From Candidatus Omnitrophota bacterium (GTDB lineage: Bacteria; Omnitrophota; Gorgyraeia; Gorgyraeales; Gorgyraeaceae): a DNA stretch of 44,628 bases. The notes beneath the pieces were generated by a model that did not search any database, was not told the origin of the DNA, and was given only the letters and a program-made list of their open reading frames with translations. The position numbers and the translations under genes are program-made. Each line of letters opens with the position of its first letter. Position 1 is the stretch's first letter. Positions 1-44,628 of the stretch are shown in pieces. Location of the stretch: positions 1 through 44,628 of the forward strand of contig JAHIYJ010000060.1 in the NCBI GenBank assembly GCA_018814825.1, given 5' to 3'.

Positions 1-150
1 AATGAGTTTCTGCTTGCCCGTGAAAAACGGATGACACTTAGAACATATCTCCACGCGTATATTCTGCCTCGTCGAACGGGTATGTATGACCTCGCCGCAC
101 GCGCAGACAATAGTCGTCTCCTTGTAATTAGGGTGAATTTTTTCTTTCAT
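1..150 (-). CDS. rpmE: 50S ribosomal protein L31 (partial, runs off the window edge)
   Basis: Reverse complement of 1-150 translates to [50 protein letters not shown], an L31-type sequence with CxC/CxxC cysteines. Not in the ORF track because it is truncated. Confidence 0.95.
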
Positions 151-167
151 GATAAACCTCCTATCAT

Positions 168-1433
168 TTACTGGTTCATGCTCTCCAAAAACTCTTCGTT
201 TGTCTTGGTCTTCGCCAGCTTCTGGAGCAAGAGTTCCATGGCCTCGACGCTGTTAAGCTCGCTCAGGACCTTCCTTAATATCCATATCCTCTGGAGTTCT
301 TTTTCATCCAAGAGGAGCTCCTCTTTTCTCGTATTGGACCTCTTTATGTCAATGGCCGGGTATACCCTTCTCTGAAAAAGGTTCCTGTCGAGCTGGGTCT
401 CCATGTTGCCTGTACCCTTAAATTCCTCAAATATGACCTCGTCCATACGGCTCCCAGTGTCGACGAGCGCGGTAGCGATAATGGTCAGGCTTCCGCCCTC
501 TTCTATGTTCCTGGCCGCGCCAAAGAACCTCTTCGGCTTATGGAGCGCGTTTGAGTCCACGCCGCCAGACAGTATCTTGCCCGAATGCGGGACTACTGCG
601 TTATAGGCCCGGGCGAGCCTGGTGATGCTGTCCAGGAGGATAACGACGTCTTTCTTGTGCTCGACCAGCCTTTTGGCCTTTTCCAGCACCATTTCAGAGA
701 CCTGGACGTGTCTTTCGGCGGGCTCATCAAAGGTGGAGCTTATGACTTCGCCCTTGACAGTCCGCTGCATATCAGTGACCTCTTCAGGCCGTTCATCGAT
801 AAGGAGCACCATGATTATGACCTCCGGGTAATTTTCAGTTATGCTGTTCGCCACCTTCTGCATGATAATAGTCTTGCCGCTGTAAGGAGGCGCCACTATC
901 ATGCCTCTCTGGCCTTTTCCTATAGGCGTCAGGAGGTCCATAACGCGGGCCGTCAGGTCACTCTTTTTGGTTTCCAGCTTGTATCTCTGATTGGGATAAA
1001 GGGGCGTCAGGTTGTCAAACAGTATCTTGTCTTTAGCCGCTTCAGGACTCTCGAAATTTACAGCTTCCACTTTAAGGAGCGCGAAATATTTTTCGCCCTC
1101 TTTAGGCGGCCTTATCTGCCCGCTTACAGTATCACCCGTGCGCAACGCGAACTTTTTAATCTGTGAGGGCGAGATATATATGTCATCGGGGCATGGGAGA
1201 TAGTTATAATTTGGCGAACGCAAAAACCCGAAACCATCAGGCAGCACCTCCAGGACACCCTCCCCGAATATAAGGCCGGCTCGCTCAGTCTGGGCCTGAA
1301 GAATCTTGAATATAAGATCCTGTTTTTTTAAACTGCTGACTCCGTTCACGTTCATCTCCCGGGCGATTTTATTCAGCTCCGATATCTTGATAGATTTTAA
1401 TTTTTCAATGTCAAGTTTTTGACTTACAATCAT
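168..1433 (-). CDS. rho: Transcription termination factor Rho
   Basis: 421 aa; RNA-binding region ([35 protein letters not shown]) and ATPase motifs ([45 protein letters not shown]). Confidence 0.98.
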
Positions 1434-2029
1434 AAGCCCCCCCTACGCCTCCTAAATTGCTTCCAGATTTTTTTAACCTGGGTTCTTGTTTCGTTTTTTG
1501 AACCACTGTTATCTATAACAAAATCCGCGAACGCCAGCTTTTTTTTCAACGGCGCCTGCGAACGTAGTCTTTTTAACACGGCCTTTTTTGTCATGCCCTT
1601 TGCCCTCATTAACCTGTCTATCTGTTTAGCCCTTTCAGATCTAACCACTACCAGGCTATCCAGCTTCTTATAAAAACCTGACTCGATAAGCAGCGCCCCT
1701 TCGACTACGACCGGAGCAGTGGTTTTCCAGCGGAAGATAAGCCTTTCTATTTCTTTTATAGTCTCAGGGTGTACGAGCCTGTTCAGCAGCCTGAGCTTTG
1801 AGGCATTATCGAAAACGATATCCGCCAGCTTTACCCTGTCTATGGACTTATCCGCCCTGACTATATCCTCGCCGAAGTGCCTTATTATTTTTTTATAGAC
1901 TGCCTTACCCGGCAGCATAAGCTTACGACAGACTATGTCCGCGTCGATTACGCGCGAGCCCATAGAACCGAACATCCTAGACGCGGTGGTCTTGCCGCTG
2001 CCAAAACTGCCTGTAACGCCTATAATCAT
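1430..2029 (-). CDS. coaE: Dephospho-CoA kinase
   Basis: 199 aa; [21 protein letters not shown]-loop and CoaE-like DADIVCRKL; 4-bp overlap with rho. Confidence 0.93.
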
Positions 2030-4716
2030 TCCGCCTCCAGCCAGTTCTTCCCGGACTTCACACTCACCTCTACTGGCACGCGAAGCTTCACGGCGCCTTC
2101 CATCTTTTCCTTGATCATCTTGATCATTGTCTTAAGCTCCTTCTCAGGGACCTCGAACACGAGCTCATCGTGCACCTGCAATATCATCTTTGAGGAAAAA
2201 CTTTTCTCCGCCATCTCCTTATGTATGTTTATCATCGCTATCTTTATAAGATCCGCGGCCGAGCCCTGTATCGGGGCGTTAATGGCTATCCTCTCGGCCT
2301 GCTGTTGTTCTCTCATACTTCCGGCGGTTATCTCGGGTATATACCTCCGCCTGTTAAAAAGCGTCGTCACGTAACCCAGATCCCTGGCTTCTTCCACGGT
2401 GTCCTCCATGTACAGCTTCACGCGCGGATATCTTTCAAAATAAGAATCTATGAATCTCTGCGCGCTGGCGGGATCAATGGAAAGGCCTCTCGAAAGCCCG
2501 AACGCGCTTATCCCGTAGACTATCCCGAAATTCACGGTCTTTGCGCTGGAACGCTGTTCCGGGGTGACGTCCTTTTCATCCACGTCAAAGATCAAAGACG
2601 CCGTGTGGGTATGGACATCCAGGCCTCTTTCAAACGCCTTTAAGAGCTCCTCGTCTTTGGACAGGTGCGTCAGTATCCTTAATTCTATCTGTGAGTAATC
2701 AGCCGATACTATCAGGTTGCCTTTTTCTCCTATAAAGGCCTTTCGTATCTCCCTGCCCCGAGGAGTCTTTACCGGGACATTCTGCAGGTTAGGCTTACTT
2801 GACGAAAGCCTGCCGGTAGCGGCTATCGTCTGGTTGAATGAAGTATGCAGCCTGCCGGTCTTTTCATTGACAAGTTCAGGCAGGGCGTCTATATAAGTCG
2901 ATTTTAACTTTGAAAGTTCCCTGTACATGAGCAGCTCTTTTGGCAGTGGATGAACAAAGGCCAGCCTCTCCAGGACGCCCACGTCCGTGGAAAACCCGGT
3001 CTTGGTCTTTTTCACGACCGGCAGTTTCAGTTTTTCAAAAAGCACCCCGCTCAGCTGCTTGGGGGAATTTATATTGAATTTGGTACCCGCCATTTTATAT
3101 ATATTCTCTACAATAACCTCCAGCTCCCTAGTTACTTCCTTTGACATGTCTTTTAGAAGTTTAACGTCTATCTTTACGCCCGATAACTCCATATCCGAAA
3201 GCACGTCAATCAGAGGCAGTTCTATTTCCGTGAAAAGCCTGTCCAGCTCTTTTTCAAAAAGATCCTTCTCGAGGATCCGTTTCAGCCTCAGGGTAATATC
3301 GCTGTCCTCGCAGGAGTATTCCGAAATCCTGTCCAGCGGCACCTCACTCATATTCACGCGCTTTTTGCCGGTGCCCAGAAGGTCATCCGCGGATATCATC
3401 TTATGGTCAAGCCTTTCGAACGCCAGGTCATCAAGGTTGTGGTTAAACTTTGAGGGATTTAATAAATAAGACGCTATCATGGTGTCAAACTCTATGCCCT
3501 TCAGGTCTACACCCTGATTTGACAGGATTAATTTCTCGTATTTTATATTCTGCCCTATCTTCTTTATCTTCTCATCTTCCATGATCCCCTTGAGCTCTTC
3601 AAATGCGTACCCTGATTCAACCCCTTCAGCCTGGAGCCTGGAGCCTGGAGCCTTACTGGCGAGCGCCACATAATAAGCCTTGCCCTCCTCCCAGCAAAAC
3701 GAAATACCTACAGGTACGGCGTCCAGCGGGTTTTCGCTGGTTGTCTCAAAATCAAATACAAACTCTTTTTGTTTTTTAAGCTCTCTCAGGAAGCCTTCGA
3801 AACCTTTTTTGTCGCTTATGGTCCTGTAACACGCCCCTGAGCGTAAACCAGGGCCCTCAGGAGCAGCTTCTCTTGCCAGCACTTTAAAATCCAGGTCCTT
3901 GAATATCCTGACCAACCTATCCTGATCCGGACCCTTTAGGCGCATAGAGCCGAGCTCAACTTCAATTGGCACGGAATCATCTACGGTAGCGAGCTGTTTT
4001 GACAAACGGGCTATCTCTTCCTGATCCGCCAGCATCTTTCTCCTTGCCTCGCTCTTTACTTTGTCAAGATTCCTGTACAGGTTCTCTATGTTCTTAAAAT
4101 CCTTTATCAGCTCTATGGCTGTTTTTTCGCCTATCCCGCGGACCCCCGGTATATTGTCACTGGCGTCTCCGGACAAGGCCATGAGATCCGCCATGTTACC
4201 CGGGCCGAGCCCCGAAAACCTGCTTATCACTGCATCCCTGTCGTATACAAACCCCTCTTTGTGCGTGCTGTAGATCTTTATGTTATCGTCAACCAGCTGC
4301 AGGGCATCCTTATCTCCCGTGACAATATAAACTTCCACACCCTCTTTAGCCATTTTCCTGGCCGCTGTCGCCAGTATATCATCCGCCTCAAATCCCTCTT
4401 TCTCGAATATAGGTATATTGTAGGCCGAGACCACCTCTTTTATTAAAGGCATCTGGGAAACGAGGTTATCGGGCATGGGTTTTCTCTTTATCTTGTATTC
4501 CTTGAACTTCTTATGCCTGAAGGTCGGGCCTTTGAGGTCAAAAGTTATGCCTATATAGTCCGGTTTTTCCGACGTGAGCAGTTTTTTCAGCATAAGAATG
4601 AACCCGTATACGGCGTTTGTCGGCTGACCTTTGGAATTCTTCAGGTCCTTTATGGCGTAATACGCTCTGTAACAATAGGAATTTCCGTCTATTAAAAACA
4701 GTCTTTCTTTTTTCAT
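2026..4716 (-). CDS. polA: DNA polymerase I (5'-3' exonuclease, 3'-5' exonuclease-like and polymerase domains)
   Basis: 896 aa; FEN-type N-terminus (FLIDGNSYCYRAYYAIKDL), exonuclease-like FDFETT, polymerase A motifs (VSADYSQIELRILTHLS, AKTVNFGIVYGISAFGL, QVHDELVFEVP). Confidence 0.98.
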   Translation of the reverse strand: MKKERLFLIDGNSYCYRAYYAIKDLKNSKGQPTNAVYGFILMLKKLLTSEKPDYIGITFDLKGPTFRHKKFKEYKIKRKPMPDNLVSQMPLIKEVVSAYNIPIFEKEGFEADDILATAARKMAKEGVEVYIVTGDKDALQLVDDNIKIYSTHKEGFVYDRDAVISRFSGLGPGNMADLMALSGDASDNIPGVRGIGEKTAIELIKDFKNIENLYRNLDKVKSEARRKMLADQEEIARLSKQLATVDDSVPIEVELGSMRLKGPDQDRLVRIFKDLDFKVLAREAAPEGPGLRSGACYRTISDKKGFEGFLRELKKQKEFVFDFETTSENPLDAVPVGISFCWEEGKAYYVALASKAPGSRLQAEGVESGYAFEELKGIMEDEKIKKIGQNIKYEKLILSNQGVDLKGIEFDTMIASYLLNPSKFNHNLDDLAFERLDHKMISADDLLGTGKKRVNMSEVPLDRISEYSCEDSDITLRLKRILEKDLFEKELDRLFTEIELPLIDVLSDMELSGVKIDVKLLKDMSKEVTRELEVIVENIYKMAGTKFNINSPKQLSGVLFEKLKLPVVKKTKTGFSTDVGVLERLAFVHPLPKELLMYRELSKLKSTYIDALPELVNEKTGRLHTSFNQTIAATGRLSSSKPNLQNVPVKTPRGREIRKAFIGEKGNLIVSADYSQIELRILTHLSKDEELLKAFERGLDVHTHTASLIFDVDEKDVTPEQRSSAKTVNFGIVYGISAFGLSRGLSIDPASAQRFIDSYFERYPRVKLYMEDTVEEARDLGYVTTLFNRRRYIPEITAGSMREQQQAERIAINAPIQGSAADLIKIAMINIHKEMAEKSFSSKMILQVHDELVFEVPEKELKTMIKMIKEKMEGAVKLRVPVEVSVKSGKNWLEAE
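3629..3654. repeat. Heptanucleotide tandem repeat (gcctgga x3 + gcctt) inside polA
   Basis: Direct reading: gcctgga gcctgga gcctgga gcctt; encodes ...KAPGSRLQAEG... on the minus strand. Confidence 0.9.
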
Positions 4717-4813
4717 AGTTTGTCAGGGCTGGTAATCATCTAAAATTTTTATGATATTTTCTAACGGGGTGCATGGTGTTTTTCAGGGATACTGTAAAAA
4801 ATGGAAGGGAAAA

Positions 4814-5926
4814 TTATTCCGGCAATATGTTCAATATCGCCTCAAATTCTTTCCTCGCGCCTGAAAAATTATTATCGCGATAACGCATCAGGCCTTCGTT
4901 ATAATGATCCTTTATCCTCTCCTCCTTCATTTTGTTTTTTATGGACTCTTCCAGATTAAGCAGGTCGGCGTCGTCCGGATGCTCTCTCTTTGCGGACCTT
5001 ATTGTGTCGAGCGCCCTGGAATACTCTCCTTTTTCAAAATAACTGTTTGCCTTAACATAATAGCTCTGGGAGCCGGGATCCGATCTAGGTTTTCTCTCCA
5101 CTGTCTCTTTCCGCTCAGCCATCGGCGGGACATTCCTGCCCTGCTCCTGCCTTAACCTCTCTTCGGCCAGCCTGAGCGATTCCCGCAGCTCTCTGTCTAT
5201 GTCTGACTCTTTCGACTTTGGGGCCTGTTTCTGCCTAGGCCTCCCCCTGGAAACCTTCTTGGGCTTCTCGCCGAGCAATGTCCATTCTTCCGAAAGCTCC
5301 TTTGTCTTTTTAACCCTGGCCGGCCTTTCGGTTTTTCTTTTTTTAGTCTCTTTCGCCGGAGGAGTCACGAACTCTGACTTTTTCCTCGAAACATCCTCTT
5401 CTATTTTAGATGGGGGCTTCGCCGCGGGCGTTTTCCTGGTATCTTTTTTCTCGAGCAACCCGATTTTTTCAAGCCTCTGCCTGGCTTCCTGTGTCCAAGG
5501 ATCCTGCGGGGTGCCGAGCTTATAGCGCCTCATCCAGTGAAACGCGGCCTTCTCAAGTTCACCTTTTCTCTCATAAAGAAGAGCCAGGTTGGTATGGGCC
5601 TTGGCGTAATTACCGTCTATCGATATTGCCTTCTGGTACTCGACCTCAGCGCGGTCAAGCCAGCCCTTTGTCTCAAAAAGAATTCCCAGGTCATTATGTG
5701 GGGCAGCGTAGTTCGGATCAAGGCTCGCGGCCTTCTGATACCATGAGATAGCCTGGTCGATTTCGCCTATCTGCTGGACTTTATGACCTTGATCGCGATA
5801 TGATTCAGCATCTTCCTTAAGCTCGGCTGCGTATATATATTTGGTATTTATTACAAAGATAAGAGCTATTAAAACAAGGGTGATTACAAACCACTGTGAA
5901 AAATGTTTTCGCATTAATGGCTCCAT
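4814..5926 (-). CDS. Tetratricopeptide-repeat protein with N-terminal membrane/signal segment
   Basis: 370 aa; N-terminal hydrophobic segment WFVITLVLIALIFVINT, TPR units (AISWYQKAASLDPNYAAPHNDLGILFETKGWLDRAEVEYQKAI), Lys-rich linker, further TPR-like C-terminus. Confidence 0.85.
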   Translation of the reverse strand: MEPLMRKHFSQWFVITLVLIALIFVINTKYIYAAELKEDAESYRDQGHKVQQIGEIDQAISWYQKAASLDPNYAAPHNDLGILFETKGWLDRAEVEYQKAISIDGNYAKAHTNLALLYERKGELEKAAFHWMRRYKLGTPQDPWTQEARQRLEKIGLLEKKDTRKTPAAKPPSKIEEDVSRKKSEFVTPPAKETKKRKTERPARVKKTKELSEEWTLLGEKPKKVSRGRPRQKQAPKSKESDIDRELRESLRLAEERLRQEQGRNVPPMAERKETVERKPRSDPGSQSYYVKANSYFEKGEYSRALDTIRSAKREHPDDADLLNLEESIKNKMKEERIKDHYNEGLMRYRDNNFSGARKEFEAILNILPE

Positions 5927-5976
5927 TTTTTATAAGTGTATCATATCAAGATTGTTGCGTCAAGAAAAATCTCGGA

Positions 5977-6020
5977 GGTTGCTGAAAAAGTGGTAGTCGC
6001 AGGCTTTAGCCTGCGCAACC
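5977..6020. repeat. Intergenic hairpin (ggttgc...gcaggctttagcctgc...gcaacc)
   Basis: gcaggct-tt-agcctgc (5999-6014) nested in ggttgc/gcaacc. Confidence 0.75.
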
Positions 6021-6053
6021 TAGCTGGGCCAAGACGTGGAGACAGCGGAAATA

Positions 6054-7565
6054 TTATTTATCTAAGTCTTTTGAGAATTGACCGCCGGTCATGGCGTCAA
6101 GATCTGCTGTGAGCTCATCGATCCTCAGTCTTTTTTCTATCTTTTCTCTGGCGGTGCTGGGAGGAGAAAAATGTTTTTCAATCAACAGCCTGCGCCGCTC
6201 AAAATAGGTCCTAGTGACCTCATCGAGTATATCATCCCTCAACTGCACCATGAGACGGCTGCGTGTATCTATCGATGTCTGATCAGTGCTCCAGATTAAA
6301 TCACCCAGATCCCAGCTCATCGTAACATCCCATGTTATGACATCATCGCCTGTCTGCAAGACATCAGGATTCTGCCCTGCATCCCAGTGATAAAGATCCG
6401 TGACGTATCGATCCAGGCCTAGAGAGACATCAGGAAGAAGGGCCTTGCGTCTGGCATCCTCCCTCCACTTCTTTATTTTATCAGGGTGGACCTCTGCGTA
6501 GTCAATAGCGGCTTCCTGCACATCTCTGATGCTCGGTTCATGCGCGAATTGTCCGAGGATATTTTCTTCCTCGCTCCCTTTGTCATTGCGAGCAACTGAA
6601 ATGACATTATTATTAAATCGGGATCTATACAAACCTTTATTCGTAGCCACCCAGATATTGCCTTTATTGTCCGAGGCTATTGAATTTGCTTTATCACCGG
6701 CTACGCCTTTATACAGCGCTCTCCATGCCTTATCCTTGTCGCTAAAAATAAAGATCCCATTGTCAGTGGCGGCAAAAAGATTATCTTTATATAAAAGACG
6801 ATTTACTTTTTGAGAAATGAGACCGCCTGATGGGAAACTTTTCCAGCTATCCCCTCCATCCTCACTTACAAATATTCCCGTGTCAGTTGCAATGAATAAT
6901 GAGTTTTGCTCGGACATCATACTGTTGACTGGTTTTTCTGCAATAACTGCCGTATCTACTGTATCGCTGTCATATTCTACATCCTCCATGGATGTCACAA
7001 GCACTCTTTTCCATCTGTCTCGGGCGCCTTTATACACGCCTTTTTCTGCCGCAAGAAATATATCTTTGCCGTGAAATGTAATCCATCTTACGCTCAGGTT
7101 TCCTGCCTCTCCAGAGTCCTTTTCCCACGTTGCTCCATTATCATTGCTGAGAAAAAGTCCGGCCTTTGTTCCAATATATATAATGCCATCTTGCGAAAAT
7201 GCTATATGCTGTGCGCCATTCTCCTCTGTGCCAATGCCCTTGAAGATCCTTTTCCATGCGGATCGGCCATCCGAGCTCCTGAACACACCTTTTTCCGTAC
7301 AGACAAAAAGGTCTTGCTCAGAAATGCTGATAAAACTAATAATATTGCCATCACCTCTTGCAGAAAACACTACCCTCCATGTCTCACCATAATCCTCGCT
7401 CCTGTACAACCTCTTCTCCGACGATGCGTAAATAACCCCTTCTTCAATAATCACCTCCTTAATATCAGATTCCTTAATACCGCTCACCGGCTGCCAGACC
7501 TCACTAGCAACGGCAATACCTACAATAAAAAAACTCAACACCAACAACGAAACAGCACGCTTCAT
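6054..7565 (-). CDS. Exported BNR/Ycf48-like beta-propeller repeat protein with conserved C-terminal segment
   Basis: 503 aa; signal peptide MKRAVSLLVLSFFIVGIAVAS; repeated SEDYGETWR / SNDNGATWEKD / SEDGGDSWKSF Asp-box units. Confidence 0.85.
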   Translation of the reverse strand: MKRAVSLLVLSFFIVGIAVASEVWQPVSGIKESDIKEVIIEEGVIYASSEKRLYRSEDYGETWRVVFSARGDGNIISFISISEQDLFVCTEKGVFRSSDGRSAWKRIFKGIGTEENGAQHIAFSQDGIIYIGTKAGLFLSNDNGATWEKDSGEAGNLSVRWITFHGKDIFLAAEKGVYKGARDRWKRVLVTSMEDVEYDSDTVDTAVIAEKPVNSMMSEQNSLFIATDTGIFVSEDGGDSWKSFPSGGLISQKVNRLLYKDNLFAATDNGIFIFSDKDKAWRALYKGVAGDKANSIASDNKGNIWVATNKGLYRSRFNNNVISVARNDKGSEEENILGQFAHEPSIRDVQEAAIDYAEVHPDKIKKWREDARRKALLPDVSLGLDRYVTDLYHWDAGQNPDVLQTGDDVITWDVTMSWDLGDLIWSTDQTSIDTRSRLMVQLRDDILDEVTRTYFERRRLLIEKHFSPPSTAREKIEKRLRIDELTADLDAMTGGQFSKDLDK

Positions 7566-7578
7566 AAAACCTCCAAAT

Positions 7579-7654
7579 GTTCCCTCTCCCCTCTGGGGAG
7601 AGAGTTAGGCCTGCCCCGTACCCGAGCGAAGCGAGTGGTACGGGGGTGAGGGGA
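7579..7654. repeat. REP-like inverted repeat downstream/upstream of genes
   Basis: tccctctcccctctggggagagag... and ccccgtacc (7614-7622) / ggtacgggg (7637-7645) flanking cgagcgaagcgag. Confidence 0.75.
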
Positions 7655-7865
7655 ATTTGCTTCACTAATATATAGACACAGAAACACGGGGATTTCTTTC
7701 AAGAATCTTTTCAAGAGAAGGAATTTTTAGAATGATTAACAAGACAGGCTTCAGTTTACTACATAATCTGGGAAGTAATCAATAGACTGACGGACAGGAA
7801 ATTATGACTAATCTTTCAAGGGTCAAAAAATGGGCGCTGTCCCCAATTTTTCAATTTTCCAGGTA

Positions 7866-10800
7866 TTATTTTGCAGTTGCGAGGGCATGAATCAACTGCA
7901 TGTTCTTAGTAACATCTTCGATATTTCTAAAATTGTAAGAATTAGCATCTCCTACCAACTGTTGCCATTGTTCATGTGCTTGACGCCTTCTATTTAAGTT
8001 TATAATAAACATCTCTTTACCATCAACCTTTTCCCTTATTCTTGCAATACTCCTCAAATTTCGCTCCTGAGCTATATTCTCTGCCATGATAACTGGTATT
8101 TGTTCATCTTCTAATAATTCATCTACCTCTTCTAAGAATGCTTCAGTTTCATTTAATACATACGTAGCTCTAAACCCAACTGTATTAATCTTTCTTCTGA
8201 CCAAACTAACACTATGGAATCTCCTGCCTTTATCAGTAGTTCTCTCGCTGACTCTATCCTGGACCCAACCTAAGTCATGCAAGGCTTGGGCTAATATTCG
8301 GCCGCGCGGGACTTCGACAAAAACTCCATCCAATCCATAAGATGCGCCCTGTTGGGATAAGGCATCGCTGAGCCTTCTGTAGCCTCGGCGGTCTAAAACA
8401 AACGATATAAAGTCTTGCTCAGGATAAAACCTATCAGCTACCATATAAAGAACAAGGGCTAATGTATCTTGCTCTGATGCTAAGAGCATATCTCCAAATG
8501 ATGCCAGTCTTTCACCTTCGGGTTTGATTCTCTTCGTTCTATCCTCTCGTATAGCCTCAAGAAGGTCAGATACAAGCCTCTTAGGCTCGCTACTATCGAG
8601 GCTGGCAACCAACCTTTCATCAATAAGACCTATTACTTCATCAAAAGCAACATGCCATGCCTCTAATTGTGACAGTACCTCCTCAATCGTCATTTCTCTT
8701 GTCATAATAGCTTCTGTAAAATCAGATACGTCACTAAAAGTTGGGCTAAAGTAATTCCCCCAAAAATGAGAAAATAACCAGTCTATAAGATAGAAGGCTC
8801 TATATTCAGAGGTAGAACGAAAATAACTTATACCACCTGGAGTGATGCTATTATAAAAATCGTTAACTGATGCACATTCATCTCTTATCCTTGTTAACTC
8901 AGTCCTTACTTCATCTAAGTCGGTAACCTCCATTGAAGCTATTCTCTCATTCCACTCTCTTATATGACTATCTAATAAAGACATTCTCTCTCTAAGCGCA
9001 TCAACCTTTTGCCTTGCGGTTCTAACTACTTCTTGTTTAGAGACATCAGGGCCAGGTAAATTGCATAATATAGTTTCTCCTGGATATAAATGGAGTTCAG
9101 TAAAAACTAATGCCAATTCCCCATTTTCATCAAGGGTTAATTCTACCGCGTCTCTTGCGCCTTCTACAGCATTAATAGCTTCGACTAAATAAATAAGCTG
9201 CTGGGCAGCGACATTATCAGGCTCCTCTTCTAAAATAAGTTGAGCGAGGCGTTGCGCTTTGTCTAATTCACCTTCTACAGCAAGCTCTTTAATCTTTTCT
9301 TCGTCCATACGTCTCTGAGCTTCTCTTATTCCTTCCCTTACAGCGTCTGGACTCTGTAACTCCATTAGAAGTCGAGCCCCAACTGGTGTACTTGGATCAT
9401 CAATACCTGCAATGTATGCTGTATGTCTTTGTATAGTCTTAGGATCTATAAAACGAGCCTGCTCTACACGAGATAATAGCTCAAGACCCCAAAAGTTCTG
9501 CAATCCATCGCGCAATACGCTCCTTGCTGTTTCAGGTAGCATGGACTCGGCATCGACAATTGCACGTAGGAACGATTCTAATTTTGCCTGAATTTCACTA
9601 GGGTCTCTTTCCTGCACCACAGCTGCAGCGACAATAGTCCATTCTTCCATAAGATATTCTCTGACCTGGGTCAGTAGAGCCATATTAGGGTCTTTGTCCT
9701 CGGCCAGCCTTTCTCTCTCCATTGCCCGCTCTAATGCTACCCTTGCTGCTTCCACATCGCCAGCATCAACAGGTTCGACAGAAACCATCTCAGGCTTAGT
9801 TTCAACTAGCTGAGCGGGTAAAGTGATAGTAAAAGTAGTGCCTCTATCGGGTTCACTCTCAACATCTATAGTACCGTTGTGGGCCTTAATGGTGCTCCAA
9901 ACAATATATAATCCTAATCCGTGAACTATACCTCTTTCTCTTGGTTTGATAGAGAATCCGGCAATACCTTGTCGAAAATTGTCTATTGCTTCCTGCGGCA
10001 TACCTCTGCCTGTATCACTTACACAGATTACAATCCCATCTTCTGTCAGCTTTGCTGAAACTGTTATCTTTCCTCCATCTGGCATTGCCTCAGAGGCATT
10101 ATTTATCAAATTGAAAATAGCTCGATCCATCTTTATCTCATCAACGACAACCATCAATTCATGTGGTAAATCTTCAACTATAACTAAATCTTCTCTACCT
10201 TGTTTTCTCCATCTCTTCCTGAAACTACTGTAAACCTCGGATAACACTGTTCCCAAATCAACTTGGTCTAGTTCTAAAGTCATCTTGCCTGAAATAAATC
10301 CTGTAAAGAGCCTGTCTGCCTTACCGATTTCCCTTAATAATCTCTCCACAAAAGTCTTATCTGAAATACTATCTGATATAGAGGTAACGAATACCTCCAT
10401 CTCTTTAACTATACCGTGCATCTCTTCGAGTGTAGTCCTAACCTCATCAGCTATTTTATCCAAATCATAATCCCCTCTTCTTATCTTTTCTATATGCTCT
10501 TGCAAGTGAAAATCACTACGCCAAAGTCTATTCTCAAGATGAACTGCTTCTTCAATCTGCTCTACATTTTCTACATCTAAACATCTCTTGGTTAGTTCCC
10601 TAATGTCGAGGAACAAAAGGCCAACTATATTACCTAATTCATGCTTAGCAATAAATAGATTCAGCACTCGTTCATCATAAATTAGAGGCCTGCCTTCTAT
10701 TTCTCTGCTTGGAATCATTTGACCACTGGTTAATAGCTCTAAAAGACTGTCTATTCTTTCGGGAATTACACTAAATCTAATAATTGCCCATCTAGTACGA

Positions 10801-12302
10801 GTACGATCAGCAGTGTAATATTCATCCATAACATCTTTCATGTCAGATCTAGCCCTATTTAATCCAATAGAAAATGCTCCAATTTCAAGCTGTAATTCTT
10901 CTGTACCAGCAATTATTGATCTCTCCAGTGTCCTGTCTAATGCAATCTGTACCACTTCTAATTCCTTCATTATTTCATGTGATATAACTCCTACCTTCGC
11001 CCAGTTCATATCCTCTTTATCTTGGACTTCAGTTATTAGTCGTCGATATCCATCTCTAACCTTAACCAGTGGCCCATATGCTTCCTGGTATAATTCATTA
11101 ACTACGCTTTCGTCGGATAAACTTAATTTCTGGGCATAATAAAGATGGTCTTCATCAATCCCATCAGTATTAAAACCTATATCCCGCAATACCTCAGAGA
11201 CATGATGAATCCAACTAAGCTTAATTCTCCCCAGAACCGCAGCGTTGGGCATCAATACTCTGTACATCTCTCTCAATAACTCTATGGTTTTTTCTCTCCC
11301 AAGAACATCTGTTCCTGTCCCTGCCGCATAAATCATGGCAAGTGTCCCGCTATTAAATGGCATAGAACAGATGTCAGCGCGATGCAGCCTAATACGTTGA
11401 CGTTCAGCAGGAGAAAGGGCTAACCATTCTTTAAAGATTCTTAGGAAATTACCCCTATCAAGTTCAACAACATGAATAGTCTGAATTTCAGGCTCTATCT
11501 GCAACAACGCTCTCACTTCAATAAGACCAGGCCCTGGTCCCAATATAGCAACTTCTGAACCCTTCACCAGTTCGGATAAAGAATGTCCTGTGTCTTCAAA
11601 TTTTTTCACAACTTTTTCGAGCATTTCTTCAGGCCATCTGGATGCGTAAATTCTATAATTAGGATTGACTTCTGGTGACTCAAGTTTTTCGCCATAGTCA
11701 ACAACGACCATATTTCGTCCTTTATTTTCATCAAAAAATACCTTTAACCTAATATCACTATCAATGGCGGCATAAGTTGTTAAACGCATCTCGATTTCTT
11801 CATAAAGCTCCTGCTCCCTTGATAATGCAGACTCCGTAAAGTCTGATGCAAGGTCTGCGGCTATGTCCTTGGGATCAGCTTTTTTCACTCCAAATTCTTC
11901 AGTAAGTCTTTGCTCAAACCTAGCAATAACTTCGCCATGTCTTTGCTTATCATCTCCCGCTACTTCAAGCTCATCCTGAAATTCCTTCATCATGACGCGG
12001 ACATCCCCAAGCATTTCCTGAGCCCCTGCTAAGAAGCCTTTATCCATGAGCCTACTAACTATATCCAATACCTCGCTCCACATCCCTCCGCCAGAGCCAA
12101 TGCCAAGATTTCCAGTGCTAGCCTGTTCTTCTTGTTTGTGTTGCTCCCCTATCCACTCTTCCATTGGCTTATTAAAATGAGAAGGAGGTCGCAGGGTGTC
12201 TCTTGAATCAGGATAGGCATAGAGGGTGGTATTACATAAGAATACTATGCTTATCAAAATTGATACTATCCTCACATTGAAATCTTTTCTAATCTTCATC
12301 AT
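7866..12302 (-). CDS. Large multidomain protein: N-terminal leader, SAM-methyltransferase-like region, histidine kinase core, long uncharacterised C-terminus
   Basis: 1478 aa; leader IVSILISIVFLCNTTLYAYPDSRDTLRPP; VAILGPGPGLIEVRALL (MTase motif I-like); KHELGNIVGLL (H-box-like); NLINNASEAMPDGG, SDTGRGMP, HGLGLYIVWSTIKAHNGTI, GTTFTITLP (HATPase_c). Confidence 0.85.
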   Translation of the reverse strand: MMKIRKDFNVRIVSILISIVFLCNTTLYAYPDSRDTLRPPSHFNKPMEEWIGEQHKQEEQASTGNLGIGSGGGMWSEVLDIVSRLMDKGFLAGAQEMLGDVRVMMKEFQDELEVAGDDKQRHGEVIARFEQRLTEEFGVKKADPKDIAADLASDFTESALSREQELYEEIEMRLTTYAAIDSDIRLKVFFDENKGRNMVVVDYGEKLESPEVNPNYRIYASRWPEEMLEKVVKKFEDTGHSLSELVKGSEVAILGPGPGLIEVRALLQIEPEIQTIHVVELDRGNFLRIFKEWLALSPAERQRIRLHRADICSMPFNSGTLAMIYAAGTGTDVLGREKTIELLREMYRVLMPNAAVLGRIKLSWIHHVSEVLRDIGFNTDGIDEDHLYYAQKLSLSDESVVNELYQEAYGPLVKVRDGYRRLITEVQDKEDMNWAKVGVISHEIMKELEVVQIALDRTLERSIIAGTEELQLEIGAFSIGLNRARSDMKDVMDEYYTADRTRTRWAIIRFSVIPERIDSLLELLTSGQMIPSREIEGRPLIYDERVLNLFIAKHELGNIVGLLFLDIRELTKRCLDVENVEQIEEAVHLENRLWRSDFHLQEHIEKIRRGDYDLDKIADEVRTTLEEMHGIVKEMEVFVTSISDSISDKTFVERLLREIGKADRLFTGFISGKMTLELDQVDLGTVLSEVYSSFRKRWRKQGREDLVIVEDLPHELMVVVDEIKMDRAIFNLINNASEAMPDGGKITVSAKLTEDGIVICVSDTGRGMPQEAIDNFRQGIAGFSIKPRERGIVHGLGLYIVWSTIKAHNGTIDVESEPDRGTTFTITLPAQLVETKPEMVSVEPVDAGDVEAARVALERAMERERLAEDKDPNMALLTQVREYLMEEWTIVAAAVVQERDPSEIQAKLESFLRAIVDAESMLPETARSVLRDGLQNFWGLELLSRVEQARFIDPKTIQRHTAYIAGIDDPSTPVGARLLMELQSPDAVREGIREAQRRMDEEKIKELAVEGELDKAQRLAQLILEEEPDNVAAQQLIYLVEAINAVEGARDAVELTLDENGELALVFTELHLYPGETILCNLPGPDVSKQEVVRTARQKVDALRERMSLLDSHIREWNERIASMEVTDLDEVRTELTRIRDECASVNDFYNSITPGGISYFRSTSEYRAFYLIDWLFSHFWGNYFSPTFSDVSDFTEAIMTREMTIEEVLSQLEAWHVAFDEVIGLIDERLVASLDSSEPKRLVSDLLEAIREDRTKRIKPEGERLASFGDMLLASEQDTLALVLYMVADRFYPEQDFISFVLDRRGYRRLSDALSQQGASYGLDGVFVEVPRGRILAQALHDLGWVQDRVSERTTDKGRRFHSVSLVRRKINTVGFRATYVLNETEAFLEEVDELLEDEQIPVIMAENIAQERNLRSIARIREKVDGKEMFIINLNRRRQAHEQWQQLVGDANSYNFRNIEDVTKNMQLIHALATAK

Positions 12303-12436
12303 AATCTAGGCAAAAAAATGACCTCTCCTTCTCCCTAAAGGCCTATTTGGCGTATGTATATATCTAATATGTAGTATGCCCTATAAAGGGGGTGTTTTCA
12401 AGGTATTTTTTATAATTTGTTTAAATGAAACGGGTT

Positions 12437-12486
12437 AGAGAAAAATCCGGGCAGGAATCACAAACTCAACCCACGGACACACAAGG
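12437..12486. repeat. Copy 1 of a ~50-nt direct repeat flanking the nucleotidyltransferase module
   Basis: agagaaaaatccgggcaggaatcacaaactcaacccacggacacacaagg, close match to 13269-13318 in the same orientation. Confidence 0.8.
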
Positions 12487-12532
12487 AAAGCTTTAAACGC
12501 TGACCCCTACTTCTAAAATCTCCTTCAAAAAA

Positions 12533-13012
12533 CTAGCTTGTGAAGGCGCTTTTATTGCCAGCTCTTTTCTTAGCTGTCAATCTGTTTAAATCCAGTCTAT
12601 CATGGGGTCTGTTTGCTTTCTTCTTTGACTTTATTAAATCTTTTATGCCTATGATATTGATTTGTGTATCTTCGTATTTTGATCTAACTCTATTTTTCCA
12701 TGCCAAATCAAAACTAATCCCGGGAAGGCCCATGATTATATCTACTCTTATTGGAGCTATGCCAATCTGGTATACCATGCGTTCATTTGTAAAATCTTTC
12801 AAACGAATATCTCTTAAAGGAGCGCCAAATTGTTTGAGGGCTTTATAGAGTTTTTCTGCATTTTTGATATCCGCTTTTACCCAAAGATCCAAATCCTTGG
12901 TAAATCGCGGCTCAGTATAATACACTACAGCATAAGCGCCTACTATAAGATACTTAACCTTATGCCTGTTTAATATTCTGAATAGATCTCTGTAATCTAA
13001 GCTTATATCCAT
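12533..13012 (-). CDS. Nucleotidyltransferase-fold protein (AbiEii/MNT-like)
   Basis: 159 aa; LIVGAYAVVYYTEPRFTKDLDLWVK matches the G-G/A...DxD minimal nucleotidyltransferase pattern. Confidence 0.75.
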   Translation of the reverse strand: MDISLDYRDLFRILNRHKVKYLIVGAYAVVYYTEPRFTKDLDLWVKADIKNAEKLYKALKQFGAPLRDIRLKDFTNERMVYQIGIAPIRVDIIMGLPGISFDLAWKNRVRSKYEDTQINIIGIKDLIKSKKKANRPHDRLDLNRLTAKKRAGNKSAFTS

Positions 13013-13181
13013 TTATGCCTTTTATTTTATAAAACTCGCCTATGGTTTTCCATGTCGCAATAAAACGATCCTGAGGGGTTTGCTTCTGCCAGAATTCGCT
13101 ATCAAAAGACGAGGCGTCAGACAAGCTTATTAAGCGCTCAACTATCCTCTTCTTATTTTTATTACGCTGCGTTTTTCTCAT
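12960..13181 (-). CDS. Small protein paired with the nucleotidyltransferase (putative antitoxin-like partner)
   Basis: 73 aa; FDSEFWQKQTPQDRFIATWKTIGEFYKIKGINGYKLRLQRSIQNIKQA; 53-bp overlap with the downstream gene. Confidence 0.65.
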   Translation of the reverse strand: MRKTQRNKNKKRIVERLISLSDASSFDSEFWQKQTPQDRFIATWKTIGEFYKIKGINGYKLRLQRSIQNIKQA

Positions 13182-13268
13182 TTAATCTCCCAGGGGTATT
13201 ATTATACCATAAAAAAAGTAAAATTCAAGGCATATTTTTTCTTTTAACTACAATAAAATCAAAGAATT

Positions 13269-13318
13269 ACAGAAAAATCCCGGCAGGAATCACATACTCA
13301 ATCCATGGACACGCGAGG
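13269..13318. repeat. Copy 2 of the ~50-nt direct repeat flanking the nucleotidyltransferase module
   Basis: acagaaaaatcccggcaggaatcacatactcaatccatggacacgcgagg. Confidence 0.8.
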
Positions 13319-13446
13319 GGCAAAGCTGCACCATTAAGCGAGACAGTAATATGGCACTATTCTGGTAAGCCAAATACAAGGTAAAAATAATAACTGTGAA
13401 TACTACTCTGGAATTATATAGGCAAGATAAAATGGTGGGATGTTTA

Positions 13447-15042
13447 TTATGCGTTGTCGAGGTGTTCTTTTAATGCTTGTAAATCTGGATGGAGTCTTAG
13501 TTTCGCAGGAGTCAACGGTATACAATGTAAATCATCTATTCCAAGTATCTGCATAAGATAGGGATTTTCTGCCTCTAAGTCTCTTATTCTTTCGGGATTT
13601 TCTATGCCAGCTTCTTTATAAGTCATGAATGTTAGCCTATCTTCAATACCATAATCCACACAGATTCTATTTATAAAATCATTATGTTCTGTTAGAAATT
13701 TTTGTTTCTCTTCTTCATTTTCAAACAAAATAACAGGATATTTATTACTACCTAGTTTTCTTAAAGCCTCTTCAAAAGCATTAGGATTTTGGGCCACTTC
13801 TTCCTCTAAGAAAAATACAACTGTATCCTCTTTAAGCCTCGATAAATTTTGTATGTTATGATATATCTTGTCTCTTGTAGCTCTTGTTTCACCCTTTGGT
13901 ATACTAAACCCTTGTAATGCTTCAATACCACAGACAAATTTTGCCTGCTTATCAGTTAATTCTCGGCCTCGTTGTGTAAGTGTATAATAATCTCTTTTAC
14001 CTTTAACCCTTCTTACTAATCCCATTTTTATCAGCCATTTCAATTCTTCATATACTGTGCTTCTTCCCATACCTCGTGCTTTAATCAAGCCACTTGCCTC
14101 TATCCTTTCATCTTCGTCAGCCTCATTACCTATATGAACCTCTTCATCTTTAAATTGCTCACGGAAAGTTTCGAGGCATTTTGAAGGTGAGCCTTCTGTA
14201 ATTGAATCATCCCTACTGTGTCTATAAACTCTCTGCTGCCGAAACAGAGGTAATAAATCTTCTGTTGTCTGTTCAAACAATCTCTTATATTTAGCCTGTA
14301 GTTCAAGAGAAGCTATTTTCCAATCCCAATCACCATTCCCCAATGCCTCTCCTACAATTCGTCTTAAAAATTGAGAGGGAGCCGTATAGGTCACATCTAA
14401 TTCAAATATATATTTATCCCCTTCTGGAGTTTCATAGAAAAAATAACCCGTCTCACTTTCAAACTGTTGTGATAAGTCTTCAAAAGAATTTATAGGTTTT
14501 AGAGTAATATAGGGCTGATTACTAAGGGTTGATAATATATCAAATCCTTTTGGTACTGGAATGATATGAAGATGAGCATGAACTATTGTATTCCCTCCCT
14601 GTTTAGCTCTTTCTGCATCTGAAACTACAGAACCGTGTTCAAAAAATATAACCTCGCAATCATAAAACTCTGATAGAATCTTTTTTAGATTGAGAGTAAG
14701 TATTTCTAATTCTTTCGATTGTTGTTCATCAAGTGTTGCCATACTCAATGTGTGAGTTTTAGGTACTACCAAAATATGTCCTAAATTTAAAGGGTGAAAA
14801 TCAGATAGTATTTTAAAATGCTGTGTTTCATATAATATATTTGTATCTTTGCATATTGGGCACTGGTAATGAGCAAAAGTTGCTTGAACTCTTGTTCTAT
14901 AGTCAGGTTCTTTGAAAGAAGACGGAACTCTTAAGGTGTCTTTTGAAACAGGGTAGGAATATAGACTGGTATTACATAAGAATACTATGCTTAGTATTAC
15001 TGCCACTATCTTCAAATTATGGGCTTTTTGAAACATCATCAT
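13447..15042 (-). CDS. Protein with N-terminal leader, HIT hydrolase domain, winged-helix domain and uncharacterised C-terminus
   Basis: 531 aa; leader IVAVILSIVFLCNTSLYSYPVSKDTLRVP; HIT hallmarks CPICKDTN, HPLNLGHILVVPKTH, HAHLHIIPVP; wHTH GRSTVYEELKWLIKMGLVRRVKGKRDYYTLTQRGREL. Confidence 0.82.
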   Translation of the reverse strand: MMMFQKAHNLKIVAVILSIVFLCNTSLYSYPVSKDTLRVPSSFKEPDYRTRVQATFAHYQCPICKDTNILYETQHFKILSDFHPLNLGHILVVPKTHTLSMATLDEQQSKELEILTLNLKKILSEFYDCEVIFFEHGSVVSDAERAKQGGNTIVHAHLHIIPVPKGFDILSTLSNQPYITLKPINSFEDLSQQFESETGYFFYETPEGDKYIFELDVTYTAPSQFLRRIVGEALGNGDWDWKIASLELQAKYKRLFEQTTEDLLPLFRQQRVYRHSRDDSITEGSPSKCLETFREQFKDEEVHIGNEADEDERIEASGLIKARGMGRSTVYEELKWLIKMGLVRRVKGKRDYYTLTQRGRELTDKQAKFVCGIEALQGFSIPKGETRATRDKIYHNIQNLSRLKEDTVVFFLEEEVAQNPNAFEEALRKLGSNKYPVILFENEEEKQKFLTEHNDFINRICVDYGIEDRLTFMTYKEAGIENPERIRDLEAENPYLMQILGIDDLHCIPLTPAKLRLHPDLQALKEHLDNA

Positions 15043-15388
15043 AACGTGGGTAAAAAAACAGCCTCTCTTTATCTATACAACAAGGCTATATTAGTCTATG
15101 TCTATTCAATTATAAGTATACCATAAATATAGCCCATTGGGAAAGAATTTTCGGCTTTTTGTCGGGGGTAAATTAATAGGTTTGGTAGGGTAAAAATAAT
15201 ATAGACTGAGGAGTAAGATTGGGTTTCAAAATGGTACTTGAATTATGCGTGGGTTATATGGCTATTATGGGATCGAAATCGTGCCACCTTGGCTGTAGGC
15301 TGATATCTATGCGGAAGATACTACACACTCAATATATGGGTCAACAAGTGTCGCAACTATCCCTTTAAGCGGGAACGCGTGTCAATGC

Positions 15389-15548
15389 TCGTCTGGTCAG
15401 TGCTCCAGACTAAATCACCCAGGTCCCAGCTCATTGTAACATCCCACCTTTATACAAGGCCTTCCATACATTATCCTTGTCGCTAAAAATAAAGATCCCA
15501 TTGTCATCGGCGGCAAAAAGATTATCTTTAAACAAAAGCCTCTCTACC
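15389..15548 (-). pseudogene. Decayed, internally deleted fragment of the BNR/Ycf48-like gene at 6054-7565
   Basis: 15391-15447 matches 6277-6334 and 15447-15548 matches ~6706-6806 with ~370 nt missing between; translates LLFKDNLFAADDNGIFIFSDKDNVWKALYKG versus LLYKDNLFAATDNGIFIFSDKDKAWRALYKG. Confidence 0.88.
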
Positions 15549-15549
15549 T

Positions 15550-16407
15550 TTAGTTCTTCTCTAACCCCAGGTAATGAGCGCCTTCTTCTTTTCTGCCGTG
15601 TTTTATACAGCCGTTGCCGTAGATACGGCATTTTTTCCGGAGCTCCAGAATGGCTAGTTTCTTTTGCTTAGGATTAAGGATCCCTGATTCAAGCAGATTT
15701 ACAATCGCGTGTATCCTGAACCTGTCGATTCCTGTCCTGTAAATATATGACACCTGGTCCGGCCTGCCGCCGTCTTTAAGTGTGAGCGCCTTCTCAATAA
15801 AAAGAAACTTATTTCTCGCGCTTGCTCTTAGCCAGAAATCATAATCCTCACAGCACGGGAGAGATTCGTCAAAAAACCCTATATCATAGAAAAGGCCGCG
15901 CTTTATCATTACTGTAGACATACTTACCGCGCAAAGGCTCAGGCATTTATCAAAAATATAACCGTGCTGCTTTTTGTGCTTTTTCTTCTGGTTCAGCAGC
16001 CTCTCGCCTCTGTACCATGTCTCGTCAGTATGTGAAACAGTGTAATCCGGTTCGTCCAGCATAGCATCCAACTGGACCGCCAGCTTATCGGCGTCCCACC
16101 AATCGTCTGAATCAAGAAAGGCTATAAAAGGCTTGGTCGAGTTCTTTATGCCGGTATTACGCGCCGCGGCCGGGCCTTTGTTTGACTGATAAATATAGCG
16201 TACTGCGTTATGCGTCACGCGTCGTGCGTTTTCGCAAGACGCTGTACGCTCGACGCAATACGAAAGCGCTATTTCTTTAGTGCGATCAGTTGAGCCGTCA
16301 TCCACTATTACCAATTCAACATCCTGATATGTCTGGGATAAGACCGAACCTATAGCTTTTTTAAGGAACCGTTCCCTGTTAAATGTGGGGATAATGACGC
16401 TGATCAT
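15550..16407 (-). CDS. Family 2 glycosyltransferase
   Basis: 285 aa; MISVIIPTFNRERFLKKAIGSVLSQTYQDVELVIVDDGSTDRT, GPAAARNTGI, IAFLDSDDWW. Confidence 0.95.
   Translation of the reverse strand: MISVIIPTFNRERFLKKAIGSVLSQTYQDVELVIVDDGSTDRTKEIALSYCVERTASCENARRVTHNAVRYIYQSNKGPAAARNTGIKNSTKPFIAFLDSDDWWDADKLAVQLDAMLDEPDYTVSHTDETWYRGERLLNQKKKHKKQHGYIFDKCLSLCAVSMSTVMIKRGLFYDIGFFDESLPCCEDYDFWLRASARNKFLFIEKALTLKDGGRPDQVSYIYRTGIDRFRIHAIVNLLESGILNPKQKKLAILELRKKCRIYGNGCIKHGRKEEGAHYLGLEKN
16205..16267. repeat. 63-nt array of nine degenerate heptads forming an imperfect inverted repeat, in frame inside the glycosyltransferase
   Basis: gcgttat gcgtcac gcgtcgt gcgtttt cgcaaga cgctgta cgctcga cgcaata cgaaagc; 63 nt = 21 codons (YCVERTASCENARRVTHNA region). 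Confidence 0.85.
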
Positions 16408-16498
16408 GCCTGGATTTTAGCTTATCCTTCTGCGCTTTTTTCCTGTCCCGCAAAAGCCTGGATATATCCTTCTGTCTGCGCGTGATTTTCTGCTTCAT
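16379..16498 (-). CDS. Possible small basic protein (39 aa), uncharacterised
   Basis: Translates MKQKITRRQKDISRLLRDRKKAQKDKLKSRHDQRHYPHI*; lies between pseudopilin and glycosyltransferase, overlapping the latter's start. Too short for the ORF track. Confidence 0.25.
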   Translation of the reverse strand: MKQKITRRQKDISRLLRDRKKAQKDKLKSRHDQRHYPHI

Positions 16499-16501
16499 GT
16501 T

Positions 16502-17039
16502 TTATTGTATGGTAATCTTGCCCGTGGAACTGATAATGGAGATCGTCCTTGAGTCGCCTCCTTTGTCGCTTAAGGTTATGGTGCCGCTTGGGCCTTCTAC
16601 CGCGCCGCTCGGGACAAAAATAACAGCGTCATCCTTAAATGTTATTGGGTCTGATTCTTTGTTTCCCGGTAACTCGAATTTTATGGATCCGGGCAGCTTA
16701 TGTTTTTTCTCTGATATATTACCATCCTCATCCTGTATCCAATATGCTCCTTCCTGCGCGTCAAACACCACCATCTGCCTGTCTCTATAGGTAATAGCTG
16801 AACTCCTCGCTACCCTTAAAGTCCCGAGAATGGCCCTTGAAGCGGTTTTTATCCTGAGGCCTTTTCCAAAACCTGACGTAAAGGGTATGGAAATACCGAG
16901 CAGCATCCCGATTATCGCCAGCACCACAAGCATTTCGACCAGCGTAAAACCACGCTTCTTGTCCAAGGCTAAGCCTTGGACAAGGCCTTGTCCAAGGCTT
17001 AGCCTTGGACAAGGTTTGTGATTACCAATTCGTAACATC
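16502..17039 (-). CDS. GspH/FimT-like pseudopilin; start probably 17039 (MLRIGNHK...) rather than 17152
   Basis: KKRGFTLVEMLVVLAIIGMLLGISIPF prepilin cleavage/methylation motif; upstream part of the ORF-track ORF overlaps the preceding gene. Confidence 0.82.
16959..17015. repeat. 57-nt tandem pair of near-perfect palindromes within the pseudopilin leader
   Basis: 16987-17015 ccttgtccaaggct-t-agccttggacaagg (14+1+14 perfect) and 16959-16986 cttgtccaaggct-a-agccttggacaagg; encodes PCPRLSLGQGLVQGLALDK. Confidence 0.95.
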
Positions 17040-17456
17040 ATCTCTATCATTTCCGTCGCCTTTCCCGTCCGTACCCAGAGAATACAAATCATATGAATAT
17101 GTATTATGCGTGCCGGGATTGACATAAACGAATGGGCTGCCCCACGCGTCAAGATATTCCCCGTTTTCGTTAAGCTCTTGTTCTCTTATCTTCATGTAAG
17201 GGCCATTCCAGTCAATATCACCAGAATCTTCCATAAGGGCCTTTACCAAGTTCTTATTGCCTGTATCCGGATAGATTCCTATGTCTGTCTCGTACATTCC
17301 TATAGCAGTCTCTATCGTCACGATCTGCGTCTTTACTTTTGTGATAGCTCCTCTTTTCCTGGCCTGCTGCGCGCCGCTTACGACCATGCCCGCCAGGATA
17401 GTGATAATCGCGATAACCACCAGAAGCTCAATGAGCGTAAAACCTTTGTTTTTCAT
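17022..17456 (-). CDS. GspG-like major pseudopilin
   Basis: 144 aa; MKNKGFTLIELLVVIAIITILAGMVV; DAWGSPFVYVNPG and YSLGTDGKGDGNDRDDVTNW typical of GspG. Confidence 0.92.
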   Translation of the reverse strand: MKNKGFTLIELLVVIAIITILAGMVVSGAQQARKRGAITKVKTQIVTIETAIGMYETDIGIYPDTGNKNLVKALMEDSGDIDWNGPYMKIREQELNENGEYLDAWGSPFVYVNPGTHNTYSYDLYSLGTDGKGDGNDRDDVTNW

Positions 17457-19162
17457 ATATACTCCTTGGTTTCTCTTAACACCTCTTCGATGCTCGTGAT
17501 CCCTTCCACGATCTTCCTGACCCCGCCCTCTCTTAATGTCTTCATCCCGTTTTCCCTCGCTGCGTTCCTGATAGCGGATAAACTCGCGCGTTTTACCACA
17601 AGCTCCCTTATTTTCTCATCCAGTATAAAAAGCTCATACAAACCTGAGCGGCCTTTATAGCCTGACCCGTTGCATTCCGAACACCCCGCGCCTTTATAAA
17701 ATTTAATACCCTTTGCCTCTTCCGGGGTTATGCCGAGTTCTTTGAGTTCGCTTTTTTGGGGCTCGTATGGCTCTCTGCATTTCTGGCAGATCATCCTTAT
17801 CAGGCGCTGAGCTATAACCGCCCTTACGGTCGAAGTGATCAAAAACGGCTCTATCTTCATGTCCATCAGCCTCGCAACCGAGCTCGGCGCGTCATTGGTA
17901 TGCAGCGTGCTCAGTACCAGGTGGCCTGTCAGGGCTGACTGAATAGCTATTTCAGCTGTCTCAGTATCCCTTATCTCGCCGACCATCAATATGTCAGGGT
18001 CCTGCCTGAGCATGTGCCTAAGTGTCCTGGCGAAGGTGAGGTCTATCTTGGAATTCATGGCTACCTGTATTATGCCCTCTATGTCATATTCCACAGGATC
18101 CTCGACGGTGATTATCTTATACTCTATCTTATTTACCTCCCTGAGACAGGAGTAAAGAGTGGTGGTCTTGCCGCTCCCTGTCGGGCCTGTCGTCAATATG
18201 ATTCCATTCGGCCTCTGGATCAGATGCCTGAGGCTGGCCTTTACATCGTCATTCATGCCAAGCTGGTCGAGCGAAAGGCTGACCACGTTTTTATCCAGGA
18301 CTCTCATCACTATACTCTCGCCGTAAAGGGTCGGCAGGGTGGATACGCGCAGGTCCACGGACCTGCCTCCAATATCCAGCATGATACGGCCATCCTGCGG
18401 AAGCCGGCTCTCGGCGACATCCAGGTTAGCCATGACCTTTACCCTGGAGCTTATAGCCAGACTGAGGTCTCTGGGCGGATGGGCGGCGTCATAGCATATA
18501 CCGTCTATCCTGTATCTTATCTTGTATTCTTTTTCAAAAGGCTCAAGGTGAATATCCGACGCCTTTTCCCTTATCGCCCGCAGGAGCACCATATTAAGGA
18601 GCTTTACCACGGGCGCCTGAGACGCTATCTCTTTAAGCTTGTCCGCATCTTTGGCCGCTGAAATAATAGCCTTGCCTGAGGCCTTTTCCGCCTCGTTTAT
18701 CACGTCGCCGAGAGATTCTTCTTCCTCCCCGTAATAGCGCTCTATGGCCTTGGTTATGTCATCCCGCTTTGCCATGACCATCTTAATATTCAGGCCCGTG
18801 ATAAACCTAAGCTCGTCCGCTGTTTTCATGTTTAACGGATCGGACGTCGCCACGACCACGGCATCGCCCTTTACCCGCAACGGCACTATATTGTAAAATT
18901 TGGCGGTAGACGCCGAAATCTTATTGACCGCGTCTCTCTCGATTTCCTCGCGGGAAAGGTCAACAAGTTCAATGCTGAGCCAGTCTGCCACGGCCCCCAG
19001 CAAAACGTTTTCCTTGACATGATCATTATCAACGAGTATCTTGAATATATTTTTACCCGTCTTTTTTTCCTCTTCTCTCGATTCGTCAATGACCTGCTGG
19101 GTCAATAACTTTTTGTCGATCAGTTTTTTCAACAGAAGGTCATATTGCGTGCCATTAGACAT
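17453..19162 (-). CDS. GspE/PilB-type secretion ATPase (paralogue 2)
   Basis: 569 aa; N-terminal MshEN-like domain; GPTGSGKTTTLYSCL; GEIRDTETAEIAIQSALTGHLVLSTLHTNDA; CxxC zinc motif (CQKC...CSEC). Confidence 0.95.
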   Translation of the reverse strand: MSNGTQYDLLLKKLIDKKLLTQQVIDESREEEKKTGKNIFKILVDNDHVKENVLLGAVADWLSIELVDLSREEIERDAVNKISASTAKFYNIVPLRVKGDAVVVATSDPLNMKTADELRFITGLNIKMVMAKRDDITKAIERYYGEEEESLGDVINEAEKASGKAIISAAKDADKLKEIASQAPVVKLLNMVLLRAIREKASDIHLEPFEKEYKIRYRIDGICYDAAHPPRDLSLAISSRVKVMANLDVAESRLPQDGRIMLDIGGRSVDLRVSTLPTLYGESIVMRVLDKNVVSLSLDQLGMNDDVKASLRHLIQRPNGIILTTGPTGSGKTTTLYSCLREVNKIEYKIITVEDPVEYDIEGIIQVAMNSKIDLTFARTLRHMLRQDPDILMVGEIRDTETAEIAIQSALTGHLVLSTLHTNDAPSSVARLMDMKIEPFLITSTVRAVIAQRLIRMICQKCREPYEPQKSELKELGITPEEAKGIKFYKGAGCSECNGSGYKGRSGLYELFILDEKIRELVVKRASLSAIRNAARENGMKTLREGGVRKIVEGITSIEEVLRETKEYI

Positions 19163-20816
19163 CTTGTGTAACCCTCATTACTTCCTGGACGGTCGTGTAG
19201 CCTCTCTTTACCTTCTCAATGCCGTCTTCCTTGAGCGTCTTCATGCCGGCCTGCCTGGCTTTTTTAAGCACCTCGGAATTTGAGGCATTATCCAGGATCA
19301 TCTCCCTGATCTCATCAGTCATAATGAAAAGTTCATATATACCCACGCGGCCTTTAAAACCAGTATCACCACAGGACGGACATCCTTTGCTCCTGTAAAG
19401 CTCCAGGCCACTCTCTTCTTCAGGAGTCAGCGAGAGTATCCGGATCTCCCCTTCTGTGGGCTTATACGCCTCCCTGCACGATGAGCACAGAGTCCTTACG
19501 AGCCTCTGGGCGAGTATGCCCTGGACAGTCGAGACGACAAGGTAGTTTTTTATGCCCATGTCGACCAATCTGGCTATCGCGCTTACGGCGTCGTTGGTGT
19601 GGAGCGTGCTGAAAATCAGGTGTCCTGTCAGCGCGGACTGTATGGCTATCTGAGCGGTCTCCAGGTCTCTTATTTCCCCTACCATTATAATATCGGGGGC
19701 CTGCCTTAACATAGACCTTAGCCCTCCCGCGAACGTGAGGCCTATCTGCGGCTTGACCTGGACCTGGTTTATGCCGTCGAGCTGATATTCAACCGGGTCT
19801 TCTATGGTGATGATCTTGCGTTCTTTCTGGTTTATGTGGCTTAGCGTCGTGTAGAGAGTCGTGGTCTTACCGCTGCCGGTAGGCCCGGTTACAAGTATCA
19901 TGCCGTTCGGCATGCTTATAAGCTTCTCAAATTCTTTCCTCTCCTCAGGCAGAAATCCCAGGTCTTCAAGCCCCACCAGGAAACTCGACTTGTCAAGGAT
20001 CCTCATCACGATGCTCTCCCCGTGTATGCCAGGGAGGCTGGATACCCTGAGGTCCAGTTCCTTTTTGTCTAGCGCGATCTTTATCCTTCCGTCCTGTGGG
20101 AGCCTTTTCTCGGCAATGTCCATGCCCGCCATAATCTTTATCCTGCTCAAAATAGATCCCTGCAGCCTCTTTGGCGGAGCAGGCACATTATGCAGGACCC
20201 CGTCTATCCTGTAGCGAACCCGGAATTTATTCTCCAGGGGCTCGACGTGTATGTCGCTGGCCCTTTTTTTTACCGCCTCGCCTATGATAACATTCACCAG
20301 CTTTACTATAGGCGCATCATCTCCGCCCTTTGTATCTTTTATACCCTCTGACGCCTTTTCCAGATCTACCCCTGATTTTTCTTTTGCGGAATAAAGCTCG
20401 TTAAGGGCAGTCTCGAAATCTTTCGACTTCACCAGTTCCAGCTCTACTGGCAAGCCTATTATCCCCTCAAGGTTTTTCTCGGCTATAAAATTCAAAGGGT
20501 CGTCGGTCCCTATCACTAATGCGCCGCTTTTCTGCTTCAACGGCAATACCCTGTGAGCGAGAGCGATATTAGACGGCAACAGGTTCAGCAGTTTTTTCTC
20601 TATGTTCTTGGGATCAAGGGGAACTGGAAGTATGCCTGTCTGCGCGGCGATCGTCTTGCCGACATTCTGGTTTGACACATACCCCAGCTTGGCCAGTACG
20701 CCGGCAAAATAGGCCTTGGTCTCAGCCTGTTCAAGAAGGGCCTTTTTTATCTTCTCCTCGTCTAGAAGCCCGATATTTATCACCAACTCTTTTATTATAT
20801 CCTGCTTACGTATCAA
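19155..20816 (-). CDS. GspE/PilB-type secretion ATPase (paralogue 1)
   Basis: 553 aa; GPTGSGKTTTLYTTL; GEIRDLETAQIAIQSALTGHLIFSTLHTNDAVSAIARL; CSSC...CPSC. Confidence 0.95.
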   Translation of the reverse strand: MIRKQDIIKELVINIGLLDEEKIKKALLEQAETKAYFAGVLAKLGYVSNQNVGKTIAAQTGILPVPLDPKNIEKKLLNLLPSNIALAHRVLPLKQKSGALVIGTDDPLNFIAEKNLEGIIGLPVELELVKSKDFETALNELYSAKEKSGVDLEKASEGIKDTKGGDDAPIVKLVNVIIGEAVKKRASDIHVEPLENKFRVRYRIDGVLHNVPAPPKRLQGSILSRIKIMAGMDIAEKRLPQDGRIKIALDKKELDLRVSSLPGIHGESIVMRILDKSSFLVGLEDLGFLPEERKEFEKLISMPNGMILVTGPTGSGKTTTLYTTLSHINQKERKIITIEDPVEYQLDGINQVQVKPQIGLTFAGGLRSMLRQAPDIIMVGEIRDLETAQIAIQSALTGHLIFSTLHTNDAVSAIARLVDMGIKNYLVVSTVQGILAQRLVRTLCSSCREAYKPTEGEIRILSLTPEEESGLELYRSKGCPSCGDTGFKGRVGIYELFIMTDEIREMILDNASNSEVLKKARQAGMKTLKEDGIEKVKRGYTTVQEVMRVTQDV

Positions 20817-20849
20817 GGCCGTCCCTCATTCCTTTTGTTCCATATTGAA

Positions 20850-20950
20850 GATGCTGGAAACTGGAAGTAGATGATAGAAGATTGAAATCCAGCATCTAGC
20901 TTCTATTTCTATCTTCCTAACCAGCCTCTACACCTATAGACCAACCTCCC
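20850..20950. repeat. Intergenic heptad-type inverted repeat
   Basis: gatgctgg (20850-20857) / ccagcatc (20889-20896); 7-nt phased ctggaaa ctggaag tagatga tagaaga; right half ctagcttctatttctatcttcctaaccagcctcta resembles 38140-38190. Confidence 0.75.
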
Positions 20951-20982
20951 CAAACACTCTATACTATATCAAGTCAAGGCTA

Positions 20983-21726
20983 TTATTTATTGATCAGGCT
21001 CGCGAAATAGCCCGCGCCAAAGCCGTTATCTATATTTACCACCGTGACTCCGGGCGAACAACAGTTCATCATGGTCAAAAGCGGCGCCACGCCTTTAAAG
21101 CTCGACCCGTACCCCACACTCGTGGGGACCGCTATCACGGGCCTTTCGGTAAGACCCGCCACGACGCTGGCAAGGGCGCCTTCCATGCCGGCGACCACTA
21201 TAATCACATTTGCCCTGGAGATATCCCGCATCCTGTCAAACAGCCTGTGTATGCCAGCCACTCCGACATCATAACCCACCTTGACCTTGTTCCCCATAAG
21301 CTCAAGGGTCAGTCTCGCTTCTTCAGCCACCGGTATATCACTCGTGCCGGCTGTAAGTATCAGGACTGTTTTTTTGCTCTTTGGCTTTTCTTTCTTCGCG
21401 TAGATTATCCTGGCCAGTTCATTGTATTTCAAAAAACCGAAGCCTTCTTTCAGATACTCAAACAGGTCCTTGTTCGCCCGGGTCAGAAAGACCTGGCCGT
21501 TTCTTTTTACTATCTCTTTTAAGATTTCTTTTACGTGCGCGGGGGATTTGCCCTCGCAATAGACAACCTCGCCGAACCCCTTGCGCAGTAATCTATGGTG
21601 ATCCAGTTTAGCGAATTTAAGGTCTTTATATGGTAGGTTTTTTAGGGTCTCAAACGCCTGGGCGGGTGTAATCTTATTCGCGCTTAAATCCCTAAGAATC
21701 CTTCTTATAGATTTTCGAGAATCCAT
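20983..21726 (-). CDS. larB: LarB-like (PurE-related) carboxylase of nickel-pincer cofactor biosynthesis
   Basis: 247 aa; LTAGTSDIPVAEEARLTLELMG, GVAGIHRLF, VVAGMEGALASVVAGLTERPVIAVPTSVGYG, NIDNGFGAGYFASLIN. Confidence 0.92.
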   Translation of the reverse strand: MDSRKSIRRILRDLSANKITPAQAFETLKNLPYKDLKFAKLDHHRLLRKGFGEVVYCEGKSPAHVKEILKEIVKRNGQVFLTRANKDLFEYLKEGFGFLKYNELARIIYAKKEKPKSKKTVLILTAGTSDIPVAEEARLTLELMGNKVKVGYDVGVAGIHRLFDRMRDISRANVIIVVAGMEGALASVVAGLTERPVIAVPTSVGYGSSFKGVAPLLTMMNCCSPGVTVVNIDNGFGAGYFASLINK

Positions 21727-21747
21727 GAGATCCCTCGTCGCGCCCGT

Positions 21748-22041
21748 TCATTTAAATATAAAATACAAAATAACCGCTATGGCGGATAAAGCGAAGATGT
21801 AAAAATCATTAAAATAGAAAAAATCCTTAACTCTGTCAGAGAAGCCCGCTGAATATTTACGGCGCGCCCCGGGACCGGACTTGCGGCCATAGACGTTAAG
21901 GTCGTCTATCCTGTACCGTGTGTAGATCCCGCCGATCTTATAAGACGGTATCGTTCCTTCGCCGGTCAGCTTCTCTATCTCACCCTCGGAAATACCGAGA
22001 TAATCCGCTGTTTCTTTGGCGGTTAAAAATTTCTTCATCAT
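21748..22041 (-). CDS. Excisionase/MerR-type HTH protein with C-terminal transmembrane segment
   Basis: 97 aa; FLTAKETADYLGISEGEIEKLTGEGTIPSYKIGGIYTRYRIDDL (HTH_17-like) then DFYIFALSAIAVILYFIFK (TM). Confidence 0.8.
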   Translation of the reverse strand: MMKKFLTAKETADYLGISEGEIEKLTGEGTIPSYKIGGIYTRYRIDDLNVYGRKSGPGARRKYSAGFSDRVKDFFYFNDFYIFALSAIAVILYFIFK

Positions 22042-22046
22042 ATCTG

Positions 22047-22095
22047 AGCTTTCAGCTATCAGTCATCAGCTATCAGCTGCTGAAGGCTGAAAGCT
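22047..22095. repeat. Intergenic heptad-type inverted repeat
   Basis: agctttcagc (22047-22056) / gctgaaagct (22086-22095) with 7-nt phased agctatc agtcatc agctatc. Confidence 0.85.
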
Positions 22096-22112
22096 GAGAG
22101 CTAATCGCTATT

Positions 22113-22634
22113 TTATTTAGCCCGTTCCTTGGCTATCCACTCGTCTATCATGCCCCTGTCAAATCTCCAGTCATCTCCTTCTTTAAAGGCCGGGATCTTG
22201 CCGGAATTGGCCCAGCTTAGAATATTAGAGACCTCTACCTCAAGATATTTGGCGAGTTGGTCCGCGTTAAAAGCATTACTTCTCTGTTCGGAATAGCGGC
22301 CCATCATCTCGCATTTTCCCTGCATCACCGCGCCTGACTCAATGATCAATACAGGAGTGGTGATATCTCCAACCACATGCGCGCGAGAAAGCATCTGGAG
22401 CTGTTTCTGGGCCCTAATATTGCCTGTGACCTTTCCGCCTACCACTATTTCCTCGCCGATTATGTCCGCCTGCACCGTAGCGTTCTCTCCTATAATGAGG
22501 CTGCCTTTTGTATCCAGTTTGCCCTCAAAGCTGCCGTTTATCCGCAGATTCACTGGGTCTTTAAAAGTCAAAGTACCCTGCATGCTTGCGTCCACATCCA
22601 GTAGCTTCTGCTCTACCCTGTCCTTGCGAGCCAT
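22113..22634 (-). CDS. Bactofilin fused to a C-terminal excisionase-type HTH domain
   Basis: 173 aa; bactofilin core GTLTFKDPVNLRINGSFEGKLDTKGSLIIGENATVQADIIGEEIVVGGKVTGNI...; C-terminus FNADQLAKYLEVEVSNILSWANSGKIPAFKEGDDWRFDRGMIDEWIAKE. Confidence 0.88.
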   Translation of the reverse strand: MARKDRVEQKLLDVDASMQGTLTFKDPVNLRINGSFEGKLDTKGSLIIGENATVQADIIGEEIVVGGKVTGNIRAQKQLQMLSRAHVVGDITTPVLIIESGAVMQGKCEMMGRYSEQRSNAFNADQLAKYLEVEVSNILSWANSGKIPAFKEGDDWRFDRGMIDEWIAKERAK

Positions 22635-22648
22635 ATGACCTCCTTCTC

Positions 22649-23077
22649 CTATTTTTCCTCAATAGGAAGTTTTCTTAATAGATACAATGCCGCGAGCACT
22701 AGAGAGGTCGCTACGAAAGCGGCCAAGTAAAACCCGCACCCTACCGCGAGGCCTACGCCTGAGATCGCCCACAGGCTCGCCGCTGTCGTAAGCCCTGTTA
22801 CCGTCGTCTCAGACCGTATAATAGTGCCTGCCCCGAGAAAACCGATCCCTGTTATCACGCCTGCCGCTATCCTGGACGGGTCAACGGGAGCCATGCCAGC
22901 GTAAAGTTCGAATACGTATATGGAAGTCAGCATTATAAGCGTGGAGCCGACACAAACAAGTATGTGAGTCCTGAATCCCGCTATTTTCCTATTGTGCCTT
23001 TCTCTCTCAAACCCCACAAGCCCACCCAATAAAGCTCCGGCTATAAGCCTTAATATTATCTGGGAGTTGGTTAACAT
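22649..23077 (-). CDS. MgtC/SapB family membrane protein
   Basis: 142 aa; ALLGGLVGFERERHNRKIAGFRTHILVCVGSTLIML, RIAAGVITGIGFLGAGTII, VTGLTTAASLWAISGVGLAVG. Confidence 0.94.
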   Translation of the reverse strand: MLTNSQIILRLIAGALLGGLVGFERERHNRKIAGFRTHILVCVGSTLIMLTSIYVFELYAGMAPVDPSRIAAGVITGIGFLGAGTIIRSETTVTGLTTAASLWAISGVGLAVGCGFYLAAFVATSLVLAALYLLRKLPIEEK

Positions 23078-23140
23078 AAAATTCTCCTCTTTTTAATTCG
23101 GCCAAATAACTTACGTCGCTTCGCTCCGTAAATCATGGCT

Positions 23141-24130
23141 TCATCTGACAACCGCTGTTATATCTAATCCTGCCCTGACGCCTTTTTTATGCATCCTGTA
23201 AGCAAGGCCGGCGACCATCGCCGCGTTATCCGAACATAATTCCCGTGGCGGGAAATAGGTCTTAATCCCTCTGGCTGATTCCTCAAACGCGAACATTTCC
23301 CTGAGCCTTGAATTGGCGCTGACTCCCCCGCCTACCACCAAGGTCTTTAATCCATACCTCTCGAGGGCCTTCAGGCAATTCTTGACGATGACCCGTAAGG
23401 CACTTTCCTGAAAACTCGCCGCGATATCAGATACTTCCTTAGCCCTGAGCCTTGAGCCCCGAGACCTTACGTGATAAAGTACCGCTGTCTTTATCCCGCT
23501 GAAACTAAAATCAAGCCCATTGTCAACAGGCCTGCACGTGAATTTTACGGCCCTAGAGTTCCCTTTTCTGGCGAGCCTATCCACAACAGGCCCTCCCGGA
23601 TATCCCCTGCCCAGTATTTTAGCCACCTTGTCATATGCCTCGCCTATGGCGTCATCAAGTGTATCGCCCATGGTAGTGAATCTATCAAACTCCTCGGCCA
23701 GCAGAATCCGCGTATGTCCGCCTGAGACAACAAGGCCTATAAACGGGAACTCTACTTTATTTTGCCCCATAAGCGCCGAGTATATATGCGCCCTTACGTG
23801 GTCAACGGCCAATAGCGGCACATCAAGGCTGTAAGCGATGGCCTTGGCGCATGAAATCCCTGACAGGAGCGCGCCCACAAGCCCCGGGCCCTGGGTTACC
23901 GCGACCGCGTCTATATCGGCAATGTCAACGCCTGCCTTAATCAAAGAACTGTTGATTACCCTGTCTATATTCTCAACATGATGCCTGGTGGCTATCTCCG
24001 GGACCACACCCCCGAACCTCTTGTGATACCTCAGGCTCGAGGAAATAACATTGGACAAGATTTCTTCCCCGTCTCTTACGATGCTCGCCGCTGTCTCGTC
24101 ACAGGATGTCTCAATGCCTAGTATTAGCAT
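23141..24130 (-). CDS. tsaD: tRNA N6-adenosine threonylcarbamoyltransferase
   Basis: 329 aa; MLILGIETSCDETAASIV, VPEIATRHHVENI, VTQGPGLVGALLSG, DHVRAHIYSALM, VVGGGVSANSRLR. Confidence 0.98.
   Translation of the reverse strand: MLILGIETSCDETAASIVRDGEEILSNVISSSLRYHKRFGGVVPEIATRHHVENIDRVINSSLIKAGVDIADIDAVAVTQGPGLVGALLSGISCAKAIAYSLDVPLLAVDHVRAHIYSALMGQNKVEFPFIGLVVSGGHTRILLAEEFDRFTTMGDTLDDAIGEAYDKVAKILGRGYPGGPVVDRLARKGNSRAVKFTCRPVDNGLDFSFSGIKTAVLYHVRSRGSRLRAKEVSDIAASFQESALRVIVKNCLKALERYGLKTLVVGGGVSANSRLREMFAFEESARGIKTYFPPRELCSDNAAMVAGLAYRMHKKGVRAGLDITAVVR
23442..23469. repeat. Degenerate heptad repeat within tsaD
   Basis: gccctga gccttga gccccga gacctta; encodes VRSRGSRLRAK on the minus strand. 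Confidence 0.7.
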
Positions 24131-24137
24131 GCGTTTT

Positions 24138-25406
24138 TTATTTTTGGTTGTAGATTATTATGCCCTTCAAAACGTCTATGGCGCTTGCAACCTGGTTGTC
24201 GTATTCTTTTTTTCTGGTTTCCTCTTTTTTCTCGGCGCCCTTCTCTTGTCCTACCAGTCCCTCAAACACTTTTAGGGAATCATTGCCTTTTTTTTCTTCT
24301 TCCTTGGGCTGCTCTTCATATTCCACGACTATATCCGGCGTTATGCCTTCTCCGTGTATTGAGCAGCCGTTTGGCGTAAAGTATTTACTGGTGGTCAGTC
24401 TCACCGCTGAACCATCTGACATAGGCACAACGGTCTGGACAGAACCCTTTCCAAAGCTCTTTGTCCCCATGATCAAACCGCGGCCCAAGTCCTGCATGGC
24501 GCCGGCCACTATCTCGGAAGCCGAAGCGCTGCCTCCGTTCACCAGAACGAGAAGCGGGTAATCGAGGTGTCTGTTTTTATTCTTAGACTTGAACACAAGG
24601 TTCTGGTTCTCAACGCGGCCTTTTGTGGATACGACAACCTGGCCTTCCTCTAAAAATTTGCCGGCTACGTCCACTGCGGAATCAAGCAGTCCTCCGGGAT
24701 TATTCCTCAGGTCCAGTATAAGGGCCTTCATACCTTCCATCTCAAGCTTGCGCAGGCTTTCTTCCAGGTCTCTCTGCGTCTTTTCCTGGAATTCGGAGAG
24801 CCTTATATAACCTATGCCTGATTCTATAATCTCCGCTTTTTTTATGCTCTCCAATTTTATCACAGACCTTGTTATGGAAAAATCCAGCAGCTTTTTTTCT
24901 GATTCCCGCAGGATAGTGATATTGACCTGTGTGCCGGGCTTGCCTCTTAATTTCTTTACCGCATCTATAAGAGTGAGATCTCTGGTTATCTCGCCTTCTA
25001 TCTTGACTATCTTGTCACCGGCCTTCAATCCCGCTTCAAACGCGGGCGTATCGTCTATGGGCGTTATTATAGTCAGAAGGTCGTCTTGTATGGTGATCTC
25101 TATGCCTATGCCGCCGAATTCGCCTTCTGTCTCTATCTTCATCTCATTATAAGTATCAGGGTCCATAAACTGGCTGTAAGGGTCCAGCGACGACAACATG
25201 CCCTTAAGCGCGCCGTATATGAGGTCCTTTGCCTGAGGTTCCTCCACGTAATCCGAGCGTATAATGCTTACCGCGTCTGAAAAAAGCTCCAGTTCCTTAT
25301 ATATGCTGTCGGTCTTACTAGCCTTCTCGGCCAGCCCCTTATTAGAAACCAGCAGGCCTATCGCGAAACAGGCCACGCTCACAATCAACACGAATTTCCT
25401 GCTCAT
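24138..25406 (-). CDS. S41-family C-terminal processing peptidase (CtpA-like) with PDZ domain
   Basis: 422 aa; PDZ GGIGIEITIQDDLLTIITPIDDTPAFEAGLKAGDKIVKIEG; catalytic LVNGGSASASEIVAGAMQDLGRGLIMGTKSFGKGSVQ. Confidence 0.96.
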   Translation of the reverse strand: MSRKFVLIVSVACFAIGLLVSNKGLAEKASKTDSIYKELELFSDAVSIIRSDYVEEPQAKDLIYGALKGMLSSLDPYSQFMDPDTYNEMKIETEGEFGGIGIEITIQDDLLTIITPIDDTPAFEAGLKAGDKIVKIEGEITRDLTLIDAVKKLRGKPGTQVNITILRESEKKLLDFSITRSVIKLESIKKAEIIESGIGYIRLSEFQEKTQRDLEESLRKLEMEGMKALILDLRNNPGGLLDSAVDVAGKFLEEGQVVVSTKGRVENQNLVFKSKNKNRHLDYPLLVLVNGGSASASEIVAGAMQDLGRGLIMGTKSFGKGSVQTVVPMSDGSAVRLTTSKYFTPNGCSIHGEGITPDIVVEYEEQPKEEEKKGNDSLKVFEGLVGQEKGAEKKEETRKKEYDNQVASAIDVLKGIIIYNQK

Positions 25407-26836
25407 AATCCTCCCTTCAAACTCTCTTTTAACATCTCTATGACTTTTTGCGGGTTTGCCTTGCCCTTTGTCTTGGCCATTACCTTGCCGACCAAGGCCA
25501 TGACGGCGTTTTGTTTGCCGCCCATAAAATCATCCGCTATTCTTTTGTTCTCTTTTATGACGTCGGCTACGGCCTGGTCTATCTGGGCCGTATCCGTGAT
25601 CTGCTCAAGGCCTTTTTCTTTTACGAGCGACAAAGGGTCCTTGCCTGTCCGCACTATGTCAATCAAAAGAGTCTTAGCGATCTTGCCGCTTATAATCCCT
25701 TTATCTATCATATCAAGCATACCCGTAAGATATTCGCTTTTCAAGTTTAGCCGGTCGATCGTCAGGCCGTGTTCCTTCATATAAGCGGAGATATCGCCCA
25801 TAATCCAGTTCGCTATTATTTTATATTTTTTGTAAAGAGAGGAGCATTTCTCAAAATAATCAGCCAGGGCCTTGTCGCTGACCAGGACAGCAGCGTCATA
25901 ATCAGACAGCTTGTATTCGCTCATAAACCTCTTTCTCCTGGGCTCAGGGAGTTCCGGCATCTCTCTTTTGATGTCCCTAAGCACGTCCTTCTCGAAGTCA
26001 AAAGGCGCGAGGTCCGGCTCGGGGAAATATCTGTAATCGTGGGCTTCTTCTTTTGAGCGCATGGGTTCCGTAACGCCCCTGGCTGAATCGAAGAGCCGCG
26101 TCTCTTGGGTGATTTTCCCGCCGGATTCAAGTGTCTCGATCTGCCTAGCGGCCTCATGTTCAAGAGCAGCCCTTACAGCCTTAAACGAATTCATGTTTTT
26201 GATCTCTGTCTTTACTCCGAGCTCTTTTGTCCCCTTTTTCCTGACAGATATGTTCGCGTCACACCTGAGACTCCCCTCTTCCATATTGCAATCAGAGACA
26301 TCTATATACTCGAGGATGGATTTCAAGGCAGTGAGGTAGAAATAGGCCTCTTCGGGGGAGCTTATGTCGGGCTCGCTCACTATCTCCAGGAGCGGCGTGC
26401 CCGCGCGGTTAAAATCTATCAGGCTCTGTCCTGTACCGTGCAAAAGCTTCCCTGTATCCTCCTCCAGGTGAACCCTGGTTATGCCAATACGTTTCTCCTT
26501 GCCTTCCGTCAATATCAATAAATATCCGCGCTGTGAGAGAGGCTGGCCATACTGAGATATCTGATAATCCTTGGGGAGGTCCGGGTAAAAATAATTTTTC
26601 CTGTCAAACCTTATCTCCTCCGCGACCCGGCAGTTAAGCGCCATGGCGACCTTTGCCCCGAGCTTAAGGGCCTCTCTATTCAAGACAGGGAGGCTTCCGG
26701 GAAAACCCAGACAGACCGGGCAGGTATGCGTATTCGGCGGCGCGCCAAACGCGGCGGAGCATCCGCAAAACACCTTGGTCTTTGTCTTGAGCTGTAGATG
26801 AACTTCTAAACCGATAACAACTTCATAATTAGCCAT
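25403..26836 (-). CDS. gatB: Asp-tRNA(Asn)/Glu-tRNA(Gln) amidotransferase subunit B
   Basis: 477 aa; YEVVIGLEVHLQLKTKTKVFCGC, NTHTCPVCLGFPGSLPVLN, KNYFYPDLPKDYQISQY. Confidence 0.98.
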   Translation of the reverse strand: MANYEVVIGLEVHLQLKTKTKVFCGCSAAFGAPPNTHTCPVCLGFPGSLPVLNREALKLGAKVAMALNCRVAEEIRFDRKNYFYPDLPKDYQISQYGQPLSQRGYLLILTEGKEKRIGITRVHLEEDTGKLLHGTGQSLIDFNRAGTPLLEIVSEPDISSPEEAYFYLTALKSILEYIDVSDCNMEEGSLRCDANISVRKKGTKELGVKTEIKNMNSFKAVRAALEHEAARQIETLESGGKITQETRLFDSARGVTEPMRSKEEAHDYRYFPEPDLAPFDFEKDVLRDIKREMPELPEPRRKRFMSEYKLSDYDAAVLVSDKALADYFEKCSSLYKKYKIIANWIMGDISAYMKEHGLTIDRLNLKSEYLTGMLDMIDKGIISGKIAKTLLIDIVRTGKDPLSLVKEKGLEQITDTAQIDQAVADVIKENKRIADDFMGGKQNAVMALVGKVMAKTKGKANPQKVIEMLKESLKGGL

Positions 26837-26844
26837 AAATTAAA

Positions 26845-26925
26845 TGAGCACATCACTTACGTGACTGAAAAGAGCGTAAGTGATCGTGCGAATTTATCCC
26901 GAAGGCGCAAAGCGCCTGAGGGATC
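26845..26925. repeat. Intergenic dispersed hairpin repeat, copy 1 (gatB-gatA)
   Basis: ttaaatgagcacatcacttacg...cgtaagtgatcgtgcgaatttatcccg plus aggcgcaaagcgcct hairpin; flanks shared with 37021-37110. Confidence 0.75.
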
Positions 26926-26950
26926 TTAGATGCTCGCCGGATACTAACCT

Positions 26951-28372
26951 CTATAAATCCGGTCTTTTTTTGTGCCACTCCGTCGCCTGCTCGTAATTAT
27001 AGGCGACCTTTAAAATCGTTTCCTCATCAAACGGCTTTCCCAGTATCTGGAGCCCCACGGGAAGGTTTTCTTTCGTAAACCCGCATGGGATAGAGACACC
27101 GGGTATCCCGGCAAGATTAGCTGAAATCGTAAATATATCAGAAAGATACATGGTCAGTGGATCCTGCGTCTTCTCGCCTATCTTAAAGGCAGGTGTCGGG
27201 GAAGTAGGCGTGAGGATCGCGTCAAATTTAGCAAACGCCTCATCAAAATCTTTTTTTATCAATGTCCTGACCCTGAGCGCCCTTAAGTAATACGCGTCAT
27301 AGTAGCCGCTGGATAACGCGAACGTCCCTAATATGATACGCCTTTTTGCCTCATCCCCAAAACCTAGAGCGCGTGTCTTTTTATACATCTCCTCTATAGA
27401 TTTCACGTCTTTCGCGCGCAGGCCATACTGCACGCCGTCAAACCTGGCTAGATTAGAGCTGGCCTCGGCTGTCGCGACTATGTAATAAACAGCCACTGCG
27501 TACTCTGTGTGCGGCAGGCTTACTTTCTCGCATTTAGCGCCCAATTGCCCTATCTTATCAATGGCCTTTAAGACGCTGTCCTTGACATCACTATCCAGTC
27601 CCTGGCCGAAATATTCCTGCGGAACGCCTATCCTTAACCCTTTTATACTGTCTTTGATCTTAAGACTGTAGTCAGGAGTCGATACAGGCACCGAAGTCGA
27701 ATCCATCGCGTCATGGCCGGATATGGTCTTTAATAAAAGTGCCGCGTCCTCGACATCTTTTGTAAGTGTGCCTATCTGGTCCAGCGAAGAAGCGAAGGCG
27801 ATAAGCCCATATCGCGAAACCCTGCCATAAGTGGGTTTCAGGCCCACGACTCCGCATAGCGCGGCTGGCTGTCTTATTGAGCCGCCTGTGTCTGAGCCGA
27901 GCGCGAATATGGCCTCGTCAGCCGCCACGCACGCGGCAGAACCGCCGCTTGAGCCTCCGGGGATCCTTTCCAGGTCCCATGGGTTTTTAGTGGGGCCGTA
28001 GCACGAAGACTCAGTGGATGAACCAAAAGCAAACTCGTCCATATTTGTCTTGCCCATCAACACAAAGTCTTTTTTTAACAGCTTCTCTATAACTGTGGCG
28101 TTATAAGGGGGCCTGAACCCGCTGAGTATCTTAGAAGAGCAGGTGGTCAACTCATCCTTAACGCAGATATTATCCTTGATAAAAATTGGCAACCCTTTAG
28201 ATGCCTTGCTCTTTTCAATAGCCTTCTCTTTATCAAAATGAACTATGGCATTGAGAGCCTTGTCTTTTTTCTCTATTGCTTCTAATACGTCATTGCATAT
28301 ATCTATATTGGATATGTCCCCCTTATCCAGAAGGTGTTTAAGTCCGTGCGCCGTGAGTTTGTTCAGTTCCAT
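26951..28372 (-). CDS. gatA: Asp-tRNA(Asn)/Glu-tRNA(Gln) amidotransferase subunit A
   Basis: 473 aa; amidase signature [51 protein letters not shown]. Confidence 0.98.
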
Positions 28373-28662
28373 TACGCCTCGATTATGTTTTTGACCTTAA
28401 ACAGGTCCCCTTCTCTATCCGGAGAATTTTTTATTACTTCGGACGCGGGAAGGGATTCTTTGATTATGTCATCCCTGTAAACATTTTTAATATCCAGGAC
28501 ATGACTGGTGGGCGCGAGCTCTTTAACCTCGAGACCCTTGAGCTTATGAACGTATTCGAGTATGCGATCCAGCTGACCAGTAAAATGCTCGAGTTCTTTT
28601 TCAGATAATTCTACCCTGGCGAGGTTTGCCACGTACCTGACAGTATCTTTAGTTATGGCCAT
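28372..28662 (-). CDS. gatC: Asp-tRNA(Asn)/Glu-tRNA(Gln) amidotransferase subunit C
   Basis: 96 aa; [38 protein letters not shown]; adjacent to gatA. Confidence 0.96.
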
Positions 28663-28666
28663 AATT

Positions 28667-29011
28667 TTATGAGTTCTTTTCGGCTATGTCACCCACTATG
28701 GGCAACTTAAAATATTCTCCCTGGTATGCCTTTATCATAAGGAGGACCCATAAAACAATACTCATTAGAGACAGCAGCATGGCTACTATCACTCCGAGTA
28801 TTGGAATGAACAAAAGCATGAGATTGATCACGAAGAAACCCCCGAAGACTAGCATTGACTGCATAGCATGGAATCTTACAAACTTGTTTTTCTTTTCCAC
28901 GAGATAAAACACGATACCCGTTACAAAGCCAAAGAAATAACATAAAAGTCCCGCGAGATTGGGCTGCATGCCTATTGAGGTCTCGCCTAAAGCCTTATTC
29001 TCGTCTGTCAC
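28667..29011 (-). CDS. DUF4870-like small membrane protein
   Basis: 114 aa; LLCYFFGFVTGIVFYLVEKKNKFVRFHAMQSMLVFG plus further TM segments. Confidence 0.8.
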   Translation of the reverse strand: MTDENKALGETSIGMQPNLAGLLCYFFGFVTGIVFYLVEKKNKFVRFHAMQSMLVFGGFFVINLMLLFIPILGVIVAMLLSLMSIVLWVLLMIKAYQGEYFKLPIVGDIAEKNS

Positions 29012-29840
29012 GATCCGCCTCCTTTGTTAATCTTATGAATTCTTCCAGAAAAACTGTTTCAGGCCGCCTGTCATGCAATATACCGGCGCGGCCAAGGGCT
29101 TCTCTTAAGTCTTTCGGCGACAAAAACAGGTCGCATGATTTCAAAGAGTTAAGCATCGTCTTTCTTCTTTTGCCAAAACTCGTCCTTATTATTTTAAACA
29201 GTTTTTCCTCATCCGTCAAGTAAAGACCGTCTTTCCTCACGGCAAGTCGGACAAAAGACGAATCGACTTTCGGCGCCGGGTAAAAACATGTCCTTTTTAT
29301 CCTGAAGAGAACCCTGGCGTCCGCGTAAAACCGTGCGAAACATGAGATCGAGCCATATTCCTTGCCTCCCGGAGGCGCGACCAGCCTGTCAGCGAACTCA
29401 TTCTGGACAGTGACGAAGATATGACTAAAAGACCGCCTCTTTTTCAAAAGGCCTGTTATTATCGGACTTGTTATGTAATATGGCAGGTTTCCGATCACCT
29501 TGATCTTCTTGTCCGGGATATTGATGGTGTCAAGGTAGTCAAGTATATCAGCGTTAACTATTTCCAGATTAGGTCTTCTGCGGTTCTTTCGTAAAAATTC
29601 GCAAAGCCTTTTATCTTTCTCTATCGCTATTACCCTGCCTGAAGCCCCCGAGAGCCCTTCTGTCAAAGCCCCGAGTCCCGGTCCTATCTCAAGTATCGTG
29701 TCTGACTTAGTCACGTCAACGGCACTTAATATCTTATCGCGTACATTGGCGTCTATAAGAAAACTCTGACCAAGCCTTTTGCTCGGCCTTACGTCATATT
29801 TTTTAAGAGCTGCTTTTATTTCGTTTAAACCCAACGTCAC
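28995..29840 (-). CDS. rsmA: 16S rRNA dimethyladenosine transferase
   Basis: 281 aa; KRLGQSFLIDANVRDKI, ILEIGPGLGALTEGL, VIGNLPYYITSPII. Confidence 0.97.
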   Translation of the reverse strand: MTLGLNEIKAALKKYDVRPSKRLGQSFLIDANVRDKILSAVDVTKSDTILEIGPGLGALTEGLSGASGRVIAIEKDKRLCEFLRKNRRRPNLEIVNADILDYLDTINIPDKKIKVIGNLPYYITSPIITGLLKKRRSFSHIFVTVQNEFADRLVAPPGGKEYGSISCFARFYADARVLFRIKRTCFYPAPKVDSSFVRLAVRKDGLYLTDEEKLFKIIRTSFGKRRKTMLNSLKSCDLFLSPKDLREALGRAGILHDRRPETVFLEEFIRLTKEADRDRRE

Positions 29841-29843
29841 TCC

Positions 29844-30689
29844 TTAACGTGCGCAGATGCGTGCTGCTAGCTTCATGGCCTCTTTCATAGACCCCGGGTC
29901 AGCTATGCCTTTCCCCGCTATGTCATACGCAGTGCCATGGTCAGGAGAAGTCCTGATAAAAGGCAGGCCCAGAGTTACATTTACGCCCTTATTAAAGGCT
30001 AGCATTTTAAACGGCGCCAGGCCCTGGTCATGATACATAGCCACTACCGCATCAAACATACCGTGATAGGCCATGTAGAACGCTATGTCTCCCGGCAAAG
30101 GCCCTTTGACCCCTGAAGCGGTCTTTTTCGCCCTTTTAACAGCCGGTATAATTATCTTCCGCTCCTCCTCGCCCATTAACCCCTGTTCTCCGGCATGAGG
30201 ATTAAGTCCGCAGATGACTAACCGCGGCCTTTTTATCCTGAAATATTTCTTAAGGGCTTTGTCAGTCAGATCGATGGTTGTCTCGACTTTTTCCCGTGTC
30301 AGGGAGCCAGCCACTTCTTTAAGGGGTAAGTGGCGCGTGACTATAGCCACTTTCATGGGCTCGGAGTAAAACATCATGGCAAATCTCCTGGTCTTCGTGA
30401 GCGTGGCTAGATATTCCGTGTGGCCCTTGAAAGGGGTGCCAGACCTGTCTATGGCTGATTTAGTGACAGGTGCGGTGACAAGCGCCCGAGCCCTGCCTTT
30501 TTTCAGCATACTGACAGCCTCTTTTATAGCCCCGAGACCTGTCGCGTCAGTAGGCCTTATGACAAAAAAATCCGCCATCTTTCTTATCCGCAAATCTCCA
30601 AGCGCTTTTTCCGTGACCTCAGGACCTATGCCCTTAGGATCACCGGTAGTAACTAATATTAAAGGTTTCCTCATATAGTCTGCTATCAA
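29844..30689 (-). CDS. pdxA: 4-hydroxythreonine-4-phosphate dehydrogenase (PdxA family)
   Basis: 281 aa; LVTTGDPKGIGPEV, APVTKSAI, GHTEYLA, ICGLNPHAGEQGLMGEEE, MYHDQGLAPFKMLAF, RTSPDHGTAYDIAG. Confidence 0.96.
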   Translation of the reverse strand: MIADYMRKPLILVTTGDPKGIGPEVTEKALGDLRIRKMADFFVIRPTDATGLGAIKEAVSMLKKGRARALVTAPVTKSAIDRSGTPFKGHTEYLATLTKTRRFAMMFYSEPMKVAIVTRHLPLKEVAGSLTREKVETTIDLTDKALKKYFRIKRPRLVICGLNPHAGEQGLMGEEERKIIIPAVKRAKKTASGVKGPLPGDIAFYMAYHGMFDAVVAMYHDQGLAPFKMLAFNKGVNVTLGLPFIRTSPDHGTAYDIAGKGIADPGSMKEAMKLAARICAR

Positions 30690-30737
30690 AAATAACTTTA
30701 CACTTTTCTGTGTGTCACAAAAGTGTAAAGTTATTTT
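30689..30737. terminator. 19-bp perfect inverted repeat just downstream of the SurA-like gene (terminator-like or repeat element)
   Basis: aaaataactttacactttt (30689-30707) / aaaagtgtaaagttatttt (30719-30737), 11-nt loop; overlaps the stop codon at 30731-30733. AT-rich stem, so not a classical GC-rich terminator. Confidence 0.6.
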
Positions 30738-31681
30738 ATGTTGATGTAGGCTTTTGACCTTAGCTCAACTAGCCATTCGTCCAGCTTTTCTCTCATCTTC
30801 TGCTGAAAAAGAAGGACCTTGATGTCTCTCTGGGCGCCCTCAAGGCTCATATATCCGGAATAAGTGACATCCTCGACTTTAAAAATATGATAGCCTATCT
30901 TGCTTTTTATGGGCGTCGATATCTCGCCCGGCCCCAGATTGAAGATGGCCTTTTCCAGCTCGGGCAGCATCTCGCCTTTCTGGACATACCCCATGTCCCC
31001 GCCCTGCTCCTTGTTCGGGCCCTGTGAATATTGTGTGGCAAGCGCGGTAAAATCCTGACCCTCTTTAAGCCTGTCGTAAATGCCCTCTATTTCCACTTTC
31101 GCCAGTTCATAGCTAACGTCATTCTCGGCCTTTATAAGGATATGCCTTACCTTGCGCTTATCGTTCATTTTGAAATCTTCCCTGTGCTTCTCATAATACT
31201 CTGTTATCTCCGAAGGCAAAACATTTACCCTTGACCGCACCTCAAAATCAACTACCTTTTTCATTAATATCTGATCTTTGTACCTGTTCTTCAGGTCCGC
31301 CATGGTAATCCCCTGCGTCCTGAGGGTGTCATTGAAGGCCTCTTCTGACGGAAAACCGCTCTTTATGTAGAGCAGTTTTTCCTTGACCTCTTCGTCTCTG
31401 ACTTTTATATTAAGCTCCTTGGCGCGGCTCAGTATAAGTTTGTCCTCTATCATCTGTTTCAGGATATCTCTTTTAGCTTCTTCCATTTTCTCGACCAGCT
31501 CATCACCCTTGTACTCCTGCACATACTGCGCGTAAAGTATGGCCAATAGATGTCCGACGTCCTGCTGGGTTATGACCTCATCATTTATCGCGGCGACAAC
31601 CTTATTGACTGTCTGCGCCTCAGCGCATACAGGCAGCATAACCAGCGATACCAATAAGATAACTTGAGTAAATTTACACAT
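30731..31681 (-). CDS. SurA/PrsA-like exported peptidyl-prolyl isomerase; start probably 31681
   Basis: From M21 of the ORF: MCKFTQVILLVSLVMLPVCAEAQTVNKVVAAINDEVIT; parvulin motif VRHILIKAEND...ALATQYSQGPNKEQGGDMGYVQKGEMLPELEKAIF. Confidence 0.9.
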   Translation of the reverse strand: MCKFTQVILLVSLVMLPVCAEAQTVNKVVAAINDEVITQQDVGHLLAILYAQYVQEYKGDELVEKMEEAKRDILKQMIEDKLILSRAKELNIKVRDEEVKEKLLYIKSGFPSEEAFNDTLRTQGITMADLKNRYKDQILMKKVVDFEVRSRVNVLPSEITEYYEKHREDFKMNDKRKVRHILIKAENDVSYELAKVEIEGIYDRLKEGQDFTALATQYSQGPNKEQGGDMGYVQKGEMLPELEKAIFNLGPGEISTPIKSKIGYHIFKVEDVTYSGYMSLEGAQRDIKVLLFQQKMREKLDEWLVELRSKAYINIK

Positions 31682-31698
31682 ACATCTCCTTCTCTGGC

Positions 31699-33588
31699 TT
31701 ACTTTTTCAGGGTGGCGGCCACGTCCCTTATCATCCTGCAATAGAGGTCAAATCCTATTTCTGATATATAGCCGTGCTGCTGGGGCCCAAGGAGGTTCCC
31801 GGCACCCCTTATCTCCAGATCTTCCATGGCTATCTTAAACCCTGACCCAAGCTCCCTGTAGCGCTCGATGGCCCTGAGTCTTCTCTCTGATTCGCCGCTA
31901 AGGACTACGCCTTTTGGAACTAAAAAATAAGCGTACGCCTTGTTCCTGAACCTGCCCACCCTGCCCTTCAGCTGATATAGATCAGCAAGACCGAACATGT
32001 CAGCCCGATTTACGATCAGGGTATTGGTATTAGGGATGTCTATTCCGGATTCTATTATAACCGTACACACAAGAACGTCAATATTTCCTTTTATAAATTC
32101 GGCCATCACCTTCTCAAGCTCCTTTGGCCGCATCCTGCCGTGAGCGATATTCACCCGAGCAGAGGGGACCAATCTGGAAATCCTGGACGCGATCCTGTCT
32201 ATGCCCTCGATCCTGTTGTGGATAAAAAAGACCTGCCCTTTTCTTTTTTTCTCCCTGATAATAGCCTCTTTCACGATCTCGTCATGGTATTCGGCCAGGC
32301 AGACCTCTACCGGCAGCCTGTCCTGTGGAGGAGTTTCTATTATGGACATGTCCTTTATGTTCATAAGTGACATGTACAGTGTCCTGGGTATAGGCGTGGC
32401 TGTCAGAGTCAATACATCCACGAGGAGCCTTATCTTTTTCAGTTTTTCCTTGTCTTTTACGCCGAACCTCTGCTCCTCGTCGATAATAACGAGGCCGAGG
32501 TCCTTAAACTTTATATCCTTTCTTAAAATAGCGTGGGTGCCTATCAATATATCCACCGAACCATTTTCAACGTCTTTCAGTATCCCGCCGATCTGGCCTT
32601 CTGTCCTGAATCTGCACACTAGCTCTGTCCTTACGGGAAAATCTTTCACCCTCTCCTTAAACGTGATAAAGTGCTGTTCGGCCAATAATGTGGTCGGGAC
32701 AAGCATGGCTACCTGTTTATTATCCATGACGGCTTTAAACGCCGCGCGCAGGGCAACCTCTGTTTTGCCATAACCCACGTCGCCGCATAAAAGCCTGTCC
32801 ATTGGCCTTTTCGACTCCATGTCTGTCTTTACTTCCTCTACTGACCTGGCCTGGTCAGGGGTCTCTTTATATGGGAAGTTTTTCTCAAACTCTTTCTGCC
32901 AGTCCATATCTTTAGAAAAAGCGTAACCGTCCAACTTGCCGCGCATCGCGTTTATCTCCAGTAGCTCAAACGCCATCGAGTAAACGCCTTTTTTGGCCCT
33001 CTCTTTCGCTCTTCCCCAGGCCTTTCCGCCGAGCTTGTATAATCTGGGCGGCTTCTTATCGAAACCTATGTACCGCTGTATGAGATGCATCTCTTCTATG
33101 GGCACGTACAGTTTGTCGCCGCCGGAATACTCTATCACAATATGGTCATTATCCTCGTCCCTGAACCTGATTTTCTCAAAACCCCTGAATATGCCTATAC
33201 CATGGTCCACGTGCACTACATAGTCATTGATACTCATGTCAATAAAAGATTCGAGCGGCAAGCTTTCTCCGAGGGCTATCTTTAAGGGCCTCTTTCTCTT
33301 TGGATACAGCCCGAGCTTCGGCAGTATTATTACCATGGAATGCTCTTCGAGGGGTTCGTTGGAGATTATACTGAAACTCTTTATGGATTCTACCTGATTG
33401 CCGGCCAGTTCAATGCGCACCGGACCGTCAAAAGTAGGCGGGAATATATCTATAATGCCTCCGCGCATACTGAAATCGCCTGGCTCGGAGATCCTCTGGC
33501 ACCTTTCGTAGCCATACGAGGTCAAATCCCTCGCGAGGGTATTATAACTTAAATTCTCTCCTTTGTAGATCTTGATGGATTCGAACAT
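31699..33588 (-). CDS. mfd: Compact transcription-repair coupling factor (Mfd-like), lacking typical N- and C-terminal domains
   Basis: 629 aa; short D1b-like RGGIIDIFPP; RID YVVHVDHGIGIFRGFEKI...LYVPIEEMHLIQRYIG; LCGDVGYGKTEVALRAAFKAV; IIDEEQRFGVKDKEKLK; TLTATPIPRTLYMSL; ends soon after GAGNLLGPQQHGYISEIGFDLY. Confidence 0.92.
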   Translation of the reverse strand: MFESIKIYKGENLSYNTLARDLTSYGYERCQRISEPGDFSMRGGIIDIFPPTFDGPVRIELAGNQVESIKSFSIISNEPLEEHSMVIILPKLGLYPKRKRPLKIALGESLPLESFIDMSINDYVVHVDHGIGIFRGFEKIRFRDEDNDHIVIEYSGGDKLYVPIEEMHLIQRYIGFDKKPPRLYKLGGKAWGRAKERAKKGVYSMAFELLEINAMRGKLDGYAFSKDMDWQKEFEKNFPYKETPDQARSVEEVKTDMESKRPMDRLLCGDVGYGKTEVALRAAFKAVMDNKQVAMLVPTTLLAEQHFITFKERVKDFPVRTELVCRFRTEGQIGGILKDVENGSVDILIGTHAILRKDIKFKDLGLVIIDEEQRFGVKDKEKLKKIRLLVDVLTLTATPIPRTLYMSLMNIKDMSIIETPPQDRLPVEVCLAEYHDEIVKEAIIREKKRKGQVFFIHNRIEGIDRIASRISRLVPSARVNIAHGRMRPKELEKVMAEFIKGNIDVLVCTVIIESGIDIPNTNTLIVNRADMFGLADLYQLKGRVGRFRNKAYAYFLVPKGVVLSGESERRLRAIERYRELGSGFKIAMEDLEIRGAGNLLGPQQHGYISEIGFDLYCRMIRDVAATLKK

Positions 33589-33589
33589 T

Positions 33590-33652
33590 TAAGGTGCGGG
33601 ATAAGTTCGGGCAAATGAGTTATGAAAATCAAAGATTTTCGTAACTCATGCC
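33590..33652. repeat. Intergenic dispersed hairpin repeat, copy 2 (argS-mfd), abutting the mfd start
   Basis: aaggtgcgggataagttcg...tgagttatgaaaatc-aaa-gattttcgtaactca; matches 37021-37121 in opposite orientation. Confidence 0.8.
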
Positions 33653-33657
33653 CTCAC

Positions 33658-35304
33658 TTACATCTTTTCCGGGGCCGCAACACCTAAGAGCTTTAAACCG
33701 CTGGAAAATACAGACCTTACAGCGTGTATTAGCGCAATCCTTGCTCTCGTGACTTGCTTATCGTCTGTTACAAAGCGATAAGAATCATAATAGGAATGAA
33801 AAGCCCTGGCGAGATCCTGCAGATACGACAGTAGTATAAACGGCTCCAGGTTTTTAGCCGATGTCTCTATAATAGACGGGTAGTTTATCAACGTCTTGAT
33901 AATACCTATCTCCTCTTCTTTGTCCAGGAACTCCAGGCATTTTACGTCCGGCTTTACGTTACCTGAAAAATTTATCGCGCTCGAGATGCGGGCATGCGCA
34001 TACTGGATATAATAGACTGGGTTGTCCATGGTCTTTGCCTTTGCCAGCTCCAGGTCAAAGTCCAGGTGGCTGGCAGTTCGTCTCATTATAAAAAAGAACC
34101 TGCCTGCGTCCCTCCCAACCTCATCTATGACCTCTCTTAGGGTGATAAACTCTCCTTCCCTGGTGGACATACGCGCAGGTTTCTTGTCCCTGTACAGGGT
34201 GACGAGCTGGGCTATCAGAATAGACAATTTCCCCCTGTCAAAACCAAGGGCCTGGCACGCCGCCTTTATCCTGTTAACGTAGCCGTGGTGATCAGGACCC
34301 CAGATATTTATCACCCTTTCATAGCCCTTCTCAAACTTCTCCTTGTGATAAGCGATATCAGGCGCAAGATACGTATAGCTGCCGTCATTTTTTATTACCA
34401 CCCTGTCTTTGTCATCCCCGAGCTCGGTTGACCTGAGCCATACAGCTCCGTCTTTCTCATACAGAAAACCTTTTTTCCTTAAAATGTCCAGGGCCTTTTT
34501 AATCTTCCCTGATTTTGAGAGCCCCTTCTGGCTGAACCACGCGTCAAAATCCACCCCAAAATCAGCAAGGTCTTTTTTTATCGCGCTCATTATTTTCCTA
34601 TAAGCGAAATCCATAAAGTACTGGTCATCGGACATTTCGCCGGGTCCCGCCGAATCTTTAATCTCCTTCGCTATGTCATATATATACGCGCCCTTATAAC
34701 CGTTTTCAGGGAACTCCGAAGCCAGGCCTGATAATTCCATGAAGCGGGCCTTCACCGACCTGGCGAGAATACCCATCTGCACGCCTTCGTCATTTACATA
34801 ATATTCGCGTGTAACTCTATATCCGCAATATTCCAGTATCCTGGCCAGAGAATCCCCTATCGCCGCCTGCCTGCCATGAGCGACAGTCAAAGGCCCCGTA
34901 GGGTTTGCGCTCACGAACTCTATCTGCACTTTCCGGCGCCTGCCTATGGAAGACGCGCCGAATGTTTCAGGTCTTCTCAAAATACCAGCCAGCGCTGACC
35001 TCACGGCGCTGTCTGATATGTAAAAATTTATAAAACCGGGGCGCTCTATTTTTATCTCCTTAATCAGACCGCCGCGCGTACTGTCGTCTTTTATCCTATC
35101 TATGATGGCCGAAGCGATATCAGGGGGGGATTTTTTCAGGGCCTTGGTCATCCGCATGGCGATATTGGAGGAAAAGTCCCCAAAGCGCTTATCTTTCGGC
35201 ACTTCAAGATAAATGTCCGAGAGGACATCCTGGCCGGAATCCGGAAAAGCCTTCTTTACCGCTGTCCTCAAAATATCGATTATCTGTTTCTCTATGTCAG
35301 GCAT
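33658..35304 (-). CDS. argS: Arginyl-tRNA synthetase
   Basis: 548 aa; VQIEFVSANPTGPLTVAHGRQAAIGDSLARIL; KPARMSTREGEFITLREVIDEVG; C-terminal anticodon-binding domain. Confidence 0.98.
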   Translation of the reverse strand: MPDIEKQIIDILRTAVKKAFPDSGQDVLSDIYLEVPKDKRFGDFSSNIAMRMTKALKKSPPDIASAIIDRIKDDSTRGGLIKEIKIERPGFINFYISDSAVRSALAGILRRPETFGASSIGRRRKVQIEFVSANPTGPLTVAHGRQAAIGDSLARILEYCGYRVTREYYVNDEGVQMGILARSVKARFMELSGLASEFPENGYKGAYIYDIAKEIKDSAGPGEMSDDQYFMDFAYRKIMSAIKKDLADFGVDFDAWFSQKGLSKSGKIKKALDILRKKGFLYEKDGAVWLRSTELGDDKDRVVIKNDGSYTYLAPDIAYHKEKFEKGYERVINIWGPDHHGYVNRIKAACQALGFDRGKLSILIAQLVTLYRDKKPARMSTREGEFITLREVIDEVGRDAGRFFFIMRRTASHLDFDLELAKAKTMDNPVYYIQYAHARISSAINFSGNVKPDVKCLEFLDKEEEIGIIKTLINYPSIIETSAKNLEPFILLSYLQDLARAFHSYYDSYRFVTDDKQVTRARIALIHAVRSVFSSGLKLLGVAAPEKM

Positions 35305-35322
35305 ATTTTCTCTTAATAAAAA

Positions 35323-35360
35323 ATCGAATTACCAGTTGTCGCTCACAGTGGCAATTCGAT
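35323..35360. repeat. Intergenic hairpin upstream of argS
   Basis: atcgaatt (35323-35330) / aattcgat (35353-35360) extending inward as ccagt/cactg with imperfections. Confidence 0.7.
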
Positions 35361-35386
35361 ACGCGTCCTCGCTCGCCCCCTTATTC

Positions 35387-36508
35387 TTACTTTTTCTTCC
35401 TGTCCAGCATTTTCACGAAGATCTTAACTAGCTCAGAGTCAAACTGAGAGCCTGAATTCTTTAAAAGCTCTTCCTTGGCCTTTTTGAGCGACAGGCCCTT
35501 CCTGTAAGGCCTGTCTGAAACCATGGATTCATAGGCGTCCGTAATGGCGAGTATCCTGGCCCCTAAGGGGATCTTTTTTTTCTTCAGCTTGCCCGGATAC
35601 CCCCTGCCGTCACATCTCTCGTGATGCCGCAATATAATAGGAGCGAGGTCGTTTAAGAACCCTATCTGCTCCACTATGCCCGACCCCAGGACAGGGTGCA
35701 TGACCATTATCTTCCATTCCTCATCCGTAAGCTTTGACGGCTTCCTGAGTATGCCGACATCTATGCCTATCTTGCCTATGTCATGCAAAAGGCTGGCGTA
35801 TTTCAATATCTCCTTATCGTGGTCACTAAGCCCTAATTCTTCGGCTATCCTTATGGAATGCTCCATTACGCGCTCTGAATGGCCGTAGGTATGGCTGTCC
35901 TTGGCGTCAATGATATTAGACAGCGTCTTTATCGTATTAAGATAACTCATCTCCGCCTGCTCGTACAGCCTGGCATTCTCTATGGCAATGGCCGCCTGGC
36001 TGGCCAACATGGAAAGAAAACTGGCATCCTCGTCCGTATACTTGCCTGGCTTCCTGCTGTATATGCTCAGGACCCCCGCGATCCTGTTTCTCTGCACAAG
36101 AGGCACGGTAACAAGCGAACGGAGGCCTTTCTGTTTCGCGAGATAAGGATACTTATAATGCCGTTCTTTCTGTACATCGTTGATGATATAAGGTTTTTGT
36201 TTTTTTACGACACGGCCTGCGATACTTTCCCCTATCTTAAGGCTCTTTTTGATCTCGTAGTATCTGTTATTCATCCCGCAGGAACTTCTCAGGATGAGCT
36301 CCTGCCCTGTCTCATCCAGAAGCCGTATCGAACAGGAAGAGGCGTCCATTACCTTTGCCGCCTTTCTGGTAATGAGCTTAAGGACCTCGTCCAAATGGAG
36401 TGTGGATGTTATAGACTTGCCGATATCGTAGAGCGCGGAAAATTCTTTTATTTTCTTTTTGAGGTTTTTTTCGAGCGTTTTGTTGTCTTTTTTCGCTTTT
36501 TTTGACAT
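35387..36508 (-). CDS. GAF domain plus HD-GYP phosphodiesterase-like protein
   Basis: 373 aa; GAF region (SSCSIRLLDETGQELILRSSCG...); HDIGKIGID, MHPVLGSGIVEQI, LRHHERCDGRGYPGKL. Confidence 0.95.
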   Translation of the reverse strand: MSKKAKKDNKTLEKNLKKKIKEFSALYDIGKSITSTLHLDEVLKLITRKAAKVMDASSCSIRLLDETGQELILRSSCGMNNRYYEIKKSLKIGESIAGRVVKKQKPYIINDVQKERHYKYPYLAKQKGLRSLVTVPLVQRNRIAGVLSIYSRKPGKYTDEDASFLSMLASQAAIAIENARLYEQAEMSYLNTIKTLSNIIDAKDSHTYGHSERVMEHSIRIAEELGLSDHDKEILKYASLLHDIGKIGIDVGILRKPSKLTDEEWKIMVMHPVLGSGIVEQIGFLNDLAPIILRHHERCDGRGYPGKLKKKKIPLGARILAITDAYESMVSDRPYRKGLSLKKAKEELLKNSGSQFDSELVKIFVKMLDRKKK

Positions 36509-36843
36509 AACCTGACTCTCGGGGCGTCAGCCCACAGACTTTCAAGGTTATAAAACAGCCTTGCTTCTTCGCTGAATACGTGGAGCACGACATCATAAGC
36601 GTCCACGAGCATCCAGCCGCCTTCCCTGTATCCTTCGATACTGGCGATAGATTCGCCCGTGTTAAGCAGGGATTCTTTTATATTATCTATGATTGTCTGC
36701 GACCTTGCGGTAGAACTGGAGGTTGCTATTATGAAAAAATCTGTGATATTGGATAGCTTGCGCATATCCAATATCACGATATCTTCCGCCTTTTTAGCTT
36801 TAGCGAGTTCTACTACAAGAAGCGCCTTCTGCCTTGATCTCAC
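36448..36843 (-). CDS. rsfS: Ribosomal silencing factor RsfS
   Basis: 131 aa; KKAEDIVILDMRKLSNITDFFIIATSSSTARSQTI...EGYREGGWMLVDAYDVVLHVFSEEARLFYNLESLWADAP; Lys-rich tail overlaps the next gene. Confidence 0.94.
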   Translation of the reverse strand: MRSRQKALLVVELAKAKKAEDIVILDMRKLSNITDFFIIATSSSTARSQTIIDNIKESLLNTGESIASIEGYREGGWMLVDAYDVVLHVFSEEARLFYNLESLWADAPRVRLCQKKRKKTTKRSKKTSKRK

Positions 36844-36862
36844 TTATGATTCCGTATAAACT

Positions 36863-37009
36863 TTATTTATTTCCAAGAATACAAAACATGCTTGTTCCGC
36901 AGGAAGGACATTTGCCTTTCATAGCCTTGCGCTTATTTTTCATCGTAACTTCTTTTGCTTCCGACATTTCTTTCTTCGCCTTGCACTTCACGCAATAACC
37001 TTGTGCCAT
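36863..37009 (-). CDS. 48-aa zinc-ribbon protein (DUF5679-like)
   Basis: Own translation: MAQGYCVKCKAKKEMSEAKEVTMKNKRKAMKGKCPSCGTSMFCILGNK*; two CxxC knuckles; preceded by ggaggtgttta. Below ORF-track size cutoff. Confidence 0.85.
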   Translation of the reverse strand: MAQGYCVKCKAKKEMSEAKEVTMKNKRKAMKGKCPSCGTSMFCILGNK

Positions 37010-37020
37010 TAAACACCTCC

Positions 37021-37121
37021 TTTAAATGAGCATTTTAGTTACGAAAATCTTTGATTTTAGTAACTAAATCTCCTTTGTGTAGCATCCTAAAAGATGCGAA
37101 TTTATCCCGCACCTTTTCTGC
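37021..37121. repeat. Intergenic dispersed hairpin repeat, copy 3
   Basis: tttaaatgagcattttagttacgaaaatc-ttt-gattttagtaacta...agatgcgaatttatcccgcacctt. Confidence 0.8.
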
Positions 37122-37309
37122 ATCTATATCATTCAGCGCTAAGAAAGGTGCTGGATGAATTATGTTTTCATAAACTTTAACACAATATTTTAAAATTGTC
37201 AAATATTTTTAAGATTTTAAGATTTTAACCTTCTAATGCTTGCAATGTTCCGTTACGCGCTGTATACGGCTCAAGCGCAGTGCATTCAAGATGCATCGTT
37301 AGGGACGAG

Positions 37310-37409
37310 CCCCGTACCAAATTCTTAAATATCACCGAATTACCTGTGAGAATTTTTAGCAATCAGTTACAAATGGTAAAAGGTTTCTCAATTAGAATTT
37401 GGTACGGGG
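37310..37409. repeat. ~100-bp element bounded by 16-bp perfect inverted repeats (MITE-like)
   Basis: ccccgtaccaaattct (37310-37325) / agaatttggtacgggg (37394-37409). Confidence 0.75.
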
Positions 37410-37472
37410 CGAGCAGGGCTGGCTATGTGCTGGGAGTGCAGCATAACTGTTTAAATCGTACAATTTAAAATT

Positions 37473-38048
37473 TTAGCCTTTGTAAAGCCTGTTTGTTTCT
37501 ATGTAATCCCGCACTTTTCCGGGGACAAGGCCTGTTATGTCGAGCCCATCCCTGATCCTCCGGCGTATATCCGAGGCGGATATATCTTTGGCGTCTATAT
37601 CCAGGATAACAAAACCGGGCATGGAGCCCTCAACAACGAAACCGGGACGCCTGGCCAGAACAAACCTGCTCAGTTTCAGGATCCCGTCGAGATCTTTCCA
37701 TTTATCAAGGTCCCTCAGGGCGTCCGAACCTGTTATAAAATACATCTCCGCGTCGCGCCCGTATTCTTCGTTAAGCTGGCGCAGGGTATCTATAGAATAA
37801 GACTTGCCTTTCCTTTTTATTTCAATATCTGACAGCTCAAAAGCACTTCTCCCGGCAATAGCCAGCCTGGCCATATTATACCTGTGCTCTGTGTGAGTAA
37901 TCTTTGAGCCGGACTTGTGTGGCGTCAGGTAAGTGGGAATAAATACGATTTTATCCAGGTTAAGCTTCTTGATAGCCTCCTCCGCCAGATAAAGATGCCC
38001 GTTATGTATGGGGTCAAATGTCCCGCCTAAGATACCGATTCGCATCAT
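37473..38048 (-). CDS. nadD: Nicotinate-nucleotide adenylyltransferase; start at 38048 or 38045
   Basis: (M)MRIGILGGTFDPIHNGHLYLAEEAIKKL; the 29 extra N-terminal residues of the ORF-track ORF are translated repeat sequence. Confidence 0.95.
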   Translation of the reverse strand: MMRIGILGGTFDPIHNGHLYLAEEAIKKLNLDKIVFIPTYLTPHKSGSKITHTEHRYNMARLAIAGRSAFELSDIEIKRKGKSYSIDTLRQLNEEYGRDAEMYFITGSDALRDLDKWKDLDGILKLSRFVLARRPGFVVEGSMPGFVILDIDAKDISASDIRRRIRDGLDITGLVPGKVRDYIETNRLYKG

Positions 38049-38055
38049 ATCTCTA

Positions 38056-38192
38056 TAGAAGCTAGTTCGTGGTTGTGGATGCTGGTTAGGAAGCTGGGTA
38101 TGGAAACTGGAAGCTTGTATTTTTCCAGCTTCCATTTACTAGCTTCTAGCTTCCTAACCAGCTTCTATACCCATAAACCAGCTTCCACAACT
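38056..38192. repeat. Large intergenic heptad-type hairpin upstream of nadD
   Basis: gttgtggatgctggttaggaagctgggtat (38072 on) pairs imperfectly with atacccataaaccagcttccacaac (to 38191); inner gctggttaggaagct / agcttcctaaccagc. Confidence 0.85.
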
Positions 38193-38195
38193 TGT

Positions 38196-39563
38196 TTAAA
38201 TAGAATGTATTGCCCTGTTATGCACCGCTTCTGAGACTTCCTGTATAATTTCAGATAGGGTGGGATGCGCGTGTATAACGCCGGCGAGTTTTTCCGAGGT
38301 AATCCCGAACTGAACACAAGGCGAAATCTCAGCGATCAAATCCGTGGCGTGCGGGCCTATTATCTGCGCGCCGATGATTTTATCGTTATCGGCTTCTACA
38401 ACGAGCTTCACGAATCCTTCGGTTTCGGATATAACGTGCGCCTTGCCCATAGCCGAGAACAAAAATTTTCTGGAAAGCGCTTTTATACCCCGTTCTTCCG
38501 CCTTTTCGTCCGTAAATCCGACACTCGCTATCTCCGGCCGCGTAAAAATGCAATTCGGCACGACATTGTAATCTATGTCGTGATCCCTCCCAAGCATGGA
38601 TTCAACGCTCGCGATGCCTTCTCTTGACGCGACATGCGCCAGGAGGAACCCGCCTATCACATCTCCCGCCGCGTATATGTTCTTTATATTTGTCCTGAAA
38701 TCCTTATCTATTTTAACCCTTCCTCTGTCATGCTCGACACCAATCTCTTCTATACCAAGCCCTCTAGAATCAGGGATTCTGCCCACGCAAACAAGGGCCT
38801 TCTCTGACTCTATATCCCGCCCGTCCGAAAGAGAGGCCTTTATTCCCTCTTCGGCCCTCTCTAGACGCTCCACTTTTGTCTTAGTGAAAATATTTATACC
38901 CCTCCTCTTCAGTATCTGCTCTAATTTCCTGGCTACTTCCCTGTCTTCGCCGGGCAAAAGCTGGTCCAGCATCTCGATGATAGTTATGTCCACGCCAAAG
39001 GTCCTGTAGATAGAGGAGAGCTCACAGCCTATCACCCCGCCGCCTATTACCAGCATGCTCTTTGGCAGGGCCTTTAGAGATAAGAACTGCCTGCTGGATA
39101 GGATACACTCTCCGTCAAATGGCATGCCCGGCAGTTCAAACGGGGCTGAGCCTGTGGCTATCAGTATGTTTTTCGCGCCTATCTCCCTGCCTCCCGCAAG
39201 TATACGCCCTGCGTCTTTTAACTTCGCCTCTCCATTTATTACATCTATCTTTCTCGCCTTAAAAAGTGTCTCGATGCCAGAGGCGAGTTTTTTGACAATA
39301 GCGTCTTTCCGCGAACTCACCTTTCCAAAATCCAGACCGTAAGTTTTTACATCTATCCCGAACTCCTCCGCTCGCTGAATGCCGGATAATATCTCGCTTG
39401 AGGCCGCCAGGGCCTTGGTGGGTATGCATCCCCAATTCAGGCAGGCTCCGCCTATAGAGTCTTTCTCAAAAACACAAGTCCTCATCCCTGATTGGGCCGC
39501 CCTGATCGCGGCCACATAACCACACGGGCCTGAGCCTATTATGGCAAGATCATATTTAGTCAT
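38196..39563 (-). CDS. lpd: Dihydrolipoamide dehydrogenase
   Basis: 455 aa; YDLAIIGSGPCGYVAAIRAAQ, GGACLNWGCIPTKALAASSE redox-active CxxxxC, AAGDVIGGFLLAHVASREG, HAHPTLSEIIQEV. Confidence 0.96.
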   Translation of the reverse strand: MTKYDLAIIGSGPCGYVAAIRAAQSGMRTCVFEKDSIGGACLNWGCIPTKALAASSEILSGIQRAEEFGIDVKTYGLDFGKVSSRKDAIVKKLASGIETLFKARKIDVINGEAKLKDAGRILAGGREIGAKNILIATGSAPFELPGMPFDGECILSSRQFLSLKALPKSMLVIGGGVIGCELSSIYRTFGVDITIIEMLDQLLPGEDREVARKLEQILKRRGINIFTKTKVERLERAEEGIKASLSDGRDIESEKALVCVGRIPDSRGLGIEEIGVEHDRGRVKIDKDFRTNIKNIYAAGDVIGGFLLAHVASREGIASVESMLGRDHDIDYNVVPNCIFTRPEIASVGFTDEKAEERGIKALSRKFLFSAMGKAHVISETEGFVKLVVEADNDKIIGAQIIGPHATDLIAEISPCVQFGITSEKLAGVIHAHPTLSEIIQEVSEAVHNRAIHSI

Positions 39564-39582
39564 AAGTTTTGAGGTTGAATCT

Positions 39583-40467
39583 TTATAACTTAGCTATGGT
39601 ATCCCTGATCTGCCGGACAGATTTTTTAAATGCTTTTTTTTCCTGCTGGGTAAGCTCTATTTCGATTATCTTGATGACCCCGGAAGAACCCAGCGTAACA
39701 GGCACCCCTATATAGACGTCTTTCTCGCCGTATTCCCCATCCAGATACGCGCTGCAGCACACAGTCCTGTTCTCATCTTTCAATATGGCCCTGAGCATGG
39801 AGAATACTGCGGCTGATGGCGCGAAATAAGCACTTCCGGTTTTCAGGTGCCCCACTATTTCAGCGCCGCGGTTCCTGGCTTTTTCCGAGGCTTCCTTAAA
39901 AGTTTTATCGTCAAGGTCGACTGACCTGTTAATGGCCACCATGGTATCGCCGTGACTGCCCATCATGAATATCCTGTCACTCTGCATCCTGGCGGAGCCA
40001 GAAGAGACCATATTTATAAACCTGGCCGAATCCAGGACTCCAGCCATGCCAATGACCCTTTCGGGCTTAAAAGCAGCTGTCTTCATGGTCAGGTAGGACA
40101 TTGCGTCCAGGGGGTTGGTGACTATTATGACTATGGCCAGAGAGGCGTGTTTTTTAATATTAAGGGAAACATCTTTTATGATCTCTGAATTTTTCCTTAT
40201 CAAGTCATCACGGGACATGCCCGGTTTCCTGGCCAGCCCCGCTGTCACGACCACTATGCCGGCGCCGCGCATATCCTTAAGGTCTTCAGAACCTTCTATC
40301 TTTGATGAGGAACCTGTGATGGGCCTGGAATCAGAGATATCAAGGGCTTTGCCTTTTGCCAGGCCGGGCGCGATATCTATAAGCGCCACATCGGCTAGTC
40401 CGGAATCCACTACGCGCGAGGCGACCATAGCCCCAACATTACCAGCGCCTATTATAGCTACTTTCAT
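39583..40467 (-). CDS. mdh: Malate dehydrogenase (LDH-like NAD-dependent family)
   Basis: 294 aa; MKVAIIGAGNVGAMVASRVV, VVVTAGLARKPGMSRDDLI, IIVTNPLDAMSYL, GSHGDTMV. Confidence 0.93.
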   Translation of the reverse strand: MKVAIIGAGNVGAMVASRVVDSGLADVALIDIAPGLAKGKALDISDSRPITGSSSKIEGSEDLKDMRGAGIVVVTAGLARKPGMSRDDLIRKNSEIIKDVSLNIKKHASLAIVIIVTNPLDAMSYLTMKTAAFKPERVIGMAGVLDSARFINMVSSGSARMQSDRIFMMGSHGDTMVAINRSVDLDDKTFKEASEKARNRGAEIVGHLKTGSAYFAPSAAVFSMLRAILKDENRTVCCSAYLDGEYGEKDVYIGVPVTLGSSGVIKIIEIELTQQEKKAFKKSVRQIRDTIAKL

Positions 40468-40476
40468 AATATAAAT

Positions 40477-40539
40477 AGCGTATAGCGTTTAGCGTATAGG
40501 AAATTTCGCTCTGCATCTTTTACCTATCCGCTATACGCT
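40477..40539. repeat. Intergenic heptad-type inverted repeat (mdh upstream)
   Basis: agcgtat agcgttt agcgtat agg (40477-40500) / cctatccgctatacgct (40523-40539). Confidence 0.85.
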
Positions 40540-41629
40540 AATCTCCTCTCTCTAGTTTCGCAATTATCGCGTCGGCCATCTGGCTCGTACCCACGGCAGA
40601 TGGGTCATTCCTGTCAGACTTAAGGTCATACGTAACGTCCCTGCCTTCTTCCATAACCTGAGCTACCGCTTTTTCAAGCCTATCCGCCGCGGCTGTCTCG
40701 CCCATATACCTGAGCATCAATACACCCGAAAGAATGGTAGCCGCGGGATTAACTTTATTCATGCCCGCGTACTTGGGCGCACTGCCGTGTATGGGCTCAA
40801 ACAACGCCATATCGCTTCCTATATTAGCCCCGGGCGCTATGCCTAGTCCGCCCGCCAGGCCTGAACACAGGTCTGACAATATATCGCCATATAGATTCGG
40901 CAACACCAGGACGTCGTATAATTCAGGCTTCTGCACAAGCTGCATACACATATTATCAACTATCCTGTCCTCGAACTCTATCTTGCCCTCATATCCCTTG
41001 GCGACTTCCCTGGCCACCTTAAGGAAGAGTCCATCTGTCTCTTTCATGATATTCGCCTTATGGACAGCCGTTACCTTTTTTCTATTGTTCTTGAGCGCGT
41101 AATCAAAGGCAAACTTAACTATCCTCCTGGACGCTGTTACGGAAATAGGTTTTATGCCTATCGCTGAATCCTGCCTGATCCCTGAGCCGCTCATCTTCTC
41201 TATGTATTCTATCGTCTCTTTTGTCTTGACCTGCCCCTCCGCGAACTCAATGCCGGCGTACAGGTCCTCGGTGTTCTCCCTTATCACCACAAGATCCAGC
41301 TTATCGTATCTGGTCTTTACACCTTTATATAGCTTACAGGGCCTAAGGCACGCGTACAGGTCAAGGGACATCCTTAACTGCACATTCACGGACCTGAACC
41401 CCTTGCCCACCGGAGTGGTTATCGGGCCTTTTATGGCTACCTTGTTTTTTCTTATGGATTCCAGGACCTGTCTCGGCAGGACAGTGCCGAACTTTAAAAT
41501 AGCCTCTTCGCCCGCTATCTGCTCATCCCAGTCGATCTTGACGCCAGTCGCGTCCACGCATCTCCGCGCGGCTGTGCTGACTTCCCTGCCTATGCCGTCT
41601 CCGGGCATTATCGTTACCCTGCGCGCCAA
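40538..41629 (-). CDS. Isocitrate/isopropylmalate dehydrogenase family (probably NAD-dependent isocitrate dehydrogenase)
   Basis: 363 aa; TIMPGDGIGREV, LDLYACLRPCKLYKGV, VIRENTEDLYAGIE, NLYGDILSDLCSGLAGGLGIAPGANIG, FEPIHGSAPKYAG. Confidence 0.92.
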   Translation of the reverse strand: MARRVTIMPGDGIGREVSTAARRCVDATGVKIDWDEQIAGEEAILKFGTVLPRQVLESIRKNKVAIKGPITTPVGKGFRSVNVQLRMSLDLYACLRPCKLYKGVKTRYDKLDLVVIRENTEDLYAGIEFAEGQVKTKETIEYIEKMSGSGIRQDSAIGIKPISVTASRRIVKFAFDYALKNNRKKVTAVHKANIMKETDGLFLKVAREVAKGYEGKIEFEDRIVDNMCMQLVQKPELYDVLVLPNLYGDILSDLCSGLAGGLGIAPGANIGSDMALFEPIHGSAPKYAGMNKVNPAATILSGVLMLRYMGETAAADRLEKAVAQVMEEGRDVTYDLKSDRNDPSAVGTSQMADAIIAKLERGD

Positions 41630-41641
41630 TTTAAACCCTCC

Positions 41642-42139
41642 CTAGATGTTTAACCCGCCCCGCTTCTTATAGAGATTTACGATGCCGCCTTCCCTGATCA
41701 GGGCTTTTTGAAGCTCGTTAAAAGGTTTTATCTTTAAATAAGGGCCTTTTCCAGGGGTGACAACCAACCCTTTTTCAAGGTCGACCTCGATGGTTTCTCC
41801 GGTTACTATCTTGGTCGTGTCGCATTCTACGAGAGGCAAACCGAGATTAAAGGCGTTCCTGTAGAATATCCTGGCGAAACTCTTAGCCAGGACAGCCTGG
41901 CAGCCGGCATACTTTATGGCTATCGGGGCCTGTTCCCTGGATGAACCGCAGCCGAAGTTCTTACCGGCCACTATAAAAAAATTCCTGCCTTTTATCTTAT
42001 TGTAAAAATCCGGGTCAGCGTCCTCCAGCACGTACCTGGCGAGCTCACATGGATCGGTTATTGAAAATTTATACCGTCCGGATATTATAAGATCGGTATT
42101 TATGTCATCCCCGAATTTAAATACAACACCTTTCATCAT
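41642..42139 (-). CDS. leuD: 3-isopropylmalate dehydratase/homoaconitase-like small subunit
   Basis: 165 aa; [62 protein letters not shown]. Confidence 0.9.
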
Positions 42140-43185
42140 AGATTTTTCGCTTCGTCCGGATTTTTCACATAGGTCTTGAATGTATCTTGATTTATAATCC
42201 CTTTTTGGTACAGGGCCTTAAGGGATTTGTCCATGGTGTGCATGCCATACTGAAAACCTGTCTGTATGTGCGTCAGGAGCTGTTCGGTCTCGTGTTCGCG
42301 TATGAGGTTCCTGACAGCGGATGTGGCAATCATTACCTCTGTAGCCAGCACCCTGCCGGGCTTATCCACTCTGGGTAAAAGCTGCTGTGACATGACGGCC
42401 TGGAGCGTACCGGCAAGCTGTATCTTCACCTGCTGCTGCTGATACGGAGGAAAAACGTCTATCACCCTGTCTATTGTCTGAGAAGCGTCGGGCGTATGCA
42501 GGGTAGCCAGGACAAGGTGGCCTGTCTCCGCCGCGGTAAGACACGTGGATATCGTCTCAAGGTCCCTTAACTCGCCCACCACTATAACGTTCGGGTCCTG
42601 CCTTAAGGCGCGGGTCAAGGCGTTAGAAAATGACCTCGTGTCCGAATACACTTCTCTCTGTTTTATAATGCTGCGCTTATTCTTATGCACATACTCGATA
42701 GGGTCTTCTATCACTATGATTATGGCCTGGCGCTCGCTATTGATCCGGTTGACCATGGCGGCAAGAGTCGTTGTCTTGCCAACGCCCGTCGGCCCCGTAA
42801 TGAGTACAAGCCCCTGATTTAACTTGCACAGATCAGGAGCTATGGGCGGCAGGCCCAGCTCTTCTATCTCTTTTATGCGCAGTGATACCATCCTGAAAGC
42901 AGCCTCAACGCTTCCTCTCTGCACGTGAGCGTTAATCCTGAATCTGTTCAGGCCCGGTATCTCCATGGAAAAATCAAGCTCCAGGTCTCTCTCAAAAACG
43001 GCTTTCTGCTTATCATTTAATATGCTGTATATCAGACGCTTACAATCTTCCTTGTTAAGCACAGAAAAGTCCGACAGGGGTATAAGACGTCCGTCTATCC
43101 TGACAATGGGCACAGAGTCAGTGGTAATATGCAGGTCTGACGCGTTTTTCGCGCTCGCAACGTTAAGAATAGCTTTAAGGTCCAT
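42136..43185 (-). CDS. pilT: PilT-like twitching motility ATPase
   Basis: 349 aa; [90 protein letters not shown]. Confidence 0.96.
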
Positions 43186-43195
43186 CTCGCTCCTC

Positions 43196-44458
43196 CTAAA
43201 TGTATTTCCTCGGATCCGCTATCCTGCCCTCTATCGCGGACGCGGCAACAGTGGCGGGCGAGGCAAGGTATATGAAGGCCTCGGGATTACCCATCCTGCC
43301 TTTAAAATTCCTGTTTGCCGTGGAAATAGCGTTTTCCCCTTTCGACAGGACTCCGTTATGAGTCCCGACGCACGGCCCGCATCCAGGGGCGACGATGCAC
43401 GCCCCGGCTTCGATAAATATAGAGACCAGGCCTTTTTTCACGGCCTGCTCAAAAATAGACCTTGAGGCAGGCGCAATGATCAGCTTCACGTATTTGTGTA
43501 CGCGCCTGTTTTTTAATATAGAGGCTGCTATGGTCAGATCCTCGAGTCTCCCGTTAGTACATGTGCCTATAAAAGCCTCGTCTACTCTTATCCCCTTAGC
43601 TTTTTTTATGGGCGCTACATTATCCACGGTATGCGGTTTCGCGACCTGCGGCTCGATCTTACTGACATCATATTCCAGGACCTCGGAATAACGAGCGCCC
43701 CTGTCGCTCTTTAGAAAGCCTTGAGCCTTGAGCCTTGAGCCTTGAGCCTTGAAGTATTTTTTCGTAATTTCATCCGGTTCAATGATACCGGCTTTCGCGC
43801 CAATCTCTATGGCCATATTCGTAATCGTAAACCTCGCGTCCATGCTCAGTCTTTTTATATAATCCCCTGTGAACTCAACAGCTTTATATGTGGCATAATC
43901 CGCGCCAAGGCCCCCTATAATATAGAGTATGACATCCTTGGAATAGACTCCTTTTTTCGTCCTGCCTTTTAGAACGATCTTTATTGTCTCCGGGACCTTG
44001 AACCAGTTTTTGCCCGAAGCCAGGGCTACCGCCAGGTCAGTCGAACCCATGCCTGTGGAAAAGACTCCCAGCGCACCATAAGTGCACGTATGAGAATCTG
44101 CCCCAATAACCAGGTCTCCCGGGGAAACCAGTCCGGACTCGGGTATCACCTGATGGCATACCCCGCAGCCGATATCAAAGACTCTCACATTATGCTTCCT
44201 GGCAAAATTTCTCATTTTCTGGTGCACGCCTGAGACGCCTATATTGGGACTCGGGGAGCTGTGGTCTATGACCATGCAGAATTTTTTCTTGCTAAAAACC
44301 TTTTTTGCGCCCAGTTTATCAAAAGAATCTATGATGAGAGAGCTCGTCCCGTCCTGGCCAAAGCAGAAATCTATATCAGAGACCACGACATCTCCCACAC
44401 TTACGTCCCTGCCGCAATGTGAACTAAATATCTTTTCGGTGATGGTTTTTGGTTTCAT
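43196..44458 (-). CDS. leuC: 3-isopropylmalate dehydratase/homoaconitase-like large subunit
   Basis: 420 aa; DFCFGQDGTSSLIIDSF, DHSSPSPN, IGADSHTCTYGALGVFSTGMGSTDLAVALASG, FIGTCTNGRLEDL, APGCGPCVGTHNGVL. Confidence 0.93.
   Translation of the reverse strand: MKPKTITEKIFSSHCGRDVSVGDVVVSDIDFCFGQDGTSSLIIDSFDKLGAKKVFSKKKFCMVIDHSSPSPNIGVSGVHQKMRNFARKHNVRVFDIGCGVCHQVIPESGLVSPGDLVIGADSHTCTYGALGVFSTGMGSTDLAVALASGKNWFKVPETIKIVLKGRTKKGVYSKDVILYIIGGLGADYATYKAVEFTGDYIKRLSMDARFTITNMAIEIGAKAGIIEPDEITKKYFKAQGSRLKAQGFLKSDRGARYSEVLEYDVSKIEPQVAKPHTVDNVAPIKKAKGIRVDEAFIGTCTNGRLEDLTIAASILKNRRVHKYVKLIIAPASRSIFEQAVKKGLVSIFIEAGACIVAPGCGPCVGTHNGVLSKGENAISTANRNFKGRMGNPEAFIYLASPATVAASAIEGRIADPRKYI
43718..43752. repeat. 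Perfect heptanucleotide array (gccttga)x5 inside leuC
   Basis: Direct reading; minus strand (tcaaggc)5 encodes FKAQGSRLKAQGF. Confidence 0.95.
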
Positions 44459-44462
44459 GAGT

Positions 44463-44628
44463 TTACACGCCTGATCTAAACCAGTCTTCTATCCTGTCCA
44501 TGCCTTTTTTGATATTATCCATGCTGGTGGCGAAACTTAACCTTATATGCCTGTCGGAGCCGAACGGTTCACCCGGTATAACGGCGACCCTGGCCTCTTC
44601 CAGGAGCCTCTCGCTCAAGCTAATCCCG
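44463..44628 (-). CDS. Class I/II (aspartate-type) aminotransferase, C-terminal part only
   Basis: Reverse complement encodes GISLSERLLEEARVAVIPGEPFGSDRHIRLSFATSMDNIKKGMDRIEDWFRSGV*. Confidence 0.9.
   Translation of the reverse strand, partial: GISLSERLLEEARVAVIPGEPFGSDRHIRLSFATSMDNIKKGMDRIEDWFRSGV

Follow-up and report, generated by a model that had tools for sequence, protein, structure and literature searches.

A bactofilin fused to a C-terminal winged helix-turn-helix (wHTH) domain is conserved across the phylum Omnitrophota, and its gene was in every case followed by a gene for a second wHTH protein with a C-terminal membrane anchor (here called HTH-TM). As far as the open-access literature goes, the fusion is a new variant of bactofilin. 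We read the bactofilin wHTH as a module for protein docking, paired with the wHTH of HTH-TM and so linking the polymer to the membrane, with a probability of about 0.5. According to this model, an excisionase/BldC-type wHTH would have exchanged DNA binding for protein docking in the Omnitrophota bactofilin. The bactofilin core would polymerize and show one wHTH per subunit, and this domain would bind the wHTH of HTH-TM, a tail-anchored protein, probably head to tail as in BldC. The inner membrane would thereby anchor the filament and set its position, and the filament could act there as a platform for other proteins. Polymerization, physical binding, the geometry of the contact, and a cellular role in membrane scaffolding or cell shape are inferred. 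The fuller proposal, that a cytoskeleton-membrane adaptor made of heterotypic, head-to-tail BldC-type wHTHs that no longer bind DNA is ancestral to Omnitrophota, is put forward tentatively.

The fusion gene lies in a 44,628-nucleotide stretch of an Omnitrophota contig (JAHIYJ010000060.1; here called the window), with the following features:

22113..22634, minus strand: bactofilin-wHTH fusion protein, 173 amino acids (open reading frame with ATG start; Pfam Bactofilin and HTH_17)
22308..22601, minus strand: bactofilin beta-helix core, residues 12-109 (Pfam, Foldseek, AlphaFold2 strands)
22125..22268, minus strand: C-terminal winged HTH (HTH_17), residues 123-170, with an acidic recognition helix (Pfam, AlphaFold2, charge profile)

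The initial annotation had recognized a bactofilin core joined to an HTH_17/excisionase-type domain in 22113-22634. That fusion stood, borne out by Pfam, AlphaFold2, Foldseek, and its conservation across the phylum, but the minus strand and the adjoining HTH_17 gene at 21748-22041 had been left out. The core scored 89 bits with Bactofilin (PF04519; cut-off, 27.9; E value of 2.6e-25), and the C-terminal domain scored 40.1 bits with HTH_17 (PF12728; cut-off, 27; E value of 4.5e-10), in keeping with the excisionase-type match claimed earlier. With TIGR01764, the two wHTH proteins scored 29.8 and 33.5 bits (cut-off, 28.8). The AlphaFold2 model of the fusion (mean pLDDT of 82) consisted of a beta-helix and, after it, a winged HTH, with helices at residues 124 to 131, 135 to 144, and 160 to 172 and the wing between the last two. 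In Foldseek searches, the top structural match of the core in the PDB was Caulobacter crescentus BacA (2n3d), and the C-terminal domain matched BldC (6ama/6amk) and RdfS (8dgl). A sequence search of the PDB with the HTH alone as the query returned only chance matches to glutathione transferases. An assignment of the HTH to the MADS1 antiphage family (NF047737) was rejected, with scores of 44.8 and 22.3 bits below the equivalog cut-off of 80. Elsewhere in the window, a 1,478-amino-acid protein (7866-12302, minus strand) had one mid-protein HATPase_c domain as its sole Pfam match at an E value of ≤1e-5.

The taxonomic spread, which the initial annotation had proposed to survey, was followed within Omnitrophota in a sample of 384 evenly drawn genomes, including ones outside the class of the window. 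The fusion was present at full length in about 318 of them (hand count, E value of ≤1e-34). About 52 genomes gave weak matches only, and the ones that were inspected consisted of an HTH domain without a bactofilin; 14 of the 384 gave no match. All 41 homologs in the first alignment matched both Pfam families. Conservation across the phylum rules out a chance event or an assembly chimera, and the fusion is probably ancestral to Omnitrophota, since genomes outside the class of the window also have it. Among the six bactofilin cores in the plasmid collection, none had an HTH, and no relative was found in viral contigs. The initial annotation had been aware of no described system of this kind, and in the open-access literature we found no description of a bactofilin-HTH fusion and no mention of a bactofilin together with Omnitrophota. 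The fusion is the sole bactofilin of its genome. In another sampled genome, a stand-alone bactofilin without an HTH was seen (locus L280, G048:C74, 1201-1656, minus strand), in an open reading frame that contains a canonical MFKK start; it may be foreign, because that genome is 8% contaminated.

The adjoining gene, on the same strand, has the following features:

21748..22041, minus strand: HTH-TM, a 97-amino-acid HTH_17 protein with a C-terminal membrane anchor (open reading frame, Pfam, adjacency, AlphaFold2)
21892..22029, minus strand: winged HTH of HTH-TM, with an acidic recognition helix, a basic wing, and a YKIGG turn (Pfam)
21754..21843, minus strand: DFFYFNDFYI motif and C-terminal transmembrane helix of HTH-TM, residues 67-96 (AlphaFold2, hydrophobicity)

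The N-terminal domain of HTH-TM matched HTH_17 with 34.4 bits (cut-off, 27) and resembled BldC in Foldseek, so that a wHTH fold and an HTH_17 family profile go together in both HTH-TM and the bactofilin domain. The AlphaFold2 model placed two C-terminal helices at residues 67 to 77 and 79 to 96, and the DFFYFNDFYI motif precedes the single transmembrane helix. HTH-TM has the makeup of a tail-anchored protein, a single hydrophobic segment at the extreme C terminus: a strongly hydrophobic 16-residue C-terminal segment was present in 171 of 172 homologs, the lone exception being a protein cut by a contig end, and in 170 of 172 the segment ended no more than 6 residues from the C terminus. HTH-TM was the next gene downstream on the same strand in all 172 distinct loci of the fusion. 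Gene order in the wider neighborhood (GatA-GatB-CtpA-TsaD-MgtC-bactofilin-HTH-TM, in most cases with LarB next) was also largely conserved, and adjacency alone is therefore weak evidence of a joint function. A link to ParABS, which Myxococcus xanthus BacNOP are reported to organize (PMC5703909), was considered from that precedent and rejected, with no par gene among the identified neighbors. Between the two genes (22042-22112) lies a heptanucleotide-type inverted repeat with a strong predicted RNA fold of -30.2 kcal/mol (z of -3.35). Near-copies of its 14-base core numbered 17 in the genome, as opposed to none in the reversed control, and it is probably a dispersed intergenic repeat.

Canonical bactofilins bind the membrane through an N-terminal MFSKKKK-like peptide (PMC12448750). 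The window bactofilin begins with MARKDRVEQ, which lacks the hydrophobic residue of this peptide. Among 168 homologs, with start codons inferred, residues 2 to 9 held on average about three lysines or arginines, and position 2 or 3 was hydrophobic in 122. Judged from their sequences, the MAFKKK-like N termini of many homologs may bind the membrane directly. This counts against docking to some extent, as the extra anchor provided by HTH-TM would not be strictly needed if the N terminus binds the membrane; the two modes of anchoring may also work jointly.

We found no bactofilin-HTH gene without HTH-TM among the 172 distinct loci, whereas about seven lineages kept HTH-TM but not the bactofilin, several of them at the same MgtC-LarB site. 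Thus, the dependence is one-way, which fits an anchor on which a client relies, and the retention of HTH-TM shows that it has some other job. HTH-TM without the bactofilin was seen in genus g36 of family f29, in each of the eight f7 family members sampled, and in single genomes of other families; many other bactofilin-less genomes also lacked full-length HTH-TM. In g36 and three other genomes, MgtC was followed directly by HTH-TM and LarB, with no bactofilin at the site. In the f7 loci (L336, L338, and others), HTH-TM came after TsaD, and in L336 the next gene encoded DNA polymerase I; no bactofilin or MgtC was recognized there.

In BldC, head-to-tail pairing sets F21, V23, and W31 against L11', I40', T42', L43', and G44' of the next domain (PMC5859096). 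The bactofilin wHTH kept the head residues (L131 was invariant, position 133 was Val, Ile, or Leu, and W141 was present in 99%), and its tail side was variable at position 150 and acidic at position 152. HTH-TM had a conserved tail side, with the YKIGG turn and Tyr34 as the equivalent of BldC I40. Tyr34 was aromatic in 172 of 172 homologs from loci with the bactofilin versus three of seven lineages without it (Fisher P = 8e-7), a comparison that involves few independent losses and shared ancestry and for which the BldC mapping was made after the data had been seen. In the bactofilin-less lineages, position 5 (the equivalent of BldC L11) departed in four of seven, residues 5, 33, and 34 were the commonest departures from the conserved pattern, and the membrane anchor was steadier (1.48 versus 0.55 lineages per conserved position). 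Constraint on the interface-equivalent residue of HTH-TM was thus altered where the bactofilin was absent. An exact BldC register would set bactofilin E132 against HTH-TM E10, and the exact BldC geometry is doubtful because this pair would repel.

A second reading, which we consider rather doubtful, is that the bactofilin wHTH docks with a different partner, such as a client or a component of the pilus/secretion or cell wall machinery, and that HTH-TM is a separate protein held nearby by the cluster. The general conservation of the surrounding gene order and the retention of HTH-TM without the bactofilin both favor it, and an acidic face would suit many partners. Mean-field direct coupling analysis of the 172 pairs (effective number, 127) did not have the depth to recover internal contacts convincingly and showed no clear coupling between the two HTHs, a result that this reading would also accommodate. 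However, the unbroken adjacency brings together two domains of the same family, and the constraint on the HTH side of HTH-TM shifts where the bactofilin is absent; both points count against this reading.

The initial annotation had proposed that the DNA-binding module tethers the polymer to DNA. In this reading, the polymer would bind DNA through its wHTH and organize or anchor the chromosome, and HTH-TM might fasten it to the membrane. In its favor, the domain is a genuine match to HTH_17/excisionase profiles and folds like BldC and RdfS; W141, the equivalent of BldC W31, is conserved, as are four basic residues (K146, K151, K157, and R160); a basic wing is retained in HTH-TM; and weak contacts might be offset by the avidity of a polymer. 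The residues that contact DNA in BldC tell against it. There, Arg30 and Lys26 make the base contacts and Thr27, Thr29, Lys33, and Trp31 the phosphate contacts, and either of the substitutions R30A and H46E abolishes DNA binding (PMC5859096). The equivalent of Arg30 (position 140) was Glu or Asp in 90% of the 172 distinct bactofilin-HTH homologs, the equivalent of Thr29 (position 139) was mostly Met or Leu, and that of Lys33 (position 143) was mostly Asn or Ser, so that the DNA-contacting residues were largely missing from the C-terminal domain, the observation that the initial annotation had itself named as refuting its proposal. Additionally, positions 132, 134, 152, and 159, of which 152 and 159 lie in the wing region, were acidic in 88 to 98%. 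In a reference set of the 27 best-scoring HTH_17 matches of Omnitrophota, stand-alone proteins whose DNA binding is assumed, the residue at 139 was Tyr in all, that at 140 was Arg or Lys in 85%, and that at 143 was Lys or Arg in 70%. The mean net charge of the exposed recognition helix was -1.87 in the bactofilin and -1.99 in HTH-TM, compared with +2.52 in the stand-alone proteins (P < 1e-16), and that of the whole domain was -2.9, +0.1, and +4.7, respectively. Neither domain combined a basic recognition helix with a basic wing, the wing being strongly basic in HTH-TM only. By these residue comparisons, DNA-contact chemistry is lost from both recognition helices, and a tether of the polymer to DNA is unlikely because an acidic helix and domain replace the basic DNA-contact residues of the reference HTH_17 proteins. 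An HTH_17 annotation by itself is no proof of DNA binding. As a separate observation, a 62-amino-acid stand-alone HTH_17 protein of the same genome that is similar to the bactofilin's HTH (G000:C49:20081-20221, L182) did not have the acidic recognition helix.

That the wHTH acts inside the bactofilin filament, with wHTH-wHTH contacts that bundle or cap filaments and no need for HTH-TM, is very improbable despite the head-to-tail self-association of BldC and of RdfS, which forms superhelical oligomers (PMC5859096, PMC11963761), given that the tail side of the bactofilin domain is either variable or acidic, the contact that E132 would make with its own E126, and the effect of G44E at the equivalent interface of BldC, which disrupts the dimer and abolishes DNA binding (PMC5859096).

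Bactofilins are widespread, and little is understood of the way in which their polymers select partners. A fusion found across a phylum known nearly entirely from metagenomes, with an invariant membrane protein as its neighbor, offers a specific pairing that is open to test. If docking between the bactofilin wHTH and HTH-TM is true, the two-protein adaptor would be new and would clearly exemplify the reuse of a DNA-binding fold to connect proteins in a cytoskeleton.

Compared with canonical bactofilins (C. crescentus BacA, Thermus thermophilus ThBac, and M. xanthus BacNOP), the Omnitrophota fusion likewise has a beta-helix core and shares the short, usually basic N-terminal tail and the expected nucleotide-free polymerization. 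The described bactofilins are not known to carry a wHTH. The fold of BldC, RdfS, and Xis (HTH_17) is shared by both the bactofilin wHTH and HTH-TM, and the bactofilin domain has in common with BldC the Trp at W31 and possibly the head-to-tail interface. In contrast to BldC and the excisionases, the DNA-contact residues here are acidic or neutral, and the domains are fused to a polymer in the bactofilin or to a membrane anchor in HTH-TM. The use of a MerR-type wHTH for protein binding has a precedent in CbpM, which binds the J-domain of CbpA (PDB 3ucs; PMC4063869). CbpM differs in being a soluble dimer that inhibits a co-chaperone, with neither a polymer nor a membrane anchor. RodZ binds MreB through a membrane-anchored Xre-type HTH and has a periplasmic domain beyond the membrane. 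The analogy lies in a membrane-anchored cytoplasmic HTH that serves to bind a polymer of the cytoskeleton; however, RodZ binds the polymer subunit directly, whereas here both proposed partners carry a MerR/excisionase-type wHTH.
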